Below are positions 1 to 42,251 of a stretch of 42,251 bases of DNA, in pieces (position 1 is the first letter of the stretch; every line of letters begins with the position of its first letter). The notes under the pieces are model-generated. The model was not told the DNA's origin and searched no databases. It saw nothing but the letters and a program-made list of their open reading frames with translations. The stretch is from a virus. The DNA lies in the IMG/VR virus record IMGVR_UViG_3300020438_000083, positions 1 through 42,251 of that record. One strand, given 5' to 3'. A program made the translations under genes and the position numbers.

Positions 1-98
1 ATGGTGATGTAATCCTGGGAAATAAAGTAGGGACGATTAGTGTCCGTGGCAAGCCCCACCCAGTCTATGACACAGTCACAGTTGTTCCTAAAGACCAG
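1..98. repeat. Terminal overlap (same sequence as 42154-42251)
   Basis: Bases 1-98 match bases 42154-42251 with one difference, C at 77 versus T at 42230. Both copies lie in the same open frame, and the difference is a silent Val codon change (GTC/GTT). The simplest reading is an assembly overlap of a circular or circularly permuted genome of about 42,153 bp. A true short terminal repeat is possible but would lie inside a coding gene. Confidence 0.9.
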
Positions 99-2687
99 GG
101 CGGATCTGTTGAGTTTAGTAAAACTGTAGATATGGTTGTGCCTGAAATACAAGGTACAGGCAAAAAAGGCTCTATTACTATTGAAGATATCGCTCGTCAT
201 TTTCAAAACGAATCTGACAAGAATAATAGAACGGCTGCAAGAACAGAGACAAAAGGAAAACCAACAAACAAGGTAGATTATACGCCGGAGTTAGAGGAAA
301 GAGTTTACCAGGATATTCTTAAAGAAGTTTCTGACTTTTTCAAAGCTAAGCCTGAAAGTGCGTATTGGTATACGTTTGGTTCTCCAGAAGCTATGCGTAT
401 GCTTGAAAAAGCTATACCTGAGTTTTCAGATAGCAACTCACATCCTGACGCAGGTGCTCCTCTTAAAATGCTTTTCTGGGCTTTGATATCTCCTTTATCT
501 GGAGGACAAGACCCGGTAGCAAACGCAAAGAATGCTATTGACGTTATTAACTATTATATTAAGAACGGAACTATACCTTCGTTTAAATATGACCAGGAAG
601 GCACAAGTTTCTTCTTAGATCCTGAAAAAGTAAGAGAACGTGATCAGCAGATTGCTAATAACGAACTTAGCGACAAAGGCCAGCCTTACGATCCGCTTGC
701 CTGGACTGCTAGGGGTAAATCTACTCAGATGCCCTTAGAGGCCCTACAAAACGGTATAGACAAGTTCGGTAGCCTTGCTGAGTTTATGATATGGCTGACG
801 GAACCACACCCAGTACAGCAAGTTAGAGATGTTTATGAAAACCTTGGCTTTGGTACTTTAAAAAGAAAAGCAGACGGAAAAAGCTATTTAAAAATTACAA
901 ATCAAATGGCCGATGAGTATACTGATAACGGTTTAATGTATGGTGCTCAGGTTCTTGGTCCTAAATTTGGACCATTTATGTTGAACAATACAGGAAATGA
1001 GAGTAAAGTTACTAAAGATGAATGGTTTACTCGTGGCTGGAACCGTTTGGTTGGTCGTATGTTTGACGCAAAAGGTAAAAACCTTATGGCTCAACCAGCA
1101 GACGCCACAGAAAGAGCTGTTCAGGACCGTGTTATTGGCAGAGTTGCTAATGAATTAGGCTTAGAGCCTGCCCAGGTACAAGCGACCTGGTGGGCGTTCG
1201 AGCAAAACCTTTACACTCAAATGGGTGTGAAATCACCAACGAGGGACTACATCGATGGAGCAAAAGAAGCAATCAAAGTCGTTGCAGGAGAAATTGAAGC
1301 CGATGACGCAGAGCAACAAGGACGAGCTAGACTTAGCGAATTTGCAGCTTCGCAAGCAGATGGAGGCCAAACGCAGCCAATCCTCGCAGACGCCTCCCTC
1401 AAACCAACCGATCTTGGCGTCTTACCGTCAGTAGATCCAAACAAGCCAATCCAAAGCGTATCTCTTGAGCCTACAAAGGCGTCAATGCAAGAGGCACGTT
1501 CGGTTATTACAGAAATATCTAGCAAGAAACCTATCCGAGACATGGAGACTCTTACTCTCCTGGCCCGTGCGTTTAATACTGACATTGTGTATGCAGGCGA
1601 CCAGCAAACGATGAACCAGATATTTAATGACTATGGAATGGCAGAGCAGAACTATAGCAAGTTTAGATACAATGATAACTCTAACGCTTTCTTTGTTCCG
1701 CTTACTACCTTAGACCCTATTTACGATGATGACGGTACTGTCCGCTACAAAAGGGTTCACGGTAAGGCTGGCCTGTGTGTAGTTAAAACAGGTAAAGGAT
1801 ATAATCCTGAAGGCATGGTTAGATCAGCATTTCACGAAGTTGCTCATGCTATGACTTTATTAAATCCAGACGATGGAACAAATAAAATACCTCTTTCTTA
1901 TTATAATGAAAAGAATCCAATTAACAAAAGACAAAAGGGAGAGCATTATTTTAGTACCGCATTTATTGATAGCTTTTATAAAACTATTTCGTCTAGTAAT
2001 AAAAAGTTAGTTAAAAAGATTATTGACGAAGTTAAATCTGTTCAAGACCGCTCTGATTTTAACACTGACGTATTCCCGGAAGTACAGATGGACTACCGTG
2101 AAGGAAGTAGTGAGTTTGGAACGGTAGTCTCTGAAATACAAAGAAGAGAAAAACGTATAGACGAGATAGCCGCCAAGCTTCAAGAGCTGTCGAAGCAAGA
2201 AGATAGATACCTTCAAAAAGGCGACCGTGGTTTCATGGAAAGAGACCGGGCAGGAGATTTTGGACCAAGTGAGTTTGACTTTCTTTATAATAAAGAGAAT
2301 GCTCTTTGGGCTGAAACAAGACGTATGCAGTCTGGTGAAATACCTGAAAGCATTGTGACAAGGGAAGATAAGCTAAAAACAGTGTCGTTAGAGCGTCTTA
2401 AGAGAGCAGAAAAGTCTCACAAAGAACACATAAGAGGATATCTCTGGAATCTTCGTGAGATTATTGTCGATGCTACAATGATGGCTATTTCAAATCCTAA
2501 GCAAGCCCAGGAAGAAATACCTGAGTTTTATAAACTACTTCAACAGTATTTCAACGGCTCAGATGGTCCTCAATTCTTAGCGTTTATGCTGCCTGTTCTG
2601 ATGATGTTAAATATGGAAGACGAAGAGCGTGACATATTAATGCAAGGAGCATTAAGCCCACAAGGGCAAGGTATGTTGATGGCATGA
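1..2687 (+). CDS. Giant internal virion (ejection) protein, C-terminal part, with HExxH metallopeptidase-like motif
   Basis: This is the C-terminal part of the gene that begins at 39237. The frame is open from base 3 and joins that gene in phase across the contig ends, giving 1,867 residues in all. A zinc-metallopeptidase-type HEVAH motif is encoded at 1833-1847 (residues 1584-1588 of the joined protein) in the context SAFHEVAHAM. Helical, charged segments follow it. Very long proteins next to smaller virion proteins and just before terminase are typical DNA-ejection proteins of podoviruses, packaged in the head and passed into the host envelope. The protease role is inferred from one short motif. 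The stop overlaps the next start (ATGA). An in-frame ATG at 132 is internal, not the true start. Confidence 0.8.
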   Translation, partial: GDVILGNKVGTISVRGKPHPVYDTVTVVPKDQGGSVEFSKTVDMVVPEIQGTGKKGSITIEDIARHFQNESDKNNRTAARTETKGKPTNKVDYTPELEERVYQDILKEVSDFFKAKPESAYWYTFGSPEAMRMLEKAIPEFSDSNSHPDAGAPLKMLFWALISPLSGGQDPVANAKNAIDVINYYIKNGTIPSFKYDQEGTSFFLDPEKVRERDQQIANNELSDKGQPYDPLAWTARGKSTQMPLEALQNGIDKFGSLAEFMIWLTEPHPVQQVRDVYENLGFGTLKRKADGKSYLKITNQMADEYTDNGLMYGAQVLGPKFGPFMLNNTGNESKVTKDEWFTRGWNRLVGRMFDAKGKNLMAQPADATERAVQDRVIGRVANELGLEPAQVQATWWAFEQNLYTQMGVKSPTRDYIDGAKEAIKVVAGEIEADDAEQQGRARLSEFAASQADGGQTQPILADASLKPTDLGVLPSVDPNKPIQSVSLEPTKASMQEARSVITEISSKKPIRDMETLTLLARAFNTDIVYAGDQQTMNQIFNDYGMAEQNYSKFRYNDNSNAFFVPLTTLDPIYDDDGTVRYKRVHGKAGLCVVKTGKGYNPEGMVRSAFHEVAHAMTLLNPDDGTNKIPLSYYNEKNPINKRQKGEHYFSTAFIDSFYKTISSSNKKLVKKIIDEVKSVQDRSDFNTDVFPEVQMDYREGSSEFGTVVSEIQRREKRIDEIAAKLQELSKQEDRYLQKGDRGFMERDRAGDFGPSEFDFLYNKENALWAETRRMQSGEIPESIVTREDKLKTVSLERLKRAEKSHKEHIRGYLWNLREIIVDATMMAISNPKQAQEEIPEFYKLLQQYFNGSDGPQFLAFMLPVLMMLNMEDEERDILMQGALSPQGQGMLMA

Positions 2688-3172
2688 TAACTAAAAAGAA
2701 GTATCCGCAGAAAGCTCCCAAAAAGAATTACTTTGCCGAACTCGCTAAAACCGAGGAAGGCAGGGAGCTTAGGAAACAGTGGTCTAACAGGCCACGCAAG
2801 AATGCAGGCAGACCGGCTGGTGTTCCTCACGGGCATACACTTGAGTCGATCACTGCACAACGAGAGATAGCAAAAGCAGAAGCAAAGAAGGTGGTACAAT
2901 ATATGGAAGACAACGGCGAGAAGTTTGAAGACAAGTATGCAAAAGAAGCTATGGAATCTGCCGTAGAGATGATGCGTACTGAGGGCGGTACAAGAGACCG
3001 ACTTGCTGCGGCCAGACTTGTGCTAGACTTTACAAAGCAAAAGCCGGTCACAAAATCGGATGTAACCGTAGGAAAGGCAGAAGACTTTTTAGCAGGTCTG
3101 TTAGCCGAGGAAGAGCATAGTGACACAAAACAAACAATTGATGATGAAGGTACGGAGACGCCTCTACACTGA
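2684..3172 (+). CDS. Putative terminase small subunit
   Basis: This 162-residue protein has a basic N-terminus (MITKKKYPQKAPKK), an AT-hook-like RKNAGRPAGVPHG stretch near residues 38-50, and helical, charged middle and C-terminal parts. The start shares ATGA with the stop of the ejection gene, and the end overlaps the large terminase by 53 bases. A short basic gene translationally coupled to the large terminase is usually the small subunit, which recognises phage DNA for packaging. No family-specific motif is visible, so the call rests mainly on position, size and basic DNA-binding-like features. Confidence 0.55.
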   Translation: MITKKKYPQKAPKKNYFAELAKTEEGRELRKQWSNRPRKNAGRPAGVPHGHTLESITAQREIAKAEAKKVVQYMEDNGEKFEDKYAKEAMESAVEMMRTEGGTRDRLAAARLVLDFTKQKPVTKSDVTVGKAEDFLAGLLAEEEHSDTKQTIDDEGTETPLH

Positions 3173-4700
3173 CTTTTCGTACTATTCAAAAGCGGCTCTC
3201 AAGATCCGCACAAAGAAAGGTGAAATTAAACCACTTGATCTAAACCCGGCACAAGAGATTTTAGATAAAGCTGTTACAGCACAATTAAAGTCTGAGGGTA
3301 AAATACGAATAATAATACTAAAGGCCCGACAGCAGGGATTAAGCACCTACACTGGCGGCTACTTATACTTTTCAGTAAGTCAGCAGAAAGCACGAAAGGC
3401 AATGGTTATAACTCACCATGCCGACTCCACTCGTGCTCTTTTTGATATGACAAAGCGATATCATGAGCACTGCCCAGAAATACTAAAACCACACACTAAA
3501 TATAGCTCAAGGAGAGAACTTAGTTTTGATGTACTTGATAGCTCTTTTGTTGTCGGAACAGCAGGATCAGAAGCAGTTGGCCGAGGAGAGACGCTTACGC
3601 ACGTCCACGCATCGGAGCTTGCCTTCTGGCCTAAGTCCTCCGCTCAAGACTTGTGGAACGGACTTGCCCAAGCAGTCCCGAACGAGCAAGGCACGGCGGT
3701 TTTTATCGAAAGTACTGCCAATGGTGTTAGTGGTGTCTATTACGACCTCTGGCGAGGGGCCGTTGAGGGTAAGAATGGTTTCGTGCCTGTCTTTATCCCC
3801 TGGTTCACCGACCCTACTTATAGAGAAAAAGTCCCGGAAGGTTTTGAAAGAACCCCAGACGAAGAGGCCCTTGCGGAATTATATAGTTTAGACAACGAGC
3901 AGCTAATGTTTCGCCGAAGAAAAGTTGCTCAAAATGGACTAGACTTATTTAAACAGGAATACCCATCGGAACCTGAGGAAGCGTTTTTAACAACAGGCCG
4001 ACCAGTGTTTAATCTTGAGTTACTGTCTGATGCTATGAAGCAGACTAGAGATGTTGAAGAAAGGCTTGCATTAGAACAGGGAGAGTTTGCTAAACATAAC
4101 AGAGGCGAGCTTACTCTTTATCGTAAGCACGATCCAGGCGGTAGCTATGTTATCGGTGCAGACGTTGCAATGGGTGTTAACCAGGGTGACTACAGTGTTG
4201 CCCAGGTGCTCGATAGTAAAAAAAGACAAGTAGCAACCTGGAGAGGTAGAGTGCATCCAGATTACTTTGCAGAAGTTCTCCAGGCGTTAGGATTTTTCTA
4301 CAACGAAGCTTTAATAATTGTAGAGAACAACAGTCACGGTATTTTAACCTGTACCAGACTAGGAAAGGATTACGCTTATCCTAACTTTTATACAGAAGTA
4401 GTAATTGATAAGATTACTGACAAAGAAACGGTGAAATTAGGCTTCACAACCACCGCTAAAACTAAACCGCTTGTTATTGACCAGCTTAGGGCTACTGTCC
4501 GAGATGGTGAGATCGAGCTTAACGACAAGGTGACAGTTCGAGAAATGCAAACATATATAGTAACCGACAGCGGAGCTATGGAAGCAGAACACGGCTGCCA
4601 CGATGACTGCGTCATGTCTTTAGCATTGGCAAACCACGTCCACGAGGGCGTATGGGAGCCTATTGAATCAACCGATGAATACTATCAGGAAATGGTGTAA
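3120..4700 (+). CDS. terL: Terminase large subunit (packaging ATPase and nuclease)
   Basis: The large terminase drives DNA into the prohead with an N-terminal ATPase and cuts concatemers with a C-terminal RNase H-like nuclease. Visible motifs are a variant Walker A, KARQQGLST (residues 68-76); a Walker B region, LTHVHASELAFW, with catalytic Glu near 166; and a coupling motif, ESTANG (197-202). Nuclease acidic residues follow in VIGADVAMG (Asp about 348), IIVENNSHG (Glu about 402) and HDDCVMSLALANH near residue 500. The chosen start is GTG at 3120 because GAGGAAG lies just upstream. The ATG at 3141 has no ribosome site. At 526 residues it is a normal length. Its stop overlaps the portal start by one base (TAATG). 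Confidence 0.93.
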   Translation: MTQNKQLMMKVRRRLYTDFSYYSKAALKIRTKKGEIKPLDLNPAQEILDKAVTAQLKSEGKIRIIILKARQQGLSTYTGGYLYFSVSQQKARKAMVITHHADSTRALFDMTKRYHEHCPEILKPHTKYSSRRELSFDVLDSSFVVGTAGSEAVGRGETLTHVHASELAFWPKSSAQDLWNGLAQAVPNEQGTAVFIESTANGVSGVYYDLWRGAVEGKNGFVPVFIPWFTDPTYREKVPEGFERTPDEEALAELYSLDNEQLMFRRRKVAQNGLDLFKQEYPSEPEEAFLTTGRPVFNLELLSDAMKQTRDVEERLALEQGEFAKHNRGELTLYRKHDPGGSYVIGADVAMGVNQGDYSVAQVLDSKKRQVATWRGRVHPDYFAEVLQALGFFYNEALIIVENNSHGILTCTRLGKDYAYPNFYTEVVIDKITDKETVKLGFTTTAKTKPLVIDQLRATVRDGEIELNDKVTVREMQTYIVTDSGAMEAEHGCHDDCVMSLALANHVHEGVWEPIESTDEYYQEMV

Positions 4701-6736
4701 TGGCTAAAACCAAAGACTATAAACAACTATCAGATGCTGAGATTGTTGTACTCGTAGATAATAATATTAAGCGTTCTGTTGGCTACTACGATAGCGAGAT
4801 TAGTGCAGAGCGTCAGAAAGTTATTGAATACTACAACGGATCTAAACCTAAAGCTCCAGAAGGCAAAAGCAAGTATGTCTCTATGGATGTGTACGATGCA
4901 GTAGAGTCTATGAAGGCTGCCCTGCTTGAAACTTTTTCTGCTGGAAGCCAGGTATGTAAGTTTGCCCCTCAAGGCCCAGACGATGTTGAAAAAGCCGAGA
5001 TATGCACGACTTACACAGATTACGTTTGTTTTAGGCAAAACGATTTAATGGGCGTTATGAACAGCGTTATACATGATGGTCTTACATCAAGAGTTGGGAT
5101 TGCAAAAGTTTATTGGGATACAAAAGAAGAGAAAGAAGAACAAGAGTTTACAGATCTAACAAATGACGAGCTTGATATGCTTCTATCCCAGGAAGATCTT
5201 GAGCTAGAAGACGTTGAAACAGATGAGTATGGCTTAAGCAGTGGTATTGTTTGTTCTTATATAGACCGCAGCCAGGTGGCTATTGAGCCTGTTGCCCCGG
5301 AAGAGTTTCTTATAGAGTCTCAAGCTAAGTCTTTAGATTTAGATAGTATTAATTTCTGTGCTCATAGATCTGTTAAAAGCGTTTCTGAGCTGCGTGAAAT
5401 GGGCTTTAAAGATAGCGTGATTGATGAAATCGGAGACCATGAAGATATTGAGCAGTCTTCTTCGCCTGAAGTATTAGCCAGGCATGAAAACGCAGGAGCG
5501 TCTCGTGGGTTTGATGCGAGCGGATACCAGGATCAAGTTAGAAAAGTAATGGTATACGAAGCATACATGAATCTTGATAAAGAAGGAGACGGCGTAGCTT
5601 ATTTATATAGAATACTTAAAGCTGGTAACGCTATCTTATCTTGTGACAAAGTTGATAGAATCCCGTTTGTTTCGTTTGCTCCTATACCGATTGCTCACGC
5701 TTTTTATGGTAGTAACTTTGCTGAAAAGGTTATTGCAACACAGAATGCACGGACAGTATTAACTCGGTCTATCCTGGATCATGCTTCAGTTACAAACGCA
5801 CCTAGATATATGGTAACTAAGGGCGGTTTAACTAATCCAAAAGAACTTATTGATAGTAGAGTCGGCGGCCTGGTAAATGTAACACGGCCCGATGCTATAG
5901 TTCCGATGCCGCAAGCACCGCTAAACCCCTTCGTCTTTCAGACTATAAAAATGCTAGACGAAGACAAGGAAGACAACACCGGCGTAAGTAGATTATCTCA
6001 AGGAACTAACAAAGATGCTGTTAGCAAGCAAAATTCCGCAGCTATGATTGAGCAGCTTGCTACCATGTCTCAGCAGCGTCAAAAGATTATTGCTAGACAT
6101 TTTGCTAATCAATTTATGAAACCTCTGTTTAATGAGGTTTATTTACTATGTGCTGAAAACGAAGATTACGATAAAGTTGTCCAGGTGGCAGGTAACTTTG
6201 TTGAAATTAACCCGTCTGAACTTGCTGAGAAAAGAGACATTATGGTCGAGCTAAGGCTTGGCTATGGTGAGCAGGAGCGTGACGCACAGAAGTTTATTTC
6301 GTTGCATCAAATGTTTTCTCAAGATCCTGCCCTGGCTCCGATGTACCAGGCACAGAACGCTTATGCATTAATGAAAGATGCACTAAAACACCAGGGCATA
6401 TTAAATGTCGAAGAGTATTTGACTCCTCCAGATCAATTACCGCCTCCACAGCCTGATCCTGCTGCCGAAATGCAAATGCAGATGGCACAGAAACAACTAG
6501 AGTTAAGCGAGCGTCAGACAAGCGTTGCAGAGCAGAAAGCACAGCTTGAGGCTCAGATTGCTCAAGATAAGCTGCGTTTACAGATGCTTCAGTATCAAGA
6601 CGATTCAGCACTTAAAGCGGACCAGCAAGACCTCAAAGAACAAGCTCAAGATCATAAAGAGTATGTAGATACAGAAGAGCTTAAGATTGCTAGAACTGCT
6701 GATGATGTTAGAGCTATCGCAAGTCCTACAGGATAA
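4700..6736 (+). CDS. Portal protein (head-tail connector)
   Basis: This 678-residue protein sits directly between terminase and scaffold, the usual portal position. Its N-terminus (KRSVGYYDSEI...RQKVIEYYNG) and body resemble the long portals of the P22-type family. The last part, about residues 575-660, is Gln/Glu-rich and strongly coiled-coil (MQMQMAQKQLELSERQ), similar in style to the C-terminal barrel helices of P22-like portals. Twelve copies would form the DNA channel and the docking site for terminase and tail adaptor. The start overlaps the terminase stop. Assignment rests on position, size and recognisable family style. Confidence 0.88.
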   Translation: MAKTKDYKQLSDAEIVVLVDNNIKRSVGYYDSEISAERQKVIEYYNGSKPKAPEGKSKYVSMDVYDAVESMKAALLETFSAGSQVCKFAPQGPDDVEKAEICTTYTDYVCFRQNDLMGVMNSVIHDGLTSRVGIAKVYWDTKEEKEEQEFTDLTNDELDMLLSQEDLELEDVETDEYGLSSGIVCSYIDRSQVAIEPVAPEEFLIESQAKSLDLDSINFCAHRSVKSVSELREMGFKDSVIDEIGDHEDIEQSSSPEVLARHENAGASRGFDASGYQDQVRKVMVYEAYMNLDKEGDGVAYLYRILKAGNAILSCDKVDRIPFVSFAPIPIAHAFYGSNFAEKVIATQNARTVLTRSILDHASVTNAPRYMVTKGGLTNPKELIDSRVGGLVNVTRPDAIVPMPQAPLNPFVFQTIKMLDEDKEDNTGVSRLSQGTNKDAVSKQNSAAMIEQLATMSQQRQKIIARHFANQFMKPLFNEVYLLCAENEDYDKVVQVAGNFVEINPSELAEKRDIMVELRLGYGEQERDAQKFISLHQMFSQDPALAPMYQAQNAYALMKDALKHQGILNVEEYLTPPDQLPPPQPDPAAEMQMQMAQKQLELSERQTSVAEQKAQLEAQIAQDKLRLQMLQYQDDSALKADQQDLKEQAQDHKEYVDTEELKIARTADDVRAIASPTG

Positions 6737-6741
6737 TTATT

Positions 6742-7014
6742 ATGAAGATAACCGATGTTCCTATGGTCAGAGTTACCTGGCAAGATGCCCAAGACAGTGA
6801 TGGCTGCTGGACAGACATAAAGGATATTGTTGGACATGAGCTGGCCACCTGCCAGGATGTTGGGTGGATGGTTTATAAAGATGACATAAAGGTCGTAATA
6901 ATGCGATCTAGGATTGTCGAGAAAGACCAGGAGTTAAAGGAAGGCGGTGGACACACTGCTATTCCTGCTTCCTGGATTATTAACATAGAACATTTAGCAC
7001 CTGTTCTACTTTAA
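6742..7014 (+). CDS. Small conserved-type phage protein, unknown function
   Basis: The product is 90 residues with a beta-rich look (VRVTWQDAQD, GWMVYKDDIKVVIM). The C-terminal half contains IPASWIINIEHL. It has no signal peptide or membrane segment. It lies six bases after the portal stop, in the head operon before the scaffold. Small soluble proteins at this place may be assembly factors, but nothing in the sequence shows a function. Confidence 0.7.
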   Translation: MKITDVPMVRVTWQDAQDSDGCWTDIKDIVGHELATCQDVGWMVYKDDIKVVIMRSRIVEKDQELKEGGGHTAIPASWIINIEHLAPVLL

Positions 7015-7032
7015 GATAAATCGGAGAGATGT

Positions 7033-7311
7033 ATGAACGAGCAAGAACTAATTCGCTTAGGCGATGATTCAGAGAGTCTACTTAAAAGCGACTCATTTAA
7101 CACAGTAATTAACACGTTAGTTGACGGAGCATTTCAGGCATTTGTTAATTCAAAGCCAGACGAATCTGAAAACCGTGAGCGTTGCTATACCCACTATCGA
7201 GCCTGTGTAGATATCTTAAATACACTACGCCATCATGTATCGGTGCGTGATGAGATAAATACAAAGCTTGAAGAAGAAAACAATACTGGTAACAACAACC
7301 AAGAGGACTAA
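7033..7311 (+). CDS. Small acidic helical protein, unknown function
   Basis: The product is 92 residues, mostly helical and acidic, with an Asn/Glu-rich tail (EEENNTGNNNQED). CGGAGAG lies upstream of the ATG, giving a good ribosome site. It is placed between portal and scaffold and spaced six bases from the scaffold gene. I do not recognise the family. Its size and position would suit a head-assembly helper, but that is only context. Confidence 0.7.
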   Translation: MNEQELIRLGDDSESLLKSDSFNTVINTLVDGAFQAFVNSKPDESENRERCYTHYRACVDILNTLRHHVSVRDEINTKLEEENNTGNNNQED

Positions 7312-7317
7312 AGCACC

Positions 7318-8346
7318 ATGAACGATAACGTGCCTACTCAAGAAAGAACCGCACTCACAATTGACGATGCGGCTGATGCCCTACTAAGTAGATGGTCTGA
7401 CGATGAAAATCCATCAGACGTTACTGACGAGGCGACAGTTGAAGATTCAGGAGAAACTGAGACATCTGACAATCAACTGGAAAATAGCGAAGACGATACT
7501 GAGGTATCGACCAATGAAGATGATGAAGACCTTGAAGAAGAGGACTCAAGCGAAGACGAAGGTGAAGAAACTGAAGAAGAAGTCGAAGAGCAAGAAGTAT
7601 TAGAGCTTTCCGATGACACTGAAGTTGACATCGTTGTTAACGGTGAGACTCAGCAAGCATCTATCAAGAATCTGAAAAGGTTATACGGACAGGAAGCATC
7701 GCTAACTCGTAAGTCTCAGGAACTCGCTACCCAGCGAAAACAAGCCGAAGAAGCAATTGGCAGGTCCAATGTCGTACTCCAGAAGATGCTGGAAAAAGCA
7801 CAAGAAAAGTATAAGCCTTATGAAGATGTAGATATGCTCGTTGCGAGTAAAACTATGTCTGATGAAGACTTTGCTTTATTGCGTAAAGAAGCTTCGCAGG
7901 CAGAAAGCGAACTTAAATTCCTTAGAGAGGAAGCAAATCAATTTTACGGAGAAATACAAGCCGAGCAGCAAAAGGCTATGCAAGAATCCGCAAAAGAATG
8001 TGTTGCTGTACTCCAGGAAAAGGTCCCGGAATGGAATAACAAGATGTATGACGACATCCGAGCGTATGCCGTATCAATCGGTTTACCTGAAGAAGGCGTT
8101 AATCAGATTGTAGATCCTAATGTCATTATGACAATTAACAAAGCCAGGCTCTATGACCAAGGAAAAAAGGTTGCTACTGTGAAGCGTAAGAAGGCAACAA
8201 AAGTTATCAAATCTAAAAAGGCTCCTCTTACTTCTAAGTCTGTAAAGGCTAAGAAACAAGAGCAAGCTCAAAAAGCTTTGAGAACTTCTGCTGGTAATGA
8301 CTTTGATGACATAGCTGATGTGATTCTAGGCCGCTGGGAACAGTAA
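7318..8346 (+). CDS. Capsid scaffolding protein
   Basis: This 342-residue protein has an extremely acidic first third (runs such as DDEDLEEEDSSEDEGEE), a central coiled coil (about residues 120-230) and a very basic C-terminal third (KRKKATKVIKSKKAPL). It lies directly before the major capsid gene. Acidic, coiled-coil proteins with a basic capsid-binding end in this position are phage scaffolds, which template prohead assembly and then leave. The last residues (DDIADVILGRWEQ) echo the N-terminal IDDAADALLSRWSD, an internal repeat that could be a binding tag at both ends. Confidence 0.87.
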   Translation: MNDNVPTQERTALTIDDAADALLSRWSDDENPSDVTDEATVEDSGETETSDNQLENSEDDTEVSTNEDDEDLEEEDSSEDEGEETEEEVEEQEVLELSDDTEVDIVVNGETQQASIKNLKRLYGQEASLTRKSQELATQRKQAEEAIGRSNVVLQKMLEKAQEKYKPYEDVDMLVASKTMSDEDFALLRKEASQAESELKFLREEANQFYGEIQAEQQKAMQESAKECVAVLQEKVPEWNNKMYDDIRAYAVSIGLPEEGVNQIVDPNVIMTINKARLYDQGKKVATVKRKKATKVIKSKKAPLTSKSVKAKKQEQAQKALRTSAGNDFDDIADVILGRWEQ

Positions 8347-8374
8347 CCATTTAACTTAAAAGGAACCATTAATT

Positions 8375-9283
8375 ATGGCCGCATATACTACCTATGACCA
8401 GATCGGTAAAGCCGAATCGGTCGAAGATATCATTTACGATATCAGTCCTACGGACACACCTTTCTTGTCTCTTGTTAAGAACGAGAAAGTTAACGCACGA
8501 AAGTTTCAGTGGATTGAAGATGCACTTGCTGCTGCAAATGCTGATAACAAGGCTGCTGAGGGTGCATCTGCAAGTGACGCAACATTAACTACACCAACGG
8601 TTCGTGAGAACTCTTGTCAGATCCTGACCAAGACTATCAACATCGCTGGTACTGCTGATGCTGTTAAGACTTATGGTCGTGCAAAAGAGACTGCCTACCA
8701 GTTAGGTAAAGCTCTTAAAGAAATTAAGCGTGACTATGAACAGGCAATGGTTGGCGTTGATAACGCTACTGTTGATGCTGCTGATGGCAACGCACAGGCT
8801 GGTACTGTTCGTGAGATGGATTCTATTTCACAAATGATTAGTACATCTGTTGATGCCGGTGGTGCTGCTACTGACGCTTTGTCTGAACCTAAGCTGTTAG
8901 ATTTAGGAGCTACTTGCTATGACAACGGTTCTGATCCTACGATATTTATGATCAAACCGGCTGACTCAAGAATTGTTGCTGGCTTTTCAGCAGCTTCTGG
9001 TCGTAACCGTGAGATTCAGCAAGCAACAAAACTTGTCAATGCTATTGACTTGTATGTGTCACCGTTCGGTGAGTATCGTGTAGTCTTGAACCGTCAAATG
9101 ACGACTCTTGGCACTCACGCTTACTTAATCGATCCGTCTATGTTCCGTACTTGTACCTTACGTCCTTTCTCTCGCACTTTGCTTGCGAAGACTGGCGATA
9201 ACGACCGTCACTTTGTAGTCGGTGAGGTATCAGTCAAGCATAACAACTACGGCGACTCAGGCATGATCACTGGCCTAAGCTAA
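8375..9283 (+). CDS. Major capsid protein, SU10/DUF5309-like
   Basis: This 302-residue protein starts MAAYTTYDQIGKAESVEDII and continues DISPTDTPFLSLV, the characteristic opening of the SU10-type (DUF5309) major capsid family with the HK97 fold. It follows the scaffold gene, has a strong ribosome site (AAAAGGAACC), and is followed by the strongest terminator in the window, as expected for the most abundant virion protein. This family is not the T7 capsid family, although the replication genes are T7-like. No maturation protease is seen nearby. Confidence 0.92.
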   Translation: MAAYTTYDQIGKAESVEDIIYDISPTDTPFLSLVKNEKVNARKFQWIEDALAAANADNKAAEGASASDATLTTPTVRENSCQILTKTINIAGTADAVKTYGRAKETAYQLGKALKEIKRDYEQAMVGVDNATVDAADGNAQAGTVREMDSISQMISTSVDAGGAATDALSEPKLLDLGATCYDNGSDPTIFMIKPADSRIVAGFSAASGRNREIQQATKLVNAIDLYVSPFGEYRVVLNRQMTTLGTHAYLIDPSMFRTCTLRPFSRTLLAKTGDNDRHFVVGEVSVKHNNYGDSGMITGLS

Positions 9284-9296
9284 GTTGAACTGTATT

Positions 9297-9351
9297 GCAG
9301 GGGGACTAACAGAGGTTCCGCTCTCCTTCCTCTGCCCCCTGCTCTACTTTT
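9297..9351 (+). terminator. Strong hairpin terminator after the capsid gene
   Basis: GCAGGGGG (9297-9304) pairs with CCCCCTGC (9335-9342). Inside this, CAGAGG (9310-9315) pairs with CCTCTG (9329-9334). TCTACTTTT follows. The arrangement resembles the terminator placed after the capsid gene of T7, which limits read-through into tail genes. Confidence 0.85.
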
Positions 9352-9371
9352 AAATAAATAGGAAGCACATC

Positions 9372-9689
9372 ATGAAAGATAAAAAGCAAGAACCAGAATT
9401 AATAGGAACAGAAACAGATTACATCCAGGATGGCGATAGAGTTACCAGGAAGCACACTCAAGAAATAACTAACTCTTTTATCACCGATTTAAGGAATGAA
9501 AGATTTAACAGTCAAAATAAATTCCAGCGTGAAGGCGAATACATGAAAGTCGCTTCAATACCCGTAGTAATACATGAGAAGTGGTTAAGAGAAGGCTTTG
9601 ACTTATTTAAAGAGCCACACAAGAAAGTCATAGCTAAACTAAAGCATGAAAACCTTGACGCATTTATAGCAACGTCTAAGAAACTATAG
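9372..9689 (+). CDS. Conserved-type phage protein between capsid and adaptor, unknown
   Basis: The product is 105 residues, polar and lysine-rich, with no membrane segment. It begins KDKKQEPELIGTETDYIQDG, and a helical end reads LKHENLDAFIATSKKL. It has GGAAG upstream and lies just after the capsid terminator, 12 bases before the adaptor gene. I do not recognise a family. Position suggests a head-completion or tail-related role, but this is inference only. Confidence 0.7.
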   Translation: MKDKKQEPELIGTETDYIQDGDRVTRKHTQEITNSFITDLRNERFNSQNKFQREGEYMKVASIPVVIHEKWLREGFDLFKEPHKKVIAKLKHENLDAFIATSKKL

Positions 9690-9701
9690 CAGGAAAACAA
9701 T

Positions 9702-10346
9702 ATGAATTACGGTGAAATCAGGACTCATTTTAAAGAGCTATTGAACCGCAGTGATATCACACAAGAATTAATTACCTTGTTTATTGAGCAGGGAAATCAG
9801 CGTATAGCTCGTGTCCTAAGAGTTCCTGCAATGGAGCATAGAGAGATTTACGCTATGTCTAGCACAGGGACATCTGAAATTTATGTTCCTAATGTGTTTT
9901 TAGAAACAATTGATATGTATCACAGTGGCGGTAATGTTTTAGATAGAATACCAATGTCTAAAATGGCAGCCTTAAGAAGTAACGGACATAACGGTGAGCC
10001 TGAGTTTTACGCCAGGCAGCAAGGTAAGTTTTTAATTTATCCATATCCTCAGTCAGGGACTATTACGCTTAACTACTACGGTGAGTTTGAGTCTCTTTAT
10101 GACAATGGAGTATCTTACAGCTCTATAACAGATAACAACAATGAAACCACACTAACTAAAATAGCACCAGATTTACTTATTTATGCTGCATTAAGTTATG
10201 CTGCAATATATTACTTGGACGAAAGAGAAATAACTTTTGAAGAGAAATATCAAATGCTTTTGGCTGAGTTACAAAGCCAGGGAGATGACCAGGAAATCAG
10301 CGGTGGTACTCAAGTAATAAACCCAGCGTATTCGTATGAGGATTGA
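9702..10346 (+). CDS. Head-tail adaptor protein, SU10-like
   Basis: This 214-residue protein begins MNYGEIRTHFKELLNRSDIT and contains FIEQGNQRIARVLRVPAMEHR and a later FLIYPYPQSGTITLNYYGEF. That pattern is typical of the adaptor family that includes the SU10 adaptor, with a helical N-terminal part and a beta insertion. It would bind below the portal ring and connect the tail nozzle. The pairing with an SU10-type capsid supports the call. Ribosome site AGGAAAA precedes the ATG. Confidence 0.8.
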   Translation: MNYGEIRTHFKELLNRSDITQELITLFIEQGNQRIARVLRVPAMEHREIYAMSSTGTSEIYVPNVFLETIDMYHSGGNVLDRIPMSKMAALRSNGHNGEPEFYARQQGKFLIYPYPQSGTITLNYYGEFESLYDNGVSYSSITDNNNETTLTKIAPDLLIYAALSYAAIYYLDEREITFEEKYQMLLAELQSQGDDQEISGGTQVINPAYSYED

Positions 10347-10349
10347 TAG

Positions 10350-12371
10350 ATGACTACAAGCTTTTTCGTAAACAACGGAGGTAATACTTCTGCACGAGAG
10401 ACAATCTCTGCTGATCTTACTGCCTCTACAAATTCAAAGAATGATGCAGAAAAATATGCAGTACACCCGGAAGATGCAACCTACACTTTAAGCGATGGAG
10501 TAACCACGGGAAAGAGTGCTCTGCATTACCAGGCAAAAGCAGAAGACAGCCAACTAGCTGCTGCTCAGTCTGAGGCAAACGCAAGTGCTTCGGCAGGAAT
10601 AGCAAACGCTGCTAAACTTGCAGCTCAGGCAGCAGAAGCAGCCGTGTCAAGTGCATCCTCTGGATATGTTACTGAAACTGGAAGCCAGACAATTAGTGGT
10701 GTCAAAACCTTTACAACTAACCCGGTGTTTAGCTCTGGATTAACAGTGGCATCTCTTGTTTCAAATGGGGCAGTTACTCCCGATAGTATTGGCATGGCTG
10801 ACGGTAAAATAATAGGCTTTGGTGCTTCTGAGGATAGAGGTAATAACTGGAATGGTGTTGCTCAAGGTAATCACTTTGACTTAGAAATACGTCACGATGG
10901 TTCTAATAGTTACATTAAAGACTTTGGCACTGGTAATCTTGCTATTGAGGCGGCTGATTTATCATTAAGAGATGACAGTAATAATAGACGAGTTTATTGT
11001 ACTGACGGTGCTAGTGGTTCGGTTGCTTTATATTATGGTGATAGCTCAAGTGGCTCTAAGCTAGACACAGCTAATACAGGTGTAAACGTAACAGGTAAAT
11101 TAACATCTTCAAGCGGTATAGACATAACCGGCGAAATCAAAGGCGATACGCTTGATATTGACGGTGCAGTAGATATTGATACAGGCAATAGTAACTTCGA
11201 TGTCAACACTGGCTCTGGTGTTGCGTTCTTTACGTCATCTAACATTGCAAGACAGTTTATAATAACGTGCGAGAACGCTACTGACACCGCAGCACCGGAC
11301 TTAGTATTAAGAAGAAAAGGCTTAGTTTCTGGCGATGAGAATTATAGTGCAGGTAATATACGTTTTGAAGCCCCAGTAAACGAGACAGATACAAACTCTA
11401 ACGAATACACTACGGGTATGCCTTATGCAATCATACAGTCACAGGTTAAAGATAACGCAGCCGGTTTAAACACTAGAGCTGATGCTGATGCTGTACTGAG
11501 ATTTCTTGTGCAAGACGGTGACAACACAGCGGCAAACAAAGAACCTTCTGAGAAGTTAGAGATTCATAAGGACGGTATAACCGTAACAGGCACTATAACT
11601 GCTGATGGCCTTACAATGCTAGACAGCGAAAAAATTACTCTAGGTACTGGTGGTGATTTAGAAATTTATCATGATGGTTCAGATTCTATTATTACAGAAG
11701 CTGGAAGCGGTACTGGTGATCTTTTAATACGAGGCAATAACTTAAAGCTACAAAAAGGTGACGGTGCTGAAGATTATTTAGTAGCCACTATGAATGGTAG
11801 TGTAGCTATAAAGCATGATAGTGCTACAAAACTAGAAACATCAAGCGGTGGCATAACCGTAACAGGCACAGCCTCATCCGATAAAGTTGAAGTAGGTAGC
11901 CCGGTAACAACAGGAGCAGCCGTTTTAGCGGTTGAAGCTGACACAAGCTCGCTAAACCCAGTGTCAATTAGTAACAGCAGAAACACTGCATCTACAGATT
12001 ACTCAATTATATTTTATAGAAATACTAATATAGTTGGTTCTATACAAACAACCTTATCTGCAACTTCTTACCTGACAACCAGTGACTATCGTTTAAAAAA
12101 CAATGTTACATACGATTGGGATGCAACCACCAGGTTAAAGCAGCTTAAGCCTGCCAGGTTTGAATTTGTTTCTGAGCCAGGTGTAACTGTAGATGGCTTC
12201 CTGGCCCATGAGGTTAGCGGAGCAGTTCCTGAAGCCGTAACAGGAGTCAAGGATGAAACTGATGACGCAGGATATAATAAATACCAGGGAATTGATCAGT
12301 CTAAACTTGTTCCCTTGCTTGTAAAAACAATTCAAGAATTAGAAGCCAGGATAACAGCACTAGAATCATAA
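10350..12371 (+). CDS. Tail fibre protein with C-terminal S74 intramolecular chaperone
   Basis: The protein has 673 residues. Residues about 1-100 carry an Ala-rich coiled-coil stretch (SEANASASAGIANAAKLAAQ). The middle holds beta repeats of two kinds: GITVTGT-like strands, and LEIYHDGS...GTGDLLI / LEIRHDGS...GTGNLAI units. The last 100 residues are a peptidase S74 chaperone domain (TSDYRLKNNV, then DGFLAHEV and a helical end), which trimerises the fibre and normally cleaves itself off before the Ser-Asp. This is a likely host-recognition fibre. Two exact 17-base DNA repeats lie at 11577-11593 and 11853-11869 within the strand repeats. Confidence 0.9.
   Translation: MTTSFFVNNGGNTSARETISADLTASTNSKNDAEKYAVHPEDATYTLSDGVTTGKSALHYQAKAEDSQLAAAQSEANASASAGIANAAKLAAQAAEAAVSSASSGYVTETGSQTISGVKTFTTNPVFSSGLTVASLVSNGAVTPDSIGMADGKIIGFGASEDRGNNWNGVAQGNHFDLEIRHDGSNSYIKDFGTGNLAIEAADLSLRDDSNNRRVYCTDGASGSVALYYGDSSSGSKLDTANTGVNVTGKLTSSSGIDITGEIKGDTLDIDGAVDIDTGNSNFDVNTGSGVAFFTSSNIARQFIITCENATDTAAPDLVLRRKGLVSGDENYSAGNIRFEAPVNETDTNSNEYTTGMPYAIIQSQVKDNAAGLNTRADADAVLRFLVQDGDNTAANKEPSEKLEIHKDGITVTGTITADGLTMLDSEKITLGTGGDLEIYHDGSDSIITEAGSGTGDLLIRGNNLKLQKGDGAEDYLVATMNGSVAIKHDSATKLETSSGGITVTGTASSDKVEVGSPVTTGAAVLAVEADTSSLNPVSISNSRNTASTDYSIIFYRNTNIVGSIQTTLSATSYLTTSDYRLKNNVTYDWDATTRLKQLKPARFEFVSEPGVTVDGFLAHEVSGAVPEAVTGVKDETDDAGYNKYQGIDQSKLVPLLVKTIQELEARITALES
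11577..11869 (+). repeat. Direct repeat inside the tail fibre gene
   Basis: ATAACCGTAACAGGCAC occurs at 11577-11593 and again at 11853-11869, in frame and encoding the repeated ITVTGT strand. Such in-frame repeats could allow deletion or exchange of fibre modules. Confidence 0.8.
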
Positions 12372-12393
12372 TTTACTAATAGGAACAAAAGTA

Positions 12394-12690
12394 ATGTTGA
12401 AATTAATACCAGGTCAGCCGGTTAGACCAGCAATGGGCGATGGAAGCCGGGGTGTAATACAAATACACACGGACACCGAAGATATATCTATCTACGGAAG
12501 CGTAGACAACCTTTATTATACGTTGATAAAAAACTACCCGGCCAACACTGATTTAATTGAGTCTGTTGAGCTTTGTCCGTTCATGGTAGCAACAAACGAT
12601 ACAGCACAGTTAGTTGCAACCGCATCCTTGTCTGTAGGCACGTTTGGCTCTAGTTGGGCTAGACTTGCGGAGACTAGGGGGCGTACATGA
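12394..12690 (+). CDS. Small beta-rich virion-associated protein, unknown
   Basis: The product is 98 residues with beta-strand-like patches (GVIQIHTDTEDISIYGSVDN) and no cysteine pairs or membrane segment. It lies between two fibre genes and ends in the ATGA overlap with the next gene, so it is translationally coupled to it. A fibre connector or decoration role is plausible from context but not shown. Confidence 0.65.
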   Translation: MLKLIPGQPVRPAMGDGSRGVIQIHTDTEDISIYGSVDNLYYTLIKNYPANTDLIESVELCPFMVATNDTAQLVATASLSVGTFGSSWARLAETRGRT

Positions 12691-13682
12691 TAAGTAGTTT
12701 GATTGCAGGATCAGAGCTTACTCGTACCGATAATTTACTATCGCTTTCAGCTAATGCATTAGAAATCACTTCCGATGATAACAGTGCTTTAGCTATGCCG
12801 ATTTTATCTTTGTATAAAGACAGTAGCATCTCTACAGCCGGAGACATTATTGGAGGCGTTAGATTCTTCGGAAACAACGGCACTTCTAAAAAGTTCTTTG
12901 GAGGCATAACCTGTGAAGTAAAGCAGTTCTGGAATAATAACTCAGGTAGTGGTTCTCCTAGCGATAGCGAAGAGACAGGAAAAATATCTTTTAAAATGCC
13001 AAGGGGAGACGGATGGGTTTCTGATGGCATTCCCTCTGCGGTTATTACAGATGTTACAGGAACAATACCTGGTGTAAGTAACGCAGGTACTTATGACCAC
13101 GAAATAATGTTTCTTGATGAGACGGGTGTAACTGTTAAAGGACAGAATGGACTGCGTGTTTACACAGGAGAAGCATATACACTTCAACTCGGCAACATAA
13201 AGTTTCAACCTGACGGCAGTAACGCAGGAACAATAGTTGTTCCCAATTCAAACGGCATGATGGTTGTGGGACAAAGGGATAGCAACGGCAACGTATATCT
13301 TACTGACTCTATAATTAACGGTATTGAGGCTACTCCAACAACATTCTTAATAACCGATGCACAAACTTCATATTCTATGACTAGAAATAGAAAGTATATT
13401 AACTCATACGAAACTGCTGCTAATACATTTGTTCTTCCAACGCTAAGCACTACAGGACAAATGATAACTGTCATCAATGCTTCGTCTACACAAAACTTAA
13501 ATGTCGATAGAAATACAAACAGCTTGTCTGTAAGAGCTGCAAATGCCGGTAGCGGTTTAACCCAAATTAACACTAATAACGTGACAATAGCTAAAGGCGG
13601 TGTGGCTGAATTTGTTTATGTTGGTACTGTAGGACAGTCTGACGCTGACGAGGTTGTAGTCTATGGGTCTGGTGTTTCATAG
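12687..13682 (+). CDS. Putative tail fibre or tail-associated protein
   Basis: This 331-residue protein is rich in Gly, Ser, Thr and Asn, with fibre-like beta segments throughout (SKKFFGGITCEVKQFWNNN; GTIVVPNSNGMMVVGQ). The C-terminus has a compact strand-rich domain ending DADEVVVYGSGVS, of the kind seen at the ends of several phage fibres. It is coupled to the preceding gene by ATGA. It sits in the fibre cluster after the S74 fibre. I do not recognise an exact family. Confidence 0.65.
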   Translation: MISSLIAGSELTRTDNLLSLSANALEITSDDNSALAMPILSLYKDSSISTAGDIIGGVRFFGNNGTSKKFFGGITCEVKQFWNNNSGSGSPSDSEETGKISFKMPRGDGWVSDGIPSAVITDVTGTIPGVSNAGTYDHEIMFLDETGVTVKGQNGLRVYTGEAYTLQLGNIKFQPDGSNAGTIVVPNSNGMMVVGQRDSNGNVYLTDSIINGIEATPTTFLITDAQTSYSMTRNRKYINSYETAANTFVLPTLSTTGQMITVINASSTQNLNVDRNTNSLSVRAANAGSGLTQINTNNVTIAKGGVAEFVYVGTVGQSDADEVVVYGSGVS

Positions 13683-13690
13683 GAGGTATT

Positions 13691-14200
13691 ATGTTTAACA
13701 CTGGATTAATCTCTGCATCCGGTAGAGCTATTTATAGATCTGCTAGAGTAACTGATAAGTTTGGAACCAGGAACGGCTACCTTGCTACACTTTCAAGCAA
13801 TACTCATCCCCAAACTGGCGAAGATGGGACCTCGGCAGACACTGTAATTAGGTGGGGAAACATAACAAATAGAGACAATGCTTTTGTCATCAACGGTAAT
13901 TACCACAGGTGCTTACAGTGGTCAGAAAACCTTGCAAGCTATTACTTTACATTAAGTAACCCGGCCAGCTTAAATGTTACTCTTTCTCAGAACAGCTTTA
14001 CTACGCTTAGAACTGCCCTGGGAACAATGCCAACCTCACAGGCTGTTAGCTGCTTTACTGCCGGTTCTGGAGATTTACAGTTCACTAGGTGGACCTGGAC
14101 GCTAGGGCAGAATGGTTTTAGCACCAATATTATGGCTTTAACTTCTTCAACCGATGCTGCGGCAGGTAATTATAAATATGACTTTGTGAGTATAGAGTAG
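13691..14200 (+). CDS. Fibre-cluster protein, unknown
   Basis: The product is 169 residues, rich in Asn, Ser, Thr and aromatic residues, with no hydrophobic segment. A very strong ribosome site (AGGAGGT) suggests high expression. It lies in the fibre cluster between a probable tail protein and another unknown. It could be a head decoration or receptor-binding tip protein. No family motif is recognised. Confidence 0.65.
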   Translation: MFNTGLISASGRAIYRSARVTDKFGTRNGYLATLSSNTHPQTGEDGTSADTVIRWGNITNRDNAFVINGNYHRCLQWSENLASYYFTLSNPASLNVTLSQNSFTTLRTALGTMPTSQAVSCFTAGSGDLQFTRWTWTLGQNGFSTNIMALTSSTDAAAGNYKYDFVSIE

Positions 14201-14203
14201 ACC

Positions 14204-14659
14204 ATGCATACATTACATAGAATAACTCAAATTGACGATGCAGCTTTTGTTAGTATGTATGAAGGTAATAAAAGCCAGCTTACAGCTAACATTGGATATG
14301 ACAACATAGATGTCTTTAAAGCAACTTTTAATGCTCCAGATCCTGACGATTTACTTTTTAAATCTCTTGATGAAAACCAGGAGGTGTCAGGTTATTTTAT
14401 TGGGGAACCATCAGCAGATAATACAGCTTATATGTATAACATGATAACGAAAGCGTCTGATACGTTACCATTAACTGTTGAAAAAAGTGCTGACATACTG
14501 AAAAGCCTCGGCTTTGTTAACGTGGAGTTTTGCGTAAAGAAAGGCACAGGTACTTATGACTACACGAAAGCTAGTATGAGCCGAGAAGATTTATACCAGT
14601 TTATTAGCGAAAGCACAGAAGTCGAAGGCTATTGCCGGGTAAAACTTTTATTAATCTAA
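14204..14659 (+). CDS. Fibre-cluster protein, possible fibre assembly factor, unknown
   Basis: The product is 151 residues, soluble and mixed alpha/beta, with acidic patches (FNAPDPDDLLFKSLDENQ). It starts three bases after the previous gene and is the last gene before the lysis cassette. Small proteins after fibre genes often act as fibre assembly chaperones, but that is only an analogy here. Confidence 0.65.
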   Translation: MHTLHRITQIDDAAFVSMYEGNKSQLTANIGYDNIDVFKATFNAPDPDDLLFKSLDENQEVSGYFIGEPSADNTAYMYNMITKASDTLPLTVEKSADILKSLGFVNVEFCVKKGTGTYDYTKASMSREDLYQFISESTEVEGYCRVKLLLI

Positions 14660-14669
14660 AGGATTAAAT

Positions 14670-14858
14670 ATGTCAGACGAAGATACAAAGGCAATGCAGG
14701 AGATAAAGGCACACGAACGTGAGTGTGCTGTAAGGTGGGCAAACCTAAACAAAAGAATGGAAGAAGGTAATGCCCGATTTATTAGATTGGAGGGCATGAT
14801 ACTTGGCTTATATATACTACTTATTACTGCTGGCGTTATTGACCGTTTCATCAGCTAA
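14670..14858 (+). CDS. Small membrane protein with C-terminal transmembrane helix (XhlA/holin-associated-like)
   Basis: The product is 62 residues. A charged helical N-terminal part (residues 1-40) is followed by one hydrophobic helix, MILGLYILLITAGVI, and a short tail. This resembles small hemolysin XhlA-type or holin-associated phage proteins. It opens the lysis cassette. Its last 56 bases also encode the signal peptide of the next gene in another frame. The ribosome site is AAGGATTAAAT. Confidence 0.7.
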   Translation: MSDEDTKAMQEIKAHERECAVRWANLNKRMEEGNARFIRLEGMILGLYILLITAGVIDRFIS

Positions 14859-15369
14859 CGCAAACGATGCTGACCTGGGAGACTTCTCAACGAACCAGCA
14901 AGCAGACACAATAACAACAGAAACAACGACTACGGTTAATCAGACTGGTACTCCTGTCAACACAGCGGTCTCTCCTAGTGCTCCAAGTTATAACCAGGAT
15001 GTTTGTGTTATATCTAGCGGCGTAGGTGCTCAGACGTTGCAGATCGGATTGTCTTTCGGTCGTACAACTACTGATGAAGTCTGTCAGCTTTTAAAGCTTT
15101 CTCGACAACTGAGTGACCTTAATCTTAAGGTAGCAGCCGCAAGCGTTCTTTGCCAGCACCCAATTGTGTTTCACGCAATGATGGACGCAAAAACGCCTTG
15201 CCCTATTCACGGGCTCATTGGAGAAGAAGCTATTGAACACTATAAAAAAGATCCTAAGCACGTCCCTGATCGTCCTCCCGTCTATCGTAATAGCGGAAAG
15301 TCAAAATGCCTACGATATGACTTCTCTAAGAAACGCTACGTCCGAGATAAATCATGTAATTCAGAATAA
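14803..15369 (+). CDS. Secreted cysteine-containing protein in lysis cassette
   Basis: The product is 188 residues starting at TTG 14803, eight bases after a GGAGGG ribosome site that lies inside the upstream gene. A clear signal peptide (YYLLLLALLTVSSANA, AxA cleavage type) is followed by a Thr-rich linker. A mature domain follows with six cysteines (VCVISSG, DEVCQLL, VLCQHP, TPCPIHG, KCLRYD, KSCNSE) that could form three disulfides in the periplasm. There is no lipobox, so it is not a standard o-spanin. Similar secreted proteins occur near lysis genes of other phages. The function is unknown. Confidence 0.75.
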   Translation: MAYIYYLLLLALLTVSSANANDADLGDFSTNQQADTITTETTTTVNQTGTPVNTAVSPSAPSYNQDVCVISSGVGAQTLQIGLSFGRTTTDEVCQLLKLSRQLSDLNLKVAAASVLCQHPIVFHAMMDAKTPCPIHGLIGEEAIEHYKKDPKHVPDRPPVYRNSGKSKCLRYDFSKKRYVRDKSCNSE

Positions 15370-16027
15370 AATCCAAGGCTTCGTAGGATTATCTACAATG
15401 ACAATGCCTGACGGATCGATGATGATCTTAGATCCAAGCACTGGCGATGAGTTTTTACTTACTCAGGATCAAGTAAACAACTTTAACCAGGCATACGAGG
15501 ACGGACTGGTAAACTCTACACCCGAAGCACTTGCCCTGGTTAAGCTGCAAGACATGATTGACATTGAGCAGGCAGAATATGAAGATCAGAAAGATGAGCT
15601 TCAGGAAGCCGCAAAAGAAATAGCTACTGTTACAGCAGTCGCCGGTATGCTTACTGATGCCGAAGCAACTCAAGAAACAAAGATTAACGCTGAGCAGTAT
15701 GCAACAGACAATGATCTTAGAGCTATTAGCCAGGACTCAGTTGATCAGTTTAACGTAAGCATCGGCGGAATGCTTGAGGCATCGATGACTAAGAATATGC
15801 TAGAGACATATGCATTAGACTCGGTGGTAATCGACACTATTGCAAATCAATTTATGCATACCGCAACTATCATGGATTTCTTTAACAACTCAGTAGTTTC
15901 TATTGATGCCTTAAATCACACACAACTTAACTTTGACTGGCAGCAGTCATCTGTAGGCGTTCAATCAGAAATGTATGGCGTTTACGGAATAAACCCAGAC
16001 TTAACTTTAGCGGAGTATTTACAATGA
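15233..16027 (+). CDS. Secreted protein of lysis cassette, unknown
   Basis: The chosen start is TTG 15233, nine bases after GGAG (15220-15223). It gives a textbook signal peptide (NTIKKILSTSLIVLPSIVIA) and 264 residues. A longer frame from TTG 15218 has no ribosome site. The mature part is acidic and largely helical (QKDELQEAAKEIATVTAVAG). The first 137 bases lie inside the preceding secreted-protein gene in another frame, and the end overlaps the next gene by four bases. I do not recognise a family. Export to the periplasm is the only function-related feature visible. Confidence 0.75.
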   Translation: MNTIKKILSTSLIVLPSIVIAESQNAYDMTSLRNATSEINHVIQNKIQGFVGLSTMTMPDGSMMILDPSTGDEFLLTQDQVNNFNQAYEDGLVNSTPEALALVKLQDMIDIEQAEYEDQKDELQEAAKEIATVTAVAGMLTDAEATQETKINAEQYATDNDLRAISQDSVDQFNVSIGGMLEASMTKNMLETYALDSVVIDTIANQFMHTATIMDFFNNSVVSIDALNHTQLNFDWQQSSVGVQSEMYGVYGINPDLTLAEYLQ

Positions 16028-16404
16028 AGCCACAAGATGTTGCCCTATGGGTAGGGCTTGCAAGTTCTATTGGAGGCGTAGCAGTAGGATATGGTACACT
16101 TAACGAAAAGGTAGCCACGTTAGAAAAATCTACTAACGCTACCCACTTAGAATCAAGATTAACTAAACTGGAGACGAGGATAGAAGATAATGACATTGGA
16201 CACATTGGTAAAGAAATTCAACAGTTGCGTGGAAACCTTGAAAACCTATCTAACCAGGTTGAAGGTATATCTATCCCTGATACAGGCGAAGTTAAATCAA
16301 GGCTATCTGTCCTTGAAACTCAAGTTGAAGACATTAAAGCGAGATCTAAAAGTCTTGGTAAAAAACTTGATACATTAAAAGATTCAACTAAACCATTACT
16401 ATAA
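16024..16404 (+). CDS. Membrane-anchored coiled-coil protein, i-spanin-like
   Basis: The product is 126 residues. An N-terminal hydrophobic helix (LWVGLASSIGGVAVGYG) is followed by a long charged coiled coil (residues about 28-115). This is the architecture of inner-membrane spanins (Rz), which span the periplasm and fuse membranes at lysis. It lies just before the lysozyme gene. No separate o-spanin lipoprotein is evident, so the role is inferred. Confidence 0.6.
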   Translation: MKPQDVALWVGLASSIGGVAVGYGTLNEKVATLEKSTNATHLESRLTKLETRIEDNDIGHIGKEIQQLRGNLENLSNQVEGISIPDTGEVKSRLSVLETQVEDIKARSKSLGKKLDTLKDSTKPLL

Positions 16405-16413
16405 GGAAAAAAG

Positions 16414-16449
16414 ATGGGATATAAAAAAGGTAAACCAAAAGGAAAGTAA
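16414..16449 (+). CDS. Possible 11-residue basic micropeptide
   Basis: A short frame encodes MGYKKGKPKGK, with TAAGGAAAAAAG just upstream and a stop one base before the lysozyme ATG. It may be a real micropeptide, or a leader that couples ribosomes to the lysozyme start. Without it the lysozyme gene would have only a distant, AG-rich ribosome site. Confidence 0.4.
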   Translation: MGYKKGKPKGK

Positions 16450-16450
16450 C

Positions 16451-16870
16451 ATGAATTACCAGCGACTAAAGCAGTCTCTAAAAAGACACGAGGGTGTACG
16501 AGATAGAATTTACAAATGCAGTGCCGGGTACAACACAATAGCGGTTGGGCATAATCTCGATACAATGCCGTTGTCAGGTAGAGTTATAGATTTAATTCTT
16601 GAAGACGATATAGAAATTGCAATCAGAGATATCAAACGTAACATCATGTACTTTGATGACCTCCCAGAAGAGGTTCAAGAAACTTTGGTAAATATGTGTT
16701 TTAACTTAGGGATCTCTAGGTTGCTGTTATTCAAAAATATGTTCGAGGCTATCCAGGAAGAAGACTGGTCCCGTGCAGCCGATGAAGCTTTGGACTCTAA
16801 ATGGGCCAAGCAAGTTGGCTATCGTGCAGAGGAACTTGCAGGAGTTCTTAGGAGGCAGGCTCATGCTTAA
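16451..16870 (+). CDS. Endolysin, T4-type lysozyme (GH24 muramidase)
   Basis: The 139-residue protein cleaves peptidoglycan at lysis. The catalytic Glu is E14 in RHEGVR, and the T4-like YK..AGYNTIAVGHNL segment follows. Spacing matches T4 lysozyme (Glu11, Asp20, Thr26) with E14, C23 and T29, so the Asp position is a Cys. Cys at this place is tolerated in T4 lysozyme and occurs in other phage muramidases. No signal peptide is seen, so release probably depends on the holin-like protein encoded next, whose start overlaps this stop by eight bases. Confidence 0.92.
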   Translation: MNYQRLKQSLKRHEGVRDRIYKCSAGYNTIAVGHNLDTMPLSGRVIDLILEDDIEIAIRDIKRNIMYFDDLPEEVQETLVNMCFNLGISRLLLFKNMFEAIQEEDWSRAADEALDSKWAKQVGYRAEELAGVLRRQAHA

Positions 16871-17258
16871 CTTAGGAACTGTTATTAATGCAGTAAGCGG
16901 AGTCGCCGGAAAATACATGGAAGGCCGCCAGATTAAGGCAAAAGCTAAAGCAGAAATAGAAGCTGCCCAGGTAAAGGCAAAGATCTCACAGATAGAACGT
17001 CAGGCGGCCTCAGAAGCCGACTACGACATGGAAGCTCTTAGGCAGACACAATACTCCTGGAAAGACGAAGTCGCTCTAGTGGTGATTCTGGCCCCTTTCG
17101 TGGGATCCTTCCTACCGTGGACTCAGGAGGCCGTAGCAAAGGGCTGGGTGCATTTAAACACTCACGCTCCCGAGTGGTATAGCTATACGTTTATGGCTGC
17201 CATAGCCGCTTCTATGGGCATTAGGTGGGCCGTAACTCAGTTTGGCGGTAAAAAGTAA
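16863..17258 (+). CDS. Holin-like membrane protein
   Basis: The 131-residue product uses ATG 16863 after AGGAGGCAGG, a strong ribosome site inside the lysozyme gene. An earlier in-frame ATG at 16773 lacks such a site. An N-terminal amphipathic or helical part (TVINAVSGVAGKYMEG, then Lys/Ala/Glu-rich) is followed by two hydrophobic helices, VALVVILAPFVGSFLPW and YTFMAAIAASMGIRWAV. This resembles the holins annotated in gene-transfer-agent and marine phage lysis cassettes. Location beside endolysin supports the call. Confidence 0.7.
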   Translation: MLNLGTVINAVSGVAGKYMEGRQIKAKAKAEIEAAQVKAKISQIERQAASEADYDMEALRQTQYSWKDEVALVVILAPFVGSFLPWTQEAVAKGWVHLNTHAPEWYSYTFMAAIAASMGIRWAVTQFGGKK

Positions 17259-17282
17259 ATAATACCATCCGTCCCTCATAAG

Positions 17283-17317
17283 CATCGATTCAGATAGTTG
17301 GATCGGTGTTTTTTCTT
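17283..17317 (+). terminator. Rho-independent terminator closing the late operon
   Basis: CATCGATTC (17283-17291) pairs with GGATCGGTG (17300-17308) over nine pairs, two of them G-U. The loop is eight bases and TTTTTTCTT follows. It lies 25 bases after the last lysis gene and before the integrase promoters. Confidence 0.85.
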
Positions 17318-17337
17318 GATATCCATTGACTTAGCTT

Positions 17338-17351
17338 AATTGTGTCCACCC
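17338..17351 (+). promoter_or_regulatory. Candidate phage RNA polymerase promoter, copy 1
   Basis: AATTGTGTCCACCC is identical to the copy at 19357-19370 and differs by one base from the copy at 29972-29985. All three are intergenic and on the coding strand. This copy follows the late terminator and precedes the integrase region. Confidence 0.65.
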
Positions 17352-17361
17352 TAGTGATTCC

Positions 17362-17389
17362 TTGACATACCGCTATAATCGACTATACT
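17362..17389 (+). promoter_or_regulatory. Sigma-70-type promoter upstream of integrase region
   Basis: TTGACA (17362-17367) and TATACT (17384-17389) are separated by 16 bases. The -35 box is perfect. An extra TATAAT at 17374-17379 is too close to pair with this -35. The host polymerase could use it before the phage polymerase is made. The attP-like site lies between it and the integrase gene. Confidence 0.65.
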
Positions 17390-17393
17390 TAAA

Positions 17394-17479
17394 ATATTCA
17401 AGGGACGTTACCCGGTATCAACGGATTAACAGTCAACTGCTCTACCGCTGAGCTACGCCGGAATTGTTTCCTTGAATAT
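17394..17479. repeat. Inverted repeat flanking the attP-like core
   Basis: ATATTCAAGG (17394-17403) and its exact reverse complement CCTTGAATAT (17470-17479) flank the tRNA-like segment. They could be integrase or accessory-factor binding sites, or the arms of a long stem-loop in the RNA. The exact symmetry around the core favours a recombination role, by inference. Confidence 0.7.
17424..17462 (-). other. attP: attP core: 5' half of tRNA-Asn(GUU)
   Basis: Read on the minus strand, these 39 bases begin TCCGGCGTAGCTCAGCGGTA and continue through the D-arm (GCTC/GAGC) and the anticodon loop CTGTTAA to TC. They match the first 39 positions of a bacterial tRNA-Asn. The following phage bases no longer pair with the anticodon stem and no T-arm follows, so this is not a full tRNA gene. 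A partial host tRNA next to an integrase gene is the usual form of a phage attachment site. The host must carry the matching tRNA-Asn. Confidence 0.8.
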
Positions 17480-17501
17480 CTTAAATCGGTTGAGGGGTCA
17501 A
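17473..17501 (-). promoter_or_regulatory. Possible minus-strand promoter for the restored tRNA
   Basis: On the minus strand TTGACC (17501-17496) and TATTCA (17478-17473) are 17 bases apart and would start transcription a few bases before tRNA position 1 at 17462. After integration the intact tRNA would lie on this side, cut off from its host promoter. The -10 box is poor (3 of 6), so this is tentative. Confidence 0.3.
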
Positions 17502-17528
17502 CTGATACCTACAAAGGAGACACACATC

Positions 17529-17702
17529 ATGGCACATAAAGATTACTACGAAGTATACGTTTGTCCTACTTGCCATCGAGATGATGGTCTCACCCAAGCT
17601 AACGATCAATATCAACACTACGGCTACAGTAAATACTGTTTCAACTGTAGTCGTCCATGCAACCATGAGGTTGTAGTTTACAAAGAGGGAGATTTAAAAT
17701 GA
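17529..17702 (+). CDS. Small zinc-ribbon protein between attP and integrase
   Basis: The 57-residue product starts at ATG 17529, nine bases after AAAGGAG. A longer in-frame start at 17472 would lie inside the inverted repeat and lacks a good site. CPTC and CFNC pairs (C-x2-C ... C-x2-C, plus one more Cys) form a likely zinc ribbon, with aromatic residues between. It overlaps the integrase start by four bases, so the two are coupled. Position suggests an excisionase-like or regulatory role, but zinc ribbons also occur in phage takeover proteins. The function is unknown. Confidence 0.7.
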   Translation: MAHKDYYEVYVCPTCHRDDGLTQANDQYQHYGYSKYCFNCSRPCNHEVVVYKEGDLK

Positions 17703-18532
17703 TTACACTTACAGATTTTATCAGCCGTGAAAAAGCTAGACTATGGTCCGGCAAGCATCTACAGGATGTAACTTTTCAACTTAACAGGTTCTGTAACTTT
17801 AATAACTACGGCGACCGAAGCCTGGACAGCTTTGTTGCACATGATATCCATGAGTTCCAGGAGCATCTGATTGGCAACGGTTTAGCAAAATCTACAGCTA
17901 ATCGTTATAACGCTGCTATCTCGAAAATATTCGACCACGCTGTAAAAGGCGAGGTTATCAACCACGCACCCAGGTTCAACTGGTTCAAAGAAAAAGGCAA
18001 CCGTATCCGCTATTTTACATCTAGCGAGATTAAGCAGATCGAAGAGTTCTTTGGAAATCATAAGCATTCCTGGATGAAACAGATGTTTATCATAGGCATC
18101 AACACCGGGATGCGTTTAGGTGAGATTACTCAGATTGGCGATACTGCTCATGTAGAGACTGATGCAGAGGGCAGCGTTTGGCTGTACTTACCGCAAACTA
18201 AAAACGGAGACGAAAGATATGTACCGCTTAATAAGCCTGCCCAGAAAGCAATACAAGAGCTTGGCGGTCGTGTTCTTGACCACTACAGTCATCGTAAGTT
18301 CTACAATGCCTGGGATGACTGTCGCTATGCCGTGGCTAAAAATGACGAGTCGTTCGTCTTTCACGTTTGCAGGCATACCGCAGCATCCAGGTTAGCAAAC
18401 GATCTTGGAACACAGACTATACTTATTGGAGCGTTGTTAGGTCATAGGTCTGAGCAGACTACTCGCAAGTATGTTCACGCTAAGCCTTCTACGCTGCAAG
18501 ACATCGCAAAGCAATTAGGTAAGGTGGCATAA
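17699..18532 (+). CDS. int: Tyrosine integrase
   Basis: This 277-residue site-specific recombinase would join attP to the host tRNA-Asn site. An N-terminal SAM-like core-binding domain covers about residues 1-95. Catalytic residues are Arg139 (TGMRLGEI), Lys168 (QTKNGDERY), His222 and Arg225 (HVCRHTAASR), His249 (LLGHRS) and the nucleophile Tyr258 (RKYVHA). All are present, so the enzyme looks active. No clear arm-binding AP2 domain precedes the core-binding domain, so it is a compact integrase. It is coupled to the zinc-ribbon gene upstream, and the next frame starts at its stop. Confidence 0.95.
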   Translation: MITLTDFISREKARLWSGKHLQDVTFQLNRFCNFNNYGDRSLDSFVAHDIHEFQEHLIGNGLAKSTANRYNAAISKIFDHAVKGEVINHAPRFNWFKEKGNRIRYFTSSEIKQIEEFFGNHKHSWMKQMFIIGINTGMRLGEITQIGDTAHVETDAEGSVWLYLPQTKNGDERYVPLNKPAQKAIQELGGRVLDHYSHRKFYNAWDDCRYAVAKNDESFVFHVCRHTAASRLANDLGTQTILIGALLGHRSEQTTRKYVHAKPSTLQDIAKQLGKVA

Positions 18533-18573
18533 TGAAAAGTACGATTAACAAACTTATAGATAAGGAGAAAGAT

Positions 18574-18960
18574 ATGTCTAAAGGCAGCAATAGAAGACCG
18601 CAGCAGGTCAATGATAAAACTGTTGAAATGAACTGGGACAGGATTTTTAAGTCAACAACTGACAATCCAATTCCAACTGGAAAAGTTAGTGTATTTGGTA
18701 AGTCAAAAACAGGATATTCTTTGGTAAGTGCTAGTATATATCCTGATAAGTATGAAGCTGTTAATGATACCTGGATCATGACTTGCGAAGTGTCACGGCA
18801 CTGTGCGTCCTGGGGACATTTCAGTAATGACTTAGGCGACTTACAAAAGTCCGGCGTTTTGTATCATGAAGGTTTAGAAACCGATGCAATGGAAATACCT
18901 GAAGACGTTATAGAAGACATAACAAAATGGGCTAAAGATAACGGTGTTGTCTACTCTTAA
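18574..18960 (+). CDS. Phage protein with SKGSNRRP N-terminus, unknown
   Basis: The start at ATG 18574 is preferred because AAGGAGAAAG lies just upstream and the product then begins MSKGSNRRPQQ and continues to NWDRIF, an opening common in small phage proteins of unknown role. An in-frame ATG at 18532 overlaps the integrase stop and would add 14 residues. The product has 128 residues. The C-terminal half (HFSNDLGDLQKSG, then acidic) looks like a small soluble domain. It may be regulatory or act in host takeover, but nothing shows this directly. Confidence 0.7.
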   Translation: MSKGSNRRPQQVNDKTVEMNWDRIFKSTTDNPIPTGKVSVFGKSKTGYSLVSASIYPDKYEAVNDTWIMTCEVSRHCASWGHFSNDLGDLQKSGVLYHEGLETDAMEIPEDVIEDITKWAKDNGVVYS

Positions 18961-18986
18961 TAAACCTAACATCTAGGAGAAAGGAT

Positions 18987-19319
18987 ATGAATAAATACAA
19001 ACTTATGGAAGGACTATCGGATGATATCGCCTTTGCTGAGGCTATTAACTTTTACGATAGTTTCACTACGCCTAAACTTGAAGAGCTTAGGTATAAAAAG
19101 AATAACACGGTTGATACCTCCGTAGCCGGTAGCGAGCTTGTTTCACAGATACGAGAGCTAGAAACTAAAGAAATGAAAGACAGGGAAACCTGGATTCGTG
19201 CCATGATTGTTGACTACAATCGTGATGACTTCCCCGACCATCTTAAAGAGAATATAGCCAAGCAAGTTGGCGAATATATAATCAAGTCTGCCATAGATTA
19301 CATTGCAAGAACCAGTTAG
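18987..19319 (+). CDS. Early-region helical protein, unknown
   Basis: The product is 110 residues, mostly helical, with no membrane segment or cysteine cluster. The ribosome site is AGGAGAAAGG. It ends about 37 bases before the candidate phage promoter that precedes the RNA polymerase gene. There is no clear helix-turn-helix, so it is not obviously a repressor. Function unknown. Confidence 0.65.
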   Translation: MNKYKLMEGLSDDIAFAEAINFYDSFTTPKLEELRYKKNNTVDTSVAGSELVSQIRELETKEMKDRETWIRAMIVDYNRDDFPDHLKENIAKQVGEYIIKSAIDYIARTS

Positions 19320-19356
19320 ACAGTAGTTTAAAAACTGTACTAAATACGGGCAAAAT

Positions 19357-19370
19357 AATTGTGTCCACCC
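19357..19370 (+). promoter_or_regulatory. Candidate phage RNA polymerase promoter, copy 2
   Basis: AATTGTGTCCACCC lies 33 bases before the phage RNA polymerase start codon. It is identical to the copy at 17338 and nearly identical to that at 29972. This would let the polymerase drive its own gene and the replication block. Confidence 0.65.
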
Positions 19371-19402
19371 ATTGCAATACACAATTGAGGAGACATTGAT
19401 AC

Positions 19403-21889
19403 ATGGCTAAGATCCGTGGTAACGAAACTGATGAACTACTAAGGGAGTACAACGCTCTCGATAAAGGACGTGAGAGATACTTTGACCGTGATGGTCGTGT
19501 TAGTCTTATGTCCATTAAAAATATTCCACACGCATTGATCAAAGATGCTCTGCCTAGAGTTACGAAGTCCTTACATGAGAAGCTTGGCGACCAAACATCG
19601 GAAGGTGCTGGTCGTCCTTTTTCATGGAAGAAAGACTTACAGGCGGTAGACATAGACCTGATTGCTTATCTAGGAATGGCTACCTGTATGGACGGTGTTG
19701 GAATGAATAAGTCTATGACTTGGGCATTAACCAAGATAGGCAAGCGTATTGAGCTTGAGATATGGGCTAAAGAGCTTCGTGAGTTTAATAAAAAGCTATA
19801 CGACAGAGTTGAGTCTAAAGTTACCAGTGATCACTCCTCAGAAAGATACAGGCTTAAGGCAGCTAAAGCTATTGCCAGGAAAGCTGGTTTTGAGCTAGAA
19901 CTTTGGACTGACGAAAGAAGAGTCAAGGCTGCATCTCCGGTGTTAAATTCTATCTTGGCTGACAGTAGGTGTTTTGAGATATGGTCTATTATTAAAAAGG
20001 GTAAAACCAGGAAGTTTATAGGATTGACTGGTGAAGCTAGTGCATTGATTGCCGAGCTAGAAGCTGATGAGTCCTGGTTGCAGCCAGTGTACTGTCCGAT
20101 GATAGTACCTCCTAGAGATTGGGACGGTATGCATACTGGAGCTTACCTGGATGATGCTGTAAGAGCACAGGTTGATTTGATCAGGTTTAATACGCCCTGG
20201 CAAAGAAACTACACGGTCAATAATAACATTGCTAATATGCCTTACATAAAAGCACTTAACCATATACAAAGAACGCCTTATGTAATTAACGAAGAGGTTT
20301 TGGCTGCTGTTAAATGGGCCTGGACCGAAGACGTTGAGATTCCAAACTTCCCCAGGCGTAAGTATGTAGAGAGACCAGTGTTTCCCGACAACTGGGAGTT
20401 CCTGGAGCCTGAAGATAAAAAGCTTTGGCGTATCAGTGCCAGGGATGTGGTAGTTAGGAACCGGCAAATTGATGGTGCTAGAGCTGTTATGTTTCAAGAC
20501 CTTAAAACCGCCGATGAAATGGTAAACTTTGAAGAGTTCTTTCTGCCGCACAACTTTGATTTTAGGGGCCGGGTATATCCGATACCTCATTTTTGCCATC
20601 ATCGAGATAGTCATGTCAAAGCTTTGTTTAAGTTTAAAAACACTGAGCCAGTAGATGAGCAATCTTCGCTTTGGCTTGCTATACACCTGGCTAACACTGG
20701 TGACTTTAACAAGATTAGTAAAGAGAGTTTTGACGATAGGCTGTTATGGGTTGAGCTAAATAAGCAGGACATTATTGATGTTGCAAGAGACTGGAAGTCT
20801 ACTGTTGATTACTGGTCTAAAGCAGATAAACCATTTGAGTTCCTGGCAGCTTGTGTTGAGATGACCGGGTACTGGGATTCACTAGAGAATAACACAGTAT
20901 TTTACTCAGGTTTACCTGTTGCCCTGGACGGTACAAACTCCGGTATTCAGCACTTTAGTGCTCTAGGTAGAAATACTGATGATGCTGCCCTGGTCAACCT
21001 GGTTCCTGCTGATAAACCTCAAGACATTTACCAGCGAGTAGCCGATGAAGTTATAAATCAGATCAAGGAAGATCCCTGTGATGAGGCCGAGCTGTGGCAT
21101 AAACACGGTGTAACCAGGAAAACAGTTAAACGTAATGTTATGACCTACGGTTATTCGTCTAAGCAGTATGGCTTCTTTGAGCAGATCCGTGAGGACCTGA
21201 TGAATCCGTTAACTGATGACGTGCTTACAGGTAAGCTGTCAGTTCATCCGTTTGGCGATGATCATGGATATGATGCTGCAAAGTATTTATCCAGGCATAG
21301 CTGGGAAGCGGTTAACAAAGTTATATCGTCTGCACAGAATGGTATGTCATTCTTTCAGCAATTGTGCGGAGCATTAGCACATGAAGGTAAGCATATGAAT
21401 TGGTTTACTCCAGTAGGATTTCCTGCGAGCCAGTTTTATCCGTCAAACAATTTCAAAAAGGTCAAAATCTACCTGTATGATCGTGAGGCTAAAATACCTC
21501 AGAGAACACAGGTAACTTTGAGAAGCCCGGATTACAACCGGGTTGATAAAAGGAAGAGCAAGACAGCAATCTCTCCTAACGTAATTCATTCGTTAGATTC
21601 CGCACACTTATTAATTACTGTGCTAAACTGTATTAAGAATGATGAAAATATGCCATTCTTTTTGATACACGATAGTTTTGCGACTACTGCTGCACAAACG
21701 CAGAAGTTGTACGAGGTAATTAGAGAGAGCTTTATAGAGATGTATTCAACTGATAGTTGGTACGAGTATCTAAAACGCCAGGTAGAAGCACAGCTCGATA
21801 ACCCAGAAACAAACCGGGTTCCAGAGTCGCCTGATCTTGGTGAGTTAGATTTAAACTTAATCGCTGAAAGCAAATACTGTTTTAGCTAA
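19403..21889 (+). CDS. Single-subunit DNA-directed RNA polymerase, T7 type
   Basis: This 828-residue polymerase transcribes phage genes from its own promoters. Motif A is VALDGTNSGIQHFSALGRN, with catalytic Asp509 (T7 Asp537). Motif B is VKRNVMTYGYSSKQYGF, with Lys576 and Tyr584 (T7 Lys631 and Tyr639). Motif C is FFLIHDSFATT, with His756-Asp757 (T7 His811-Asp812). It is a little shorter than the 883-residue T7 enzyme. GAGGAGA precedes the ATG. The N-terminal promoter-recognition part is diverged, consistent with a promoter unlike that of T7. Confidence 0.97.
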   Translation: MAKIRGNETDELLREYNALDKGRERYFDRDGRVSLMSIKNIPHALIKDALPRVTKSLHEKLGDQTSEGAGRPFSWKKDLQAVDIDLIAYLGMATCMDGVGMNKSMTWALTKIGKRIELEIWAKELREFNKKLYDRVESKVTSDHSSERYRLKAAKAIARKAGFELELWTDERRVKAASPVLNSILADSRCFEIWSIIKKGKTRKFIGLTGEASALIAELEADESWLQPVYCPMIVPPRDWDGMHTGAYLDDAVRAQVDLIRFNTPWQRNYTVNNNIANMPYIKALNHIQRTPYVINEEVLAAVKWAWTEDVEIPNFPRRKYVERPVFPDNWEFLEPEDKKLWRISARDVVVRNRQIDGARAVMFQDLKTADEMVNFEEFFLPHNFDFRGRVYPIPHFCHHRDSHVKALFKFKNTEPVDEQSSLWLAIHLANTGDFNKISKESFDDRLLWVELNKQDIIDVARDWKSTVDYWSKADKPFEFLAACVEMTGYWDSLENNTVFYSGLPVALDGTNSGIQHFSALGRNTDDAALVNLVPADKPQDIYQRVADEVINQIKEDPCDEAELWHKHGVTRKTVKRNVMTYGYSSKQYGFFEQIREDLMNPLTDDVLTGKLSVHPFGDDHGYDAAKYLSRHSWEAVNKVISSAQNGMSFFQQLCGALAHEGKHMNWFTPVGFPASQFYPSNNFKKVKIYLYDREAKIPQRTQVTLRSPDYNRVDKRKSKTAISPNVIHSLDSAHLLITVLNCIKNDENMPFFLIHDSFATTAAQTQKLYEVIRESFIEMYSTDSWYEYLKRQVEAQLDNPETNRVPESPDLGELDLNLIAESKYCFS

Positions 21890-21903
21890 GAAAGGAAAAC
21901 CAG

Positions 21904-22101
21904 ATGCACCCAAGAGAAAGGGTGTTAGGGGTAGCACTTTTACACAAAAGCAAGGGAGAAAACATTCCGGTCGATGTACTGGCCGAAATGGATCAATACG
22001 GTATCAGTTTGTCTGATTTTATAGACTTACCTGATCTAAGTGTTGAGCAACCTTTAATTACTGAAGAAAATGAAATGGAGAACTATTATGAAAAGCAATA
22101 A
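21904..22101 (+). CDS. Small protein between polymerase and SSB, unknown
   Basis: The product is 65 residues, soluble, with a helical N-terminus and an acidic C-terminus (TEENEMENYYEKQ). The ribosome site is AAAGGAAAA. Its last 14 bases overlap the SSB start region. T7-like phages often carry small host-inhibitor genes here, but no such family is recognisable. Confidence 0.65.
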   Translation: MHPRERVLGVALLHKSKGENIPVDVLAEMDQYGISLSDFIDLPDLSVEQPLITEENEMENYYEKQ

Positions 22102-22630
22102 AGTTGGTTTTAGCACGGCTGTTGGTACAGCCAGGTATCCTTGGTTAAAAGAGCCGGATACTGCGTTTGGGCAGGAGTCATATAAGTGTATGCTTATACT
22201 TGATAGCAAAGAAGGTGCATTGCTGCACAAACAAATTGTAGAATTAGCTGAAGAGAACTTTGGATCTAAAGCTGACAAAGCTTTGATGCCCTTTGAGAAG
22301 GACGATGAGACTGGTGAGTTTGTTTTTAAAACTAAATCATCATTTCAGCCTAAGTTCTGGGACAGCCAGGGCAATCCGATTACTACATCTAATTTACCCG
22401 ACATATGGGGTGGTAGTCAGCTCAAGTTAGCCGGGTGGATAGCACCGTGGAATAAAAACGGCAAAATGGGCGTTACATTACAATTGATGAAAGTCATGGT
22501 CGTGCAGGCACAAGGCCCGAATGGAGAGGGTGGCGATTCAGGATTTGATACTGTTGAAGGTGGGTTTGTTACTGAGGAAAGCGAAAGCTTCGAGGACAGC
22601 TCGCCAGATGAGACGCCATCATACTTATAA
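22088..22630 (+). CDS. Single-stranded DNA-binding protein, gp2.5/DUF2815-like
   Basis: The product is 180 residues starting at ATG 22088 after ATGGAG. An in-frame ATG at 22070 would add six residues but has a poorer site. It has an OB-fold-like pattern (STAVGTARYPWLKEPDT, then YKCMLILDSKEG; LKLAGWIAPWNKNGKMGVTLQLMKV) and an acidic tail (EESESFEDSSPDE). The acidic tail is characteristic of phage SSBs and contacts the polymerase and helicase. Position before endonuclease I matches T7 genes 2.5 and 3. The tail overlaps the endonuclease gene. Confidence 0.85.
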   Translation: MKSNKVGFSTAVGTARYPWLKEPDTAFGQESYKCMLILDSKEGALLHKQIVELAEENFGSKADKALMPFEKDDETGEFVFKTKSSFQPKFWDSQGNPITTSNLPDIWGGSQLKLAGWIAPWNKNGKMGVTLQLMKVMVVQAQGPNGEGGDSGFDTVEGGFVTEESESFEDSSPDETPSYL

Positions 22631-23051
22631 AACACCATACCTGAGAGGGTATCGGTCAGGTTTAGAAGGTAAAGTTGCAGACCAAATTCGTAGCAAAGAT
22701 ATGGAAGTGGTTTATGAGCAGGAAAAGATTGCTTATGTGGTCCCTGCTCGCAATGCCAAATATACACCTGATTTTAAAATCACGTTAGGAGACGGAACGT
22801 GGTACTATGTTGAAACAAAGGGAATATTCTCTGTATCGGATCGCCAGAAACACATTTTAATTCGTGAACAGCATCCTGATATAGATATTCGATTTGTTTT
22901 CAGCAGCAGCAGGACAAAGCTCTACAAGAAAAGCCCGACTAGCTACGCAGACTGGTGTGACAAACACGGTTTTATGTACGCAGACAAGCTTATCCCGGAG
23001 CAATGGTTTGTGCCAGGAGCGTCTCCCACGCCTGGTACAGAGAAGGCTTAA
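22608..23051 (+). CDS. Endonuclease I, Holliday junction resolvase (T7 gp3-like)
   Basis: The 147-residue product starts at ATG 22608, ten bases after GAGGAC and inside the SSB gene. The match to T7 gp3 is very clear: GYRSGLEGKV, KYTPDF, YYVETKG, KHILIREQHPDIDIRFVFSS and KLYKKSPTSYADWCDKHG. Active-site residues are Glu20, Asp55, Glu69 and Lys71. It resolves branched DNA during concatemer formation and helps degrade host DNA. A longer frame from 22521 would lie mostly within SSB coding sequence and has no comparable site. Confidence 0.95.
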   Translation: MRRHHTYKTPYLRGYRSGLEGKVADQIRSKDMEVVYEQEKIAYVVPARNAKYTPDFKITLGDGTWYYVETKGIFSVSDRQKHILIREQHPDIDIRFVFSSSRTKLYKKSPTSYADWCDKHGFMYADKLIPEQWFVPGASPTPGTEKA

Positions 23052-23074
23052 TTACCCCCCACAGAATAAGCCTT

Positions 23075-23117
23075 GGGAAGGTCGGCAGAAAACTCCAGTT
23101 TCTGTCGGCCTATTCCC
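23075..23117 (+). other. Long intergenic hairpin, possible RNA-processing site
   Basis: GGGAA (23075-23079) pairs with TTCCC (23113-23117). GGTCGGCAGAAA (23080-23091) pairs with TTTCTGTCGGCC (23099-23110) over twelve pairs with a seven-base loop. No T-run follows, so it is less likely a simple terminator. T7 has RNase III-cut hairpins between such genes. Confidence 0.75.
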
Positions 23118-23145
23118 TAAACTTAATTAAACAATGGAGACGCAC

Positions 23146-24735
23146 ATGACAGAATTTAATACACCAGAAGGCTCAACTTTCCTACGACATGAATCATGCG
23201 ATTCTTGTGGATCTAGTGATGCAAAAGCTATTTATGATAACGATACTAGCTATTGTTTTTCATGCGATACATTTGAAGGTACAGTAGACCAGGACAGCTC
23301 TCGCAAAGTAAAAGTCGATCCTAAATTATATAAAGGTATTCCACAGGGAGTAAGAAGCCGTGGTTTATCTGAAGAGACCTGCCGAAAGTTTGGCTACCTT
23401 ACCTGCAACATAACAGAAGGTATAGTTTACGCAGCACAATACAGAAACAAAGACGGTGCTGTTGTAGCACAGAAGATACGAACACAGGATAAAAAGTTTA
23501 GAGTCGTTGGTGATGGAAAGAAAATGACTTTCTACGGCCAACACTTATGGAACCGTGGTGCAAAGTTAGTTATCACTGAAGGCGAGATTGATGCAATGAG
23601 CGTCAGTCAAATACAAAACCATAGATGGCCTGTTGTTAGTTTACCTCAAGGTGCAGCCGGTGCTAGACGTGCGATAAAAGATAATTGGGATTACCTGGTA
23701 GAGTTTAGTGAAATCATTTTATTGTTTGATATGGACGAGCCAGGTCAACAAGCTGCTCGTGAGGTAGCTGAGCTGCTGCCGCTAGGCTTAGCTAAGATTG
23801 GTAGGCTGCCTTTAAAAGATGCTAACGAATGTTTAGTTGCAGGTAAAACTAAAGAAGTTGTTGATGCCATATGGCAAGCAAGAGAATACCGTCCTGATGG
23901 TATTGTTGCTGCAAAAGATTTGCGTTCTGCAATTACTGAGCCCGACAAGGTTTCATCGATAACTTATCCATATGAAATGTTAAACAGTGTAACGAGAGGA
24001 TTACGCAGAGGTGAGCTAGTGACAATCACTTCTGGTAGCGGCATGGGCAAGACAACTCTCTGTTCTGAAATTGCCTTGCATCTTCACAAGTCTGGAGAGC
24101 GGCTTGGGATGATCATGCTAGAGGAGAGCAACAAGCAAACCCTGCGTAATCTGATCGGCATACACACCGATACAAACCTAACAGTAAACCACGATGCATT
24201 AACTAAAGAAGAGTTAGAAGGAGCGTTTGATGAGATCTTTGTGGGAGACGATCAAGTATTTCTGTACGACCATTTTGGATCTACCGATGTTGATACTATA
24301 TGTAATCGCATTATGTATCTTGCTAGAGTCCTTGAAGTCAATTGGATTATACTAGATCACATAAGCATACTTATATCCGGGTTAGCTACTAACGATGAGC
24401 GTAAGCTTATTGACATGACCATGACCAAGTTAAGAACTCTGGTCCAGGAGACTGGCATAGGTTTAATACTTGTGTCTCACTTGCGAAGACCGGAAGGCGA
24501 CAAGGGTCACGAGGATGGAGCGAAGGTAAGACTAGGGCAGCTCCGTGGTAGTCATGCTATCGCACAGTTGTCTGACATATGTATTGGCCTAGCTGTTGAT
24601 CCTGAAAATCCAAACAGCAACACACGGCAGTTGTCGGTATTAAAAAATAGATTTACCGGGCAGACAGGTTTTGCTGGAAACATAACTTACAACATAGACA
24701 CAGGAAGACTTTTAGATCAGCAGGCAATCTTTTAA
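23146..24735 (+). CDS. Primase-helicase, T7 gp4-like
   Basis: The 529-residue product starts at ATG 23146, eight bases after GGAG. An in-frame ATG at 23134 overlaps that site. An N-terminal zinc ribbon (CDSCGSSD...YCFSC) is followed by a TOPRIM primase core (LVITEGEIDAMSV and LLFDMDEPGQQAA). The C-terminal RecA-like helicase has Walker A GSGMGKTT (297-304), a Walker B-like WIILDHISILIS and ILVSHLRRP. It unwinds DNA and lays primers for the T7-like DNA polymerase encoded downstream. The stop region, TTT TAA, is followed in the +1 frame by a DUF1289 domain (next entry). Confidence 0.95.
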   Translation: MTEFNTPEGSTFLRHESCDSCGSSDAKAIYDNDTSYCFSCDTFEGTVDQDSSRKVKVDPKLYKGIPQGVRSRGLSEETCRKFGYLTCNITEGIVYAAQYRNKDGAVVAQKIRTQDKKFRVVGDGKKMTFYGQHLWNRGAKLVITEGEIDAMSVSQIQNHRWPVVSLPQGAAGARRAIKDNWDYLVEFSEIILLFDMDEPGQQAAREVAELLPLGLAKIGRLPLKDANECLVAGKTKEVVDAIWQAREYRPDGIVAAKDLRSAITEPDKVSSITYPYEMLNSVTRGLRRGELVTITSGSGMGKTTLCSEIALHLHKSGERLGMIMLEESNKQTLRNLIGIHTDTNLTVNHDALTKEELEGAFDEIFVGDDQVFLYDHFGSTDVDTICNRIMYLARVLEVNWIILDHISILISGLATNDERKLIDMTMTKLRTLVQETGIGLILVSHLRRPEGDKGHEDGAKVRLGQLRGSHAIAQLSDICIGLAVDPENPNSNTRQLSVLKNRFTGQTGFAGNITYNIDTGRLLDQQAIF

Positions 24736-24745
24736 CGGGGACAGC

Positions 24746-24892
24746 GTACCCTCCCCTTGTATTAAACAATGCAAACTTAAAGACAATGTTTGTATAGGGT
24801 GCGGAAGATCGGTTGAGCAAATTACTAACTGGACTAATTACTCAGACCGAGAAAAACAGATTGTAATTAATAAACTTGGGAGAAAGGTATGA
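24746..24892 (+). CDS. DUF1289-like zinc-ribbon frame without a canonical start codon
   Basis: The +1 frame relative to the helicase is open from 24713 to the stop at 24890-24892. It encodes PSPCIKQCKLKDNVCIGCG and then EQITNWTNYSDREKQ, a clear DUF1289 match (C-x3-C-x6-C-x2-C, then NW and SDxEK). There is no ATG, GTG or TTG in frame. The codon where the family usually starts is GTA at 24746, just after a GGGGACAGC ribosome-like site. Either a GTG start has become GTA (mutation or error), or ribosomes slip +1 at UUU-UAA of the helicase. The stop overlaps the DNA polymerase ATG. I mark it from 24746 as the conserved part. Confidence 0.6.
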   Translation, partial: VPSPCIKQCKLKDNVCIGCGRSVEQITNWTNYSDREKQIVINKLGRKV

Positions 24893-26673
24893 GATTTGTT
24901 TTTGATATTGAAACTGATGGTTTGCTAGATCAGCTAACTACGATTCATTGTATTGAGATGAGGCACGTTGAGAGCGGTAAAGCATATAGCTTTGCACCTG
25001 GACGTATTAAAGAAGCCATTGATATGCTAGAAAAAGCTACCGAGATAATCGGACACAACATTATCGGCTTTGATATTCCTGCAATACAAAAGATTTACCC
25101 AGACTGGATGCCAAAAGGCACGATCACAGACACTTTAGTGTTGTCTCAGTTGTTGCGTGGTGATTTAAAAAACGAAGACTTTGATTACCATAGAGAGTAC
25201 GGATACGACTGGCCGAAAAATCTATTTGGCAGTCATTCATTAAAAGCCTGGGGTTATCGCCTGGGCGAACATAAACAAGAGTTCCAGACTGATTGGAAAG
25301 AGTGGACGCCTGAGATGTCTGTTTACTGTGCTCAAGACGTTAAAGTTAACCTGGACCTTTATAAACTATTTGAACAGGTCATAAAGGATCGTGAGTGGTC
25401 ACAAGAATCTATTGACTTAGAACATAGAGCGTTTGAATTGTGTAATCGCATAGGCAACAACGGCTGGACGTTTAATGAGACTAAAGCTGCTGACCTGTAT
25501 GGTGAGTTAGCCAGGGAGAGAGCAAAGATTGAAGCCGAGCTACAAACCCTGTTTGAGCCCTGGGAAGTAAGCGAGTGGTTTACGCCTAAAGCTAATAATT
25601 CAAAGTACGGTTATGTTAAAGGCGTTCCGTTTGAGAAAAAGAAAACAATAGAATTTAATCCGCAGTCACGAAGACATATTGAGATATGCCTGAGAAAAAA
25701 ATACAAATGGAAGCCAAAGAAAACTACAGCTAACGGTCACGCACAGATAGACGATGTTGTCCTGAGTGAGCTGCATTACCCGGAAGCAAAGAAGCTTGCC
25801 AGGATGTTTTTAATTAACAAAAGACTTGGTCAGTTAGCTGAAGGCAGCCAGGCATGGTTAAAACTTGTTGGTGAAGATAAAAAGATAAGACATCAGATTG
25901 TACCTTGCGGTACTGTTACCGGGAGAGCTTCGCATAGAAGGCCTAACCTGGCACAGATACCACGAGCAACAGCACCGTATGGAAAACAATGCCGTGAGTT
26001 ATTTACGGTTCCCGATAACTGGGTTCTTTGCGGCTCCGATTTATCTGGCATTGAGTTACGAATGCTTGCTCACTACTTAGCGTTTACTGATGGCGGTGCA
26101 TATGCAGACCAGATATTAAAAGGCGACATACACACATTCAATCAGAAAGCTGCTGGCTTGGATACAAGAGACCAGGCAAAGACTTATATCTATGCACTTT
26201 GCTACGGGGCCGGTGACTCTAAGATGGGCGAGATAGTCGGCGGTACAGCAAAAGACGGTAAGAAATTAAAAGAGAAATTCTTCCAGGGGATGCCAGCGTT
26301 TCGTGAGTTACAGAATGGCGTCCAGGGAGCTGTAAGTCGTGGCTGGTTAAAAAGCTTAGATGGAAGACAGGTAAAACTTAGGTCAGCTCATAGTGCTTTG
26401 AATGCATTACTTCAGTCGGCTGCCGGAGTGATTAGCAAGAAATGGATCTGTTTGATCGATGAGGAGATCCGAAGAAAGGGACTGGGCGGCGAGTGTTACA
26501 TCATGGCCTGGGTACATGACGAAATTCAAATTGCGTGTAAAACACAAGAGGTAGCAGATCATGTCGGTAGAATCACTGGAAGAATGGCGGAAAAAGCTGG
26601 CGAAGCGTATGACTGTAGAATCCCGATCCAATCGGAGTACTCAACAGGACGAACCTGGGCAGATAGCCATTAA
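24889..26673 (+). CDS. DNA polymerase, family A with 3'-5' exonuclease (T7 gp5-like)
   Basis: This 594-residue replicative polymerase has an N-terminal proofreading exonuclease: FDIETDGLL, GHNIIGFDIPAI and YCAQDVKVNLDLY hold the acidic residues. The polymerase domain has motif A GSDLSGIELRMLAHY, motif B QAKTYIYALCYGAGDSKMG and motif C AWVHDEIQIA. GSHSLKAWGYRLGEHK closely matches T7 gp5. It is about 110 residues shorter than T7 gp5 (704). The start overlaps the DUF1289 stop as ATGA, and the last 113 bases are also read in another frame by the next gene. Confidence 0.96.
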   Translation: MRFVFDIETDGLLDQLTTIHCIEMRHVESGKAYSFAPGRIKEAIDMLEKATEIIGHNIIGFDIPAIQKIYPDWMPKGTITDTLVLSQLLRGDLKNEDFDYHREYGYDWPKNLFGSHSLKAWGYRLGEHKQEFQTDWKEWTPEMSVYCAQDVKVNLDLYKLFEQVIKDREWSQESIDLEHRAFELCNRIGNNGWTFNETKAADLYGELARERAKIEAELQTLFEPWEVSEWFTPKANNSKYGYVKGVPFEKKKTIEFNPQSRRHIEICLRKKYKWKPKKTTANGHAQIDDVVLSELHYPEAKKLARMFLINKRLGQLAEGSQAWLKLVGEDKKIRHQIVPCGTVTGRASHRRPNLAQIPRATAPYGKQCRELFTVPDNWVLCGSDLSGIELRMLAHYLAFTDGGAYADQILKGDIHTFNQKAAGLDTRDQAKTYIYALCYGAGDSKMGEIVGGTAKDGKKLKEKFFQGMPAFRELQNGVQGAVSRGWLKSLDGRQVKLRSAHSALNALLQSAAGVISKKWICLIDEEIRRKGLGGECYIMAWVHDEIQIACKTQEVADHVGRITGRMAEKAGEAYDCRIPIQSEYSTGRTWADSH

Positions 26674-26944
26674 AGGCGATCAAAGTTTAGAAGATTTAGC
26701 GTTAATCGTAGTTGCTGCAAGAGTCCAGGAAGTATTGAATGCTTGTTGGCAAGGTACTTTCACAACCAAGTCTGACTTCGCAAGAAGCCATGCTGATTGG
26801 ATAGCCCTGGCTGCTTCGCTAGATTTTATAACAGTTATGGTTTCAGAAACTTCGTTTGGCAGGAACTGGCTAATTACAGAAACAGGTTTAGTGGCATTAG
26901 GAGAAATTGATATTTTATTAGGAGAACATGATTATGAACATTAA
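26561..26944 (+). CDS. Small protein overlapping DNA polymerase, unknown
   Basis: The product is 127 residues. The ATG at 26561 follows AGAGGT at good spacing, so the 113-base overlap with polymerase looks real. A later ATG at 26609 has no clear site. The N-terminal 40 residues, encoded by the overlap, are polar. The rest is a helical domain (VQEVLNACWQGTFTTKSDFARS) that looks conserved in style. Its end overlaps the exonuclease start. Function unknown; placement suggests a replication accessory. Confidence 0.65.
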   Translation: MSVESLEEWRKKLAKRMTVESRSNRSTQQDEPGQIAIKGDQSLEDLALIVVAARVQEVLNACWQGTFTTKSDFARSHADWIALAASLDFITVMVSETSFGRNWLITETGLVALGEIDILLGEHDYEH

Positions 26945-27695
26945 TAAGCTACTGCCTGATGGTCGCATCACCATGCTAATAGACGCAGATATATATTTAT
27001 ACCGGGCCTGCTCAACCACAGAACAAGAGCATGACTGGGGCGATGATGTTTGGTCATTAGCTACTGATCTGAAAGATGCCAAAGATTACTTTGCTAAAAC
27101 AATGAAAGAGTTTCAAAGTGAATTAGACATCGATGATTTTATATTGTGTACGACATCCTCAAACAACTTCCGTAAAGAGGTATTGTCTACATACAAAAGT
27201 AATCGTAAAGCAACAAGAAAGCCAGTAGGCTACAGAGCGTTAGTTGACTGGGCAGTAGAAGAGTATCCATCAATGTCATTGCCCAGGTTAGAGGCTGACG
27301 ATGTTATGGGTATCTTACAAACTTTACCTGGTAAAGAAACTTACATCGTGTCCGATGACAAAGACATGATGACAATACCAGGCAGGCTGTATCAACCACA
27401 AAAACTAATTAAGAAAAACATTAGTGAGACTGAAGCATTTGTATGGTTTCTTCGCCAGACATTAACAGGCGATACGGTGGATGGTTACGCAGGCATTAAA
27501 GGTATAGGACCAAAAAGAGCAGATCAAATAATCAATAGGAGTCCTACCTGGAGAGCTGTTGAGGCTGAGTATATTAAGAATGGATACACTACCGAAGATG
27601 CTAAAGCCCAGGCAAGGTGTGCCAGGATACTCAGATCAGCCGATTACAATTTAGAAACAGAAACAATTAGACTATGGGAGCCAAGCTATGACTGA
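26934..27695 (+). CDS. 5'-3' exonuclease, T7 gp6/FEN-like
   Basis: The product is 253 residues from ATG 26934, nine bases after AGGAG. An in-frame ATG at 26928 is too close to that site. Metal-binding motifs of the flap/5' nuclease family are visible: LIDADIYLYRA, FRKEVLSTYKSNRK, RLEADDVMG, IVSDDKDMM, and a helix-hairpin-helix GIKGIGPKRADQI. In T7 the homologue removes primers and degrades host DNA. It overlaps its neighbours at both ends. Confidence 0.93.
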   Translation: MNINKLLPDGRITMLIDADIYLYRACSTTEQEHDWGDDVWSLATDLKDAKDYFAKTMKEFQSELDIDDFILCTTSSNNFRKEVLSTYKSNRKATRKPVGYRALVDWAVEEYPSMSLPRLEADDVMGILQTLPGKETYIVSDDKDMMTIPGRLYQPQKLIKKNISETEAFVWFLRQTLTGDTVDGYAGIKGIGPKRADQIINRSPTWRAVEAEYIKNGYTTEDAKAQARCARILRSADYNLETETIRLWEPSYD

Positions 27696-27951
27696 TGATC
27701 ATGTTGATAGACCTTACCATTATGCATCTTGGAGGATAGAACCTATCAAGTTCATCATGGCAAACAAGCTACCGTTCTGGCAAGGCAACATTGTTAAGTA
27801 TGCAATGCGAGCAGGTCTCAAAAGTTACCCACACCAAGATTTAATTGAGAGCGAAATCACTGACCTGCTAAAGGTTATCCGGTATGCAGAGATGCGTATA
27901 AACGAACTAGAGGGAAGAGACCCGACCGATGATAATACCACTGAAGAATAA
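27688..27951 (+). CDS. DUF3310 protein
   Basis: The 87-residue product begins DDHVDRPYHYASWRIEPIKF and contains FWQGNIVKYAMRAGLKS and a helical end (DLLKVIRYAEMRINEL). This matches DUF3310, a small family frequent in phage nucleotide and replication operons and sometimes labelled nucleotide-kinase-like. Biochemical function is not established. It overlaps the exonuclease stop by eight bases and the reductase start by 23 bases. Confidence 0.85.
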   Translation: MTDDHVDRPYHYASWRIEPIKFIMANKLPFWQGNIVKYAMRAGLKSYPHQDLIESEITDLLKVIRYAEMRINELEGRDPTDDNTTEE

Positions 27952-29845
27952 GAACTTACCTACTGACTACCAACAGTTTATAGCCACCTCAAGATACTGC
28001 CGATGGATGCCTGAAGAAGGCCGAAGGGAAACCTGGGCAGAAACCGTGGAGCGTTTTGTTAACAACATATTAAGACGTGTTGATTTAACAGAAAAAGAAA
28101 TATGCGAGTGCCGTGATGCAATCCTAAACTTAGATGTGATGCCATCGATGCGAGCAATCATGACAGCAGGCAAGGCCGCTGATCGAGACAACACAAGTAT
28201 CTACAATTGTTCTTACCTGGCTGTTGATAGTCCTCGTGCATTTGATGAGGCAATGTTTATTTTATTATGTGGCACAGGTGTAGGCTTTAGTGTTGAGAAA
28301 GAATATACCAGGAAGCTACCACAAGTGCCTAGCGAGTTCCGTGACAACGGTGACGTGATAGTTGTACCTGATAGTAAAGAAGGCTGGGCCAGGTCATTCC
28401 GTAAGCTTGTCGCCCTGCTCTACACTGGTGATGTTCCAACGTGGGACGTAAGCAAGGTAAGACCATCAGGATCACGCTTGAATACATTTGGTGGACGTGC
28501 CTCTGGTCCTGGACCACTTGAGCAGCTCTTTACATATACAATTGATGTGTTCAAAGGTGCAACAGGTAGGCAGCTAACGCCATTCGAGTGTCACAGCATC
28601 ATGTGCAAGGTTGGTGAGATTGTAGTAGTTGGTGGTGTCCGTAGGTCAGCAATGATTAGCCTGAGTGATCTCCAGGACGATAAGATGAGACTGGCTAAGA
28701 GCGGTAACTGGTGGGATACACGGCCTGAGATGGCCCTGGCAAACAACAGCGTAAGCTTCCATCGTAAGCCCGACATGATGTCCTTCCTGGATGAATGGAC
28801 CGCCCTGGTGAAGAGCGGTAGCGGTGAGCGTGGTATCTTTAATCGTGAGGCCAGCGTTAACCAGGTAGCCAAGTTCAACCGGCGTGACACTAAGCATGAC
28901 TTCGGTACTAACCCATGTAGTGAGATTATCCTACGTCCTAATCAGTTCTGTAACCTCTCTGAGGTAGTTATAAGACAAGGTGACACTGAGGATGACCTTA
29001 AGCGTAAAGTACGCATAGCGACCATTCTAGGCACTGTGCAAGCAACATTCACTAACTTCCCATACTTACGCAAGACCTGGCAAACTAACACTGAACAGGA
29101 AGCCTTGCTCGGCGTATCAATGACGGGGATAATGGATAATGAACTTACTGCAAATCCTACTACAAGCCTGCTTACTGATCTTAGAGACCTGGCTGTGCTG
29201 GTTAATGATGAATACTCTGCTCGCTTTGGAATACAACAGTCTGCAAGCATCACCTGTGTTAAGCCTAGCGGTACTGTTAGCCAGCTTGTTGATTCTGCCT
29301 CTGGTATTCATACACGTCATAGTGAGTATTATGTCCGTACTGTGCGAGGTGATAAGAAAGATCCTCTTACCAGGCTAATGATTGACCAGGGAATACCTGC
29401 CGAGGATTGTGTGATGAAGCCTGACTCAACCGTTGTCTTTAGCTTCCCAGTGAAGTCGCCAGCCAATGCAGTGCTGAGAGACCATAGAACAGCCTTAGAG
29501 CAACTTGAGACATGGAAGCTATACGCTGAGCACTGGTGTGAACATAAGCCCTCAGTGACGATCTCAGTGCGTGACGATGAATGGATGGAAGTCGGAGCCT
29601 GGGTATACAAACACTTTGATCAGATATCAGGCATCAGCTTCCTACCTCATAGCAATCACACATACCAGCAAGCACCCTACCAGGAATGCAATGAGAGCGA
29701 CTATAAAGCCCTCCTGGACACGATGCCGACCAAGGTTGACTGGTTAGCCCTGAGCAACTACGAAGCCGAGGACAACACGTCAGGCAGCCAGACACTAGCC
29801 TGCTCTGGGGATGCTTGTGAAATCGTTGACATAGCTGCTGAGTAG
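27929..29845 (+). CDS. Class II (B12-dependent) ribonucleotide reductase
   Basis: This 638-residue enzyme makes deoxyribonucleotides using adenosylcobalamin, so it needs no oxygen or small subunit. Features of the monomeric triphosphate reductase type are visible: NCSYLAVD (Cys94), GTGVGFSVE, GTNPCSEIILRPNQFCNL (radical-site Cys and Glu), CVKPSGTVSQLV, and a C-terminal redox pair C-x4-C (ACSGDACE). It is shorter than the classic 739-residue enzyme. It ends the replication block, and no class I subunits are present. The host must supply or import cobalamin. Its base composition looks somewhat richer in GC than neighbours. Confidence 0.93.
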   Translation: MIIPLKNKNLPTDYQQFIATSRYCRWMPEEGRRETWAETVERFVNNILRRVDLTEKEICECRDAILNLDVMPSMRAIMTAGKAADRDNTSIYNCSYLAVDSPRAFDEAMFILLCGTGVGFSVEKEYTRKLPQVPSEFRDNGDVIVVPDSKEGWARSFRKLVALLYTGDVPTWDVSKVRPSGSRLNTFGGRASGPGPLEQLFTYTIDVFKGATGRQLTPFECHSIMCKVGEIVVVGGVRRSAMISLSDLQDDKMRLAKSGNWWDTRPEMALANNSVSFHRKPDMMSFLDEWTALVKSGSGERGIFNREASVNQVAKFNRRDTKHDFGTNPCSEIILRPNQFCNLSEVVIRQGDTEDDLKRKVRIATILGTVQATFTNFPYLRKTWQTNTEQEALLGVSMTGIMDNELTANPTTSLLTDLRDLAVLVNDEYSARFGIQQSASITCVKPSGTVSQLVDSASGIHTRHSEYYVRTVRGDKKDPLTRLMIDQGIPAEDCVMKPDSTVVFSFPVKSPANAVLRDHRTALEQLETWKLYAEHWCEHKPSVTISVRDDEWMEVGAWVYKHFDQISGISFLPHSNHTYQQAPYQECNESDYKALLDTMPTKVDWLALSNYEAEDNTSGSQTLACSGDACEIVDIAAE

Positions 29846-29868
29846 TGCAATAACACACTGTCTTGGAA

Positions 29869-29943
29869 TCACACGAGAAAACATTGAGCTTCCACCAGTG
29901 AGACATCAAGGTCTCAAGGAATACATCATTGCGTCTCGTGTGA
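29869..29943. repeat. Inverted repeat after ribonucleotide reductase
   Basis: TCACACGAGA (29869-29878) and TCTCGTGTGA (29934-29943) are perfect complements 55 bases apart. An alternative pair, GGAATCA (29865-29871) with TGATTCC (29949-29955), shares bases with it, so the two pairings exclude each other. There is no T-run, so it is not a standard terminator. Confidence 0.7.
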
Positions 29944-29971
29944 CCCACTGATTCCTTTATCACAAGATAAT

Positions 29972-29985
29972 AATTGTGTCTACCC
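29972..29985 (+). promoter_or_regulatory. Candidate phage RNA polymerase promoter, copy 3 (late)
   Basis: AATTGTGTCTACCC differs from the other two copies at one base (T for C). It begins the late leader upstream of all tail, ejection, packaging and head genes. ATAGGAGATATTG follows, then a small hairpin ATTGCT/AGCAAT. Confidence 0.65.
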
Positions 29986-30071
29986 ATAGGAGATATTGCT
30001 CGCAAGCAATCGCTTGTGATGCAGCGTGTGAAGCTCTGAGGAGGTGATCAGTAGTTGTATCTATTGTTAGT

Positions 30072-30127
30072 CATGAGTGAGCGTATCAAGAGTAAGGCAT
30101 GAGTCAGTCATGAGTTGAATCATGAGT
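30072..30127 (+). repeat. Iteron-like cluster of CATGAGT repeats
   Basis: CATGAGT occurs four times, at 30072-30078, 30098-30104, 30109-30115 and 30121-30127, the last three about one DNA turn apart. The first and last extend to CATGAGTGA. Evenly phased short repeats are typical of protein-binding arrays at origins or operators. Confidence 0.7.
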
Positions 30128-30131
30128 GAAT

Positions 30132-30188
30132 GCCTGGATGAATCGAGGATGGTCTGATGTCCCGATTTGCAGACCAATGAATCCAGGC
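30132..30188 (+). other. Nested two-stem hairpin
   Basis: GCCTGGAT (30132-30139) pairs with ATCCAGGC (30181-30188). Inside it, GGTCTG (30151-30156) pairs with CAGACC (30170-30175) around a 13-base loop. It lies directly after the CATGAGT cluster. It may be a structured RNA or an origin hairpin. Confidence 0.7.
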
Positions 30189-30398
30189 TTCACCATCAAT
30201 TATCACATAATGACTAATGTCTTCGGAAGGGCGGTAAGGATTGGCAGTGGATATTACATCCGTTGACCTCGAGATGCTAGTGATATCAACCACTTAGCTA
30301 GTGTACGCTGATCATCATGCGTTTGAGCAGGGACTCCTGGCTGCATTTGAGGCCCCCATGCCTTAATCTAATCAATCAATTCAAAATAAGAGTTAAAG

Positions 30399-30447
30399 CC
30401 TGGTTGTTGTTATTATTATTATTAGACCTTCTTAAGAGGACACCAGG
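30399..30447 (+). repeat. TTA microsatellite within a stem (CCTGGT/ACCAGG)
   Basis: CCTGGT (30399-30404) can pair with ACCAGG (30442-30447). Between them is a run of TTG and TTA triplets and a CTTAAG palindrome. It lies 37 bases before the first late gene and could shape its leader. Confidence 0.5.
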
Positions 30448-30483
30448 ATTTCAACTAAAGATAAATAGCACAGGTATTAACCA

Positions 30484-30999
30484 ATGGAATCGACAAGCAT
30501 AAATCACATTAGTAGACTGGACGTTACCTCCCCAGGTAACTCCGATGCTATCAACGAGGCCGATAACCATCTTAGATTTATCAAAGCCAGCATCAAGGCT
30601 ACCTTCCCTAACATTATTTACACATCAGGCTCTGCCAGTGAGTATGTTAATGCGACAGCAGCCGAGCTGAATGTCCTAGATGGCTACACAGGAAGCACAG
30701 CCGATTTAAACGTGATAGCTGGGGCTAACGCTAACGGTATGACTTCAGCAAAGCTGACGAACCTGGCAGGCGTCACAGCAACCGCAACCGAGATTAACAA
30801 CATTGCTGGTATTGGTGGCGGCATTGCGACCACCTACGCCACATTAGCTAGTCCTGCGTTAACTGGGACTCCTACTGCTCCAACCCAGGCTACCTCTGAC
30901 AATTCGACTGCAATCGCAACAACGGCATATGTCAAAGCTAACAACCAGGCAATAGCCACATTTGACTCAGCTAACGGCGTTCTACACATCACTGTTTAA
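30484..30999 (+). CDS. Tail fibre-type protein with trimeric-repeat motifs
   Basis: The product is 171 residues. The N-terminus (SRLDVTSPGNSDAINEADNHLRF) resembles virion-attachment ends of marine phage fibres. The middle carries ATAAELNVLDGYTGSTADLN-type repeats, and near the C-terminus is LTGTPTAPTQATSDNS, followed by IATTAYVKA, a widespread fibre motif. It is the first late gene after the promoter at 29972. It could be a short fibre or a fibre base to which others attach. Confidence 0.75.
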   Translation: MESTSINHISRLDVTSPGNSDAINEADNHLRFIKASIKATFPNIIYTSGSASEYVNATAAELNVLDGYTGSTADLNVIAGANANGMTSAKLTNLAGVTATATEINNIAGIGGGIATTYATLASPALTGTPTAPTQATSDNSTAIATTAYVKANNQAIATFDSANGVLHITV

Positions 31000-31016
31000 A
31001 TTTTGAGGACTTCTCT

Positions 31017-33317
31017 ATGGCGGTAATTACAGACGGTCGCTCAAATTTACTAAGGCTTGGCGATGACATCGAAGAGCTTGTTCACAGGCTCCATGTGCCG
31101 AGTGCAGCAATTGATGCTGATCCCCTTAATCTGGGCGATAACGATATATACCCTTCTCAGGGCTATTTAAGCAAAAGACGAGACCTTGGGCTCACTACCT
31201 CTGAGCAGGCCTTTATACCTGACGAGATACATCCTCTAAGACACGTTTTTGTGTTTAGAAAGATAGACGATATCTTGGCCGAGTTTGGCGTAATTCCTAG
31301 CCTATTCGGATCTAATATTCCCCTTAACAATGCAGACCCGGAAGTTACCTATAAAACCGCAAAGTTAGAACAGGAAATTTTGAATCGATGGGGAGATCCT
31401 GAGAGGCTATGGTGGCCTATATCTACCGGGATGAGATACCCGGATGGTCTGGGTGCTCATCAAATGGGAGACGATCTTCAATATGATGGTTGGCAGGGAT
31501 CCCAGTCACCTTTTGGATATGTTAACTCACAAGGCAATCTTGTCGTACCAACGCCTGGTAGTTATAATTACGTTAATAGCACTTATGCTAAAGAAAGAAT
31601 AGCTAAGATTATTGATTATCATCTAGGTCTTCCTCAAGGCACAACCGATTACAGAGAGTACGCTTATAACAAGCATAGCGTTCGTGAGATAGCAGTAAAC
31701 AACCAAACCCGGTGGACAAAGCGTTACGAAAACTTTTCGTTTGTAAAACATAACGACAGAAGAAACGAAGCAGTTACTGACGGGAACGGTGTAGTTACCC
31801 TGCCCAGTACTACTACAACAACAAGAAGCTACACTGAGCAGCGAGCCAGGATGCCTGTAGACAACCAAACCTTTGTTTGGGCTAATTCGACCAGTGGTAA
31901 AGCAAGAAATACACTTGAAGCTTTTTACGGTATTGATGACTCTATTAACAGTACGCCTAAGCGTATTCACAGGATGGTCCAGTCTATTAAAAGAACGAGT
32001 AGTAATTCCAATATAACTACTTATGTAGGTGCTCAGGTAAGCTATCCACCAGAGTATGTTTCAACTGGAGAAACCGCAGTTTATGGCGGCGTCAGAGCAG
32101 ATAATAAAGGCTTCTATGATTTTAAGAATTACACTGGTGTAACCGGTGTAACTCATGTCTCTCAGCAATACGCTCTAGGCATTGTGCAAGCAACTCAAGG
32201 TATATCGCCTGCACTAGATGAGCTTAGTTACTGGCCTTACCCTAACGATGGTTATAACAACTACAGCAACTCACCAGTCGGTGCTGAATGGGCTAACAAC
32301 TTTGCCTGGAAGGACGTTGATTTTAACGACTGGCAATCTTTGAACCACAGTATCGGCGATTATGATGGTGCTGATTTTACACAGATGGCCCCTTTTGGCA
32401 GCAAGAGAGATCATCACTGGACGCATTACAATGCAATGCCTGTTAACACGGTTATTGTATGGGCCTGGGGAGACCTTAGCGATGCAAACAATGATTTAAC
32501 TTTAGTTCCAGAGCATACATCCCATAAAATTAACGGTACAAATGTAAATGCCTCGCACATAGCTCAGTATCACACTATAAACGGTCTTTCCGTTTCAGTA
32601 ATGCACACCAACCTAAGAATATCTGAGATAAACAGGATACAACTACAGGTAAAAATGGGTACTGGTGCTCCCGAAAGAGGCGGCTTTCAGTCTATGAGAT
32701 GCTGCATTGTTCCGGGCAAGTACAATTTAAACACTACGCCTATATTTGAACATAACAAAGACACTGATTTTAGTACCAGGTCTGGAACACACACACCTGA
32801 CTCTTTAAATTCAGATTTAGCCTTATGCAAGCCTCTTAACAATTTGTATTTAATCGGCGGCTCTGAGCGTGATCAAGATGACACCTCGACTAATACACTT
32901 GAAAACGCCTGGTATGCAGGCAGTTACACCCTTGATGGCGGTAAATCTTCTCATAACTTAGCGTATATAAAGAGAAGAGAATGGGCCAGAAGATGGGGAA
33001 CAATTAGAGCCATGAACACTGCCGGTTATCATAAAACTTTGTATGGCCAAAGTGCATCTACCGAAACTGTTCCTGGTATTTCAGCAGCCGGAATGACTGT
33101 AGACCAGGTATACACGAAAACAGATTTTGCTGTTGCTCACACCCAGTTATGGTGTGGCTGTGACTCAGGAAGTTTCAACACGCAAACTAGAAGCTTTAAG
33201 TGGAATTACACAGATAAGTTTGGCGAAGCTTCTGAAGCTGCCGCAAAAACATATTTAGCCCGTATCGGCTGCTGTGTCCTTCTTGAGCCTGACCGAGATC
33301 AGTACCAATCGCTTTAA
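31017..33317 (+). CDS. Large tail or adhesion protein, unknown family
   Basis: The product is 766 residues, rich in Asn, Tyr, Trp and Gly, without membrane segments or a signal peptide. There is a Cys pair near the end (LWCGCDSG) and GCCVLLEPDRDQ close to the C-terminus. It has TTTGAGGA upstream, the same ribosome site as the nozzle gene downstream. It is placed between a fibre gene and the tail nozzle, so it is probably a virion protein, perhaps a host-range adhesin. I do not recognise a domain. Confidence 0.7.
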   Translation: MAVITDGRSNLLRLGDDIEELVHRLHVPSAAIDADPLNLGDNDIYPSQGYLSKRRDLGLTTSEQAFIPDEIHPLRHVFVFRKIDDILAEFGVIPSLFGSNIPLNNADPEVTYKTAKLEQEILNRWGDPERLWWPISTGMRYPDGLGAHQMGDDLQYDGWQGSQSPFGYVNSQGNLVVPTPGSYNYVNSTYAKERIAKIIDYHLGLPQGTTDYREYAYNKHSVREIAVNNQTRWTKRYENFSFVKHNDRRNEAVTDGNGVVTLPSTTTTTRSYTEQRARMPVDNQTFVWANSTSGKARNTLEAFYGIDDSINSTPKRIHRMVQSIKRTSSNSNITTYVGAQVSYPPEYVSTGETAVYGGVRADNKGFYDFKNYTGVTGVTHVSQQYALGIVQATQGISPALDELSYWPYPNDGYNNYSNSPVGAEWANNFAWKDVDFNDWQSLNHSIGDYDGADFTQMAPFGSKRDHHWTHYNAMPVNTVIVWAWGDLSDANNDLTLVPEHTSHKINGTNVNASHIAQYHTINGLSVSVMHTNLRISEINRIQLQVKMGTGAPERGGFQSMRCCIVPGKYNLNTTPIFEHNKDTDFSTRSGTHTPDSLNSDLALCKPLNNLYLIGGSERDQDDTSTNTLENAWYAGSYTLDGGKSSHNLAYIKRREWARRWGTIRAMNTAGYHKTLYGQSASTETVPGISAAGMTVDQVYTKTDFAVAHTQLWCGCDSGSFNTQTRSFKWNYTDKFGEASEAAAKTYLARIGCCVLLEPDRDQYQSL

Positions 33318-33334
33318 CTTTTGAGGATATATAA

Positions 33335-35095
33335 ATGCCGATATTACCCATGAGAGACTTAGGTAAAGTCGGAGTAATAGCTGATCCGTCTGCGTATGAG
33401 TTACCTCCAAATGCATTTAATCGTGCAAACAACGTGGTTTTTAACAACGGTCATTGCGAAAGAGCACCCATCTTTAAAGAAGTTTTTCCAGCACAAGTAG
33501 CCATTACTGTTGGGACTATTATTTCTCAAACTGAAACAAGTGGCGTTGATACTTTTTATGTCGCAGATAGAGATTACAATGTTTACAAGTGGGTTTATCC
33601 AAACTTTACAGACCTAACAACAGCTAATCAGCAGTACTTAAGTACCACTACGACAAGCACAACAGACGTAACACCAATGACCTCAACAGCTCTTGCTGAT
33701 GTTATTTACATTAACAAAGGTGACAGGCGTCCTATCTACAAGCTGCCAAGCGAAAACTTTTTTCGTGAGCTTTATCCAACAGCAGGTGCTCCAAACAGTC
33801 CTACATCTACCTGGGGATCCTCAAGTGATGTATGGAAATGTCAGTCATTGAGATCTTATGGTGATTTCTTAATAGCACTAAATATGAACGAGGGTGCAGC
33901 CGGAGATTTTGCATCAAGAGTTCGCTGGTGTGATCCTGTTACTTCTGGATCTGCTGCGGTATCTTGGGACGCTTCGGACGCAACAACTTTAGCTGGTTTC
34001 AATGATTTAATACAGATTAATGGTGGCATTGTTGATGGTCTAAGCCTGGGTAATCAGTTTATTATTTACAGCGAAGACCAGGTATGGCTAATGGACTTTG
34101 TTGGCGGCCAGTTTGTGTTTAATTTTAGACGCCTGTTTACTGATGCAGGTTTGTGTAATCACAATTGTGTCGTAGAGGTTGAAGGGAGTCATTACTGTTT
34201 TGGCAAAGATGATATATATGTTCACAACGGAACTCAGAAGCAGAGCATTTGTAACTCTATTGTTAGAGATTTTATATTTAATAACCTAGACTCTGCTAAA
34301 TTTAATTATAATTTTGTTCATCACGACCTACGTTTTAAGAAAATAATGTTTTGTTATTTTTCGAGCGATGAAGATGTTAACTATGATAAAGCAAACTATG
34401 TAAATAAAGCTGCTGTCTACAGTTATTCTGAAAACACCTGGAGCTTTATGGATTTACCTAATTTAACAGCTTCCGGTGTTGGTAATTTATCTGCTGTAAT
34501 CAATTATGATGCAACACAGACAGATGCCTCAGGTTCGTCTGTAGATCCTACTTATGAATCTATTGGCGGAACCTACCAGGATACAGCAGGATCTGTAAAA
34601 AGACATTCTTTGTTTGGTACTAAATCAATTAGAATAGACGCATCTGTTGCAACGTATCCAGTTCCTGCAAATAACACTTACCACGGCCTAACAACCGATT
34701 CTCTTATTTGTTTAGACTCCTTAAAAGACCCGGCAGTTGTAGCACAGTATAAAAGCCAGTTTAATTCTCCGGTTATTTTAGAAAGAACTGGAATCGATAT
34801 GGATAATGCAGGAATGGATTTAAGAACGTATAAATCTATTACTAAACTCTATCCACAAATTGATGTGTTTGACGATTTTGGTACTACTGTCAACATTGCA
34901 ATAGGAGCACATGATTTACCGCACTCTGACCCGGAGTACCCTACTACAGTAGCGTTTAATCCGCTTACAGATTACAAAATAGATGTAAGAGCTGCCGGAA
35001 GATACTTAGCGTATAAAATAACGCTGGATAGTGCTGATAAATATTTTTCATTAACAGGGTTTGATGCCGAGTTTATGGCTCTTGCTAAGAGGTAA
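33335..35095 (+). CDS. Tail nozzle / tubular protein (P22 gp10 or T7 gp12-like role)
   Basis: This 586-residue protein begins MPILPMRDLGKVGVIADPSA and has AFNRANNVVFNNGHCERAP, an opening shared by many podovirus nozzle proteins. A long beta-rich, propeller-like body follows (LGNQFIIYSEDQVWLMDFVG; GKDDIYVHNGTQKQ). These proteins cap the tail below the adaptor and hold DNA until infection. The ribosome site is TTTGAGGATA. The family is inferred from motif style and size. Confidence 0.8.
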   Translation: MPILPMRDLGKVGVIADPSAYELPPNAFNRANNVVFNNGHCERAPIFKEVFPAQVAITVGTIISQTETSGVDTFYVADRDYNVYKWVYPNFTDLTTANQQYLSTTTTSTTDVTPMTSTALADVIYINKGDRRPIYKLPSENFFRELYPTAGAPNSPTSTWGSSSDVWKCQSLRSYGDFLIALNMNEGAAGDFASRVRWCDPVTSGSAAVSWDASDATTLAGFNDLIQINGGIVDGLSLGNQFIIYSEDQVWLMDFVGGQFVFNFRRLFTDAGLCNHNCVVEVEGSHYCFGKDDIYVHNGTQKQSICNSIVRDFIFNNLDSAKFNYNFVHHDLRFKKIMFCYFSSDEDVNYDKANYVNKAAVYSYSENTWSFMDLPNLTASGVGNLSAVINYDATQTDASGSSVDPTYESIGGTYQDTAGSVKRHSLFGTKSIRIDASVATYPVPANNTYHGLTTDSLICLDSLKDPAVVAQYKSQFNSPVILERTGIDMDNAGMDLRTYKSITKLYPQIDVFDDFGTTVNIAIGAHDLPHSDPEYPTTVAFNPLTDYKIDVRAAGRYLAYKITLDSADKYFSLTGFDAEFMALAKR

Positions 35096-35100
35096 TTGCA

Positions 35101-36003
35101 ATGGCAGTAAACCAGAAAACAGACAGCTTGATAACGCAATACGTTAGAGGTTTATACCCACAAAACCCTGACGATTTACACAGGTTTCTACAGAACGAAT
35201 TTCTTAGGATAGATACGTTTGCTAATCAATCTAGCGAAACTGCTATTACTACGGCTGACACTGCTCCGGTTAACCCTAAACGTGGGATGACCAGATTTGC
35301 TGTAAATCCCTGGTATCCTATTGCAAGTATTACAACCGGAGATACCGGGTTAGTAGTTTATGACGGATCTGCCTGGCAGCAAGTAGGCTCTAGCAGCAAC
35401 AGCAGCAGCACGTTAGTTTTTACAAGTAATGCTGAAGCTACTTACAAAGCTAAAGAACACACTTTTGCTCATGGCTTAGGACAGGTTCCTGACCTGGTCC
35501 AGGTAGAATTAATCTGCACGACTGCTGAATTAGATTTTTCAGTAGGTGATATAATTGTAGCAACAGGATCACACGCACACGCATCAGAATCACAAAATAA
35601 TGAGCGTGGTATAAGTGTCATGAAAGACGCTACCAACGTGAGCGTAATGGTTGCAGAGGATGGGATTGGTTTGGTTGTTAAGCCAAGAATGACACCGGCT
35701 GCTATCACGGGTGCATCATCAACCGGTCAGCAGATAACAGTTAATACCTCTAATGGATCTCAATACAACCAGGCAAGAGTTTTGATTGCTGGTTTCCAGG
35801 ATAATACATTAAACGGCGAGTTTACTGTAGATTCTACATCATCAACATCTTTCGTATACACGACATCTGGTTTTAGCAGCGGTAATTTGGGTGGGACAAG
35901 AACAGTCCAGGCTATTGGTAACAGTGCAAAGATAGGCGACACTGATGTTAATGGCGGGCTTTCACATTGGGACATAAAAGTTAAGGCTTTTGTATTTAGC
36001 TAG
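35101..36003 (+). CDS. Virion protein downstream of nozzle, tail-fibre adaptor-like, unknown
   Basis: The product is 300 residues. The N-terminal helical part (VRGLYPQNPDDLHRFLQNEF) precedes beta-rich segments, including GDTGLVVYDGSAWQQVGS, which resembles phage fibre and collar modules. There is a Ser/Asn-rich hinge (SSSNSSSTLVF). It starts five bases after the nozzle stop. It may link fibres to the tail or be a small adhesin. No family is certain. Confidence 0.65.
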   Translation: MAVNQKTDSLITQYVRGLYPQNPDDLHRFLQNEFLRIDTFANQSSETAITTADTAPVNPKRGMTRFAVNPWYPIASITTGDTGLVVYDGSAWQQVGSSSNSSSTLVFTSNAEATYKAKEHTFAHGLGQVPDLVQVELICTTAELDFSVGDIIVATGSHAHASESQNNERGISVMKDATNVSVMVAEDGIGLVVKPRMTPAAITGASSTGQQITVNTSNGSQYNQARVLIAGFQDNTLNGEFTVDSTSSTSFVYTTSGFSSGNLGGTRTVQAIGNSAKIGDTDVNGGLSHWDIKVKAFVFS

Positions 36004-36013
36004 GGAGTTGACA

Positions 36014-36616
36014 GTGGACACGCTTACTAAAGATAACTTCTTGCCTAACTTTACTAATTTTGAAAAACATTTAAAAACAGTAAGTTTTGATGGCGAAGTT
36101 AATCCTGTTGACGGTGTTTTATACCCGGACATATCAACCGATATACCAGGGCGTGTTTTAGATAGCATAAGAGAGTTTATAAATAAGTATTTTGATGTCC
36201 AGGAATATAGTATTCCGTTTATGAGACGAATGACTCATGGTCTGGTTGCTCCGCACCAGGCACACAGCGACAGGGTTATGGGAACTCATTCGGTTATGTT
36301 TTACCTAACAAACCCAAAAGGAAAATCAGGAACAGCTTTGTTAAAACATCGTGTTGAAAGCAGTGTTAAAGATTGTGGGGACGAGAACGCATTAAAATGT
36401 TTTGAAGACACTAATAACTACGAAGCGTGGGAAGAAATTGAAATGATAGCCATGAAGAAAAACCGGCTATGTATTTTTGATGCCGACAGATGGCATCGGG
36501 CAGAACCAGTCAAAGGATACGGTAGCAATAATGAAGACAGTCGTATTGTTTTGACCTGGTTTTTTACCGCAAAAGAGAGAGCATACAATGATAACTACGA
36601 GACTAGCAGGTATTGA
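36014..36616 (+). CDS. 2-oxoglutarate/Fe(II)-dependent oxygenase-like protein
   Basis: The 200-residue product starts at GTG 36014 after AGGGAG, ten bases after the previous stop. It shows the iron facial triad and 2OG-binding Arg in order: His84 and Asp86 (QAHSDRV), distal His161 (DADRWHRAEP) and Arg177 (SRIVLTWFF), in a jelly-roll pattern (HSVMFYLTNP). Such enzymes hydroxylate proteins, nucleic acids or small molecules. It is set among virion genes and overlaps the acetyltransferase by 29 bases. A protein target in the virion or host is inference. Confidence 0.82.
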   Translation: MDTLTKDNFLPNFTNFEKHLKTVSFDGEVNPVDGVLYPDISTDIPGRVLDSIREFINKYFDVQEYSIPFMRRMTHGLVAPHQAHSDRVMGTHSVMFYLTNPKGKSGTALLKHRVESSVKDCGDENALKCFEDTNNYEAWEEIEMIAMKKNRLCIFDADRWHRAEPVKGYGSNNEDSRIVLTWFFTAKERAYNDNYETSRY

Positions 36617-37055
36617 AGACGCAAAGAATGTATTACCATTACTAGAAGAGTTCTTTTTACAGACTAAACACCATATCGATCACGGTGTTCCCTGGATAGA
36701 AGAACAGACTAGCAAAGTATTAGACAACTTAATAAATCATTCTGAATCGGGCGTAATAATAGCCCAAGATAAAGATGGTAAAGTAATTGGAACGACAGCA
36801 GGTCTTAAAACCGATCTATGGTTAGCCCCGTGCAGCTCAGTAGGTGTCGAACTATTCTGGTATGTATATCCAGAGCATAGGAAAACAAGAGCAGGTTATT
36901 TGCTTTTTCAGGCATTAGAAGCCTGGGCAAAAGATGTTGGCTGCGATGCTTTAACAATGGTTGCATTGGACCATTTAGAAGCAGACAAGATTGCAAAGGT
37001 ATACAGAAGAAAAGGTTATGAACCAATCGAACGTGCATATATAAAGAGGTTATAA
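36588..37055 (+). CDS. GNAT-family acetyltransferase
   Basis: The 155-residue product shows the GNAT fold order: an N-terminal strand and helices (TRLAGIEDAKNVLPLLEEF), VIGTTAGLK, then VELFWYVYPEHRKTRAGYLL, the acetyl-CoA-binding loop and helix, and CDALTMVALDHLEADKIAKV with YRRKGYEPIE at the end. It starts inside the oxygenase gene and stops three bases before an ejection-protein gene, so it is expressed with virion parts. GNAT-like genes recur at this position in marine podoviruses. Substrate is unknown. Confidence 0.88.
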   Translation: MITTRLAGIEDAKNVLPLLEEFFLQTKHHIDHGVPWIEEQTSKVLDNLINHSESGVIIAQDKDGKVIGTTAGLKTDLWLAPCSSVGVELFWYVYPEHRKTRAGYLLFQALEAWAKDVGCDALTMVALDHLEADKIAKVYRRKGYEPIERAYIKRL

Positions 37056-37057
37056 AA

Positions 37058-38185
37058 ATGGCGGCAGTAACAGCAACAGTGGCGGCAGCAGGCATAGGAT
37101 ACAAAGCCTCCAAAGACGCTTCAAAGGCAGCAAAAAGAAACACAGATAAAACAATTGCTGCAAACAAAGCTGCATCTGATAAACAGTACGATGCTCAAAT
37201 GGCTGGCTTTAATTTATCAAAGCCTTATTTTAAGGATATATACAGGGACGCACGGACTGCTAGAGATGCAGCATCAAGTGCAGGTCCTTACCAGGGTACG
37301 ACCTATGCAACGATGGACCCAAGAACTCGCCAGGGTTTAGAAACACAGTTTGACGATGCAGTAAACAACCGTAATACAGCAATGGGGATAGCGGATGCTA
37401 CCTCTGGTTTTGCTAACAATGCGGTAGACCTCTACGGTATGGCAGGCCAGGATAATCTAGCTGGTGCAATGGAATACGCTACTGGGGATCGTTATGATAA
37501 TCTAATGCAGGCGGCAATGCGTGATCCTTATAGAAATTTAACAGAAAACACGCTAACCGGGATTGATGCTTCTGCTTCAAGAGCTGGTAACATGAATAGC
37601 TCAAGAGCAGGTATTGCTGATGCTATGGCATTAAGAGATTACCAGGACAGGTCAGCAGATACTGGTGCAGCAATTCAAAGCGATCTTATGAATCAGTACA
37701 TAGACCAGAAAAACAATCAGTTTTCTAACATGACTACTGCTAATAACAATCTTGCTGGCTATTTTGGCGATGCTATGAATATGCAAAGCGGTGCTACAGC
37801 CAACATGATTGGTGCAGGTAATGCGTTCCAGGCAGAAAACCAAGGAGTCTTTACTGACCAAGCTCAGCAATACGAAAATAAGCGGATGGATAATATAAAC
37901 CTAATCGGTGCTCAAGGTAATATTATGAGCGGAGCACCTACTCAGGGAAGTGTATCCAATCTGCAATATCAAAACCCAGGAAACTTATATGATCCTAAAT
38001 CAGCAGGCATAAGCGGTGCTTTGAGCGGAGGCATGGCGGCCTATGATATGATGGGGCGTCCTAATTTATTCGGCGGTAGTCAACCAGCAAACCCGATTAC
38101 ACCTTCAATGTGGAGTAATGCTTATGCCAATAAAAGCACAGTACAGCCGCCTGGTGTTGACCTAAATTTCGTAGGAGCAAGATAA
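37058..38185 (+). CDS. Internal virion (DNA ejection) protein A
   Basis: The 375-residue product has an Ala-rich, mildly hydrophobic N-terminus (VTATVAAAGIGYKASKD) followed by long polar, Ala/Asn/Gln/Gly-rich helical stretches. That composition is seen in small ejection proteins such as P22 gp7 and T7 gp14, which pass into the host envelope. It precedes another ejection protein and the giant one. Ribosome site AGAGGTT. Confidence 0.72.
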   Translation: MAAVTATVAAAGIGYKASKDASKAAKRNTDKTIAANKAASDKQYDAQMAGFNLSKPYFKDIYRDARTARDAASSAGPYQGTTYATMDPRTRQGLETQFDDAVNNRNTAMGIADATSGFANNAVDLYGMAGQDNLAGAMEYATGDRYDNLMQAAMRDPYRNLTENTLTGIDASASRAGNMNSSRAGIADAMALRDYQDRSADTGAAIQSDLMNQYIDQKNNQFSNMTTANNNLAGYFGDAMNMQSGATANMIGAGNAFQAENQGVFTDQAQQYENKRMDNINLIGAQGNIMSGAPTQGSVSNLQYQNPGNLYDPKSAGISGALSGGMAAYDMMGRPNLFGGSQPANPITPSMWSNAYANKSTVQPPGVDLNFVGAR

Positions 38186-38186
38186 A

Positions 38187-39218
38187 ATGACTCCAGACCA
38201 ACAATATCAACAATTACTGCAACAATATAACGGTAATCACCAGCTTGCTAGTTTGGCTATGTCTCAACCTGCAATGGCTCAGTATTTATCTACGCCTCAA
38301 CAAGATCCTAATGTTAGCCCGGAATCTTTACGACAGCAGTTTAACCAGGCACAGGCGTCTGATTCTGGAGTATTAACCCAGCCCGGTAGTCTTCCAGCTA
38401 GTGGTGGTCCAGTAAGCCGTACTATACCGCAGCCTATACTTTCTCAGCCAGGTATGCCAGAGCGTCCAGAGTCTCCTACATACGGCGGCAATGTTGGTCT
38501 TAGTATGTTTCAAAGATCAATGGAAAATGCGGCAAAAGGTGGCCCAGGAATGTATGCAGGGTTAGCCCAGGGTTACAACGAGCATATGGGCAAGCAGTTT
38601 GAAGCTGATATGATTAAGTATAAAGACGAAATGGGCAGATACGACACAGGCGTTAAGAGATATAACGAAGCTGTTAAAAAGCAGAAAGAAAATAAAGAAC
38701 AGCTTGCAAAAGATTTAATTCCGTATCAAGAACAATTAGGTAAGCTCCGAAACGTAAGAGAGCGAATGCAAGTCCAGGGCGGTGGTCTTACAGGTATTGA
38801 TGAGCTTTCTGATTTTAACAGGATAAAAGACAAGTTTGTTGATGAACCGGTAGCAAACCAGAGAAAGTTAACTAGAAGACTTCTTAACGATATTGGTGTT
38901 GACTATACGTTACTTAAGATTGCTCAAACAAAAGGTGCAATCTCTAACAAAGAGATGGACTTATTTATGACTCCAGTTCCTAACATGAACTCCTCTGAGG
39001 GTGAATGGGAGCTATGGCTGAACAAACAGATTCAGGCAATGGAAAGTACCATTATGAACATGGAAAGAATTTCCAGTGGACAGATGCAGCCGATACAGCA
39101 GGACTACAGCTCGCAAATAAACAGTCTACTTGCAGACAATCCTGCCACATCTTCAGATACTCCTGCATCGACTAGCAATGCTATCAAGATAGAAATCAAA
39201 GATGGCAAAGTTCAGTAA
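38187..39218 (+). CDS. Internal virion (DNA ejection) protein B
   Basis: The 343-residue product has a Gln-rich N-terminus (TPDQQYQQLLQQYNG), a Pro/Ser-rich linker and a charged helical centre (YKDEMGRYDTGVKRYNEAV). It has no membrane segment or enzyme motif. It sits between the Ala-rich ejection protein and the giant one, in the order often seen for three-part ejection machinery. Ribosome site TAGGAGCAAG. Confidence 0.7.
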   Translation: MTPDQQYQQLLQQYNGNHQLASLAMSQPAMAQYLSTPQQDPNVSPESLRQQFNQAQASDSGVLTQPGSLPASGGPVSRTIPQPILSQPGMPERPESPTYGGNVGLSMFQRSMENAAKGGPGMYAGLAQGYNEHMGKQFEADMIKYKDEMGRYDTGVKRYNEAVKKQKENKEQLAKDLIPYQEQLGKLRNVRERMQVQGGGLTGIDELSDFNRIKDKFVDEPVANQRKLTRRLLNDIGVDYTLLKIAQTKGAISNKEMDLFMTPVPNMNSSEGEWELWLNKQIQAMESTIMNMERISSGQMQPIQQDYSSQINSLLADNPATSSDTPASTSNAIKIEIKDGKVQ

Positions 39219-39236
39219 TACTTTTAGGATATAACT

Positions 39237-42200
39237 ATGGCTCTTTATCAAATTGGCAAGGGAACTTACGAGTTGCCGGACAACCTTGATCCTGAACAAT
39301 TGAAAAACTATGCCCAACAGGTATACGACAAATATGAAGCTACACGTCAAAGTGATTTTGGCTACGGTATCGATAGAATGCAGCAAGGTATCGGATATGG
39401 TATTGATGCTATAGGCAGAATGACAGGCAGCGAAACTGTTGAACAGTTTGGACGAGACCAGATAAATAGAAATCAACAGCAGATCGAAGAAGGAAGATGG
39501 TCTCCTGATTACGCAGGTAACTTCAGCGATCAAACAGGTATTAAAAATAAGTTTGGCTATGCCTTAGAGCAGCTAACTACTCAAGGACCACGGACAGGAA
39601 CAGCCCTAGTGGGCGGTGCAGCAACCGTTGTAGCAGGTATTTATTCAGTACCAGCAGCAGCTATAGTTGGCGGCGGTACGTTAGCATTAAACTGGGTACA
39701 GTCAACTGGTGAAGCAGCAGAAGAGACTGAAGAAAAGACTGGCGACTACAACGAATGGATAGCAGCCGGAACAGGTACTTTGGTTGCTCTTTTAGATAGA
39801 TTCGGGGCAGGTAAAGTTATACCAAAAGATCAGTTAATGAACATGACTGGCGATCAGCTTGTAAAAGAGTTGACTGAAAAAGGTTTTGGCGAAGCTGCGA
39901 CTGAGGTTGCCAAGAAAATAGGACAATCAGCTAAGTCTGAAATTGGTACTGAGCTGCTCCAGGAAGCTGCCATTGTAGGACAGTCAGCAGCCCAGGGCGG
40001 CGAATATACAACAGGCGAACTTGCCGACCGAGCTATAGACACAGCCGTTCTAGCCGGTACTCAGGGTGGTTTAATACGAGGAGCAGGCGAAGGCGTAAGA
40101 ATTGTTGCAGGCGACTCCCAGCAAACTAAGTTTGACAAAATGGAAACTGCTTTGCAGCCGATTCTAGGCCGTGAACGTGATCCTACAAACCTTGATAGCG
40201 AAGCTGAGTATAGACGTGCTCAGACGATTATGGATGCTATAACAAAAGCAAGAAATGGAGATTCAAAAGCAGCTAACGAAGCTTTGAAATTTATTGATCA
40301 ATCTGCTGCGGATGCATCACTAGCTAATCGACTACAAACAATATCTCAGTCCGGGCCTGTTGAAGGAAAACAAACATCTTATGACTTAAAAGATGTTGAA
40401 ACTCAATCTAAAACAGGTTCTAAAGCTGTTGTTGAGCAAGCACATAAAGATATTGTTGGAGAAATAAAAGCTAGAGAAAAGGTATTATCTAAGCAGTTAA
40501 AAGGCACAAAAGAAGAGCCTAGATTCCAGGTATTAATGGAGCGTATACTTGCAGAAACAGGTATATCTTTATCTAAAAACAAAACTAAAAACTATTTAAC
40601 AAAACAAAACTTTGAAGCTGTTGCTGAGCTTGTAGGTAATACTCAGGAAGGGCAAGAACTGTTAAATTTAATGAGAGAAGCTAACTCTCTATCTAACTTA
40701 TATGGCGAAGGATTGGTCGGAGGTATATCTAAATATACTGACCAGTTTAATCCGCTAGGAATAAATACCGGGTATGACTCCGGTAGAGCTGTAGCCAATA
40801 CAGCCAGGATAATTGGCTCCGTGGCAGCCGGTGCATCTACTATGGGTGCTTCTACAGCAGTCCAGGCTGCAACAGTTGGAGCTGGTAGAGTTTTAGGCAG
40901 AGGTAGCCGAAGCAATGTAGAAAACTTTATTAAAAACAATATAGATGGCAGACCTTTAGAATCTCAAAAGCCTCCAGAAGTCAGGAGTATTGTTGACGAC
41001 CAGGAAAAAGCAAATGCAGACGCACGTTTAGCTGCTGAAGTAAAACAAAGAGAAGCAGAAGAAAACGCAAGACAGAAAGCTGAAGAAGCAGCAACCGAAA
41101 AGGCTGCAATAGAAGCTGAAAACAGACAAAGTGTAAAAGACAACGATCCTCCAGTTCCTACCAGTCCACAAGGTACGCTAGAAGCTGCCACCGGTCTTGA
41201 TAGAACTATGGTTGCTCGTGCATTGCGGATGCTAGAAGGAAAAGGAGCCTCAAAAAGATTACGCCAGGCTATCCAAGAGTATAAAACTTCGGTCGATATT
41301 GGCGGTAAGATAAAAGGCAAGATGCTTAACAATTTAATTCGTAAAGTAAACGGATTAGCTAATCAATATCCAAACGTAATAACCCGGATAGCCCAGCCTG
41401 ACACTGGTGCGTTTCCTAATTACGTCCAGGAACAAGAACGAGTTTCTTACAAAGAAAGTGAAGCATACGCTCGTGGCGTAGAGGCAAACAATAACTTTGC
41501 TAAAGCACTTACAGATGAGCTTGATGCAGATCAATCTATCGAGCCTGTTGTTAAAGCACAGATTGGCCGTGTTCTTCTTGATTTTAGTATGCCATTAAAT
41601 CCTGACCCGGTAACTCGTATAAATCAGATTATGGCTAGTGTGTCAGAAAACATTTCTCCTGCTTTAATCGATAAATACATAACGCCATACGCTGAACGTG
41701 TGATGCGTCAGCAAGGTCAAAAGCCTATTGATAGAGAAGACTCCCGTGTTGTACCTGTACCGTTCGGTAACGAGCGTATGCAGGGTATATTCGGTGTTAA
41801 TGATCCTACTGAAGGCGGCAACTACATTAACCTTGACGATAATAATGCAGATGTTACTGGAACTAGCTACACCGGTGGTACAGTTTCGATTGTAGACGGT
41901 AAACCTGTCCTGGAAACTAATGACATCCCTTCAAATCCTGCTACTAAAGATTTAGGATGGAAAACCAAGGTAAATCTATTTAAGAAAAAAGCTGGATGGT
42001 CTTGGGTAGATACTCCACGAACAGAAGAAACAATTGTATCTACTGAATCTCGTGGCAAGCACCATTATTCTCTTGCAACAGATTTTCAAACGCCAGTTAC
42101 CCTGGAAACATACCCTAAGCAAAAAAGCGAACCTCGCATGAGGCCTTCAACTTATGGTGATGTAATCCTGGGAAATAAAGTAGGGACGATTAGTGTCCGT

Positions 42201-42251
42201 GGCAAGCCCCACCCAGTCTATGACACAGTTACAGTTGTTCCTAAAGACCAG
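39237..42251 (+). CDS. Giant internal virion (ejection) protein, N-terminal part
   Basis: This is the start of the 1,867-residue protein completed at 1-2687. It is open to the window end (1,005 codons). It starts ATG 39237 after TTTAGGATA. A hydrophobic Gly/Ala-rich stretch (about 121-153, GTALVGGAATVVAGIYSVPA) and a second Ala/Gly-rich stretch near 515-560 could enter membranes. An Ala/Glu/Lys coiled coil (REAEENARQKAEEAATEKAA) lies near 600-635. Such polyvalent proteins in marine podoviruses replace T7 gp15/gp16-like ejection proteins. The frame crosses the contig join without a stop. Confidence 0.8.
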   Translation, partial: MALYQIGKGTYELPDNLDPEQLKNYAQQVYDKYEATRQSDFGYGIDRMQQGIGYGIDAIGRMTGSETVEQFGRDQINRNQQQIEEGRWSPDYAGNFSDQTGIKNKFGYALEQLTTQGPRTGTALVGGAATVVAGIYSVPAAAIVGGGTLALNWVQSTGEAAEETEEKTGDYNEWIAAGTGTLVALLDRFGAGKVIPKDQLMNMTGDQLVKELTEKGFGEAATEVAKKIGQSAKSEIGTELLQEAAIVGQSAAQGGEYTTGELADRAIDTAVLAGTQGGLIRGAGEGVRIVAGDSQQTKFDKMETALQPILGRERDPTNLDSEAEYRRAQTIMDAITKARNGDSKAANEALKFIDQSAADASLANRLQTISQSGPVEGKQTSYDLKDVETQSKTGSKAVVEQAHKDIVGEIKAREKVLSKQLKGTKEEPRFQVLMERILAETGISLSKNKTKNYLTKQNFEAVAELVGNTQEGQELLNLMREANSLSNLYGEGLVGGISKYTDQFNPLGINTGYDSGRAVANTARIIGSVAAGASTMGASTAVQAATVGAGRVLGRGSRSNVENFIKNNIDGRPLESQKPPEVRSIVDDQEKANADARLAAEVKQREAEENARQKAEEAATEKAAIEAENRQSVKDNDPPVPTSPQGTLEAATGLDRTMVARALRMLEGKGASKRLRQAIQEYKTSVDIGGKIKGKMLNNLIRKVNGLANQYPNVITRIAQPDTGAFPNYVQEQERVSYKESEAYARGVEANNNFAKALTDELDADQSIEPVVKAQIGRVLLDFSMPLNPDPVTRINQIMASVSENISPALIDKYITPYAERVMRQQGQKPIDREDSRVVPVPFGNERMQGIFGVNDPTEGGNYINLDDNNADVTGTSYTGGTVSIVDGKPVLETNDIPSNPATKDLGWKTKVNLFKKKAGWSWVDTPRTEETIVSTESRGKHHYSLATDFQTPVTLETYPKQKSEPRMRPSTYGDVILGNKVGTISVRGKPHPVYDTVTVVPKDQ
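42154..42251. repeat. Terminal overlap (second copy)
   Basis: This is the right-hand copy of the 98-base overlap with bases 1-98. It carries T at 42230 where the left copy has C at 77. The reading frame that starts at 39237 is open to the last base and continues in phase from base 3 of the window. Confidence 0.9.

Follow-up and report, generated by a model that had tools for sequence, protein, structure and literature searches.

The window, that is, the whole stretch of DNA analyzed here (42,251 nt), is an entire IMG/VR viral record. Its ends carry a direct terminal repeat of 98 bp (positions 1–98 and 42154–42251, one mismatch) and a gp16-like ORF that extends from 39237 onward resumes at the start of the window, which points to a probably complete genome of about 42,153 bp. 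A tyrosine integrase gene (17699–18532) shortly precedes a T7-like RNA polymerase gene (19403–21889), an order that suggests a possibly temperate T7-like phage. Elsewhere in the genome, the C-terminal end of a fibre protein (10350–12371) resembles, by eye only, a self-cleaving S74-type chaperone. The genes of interest are part of a tightly spaced series in which tail, oxygenase, acetyltransferase-like, and ejection genes are all on the + strand:

33335–35095, + strand: tail/virion structural protein (phrog_3287, E = 4.6e-88)
35101–36003, + strand: 300-aa tail gene with a conserved N-terminal part of ∼92 aa followed by fibre-type residues 93–300
36014–36616, + strand: 2OG-Fe(II) oxygenase (2OG), 200 aa, GTG start (PHROG and Pfam matches, active site, predicted model)
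36263–36271, + strand: HSD iron-binding motif of the 2OG (H84 and D86), in invariant or nearly invariant alignment columns
36494–36496, + strand: distal iron ligand H161 of the 2OG
36542–36544, + strand: 2OG-binding R177 of the 2OG
36588–36616, + strand: overlap of the 2OG and GNAT reading frames, 29 bp
36588–37055, + strand: GNAT-family protein, 155 aa, ATG start (PF00583 above cut-off; phrog_1249, E = 2.9e-24)
36879–36896, + strand: acetyl-CoA pyrophosphate loop of the GNAT, R98-K-T-R-A-G103, lacking the canonical central Gly
37058–38185, + strand: DNA ejection (internal virion) protein (phrog_4287, E = 1.8e-8), kept in relatives
38187–39218, + strand: second ejection-group protein, conserved behind the ejection gene in relatives

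The two ORFs and their 29-base overlap lie where the preliminary description placed them, between tail (phrog_3287) and ejection (phrog_4287) genes. Ten base pairs separate the end of the upstream tail gene from the start of the 2OG gene and two separate the GNAT stop from the start of the ejection gene. The GC content of the two genes is 39% (versus 42%) and their codon use is ordinary; given this, we do not claim a recent import on the basis of their slightly AT-richer composition.

The 2OG gene is preceded immediately 5' of its GTG start at 36014 by AGGGAG; a TTG at 35990 is a possible alternative start but would cause the gene to overlap its upstream neighbor. The product matches phrog_1644 (E = 2.8e-14) and Pfam 2OG-FeII_Oxy_3 (PF13640; E = 4.5e-5), the latter with a score of 24.8 bits that is below the curated cut-off of 27. 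The HxD...H iron triad and the Arg that characterize the superfamily are present, and H84, D86, H161, and R177 vary little or not at all across 32 sequences (the window and 31 relatives from viral contigs). An AlphaFold model (pLDDT 83.5) has the double-stranded beta-helix fold and its best structural match is a PiuC-like oxygenase (3dkq_C; Z 14.7, 160 aligned residues, rmsd 2.7 Å), followed by others that include PHD2 (Z 14.2) and OGFOD1 (Z 13.8), with 2OG oxygenases throughout the match list. The cut-off is diagnostic rather than chemical, and the fold and active site outweigh the low Pfam score, making membership in the superfamily sound. The confident model thus predicts an oxygenase fold of the hydroxylase type, a fold that does not give the substrate, and the protein belongs, as a divergent member, to a phage family already known. 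The PHROG label of that family, "minor coat protein", was not taken as evidence of function.

The GNAT-family protein scores well above the curated cut-off of PF00583 (E = 7.6e-10, 39.5 bits versus 20.7). The preliminary description credited both enzymes with their key residues, which holds for the 2OG but only in part for the GNAT, because the canonical pyrophosphate loop R/Q-x-x-G-x-G/A reads RKTRAG in the window. The window protein and all 34 aligned family members lack the central Gly, and most retain the Arg and the final Gly/Ala; the departure therefore marks the whole phage family. R98, the loop-end Gly/Ala, E111, W113, A114, and Tyr139 are well conserved, and Y139, the Tyr of the LYxRxGY motif, does not vary in an alignment of four members; GNATs usually employ this Tyr as their general acid. 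Departures in the pyrophosphate loop occur in some active GNATs. With the loop Gly gone and the Tyr kept, catalysis is possible but not assured and, since the loop is not canonical, we file the product as a GNAT-family protein and not as a proven acetyltransferase. The protein adds a member to a phage family that was already known, and its gene position is likewise a known one. At one locus of the family (L123:4564–5447), two GNAT genes of the same family are in tandem.

The presence of two overlapping genes in one operon, between tail and ejection genes, led the preliminary description to suggest coupled modification, and it tied this proposal to conservation of the pair in related genomes. 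On such a reading, the enzymes would modify virion proteins in succession or be packaged and injected together. The pair is not conserved in any of three surveys, which covered relatives by tail gene, GNAT loci, and 2OG loci. The relatives are 80 viral contigs, many of them fragments, that share the upstream tail gene (33335–35095, phrog_3287), plus the contig L004; the product of this gene has 54–59% identity to its counterparts in L003, L004, L015, and L016. In none of about 80 nearest relatives does the slot, taken from the conserved 92-aa tail protein up to the ejection gene, contain a 2OG or a GNAT of the window families. Family searches of the whole records of 39 relatives likewise yielded neither PF00583 nor phrog_1644, both of which were detected in the window itself. 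At about 33 loci with GNAT-family genes (28 further loci plus known phages, inspected in the fetched stretches), no 2OG of the window type is beside the GNAT, and of 32 GNAT-family records only that of CRP-810 matches 2OG-FeII_Oxy_3, at a distance of about 24 kb. Conversely, a GNAT of the window's family is absent from all 80 loci of related 2OGs, and PF00583 matches occur in only two of 40 2OG records, where contig coordinates put them about 7 and 13 kb away from the 2OG. Scans with single sequences returned no close relatives of the 2OG among viral contigs or of the GNAT among bacterial and archaeal genomes, and so revealed no copy of the pair in a prophage; the viral-contig scan with the single GNAT sequence returned one locus, and an initial GNAT alignment had too much diversity to serve as a scan query. 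The overlap is not special to the pair either, because most GNAT-family genes start inside the end of the preceding gene, whatever its kind, by 1–31 bp in most cases. Coupled action is accordingly improbable and the weakest of the readings that involve the virion. On present evidence, the pairing appears particular to this phage, and nothing suggests that the two proteins act in one pathway.

The contents of the slot vary among relatives. A cupin-like protein of 166–208 aa is present at 21 loci (L003, L004, L016, L023, L030, L049, L070, L092, and others), a protein of 98–104 aa is present at 11, L015 has a 239-aa protein, and in most remaining relatives nothing was recognised. The cupin-like proteins have the PHROG label "short tail fiber protein", which we did not take as functional evidence, and no Pfam match. 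In the L015 protein, the string AYRLMRKNGF looked GNAT-like by eye, but the candidate was set aside because it has no profile support. The 98–104 aa proteins are encoded just before the ejection gene (L018:7880–8176, L019:2549–2854, L022, L032:6853–7164, L034–L039, and L060:3393–3698) and have no significant Pfam or PHROG match. A model based on six of these sequences (pLDDT 86), however, matches GNAT structures almost exclusively, with a spermidine acetyltransferase as the best match (2fl4; Z 9.8 over 92 residues) and a Z of 8.8 to the minimal acetyltransferase AcrVA5. The model predicts a minimal GNAT fold that annotation misses, which indicates that a GNAT fold is recurrent at the slot in this phage group, in sequences that ordinary searches do not relate. 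The slot is a swap site, and we suggest that the 2OG and GNAT of the window are separate passengers rather than a coupled pair.

The neighborhoods of related 2OG genes bear on the substrate. In 26 of 80 related phage 2OG loci, a gene for a collagen-like fibre (long, Gly-X-Y, with mostly Gln at Y) ends 3–51 bp before the 2OG start, although near-copies inflate this count and, after dereplication, the association involves five of 32 2OG genes in one clade. Loci with the fibre gene followed by the 2OG gene include L124–L126, L133–L139, L141, L144, L145, L148, L150, L167, and L170–L177. A collagen-like gene anywhere in the locus was found in 29 of 80 2OG loci versus 0 of 107 control loci. This association appears to be separate from any link to a GNAT. 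A scan of the window revealed no collagen-like gene and no Gly-X-Y run exceeding four triplets, and the gene directly upstream of its 2OG encodes a different fibre-type protein. In a tree of 2OG proteins, the window 2OG is placed beside the collagen-associated clade, but its branch is so long (9.45) that the placement is unreliable and was not used.

The upstream protein (35101–36003) is composite. Its N-terminal ∼92 aa match nearly all of the 80 relatives, and residues 93–300 are in none of them at the same place; their only matches are to a fibre protein of L089, at its end (5.6e-15), and a weak one to the tail fibre of a Pseudomonas phage (2e-3). This pattern suggests that residues 93–300 are an acquired fibre-type domain. 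In marine phages, Fe(II)-oxygenase genes are listed among the host-recognition genes of variable islands (PMC3909814). Together, the collagen-fibre link elsewhere, the fibre domain upstream, and the island report make a fibre or other virion protein no more than our leading guess for the substrate. The 2OG could instead act on a nucleic acid or small molecule, given that annotations of phage 2OGs often name DNA repair or modification (e.g., PMC11288001) and several relatives adjoin helicase genes. But PiuC-like and prolyl hydroxylases head the structural matches and the window gene sits among virion genes, making a nonprotein substrate very improbable.

The GNAT gene is between a tail gene and the first ejection protein gene, the position of gp13 in T7. 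Members of the family occupy similar positions in other phages: the phrog_1249 GNATs of ICBM2 and SIO1 are between tubular protein B and internal virion protein B, that of CRP-810 is between tail and downstream morphology genes, that of L001 is between tail and ejection-type genes, and that of Pam1 adjoins the needle gene. At further loci, neighbors are packaging, tail, ejection, and adaptor genes, and the members in K1-5 and Nerthus are positioned before the portal gene. Because a single T7 gp13 sequence gave no match to the GNAT family by hhalign or family HMM, the correspondence to T7 gp13 is one of position. We know of no catalytic role for T7 gp13. Its position, the reduced GNAT fold in the slot of relatives, and the loss of the central loop Gly in all family members would be consistent with a purely structural protein, a noncatalytic assembly chaperone in which the fold was retained but acetyl-CoA binding was lost. 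The conservation of R98, the loop end, E111, W113, A114, and Tyr139, the occurrence of active GNATs with deviating loops, and the strong Pfam score argue otherwise, and we regard this reading as quite unlikely. The GNATs of SIO1 and the ICBM phages were proposed as counterparts of T7 gp13 by Bischoff et al. 2019 (PMC6775973). In T7-like phiPsa17, a gp13 homolog is encoded, but the eleven proteins found in purified particles do not include it (PMC4517105), as would befit an assembly factor left out of the virion. By analogy, this would speak mildly against packaging of the protein at this position in the window.

Alternatively, the two products could be late effectors directed at the host, in which case the GNAT would acetylate host proteins in the manner of Rac or AcrVA5, the 2OG would hydroxylate a host protein, and their place in the operon would reflect timing alone. 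The precedent is Rac, a GNAT of LUZ19 (gp28) that triggers cleavage of the alpha subunit of host RNA polymerase; mutating its predicted acetyl-CoA pocket abolishes this cleavage (PMC7552054). Like the window gene, the Rac gene adjoins structural genes; it is at the head of the LUZ19 structural cluster and overlaps the first gene. The K1-5 and Nerthus members are at a Rac-like position before the portal gene and the content of the slot changes freely from relative to relative, a behavior expected of accessory genes. However, Rac keeps the canonical loop Gly (RNSGVV) that is missing in the window (RKTRAG), its position before the portal differs from that of the window gene, and its similarity to the window's GNAT family is marginal at best (E = 0.0026). 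Moreover, many members of the family adjoin ejection or tail genes and relatives swap in a reduced GNAT fold at the same slot. Host-directed action is the strongest rival, yet we consider it unlikely.

We favor, with a probability of about 0.5, a reading in which the 2OG and GNAT are independent, presumably late genes that occupy one variable slot, flanked by tail and ejection genes; the GNAT would serve as an assembly helper at the gp13 position and the 2OG as a hydroxylase of a fibre or virion protein. Under this reading, the GNAT holds the position where many short-tailed phages keep a GNAT or a protein with a reduced GNAT fold, and it most likely acts in virion assembly by handling or loading the ejection proteins whose genes follow; its catalysis may be weak or absent. 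The most likely target of the 2OG, which is of the protein-hydroxylase type, is a virion protein from the same operon, fibre-type or other, and the first candidate is the fibre-domain protein encoded 10 bp upstream (35101–36003). A virion-related role is thus plausible for each. A broader proposal, doubtful at present, is that short-tailed phages in general use the gap between their tail and ejection genes to house ejection-assembly factors with GNAT folds, from full-size to minimal, and that a fibre hydroxylase was added to that site here. The story of coupled modification gives way to a testable one of a swap site with cryptic GNAT folds that annotation misses. Those folds bear on the nature of unexplained gp13-type assembly proteins, and the link between 2OGs and collagen-like fibres points to protein hydroxylation of phage fibres.

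Among the closest known systems, PHD2, OGFOD1, and PiuC-like oxygenases have a fold in common with the window 2OG (Z of about 14) at 10–15% identity. The phrog_1644 2OGs of T4-like cyanophages and those at fibre-gene loci, some of which adjoin tail fibre genes, share the fold, the HxD...H...R residues, and a similar size with the window 2OG, but identity is at most 27–32% and the window 2OG has no collagen-like neighbor and is followed by a GNAT. The Zobellviridae GNATs (SIO1 gp26.2 and ICBM2 gene 38; phrog_1249) share the family, the tail/ejection slot, and the loop departure with the window GNAT, at 26–30% identity; they have no 2OG upstream, and the window phage is of another lineage (phrog_3287/phrog_1216 type). 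T7 gp13 (Phage_T7_Gp13, phrog_308), located between gp12 and gp14, is like the window GNAT in position.
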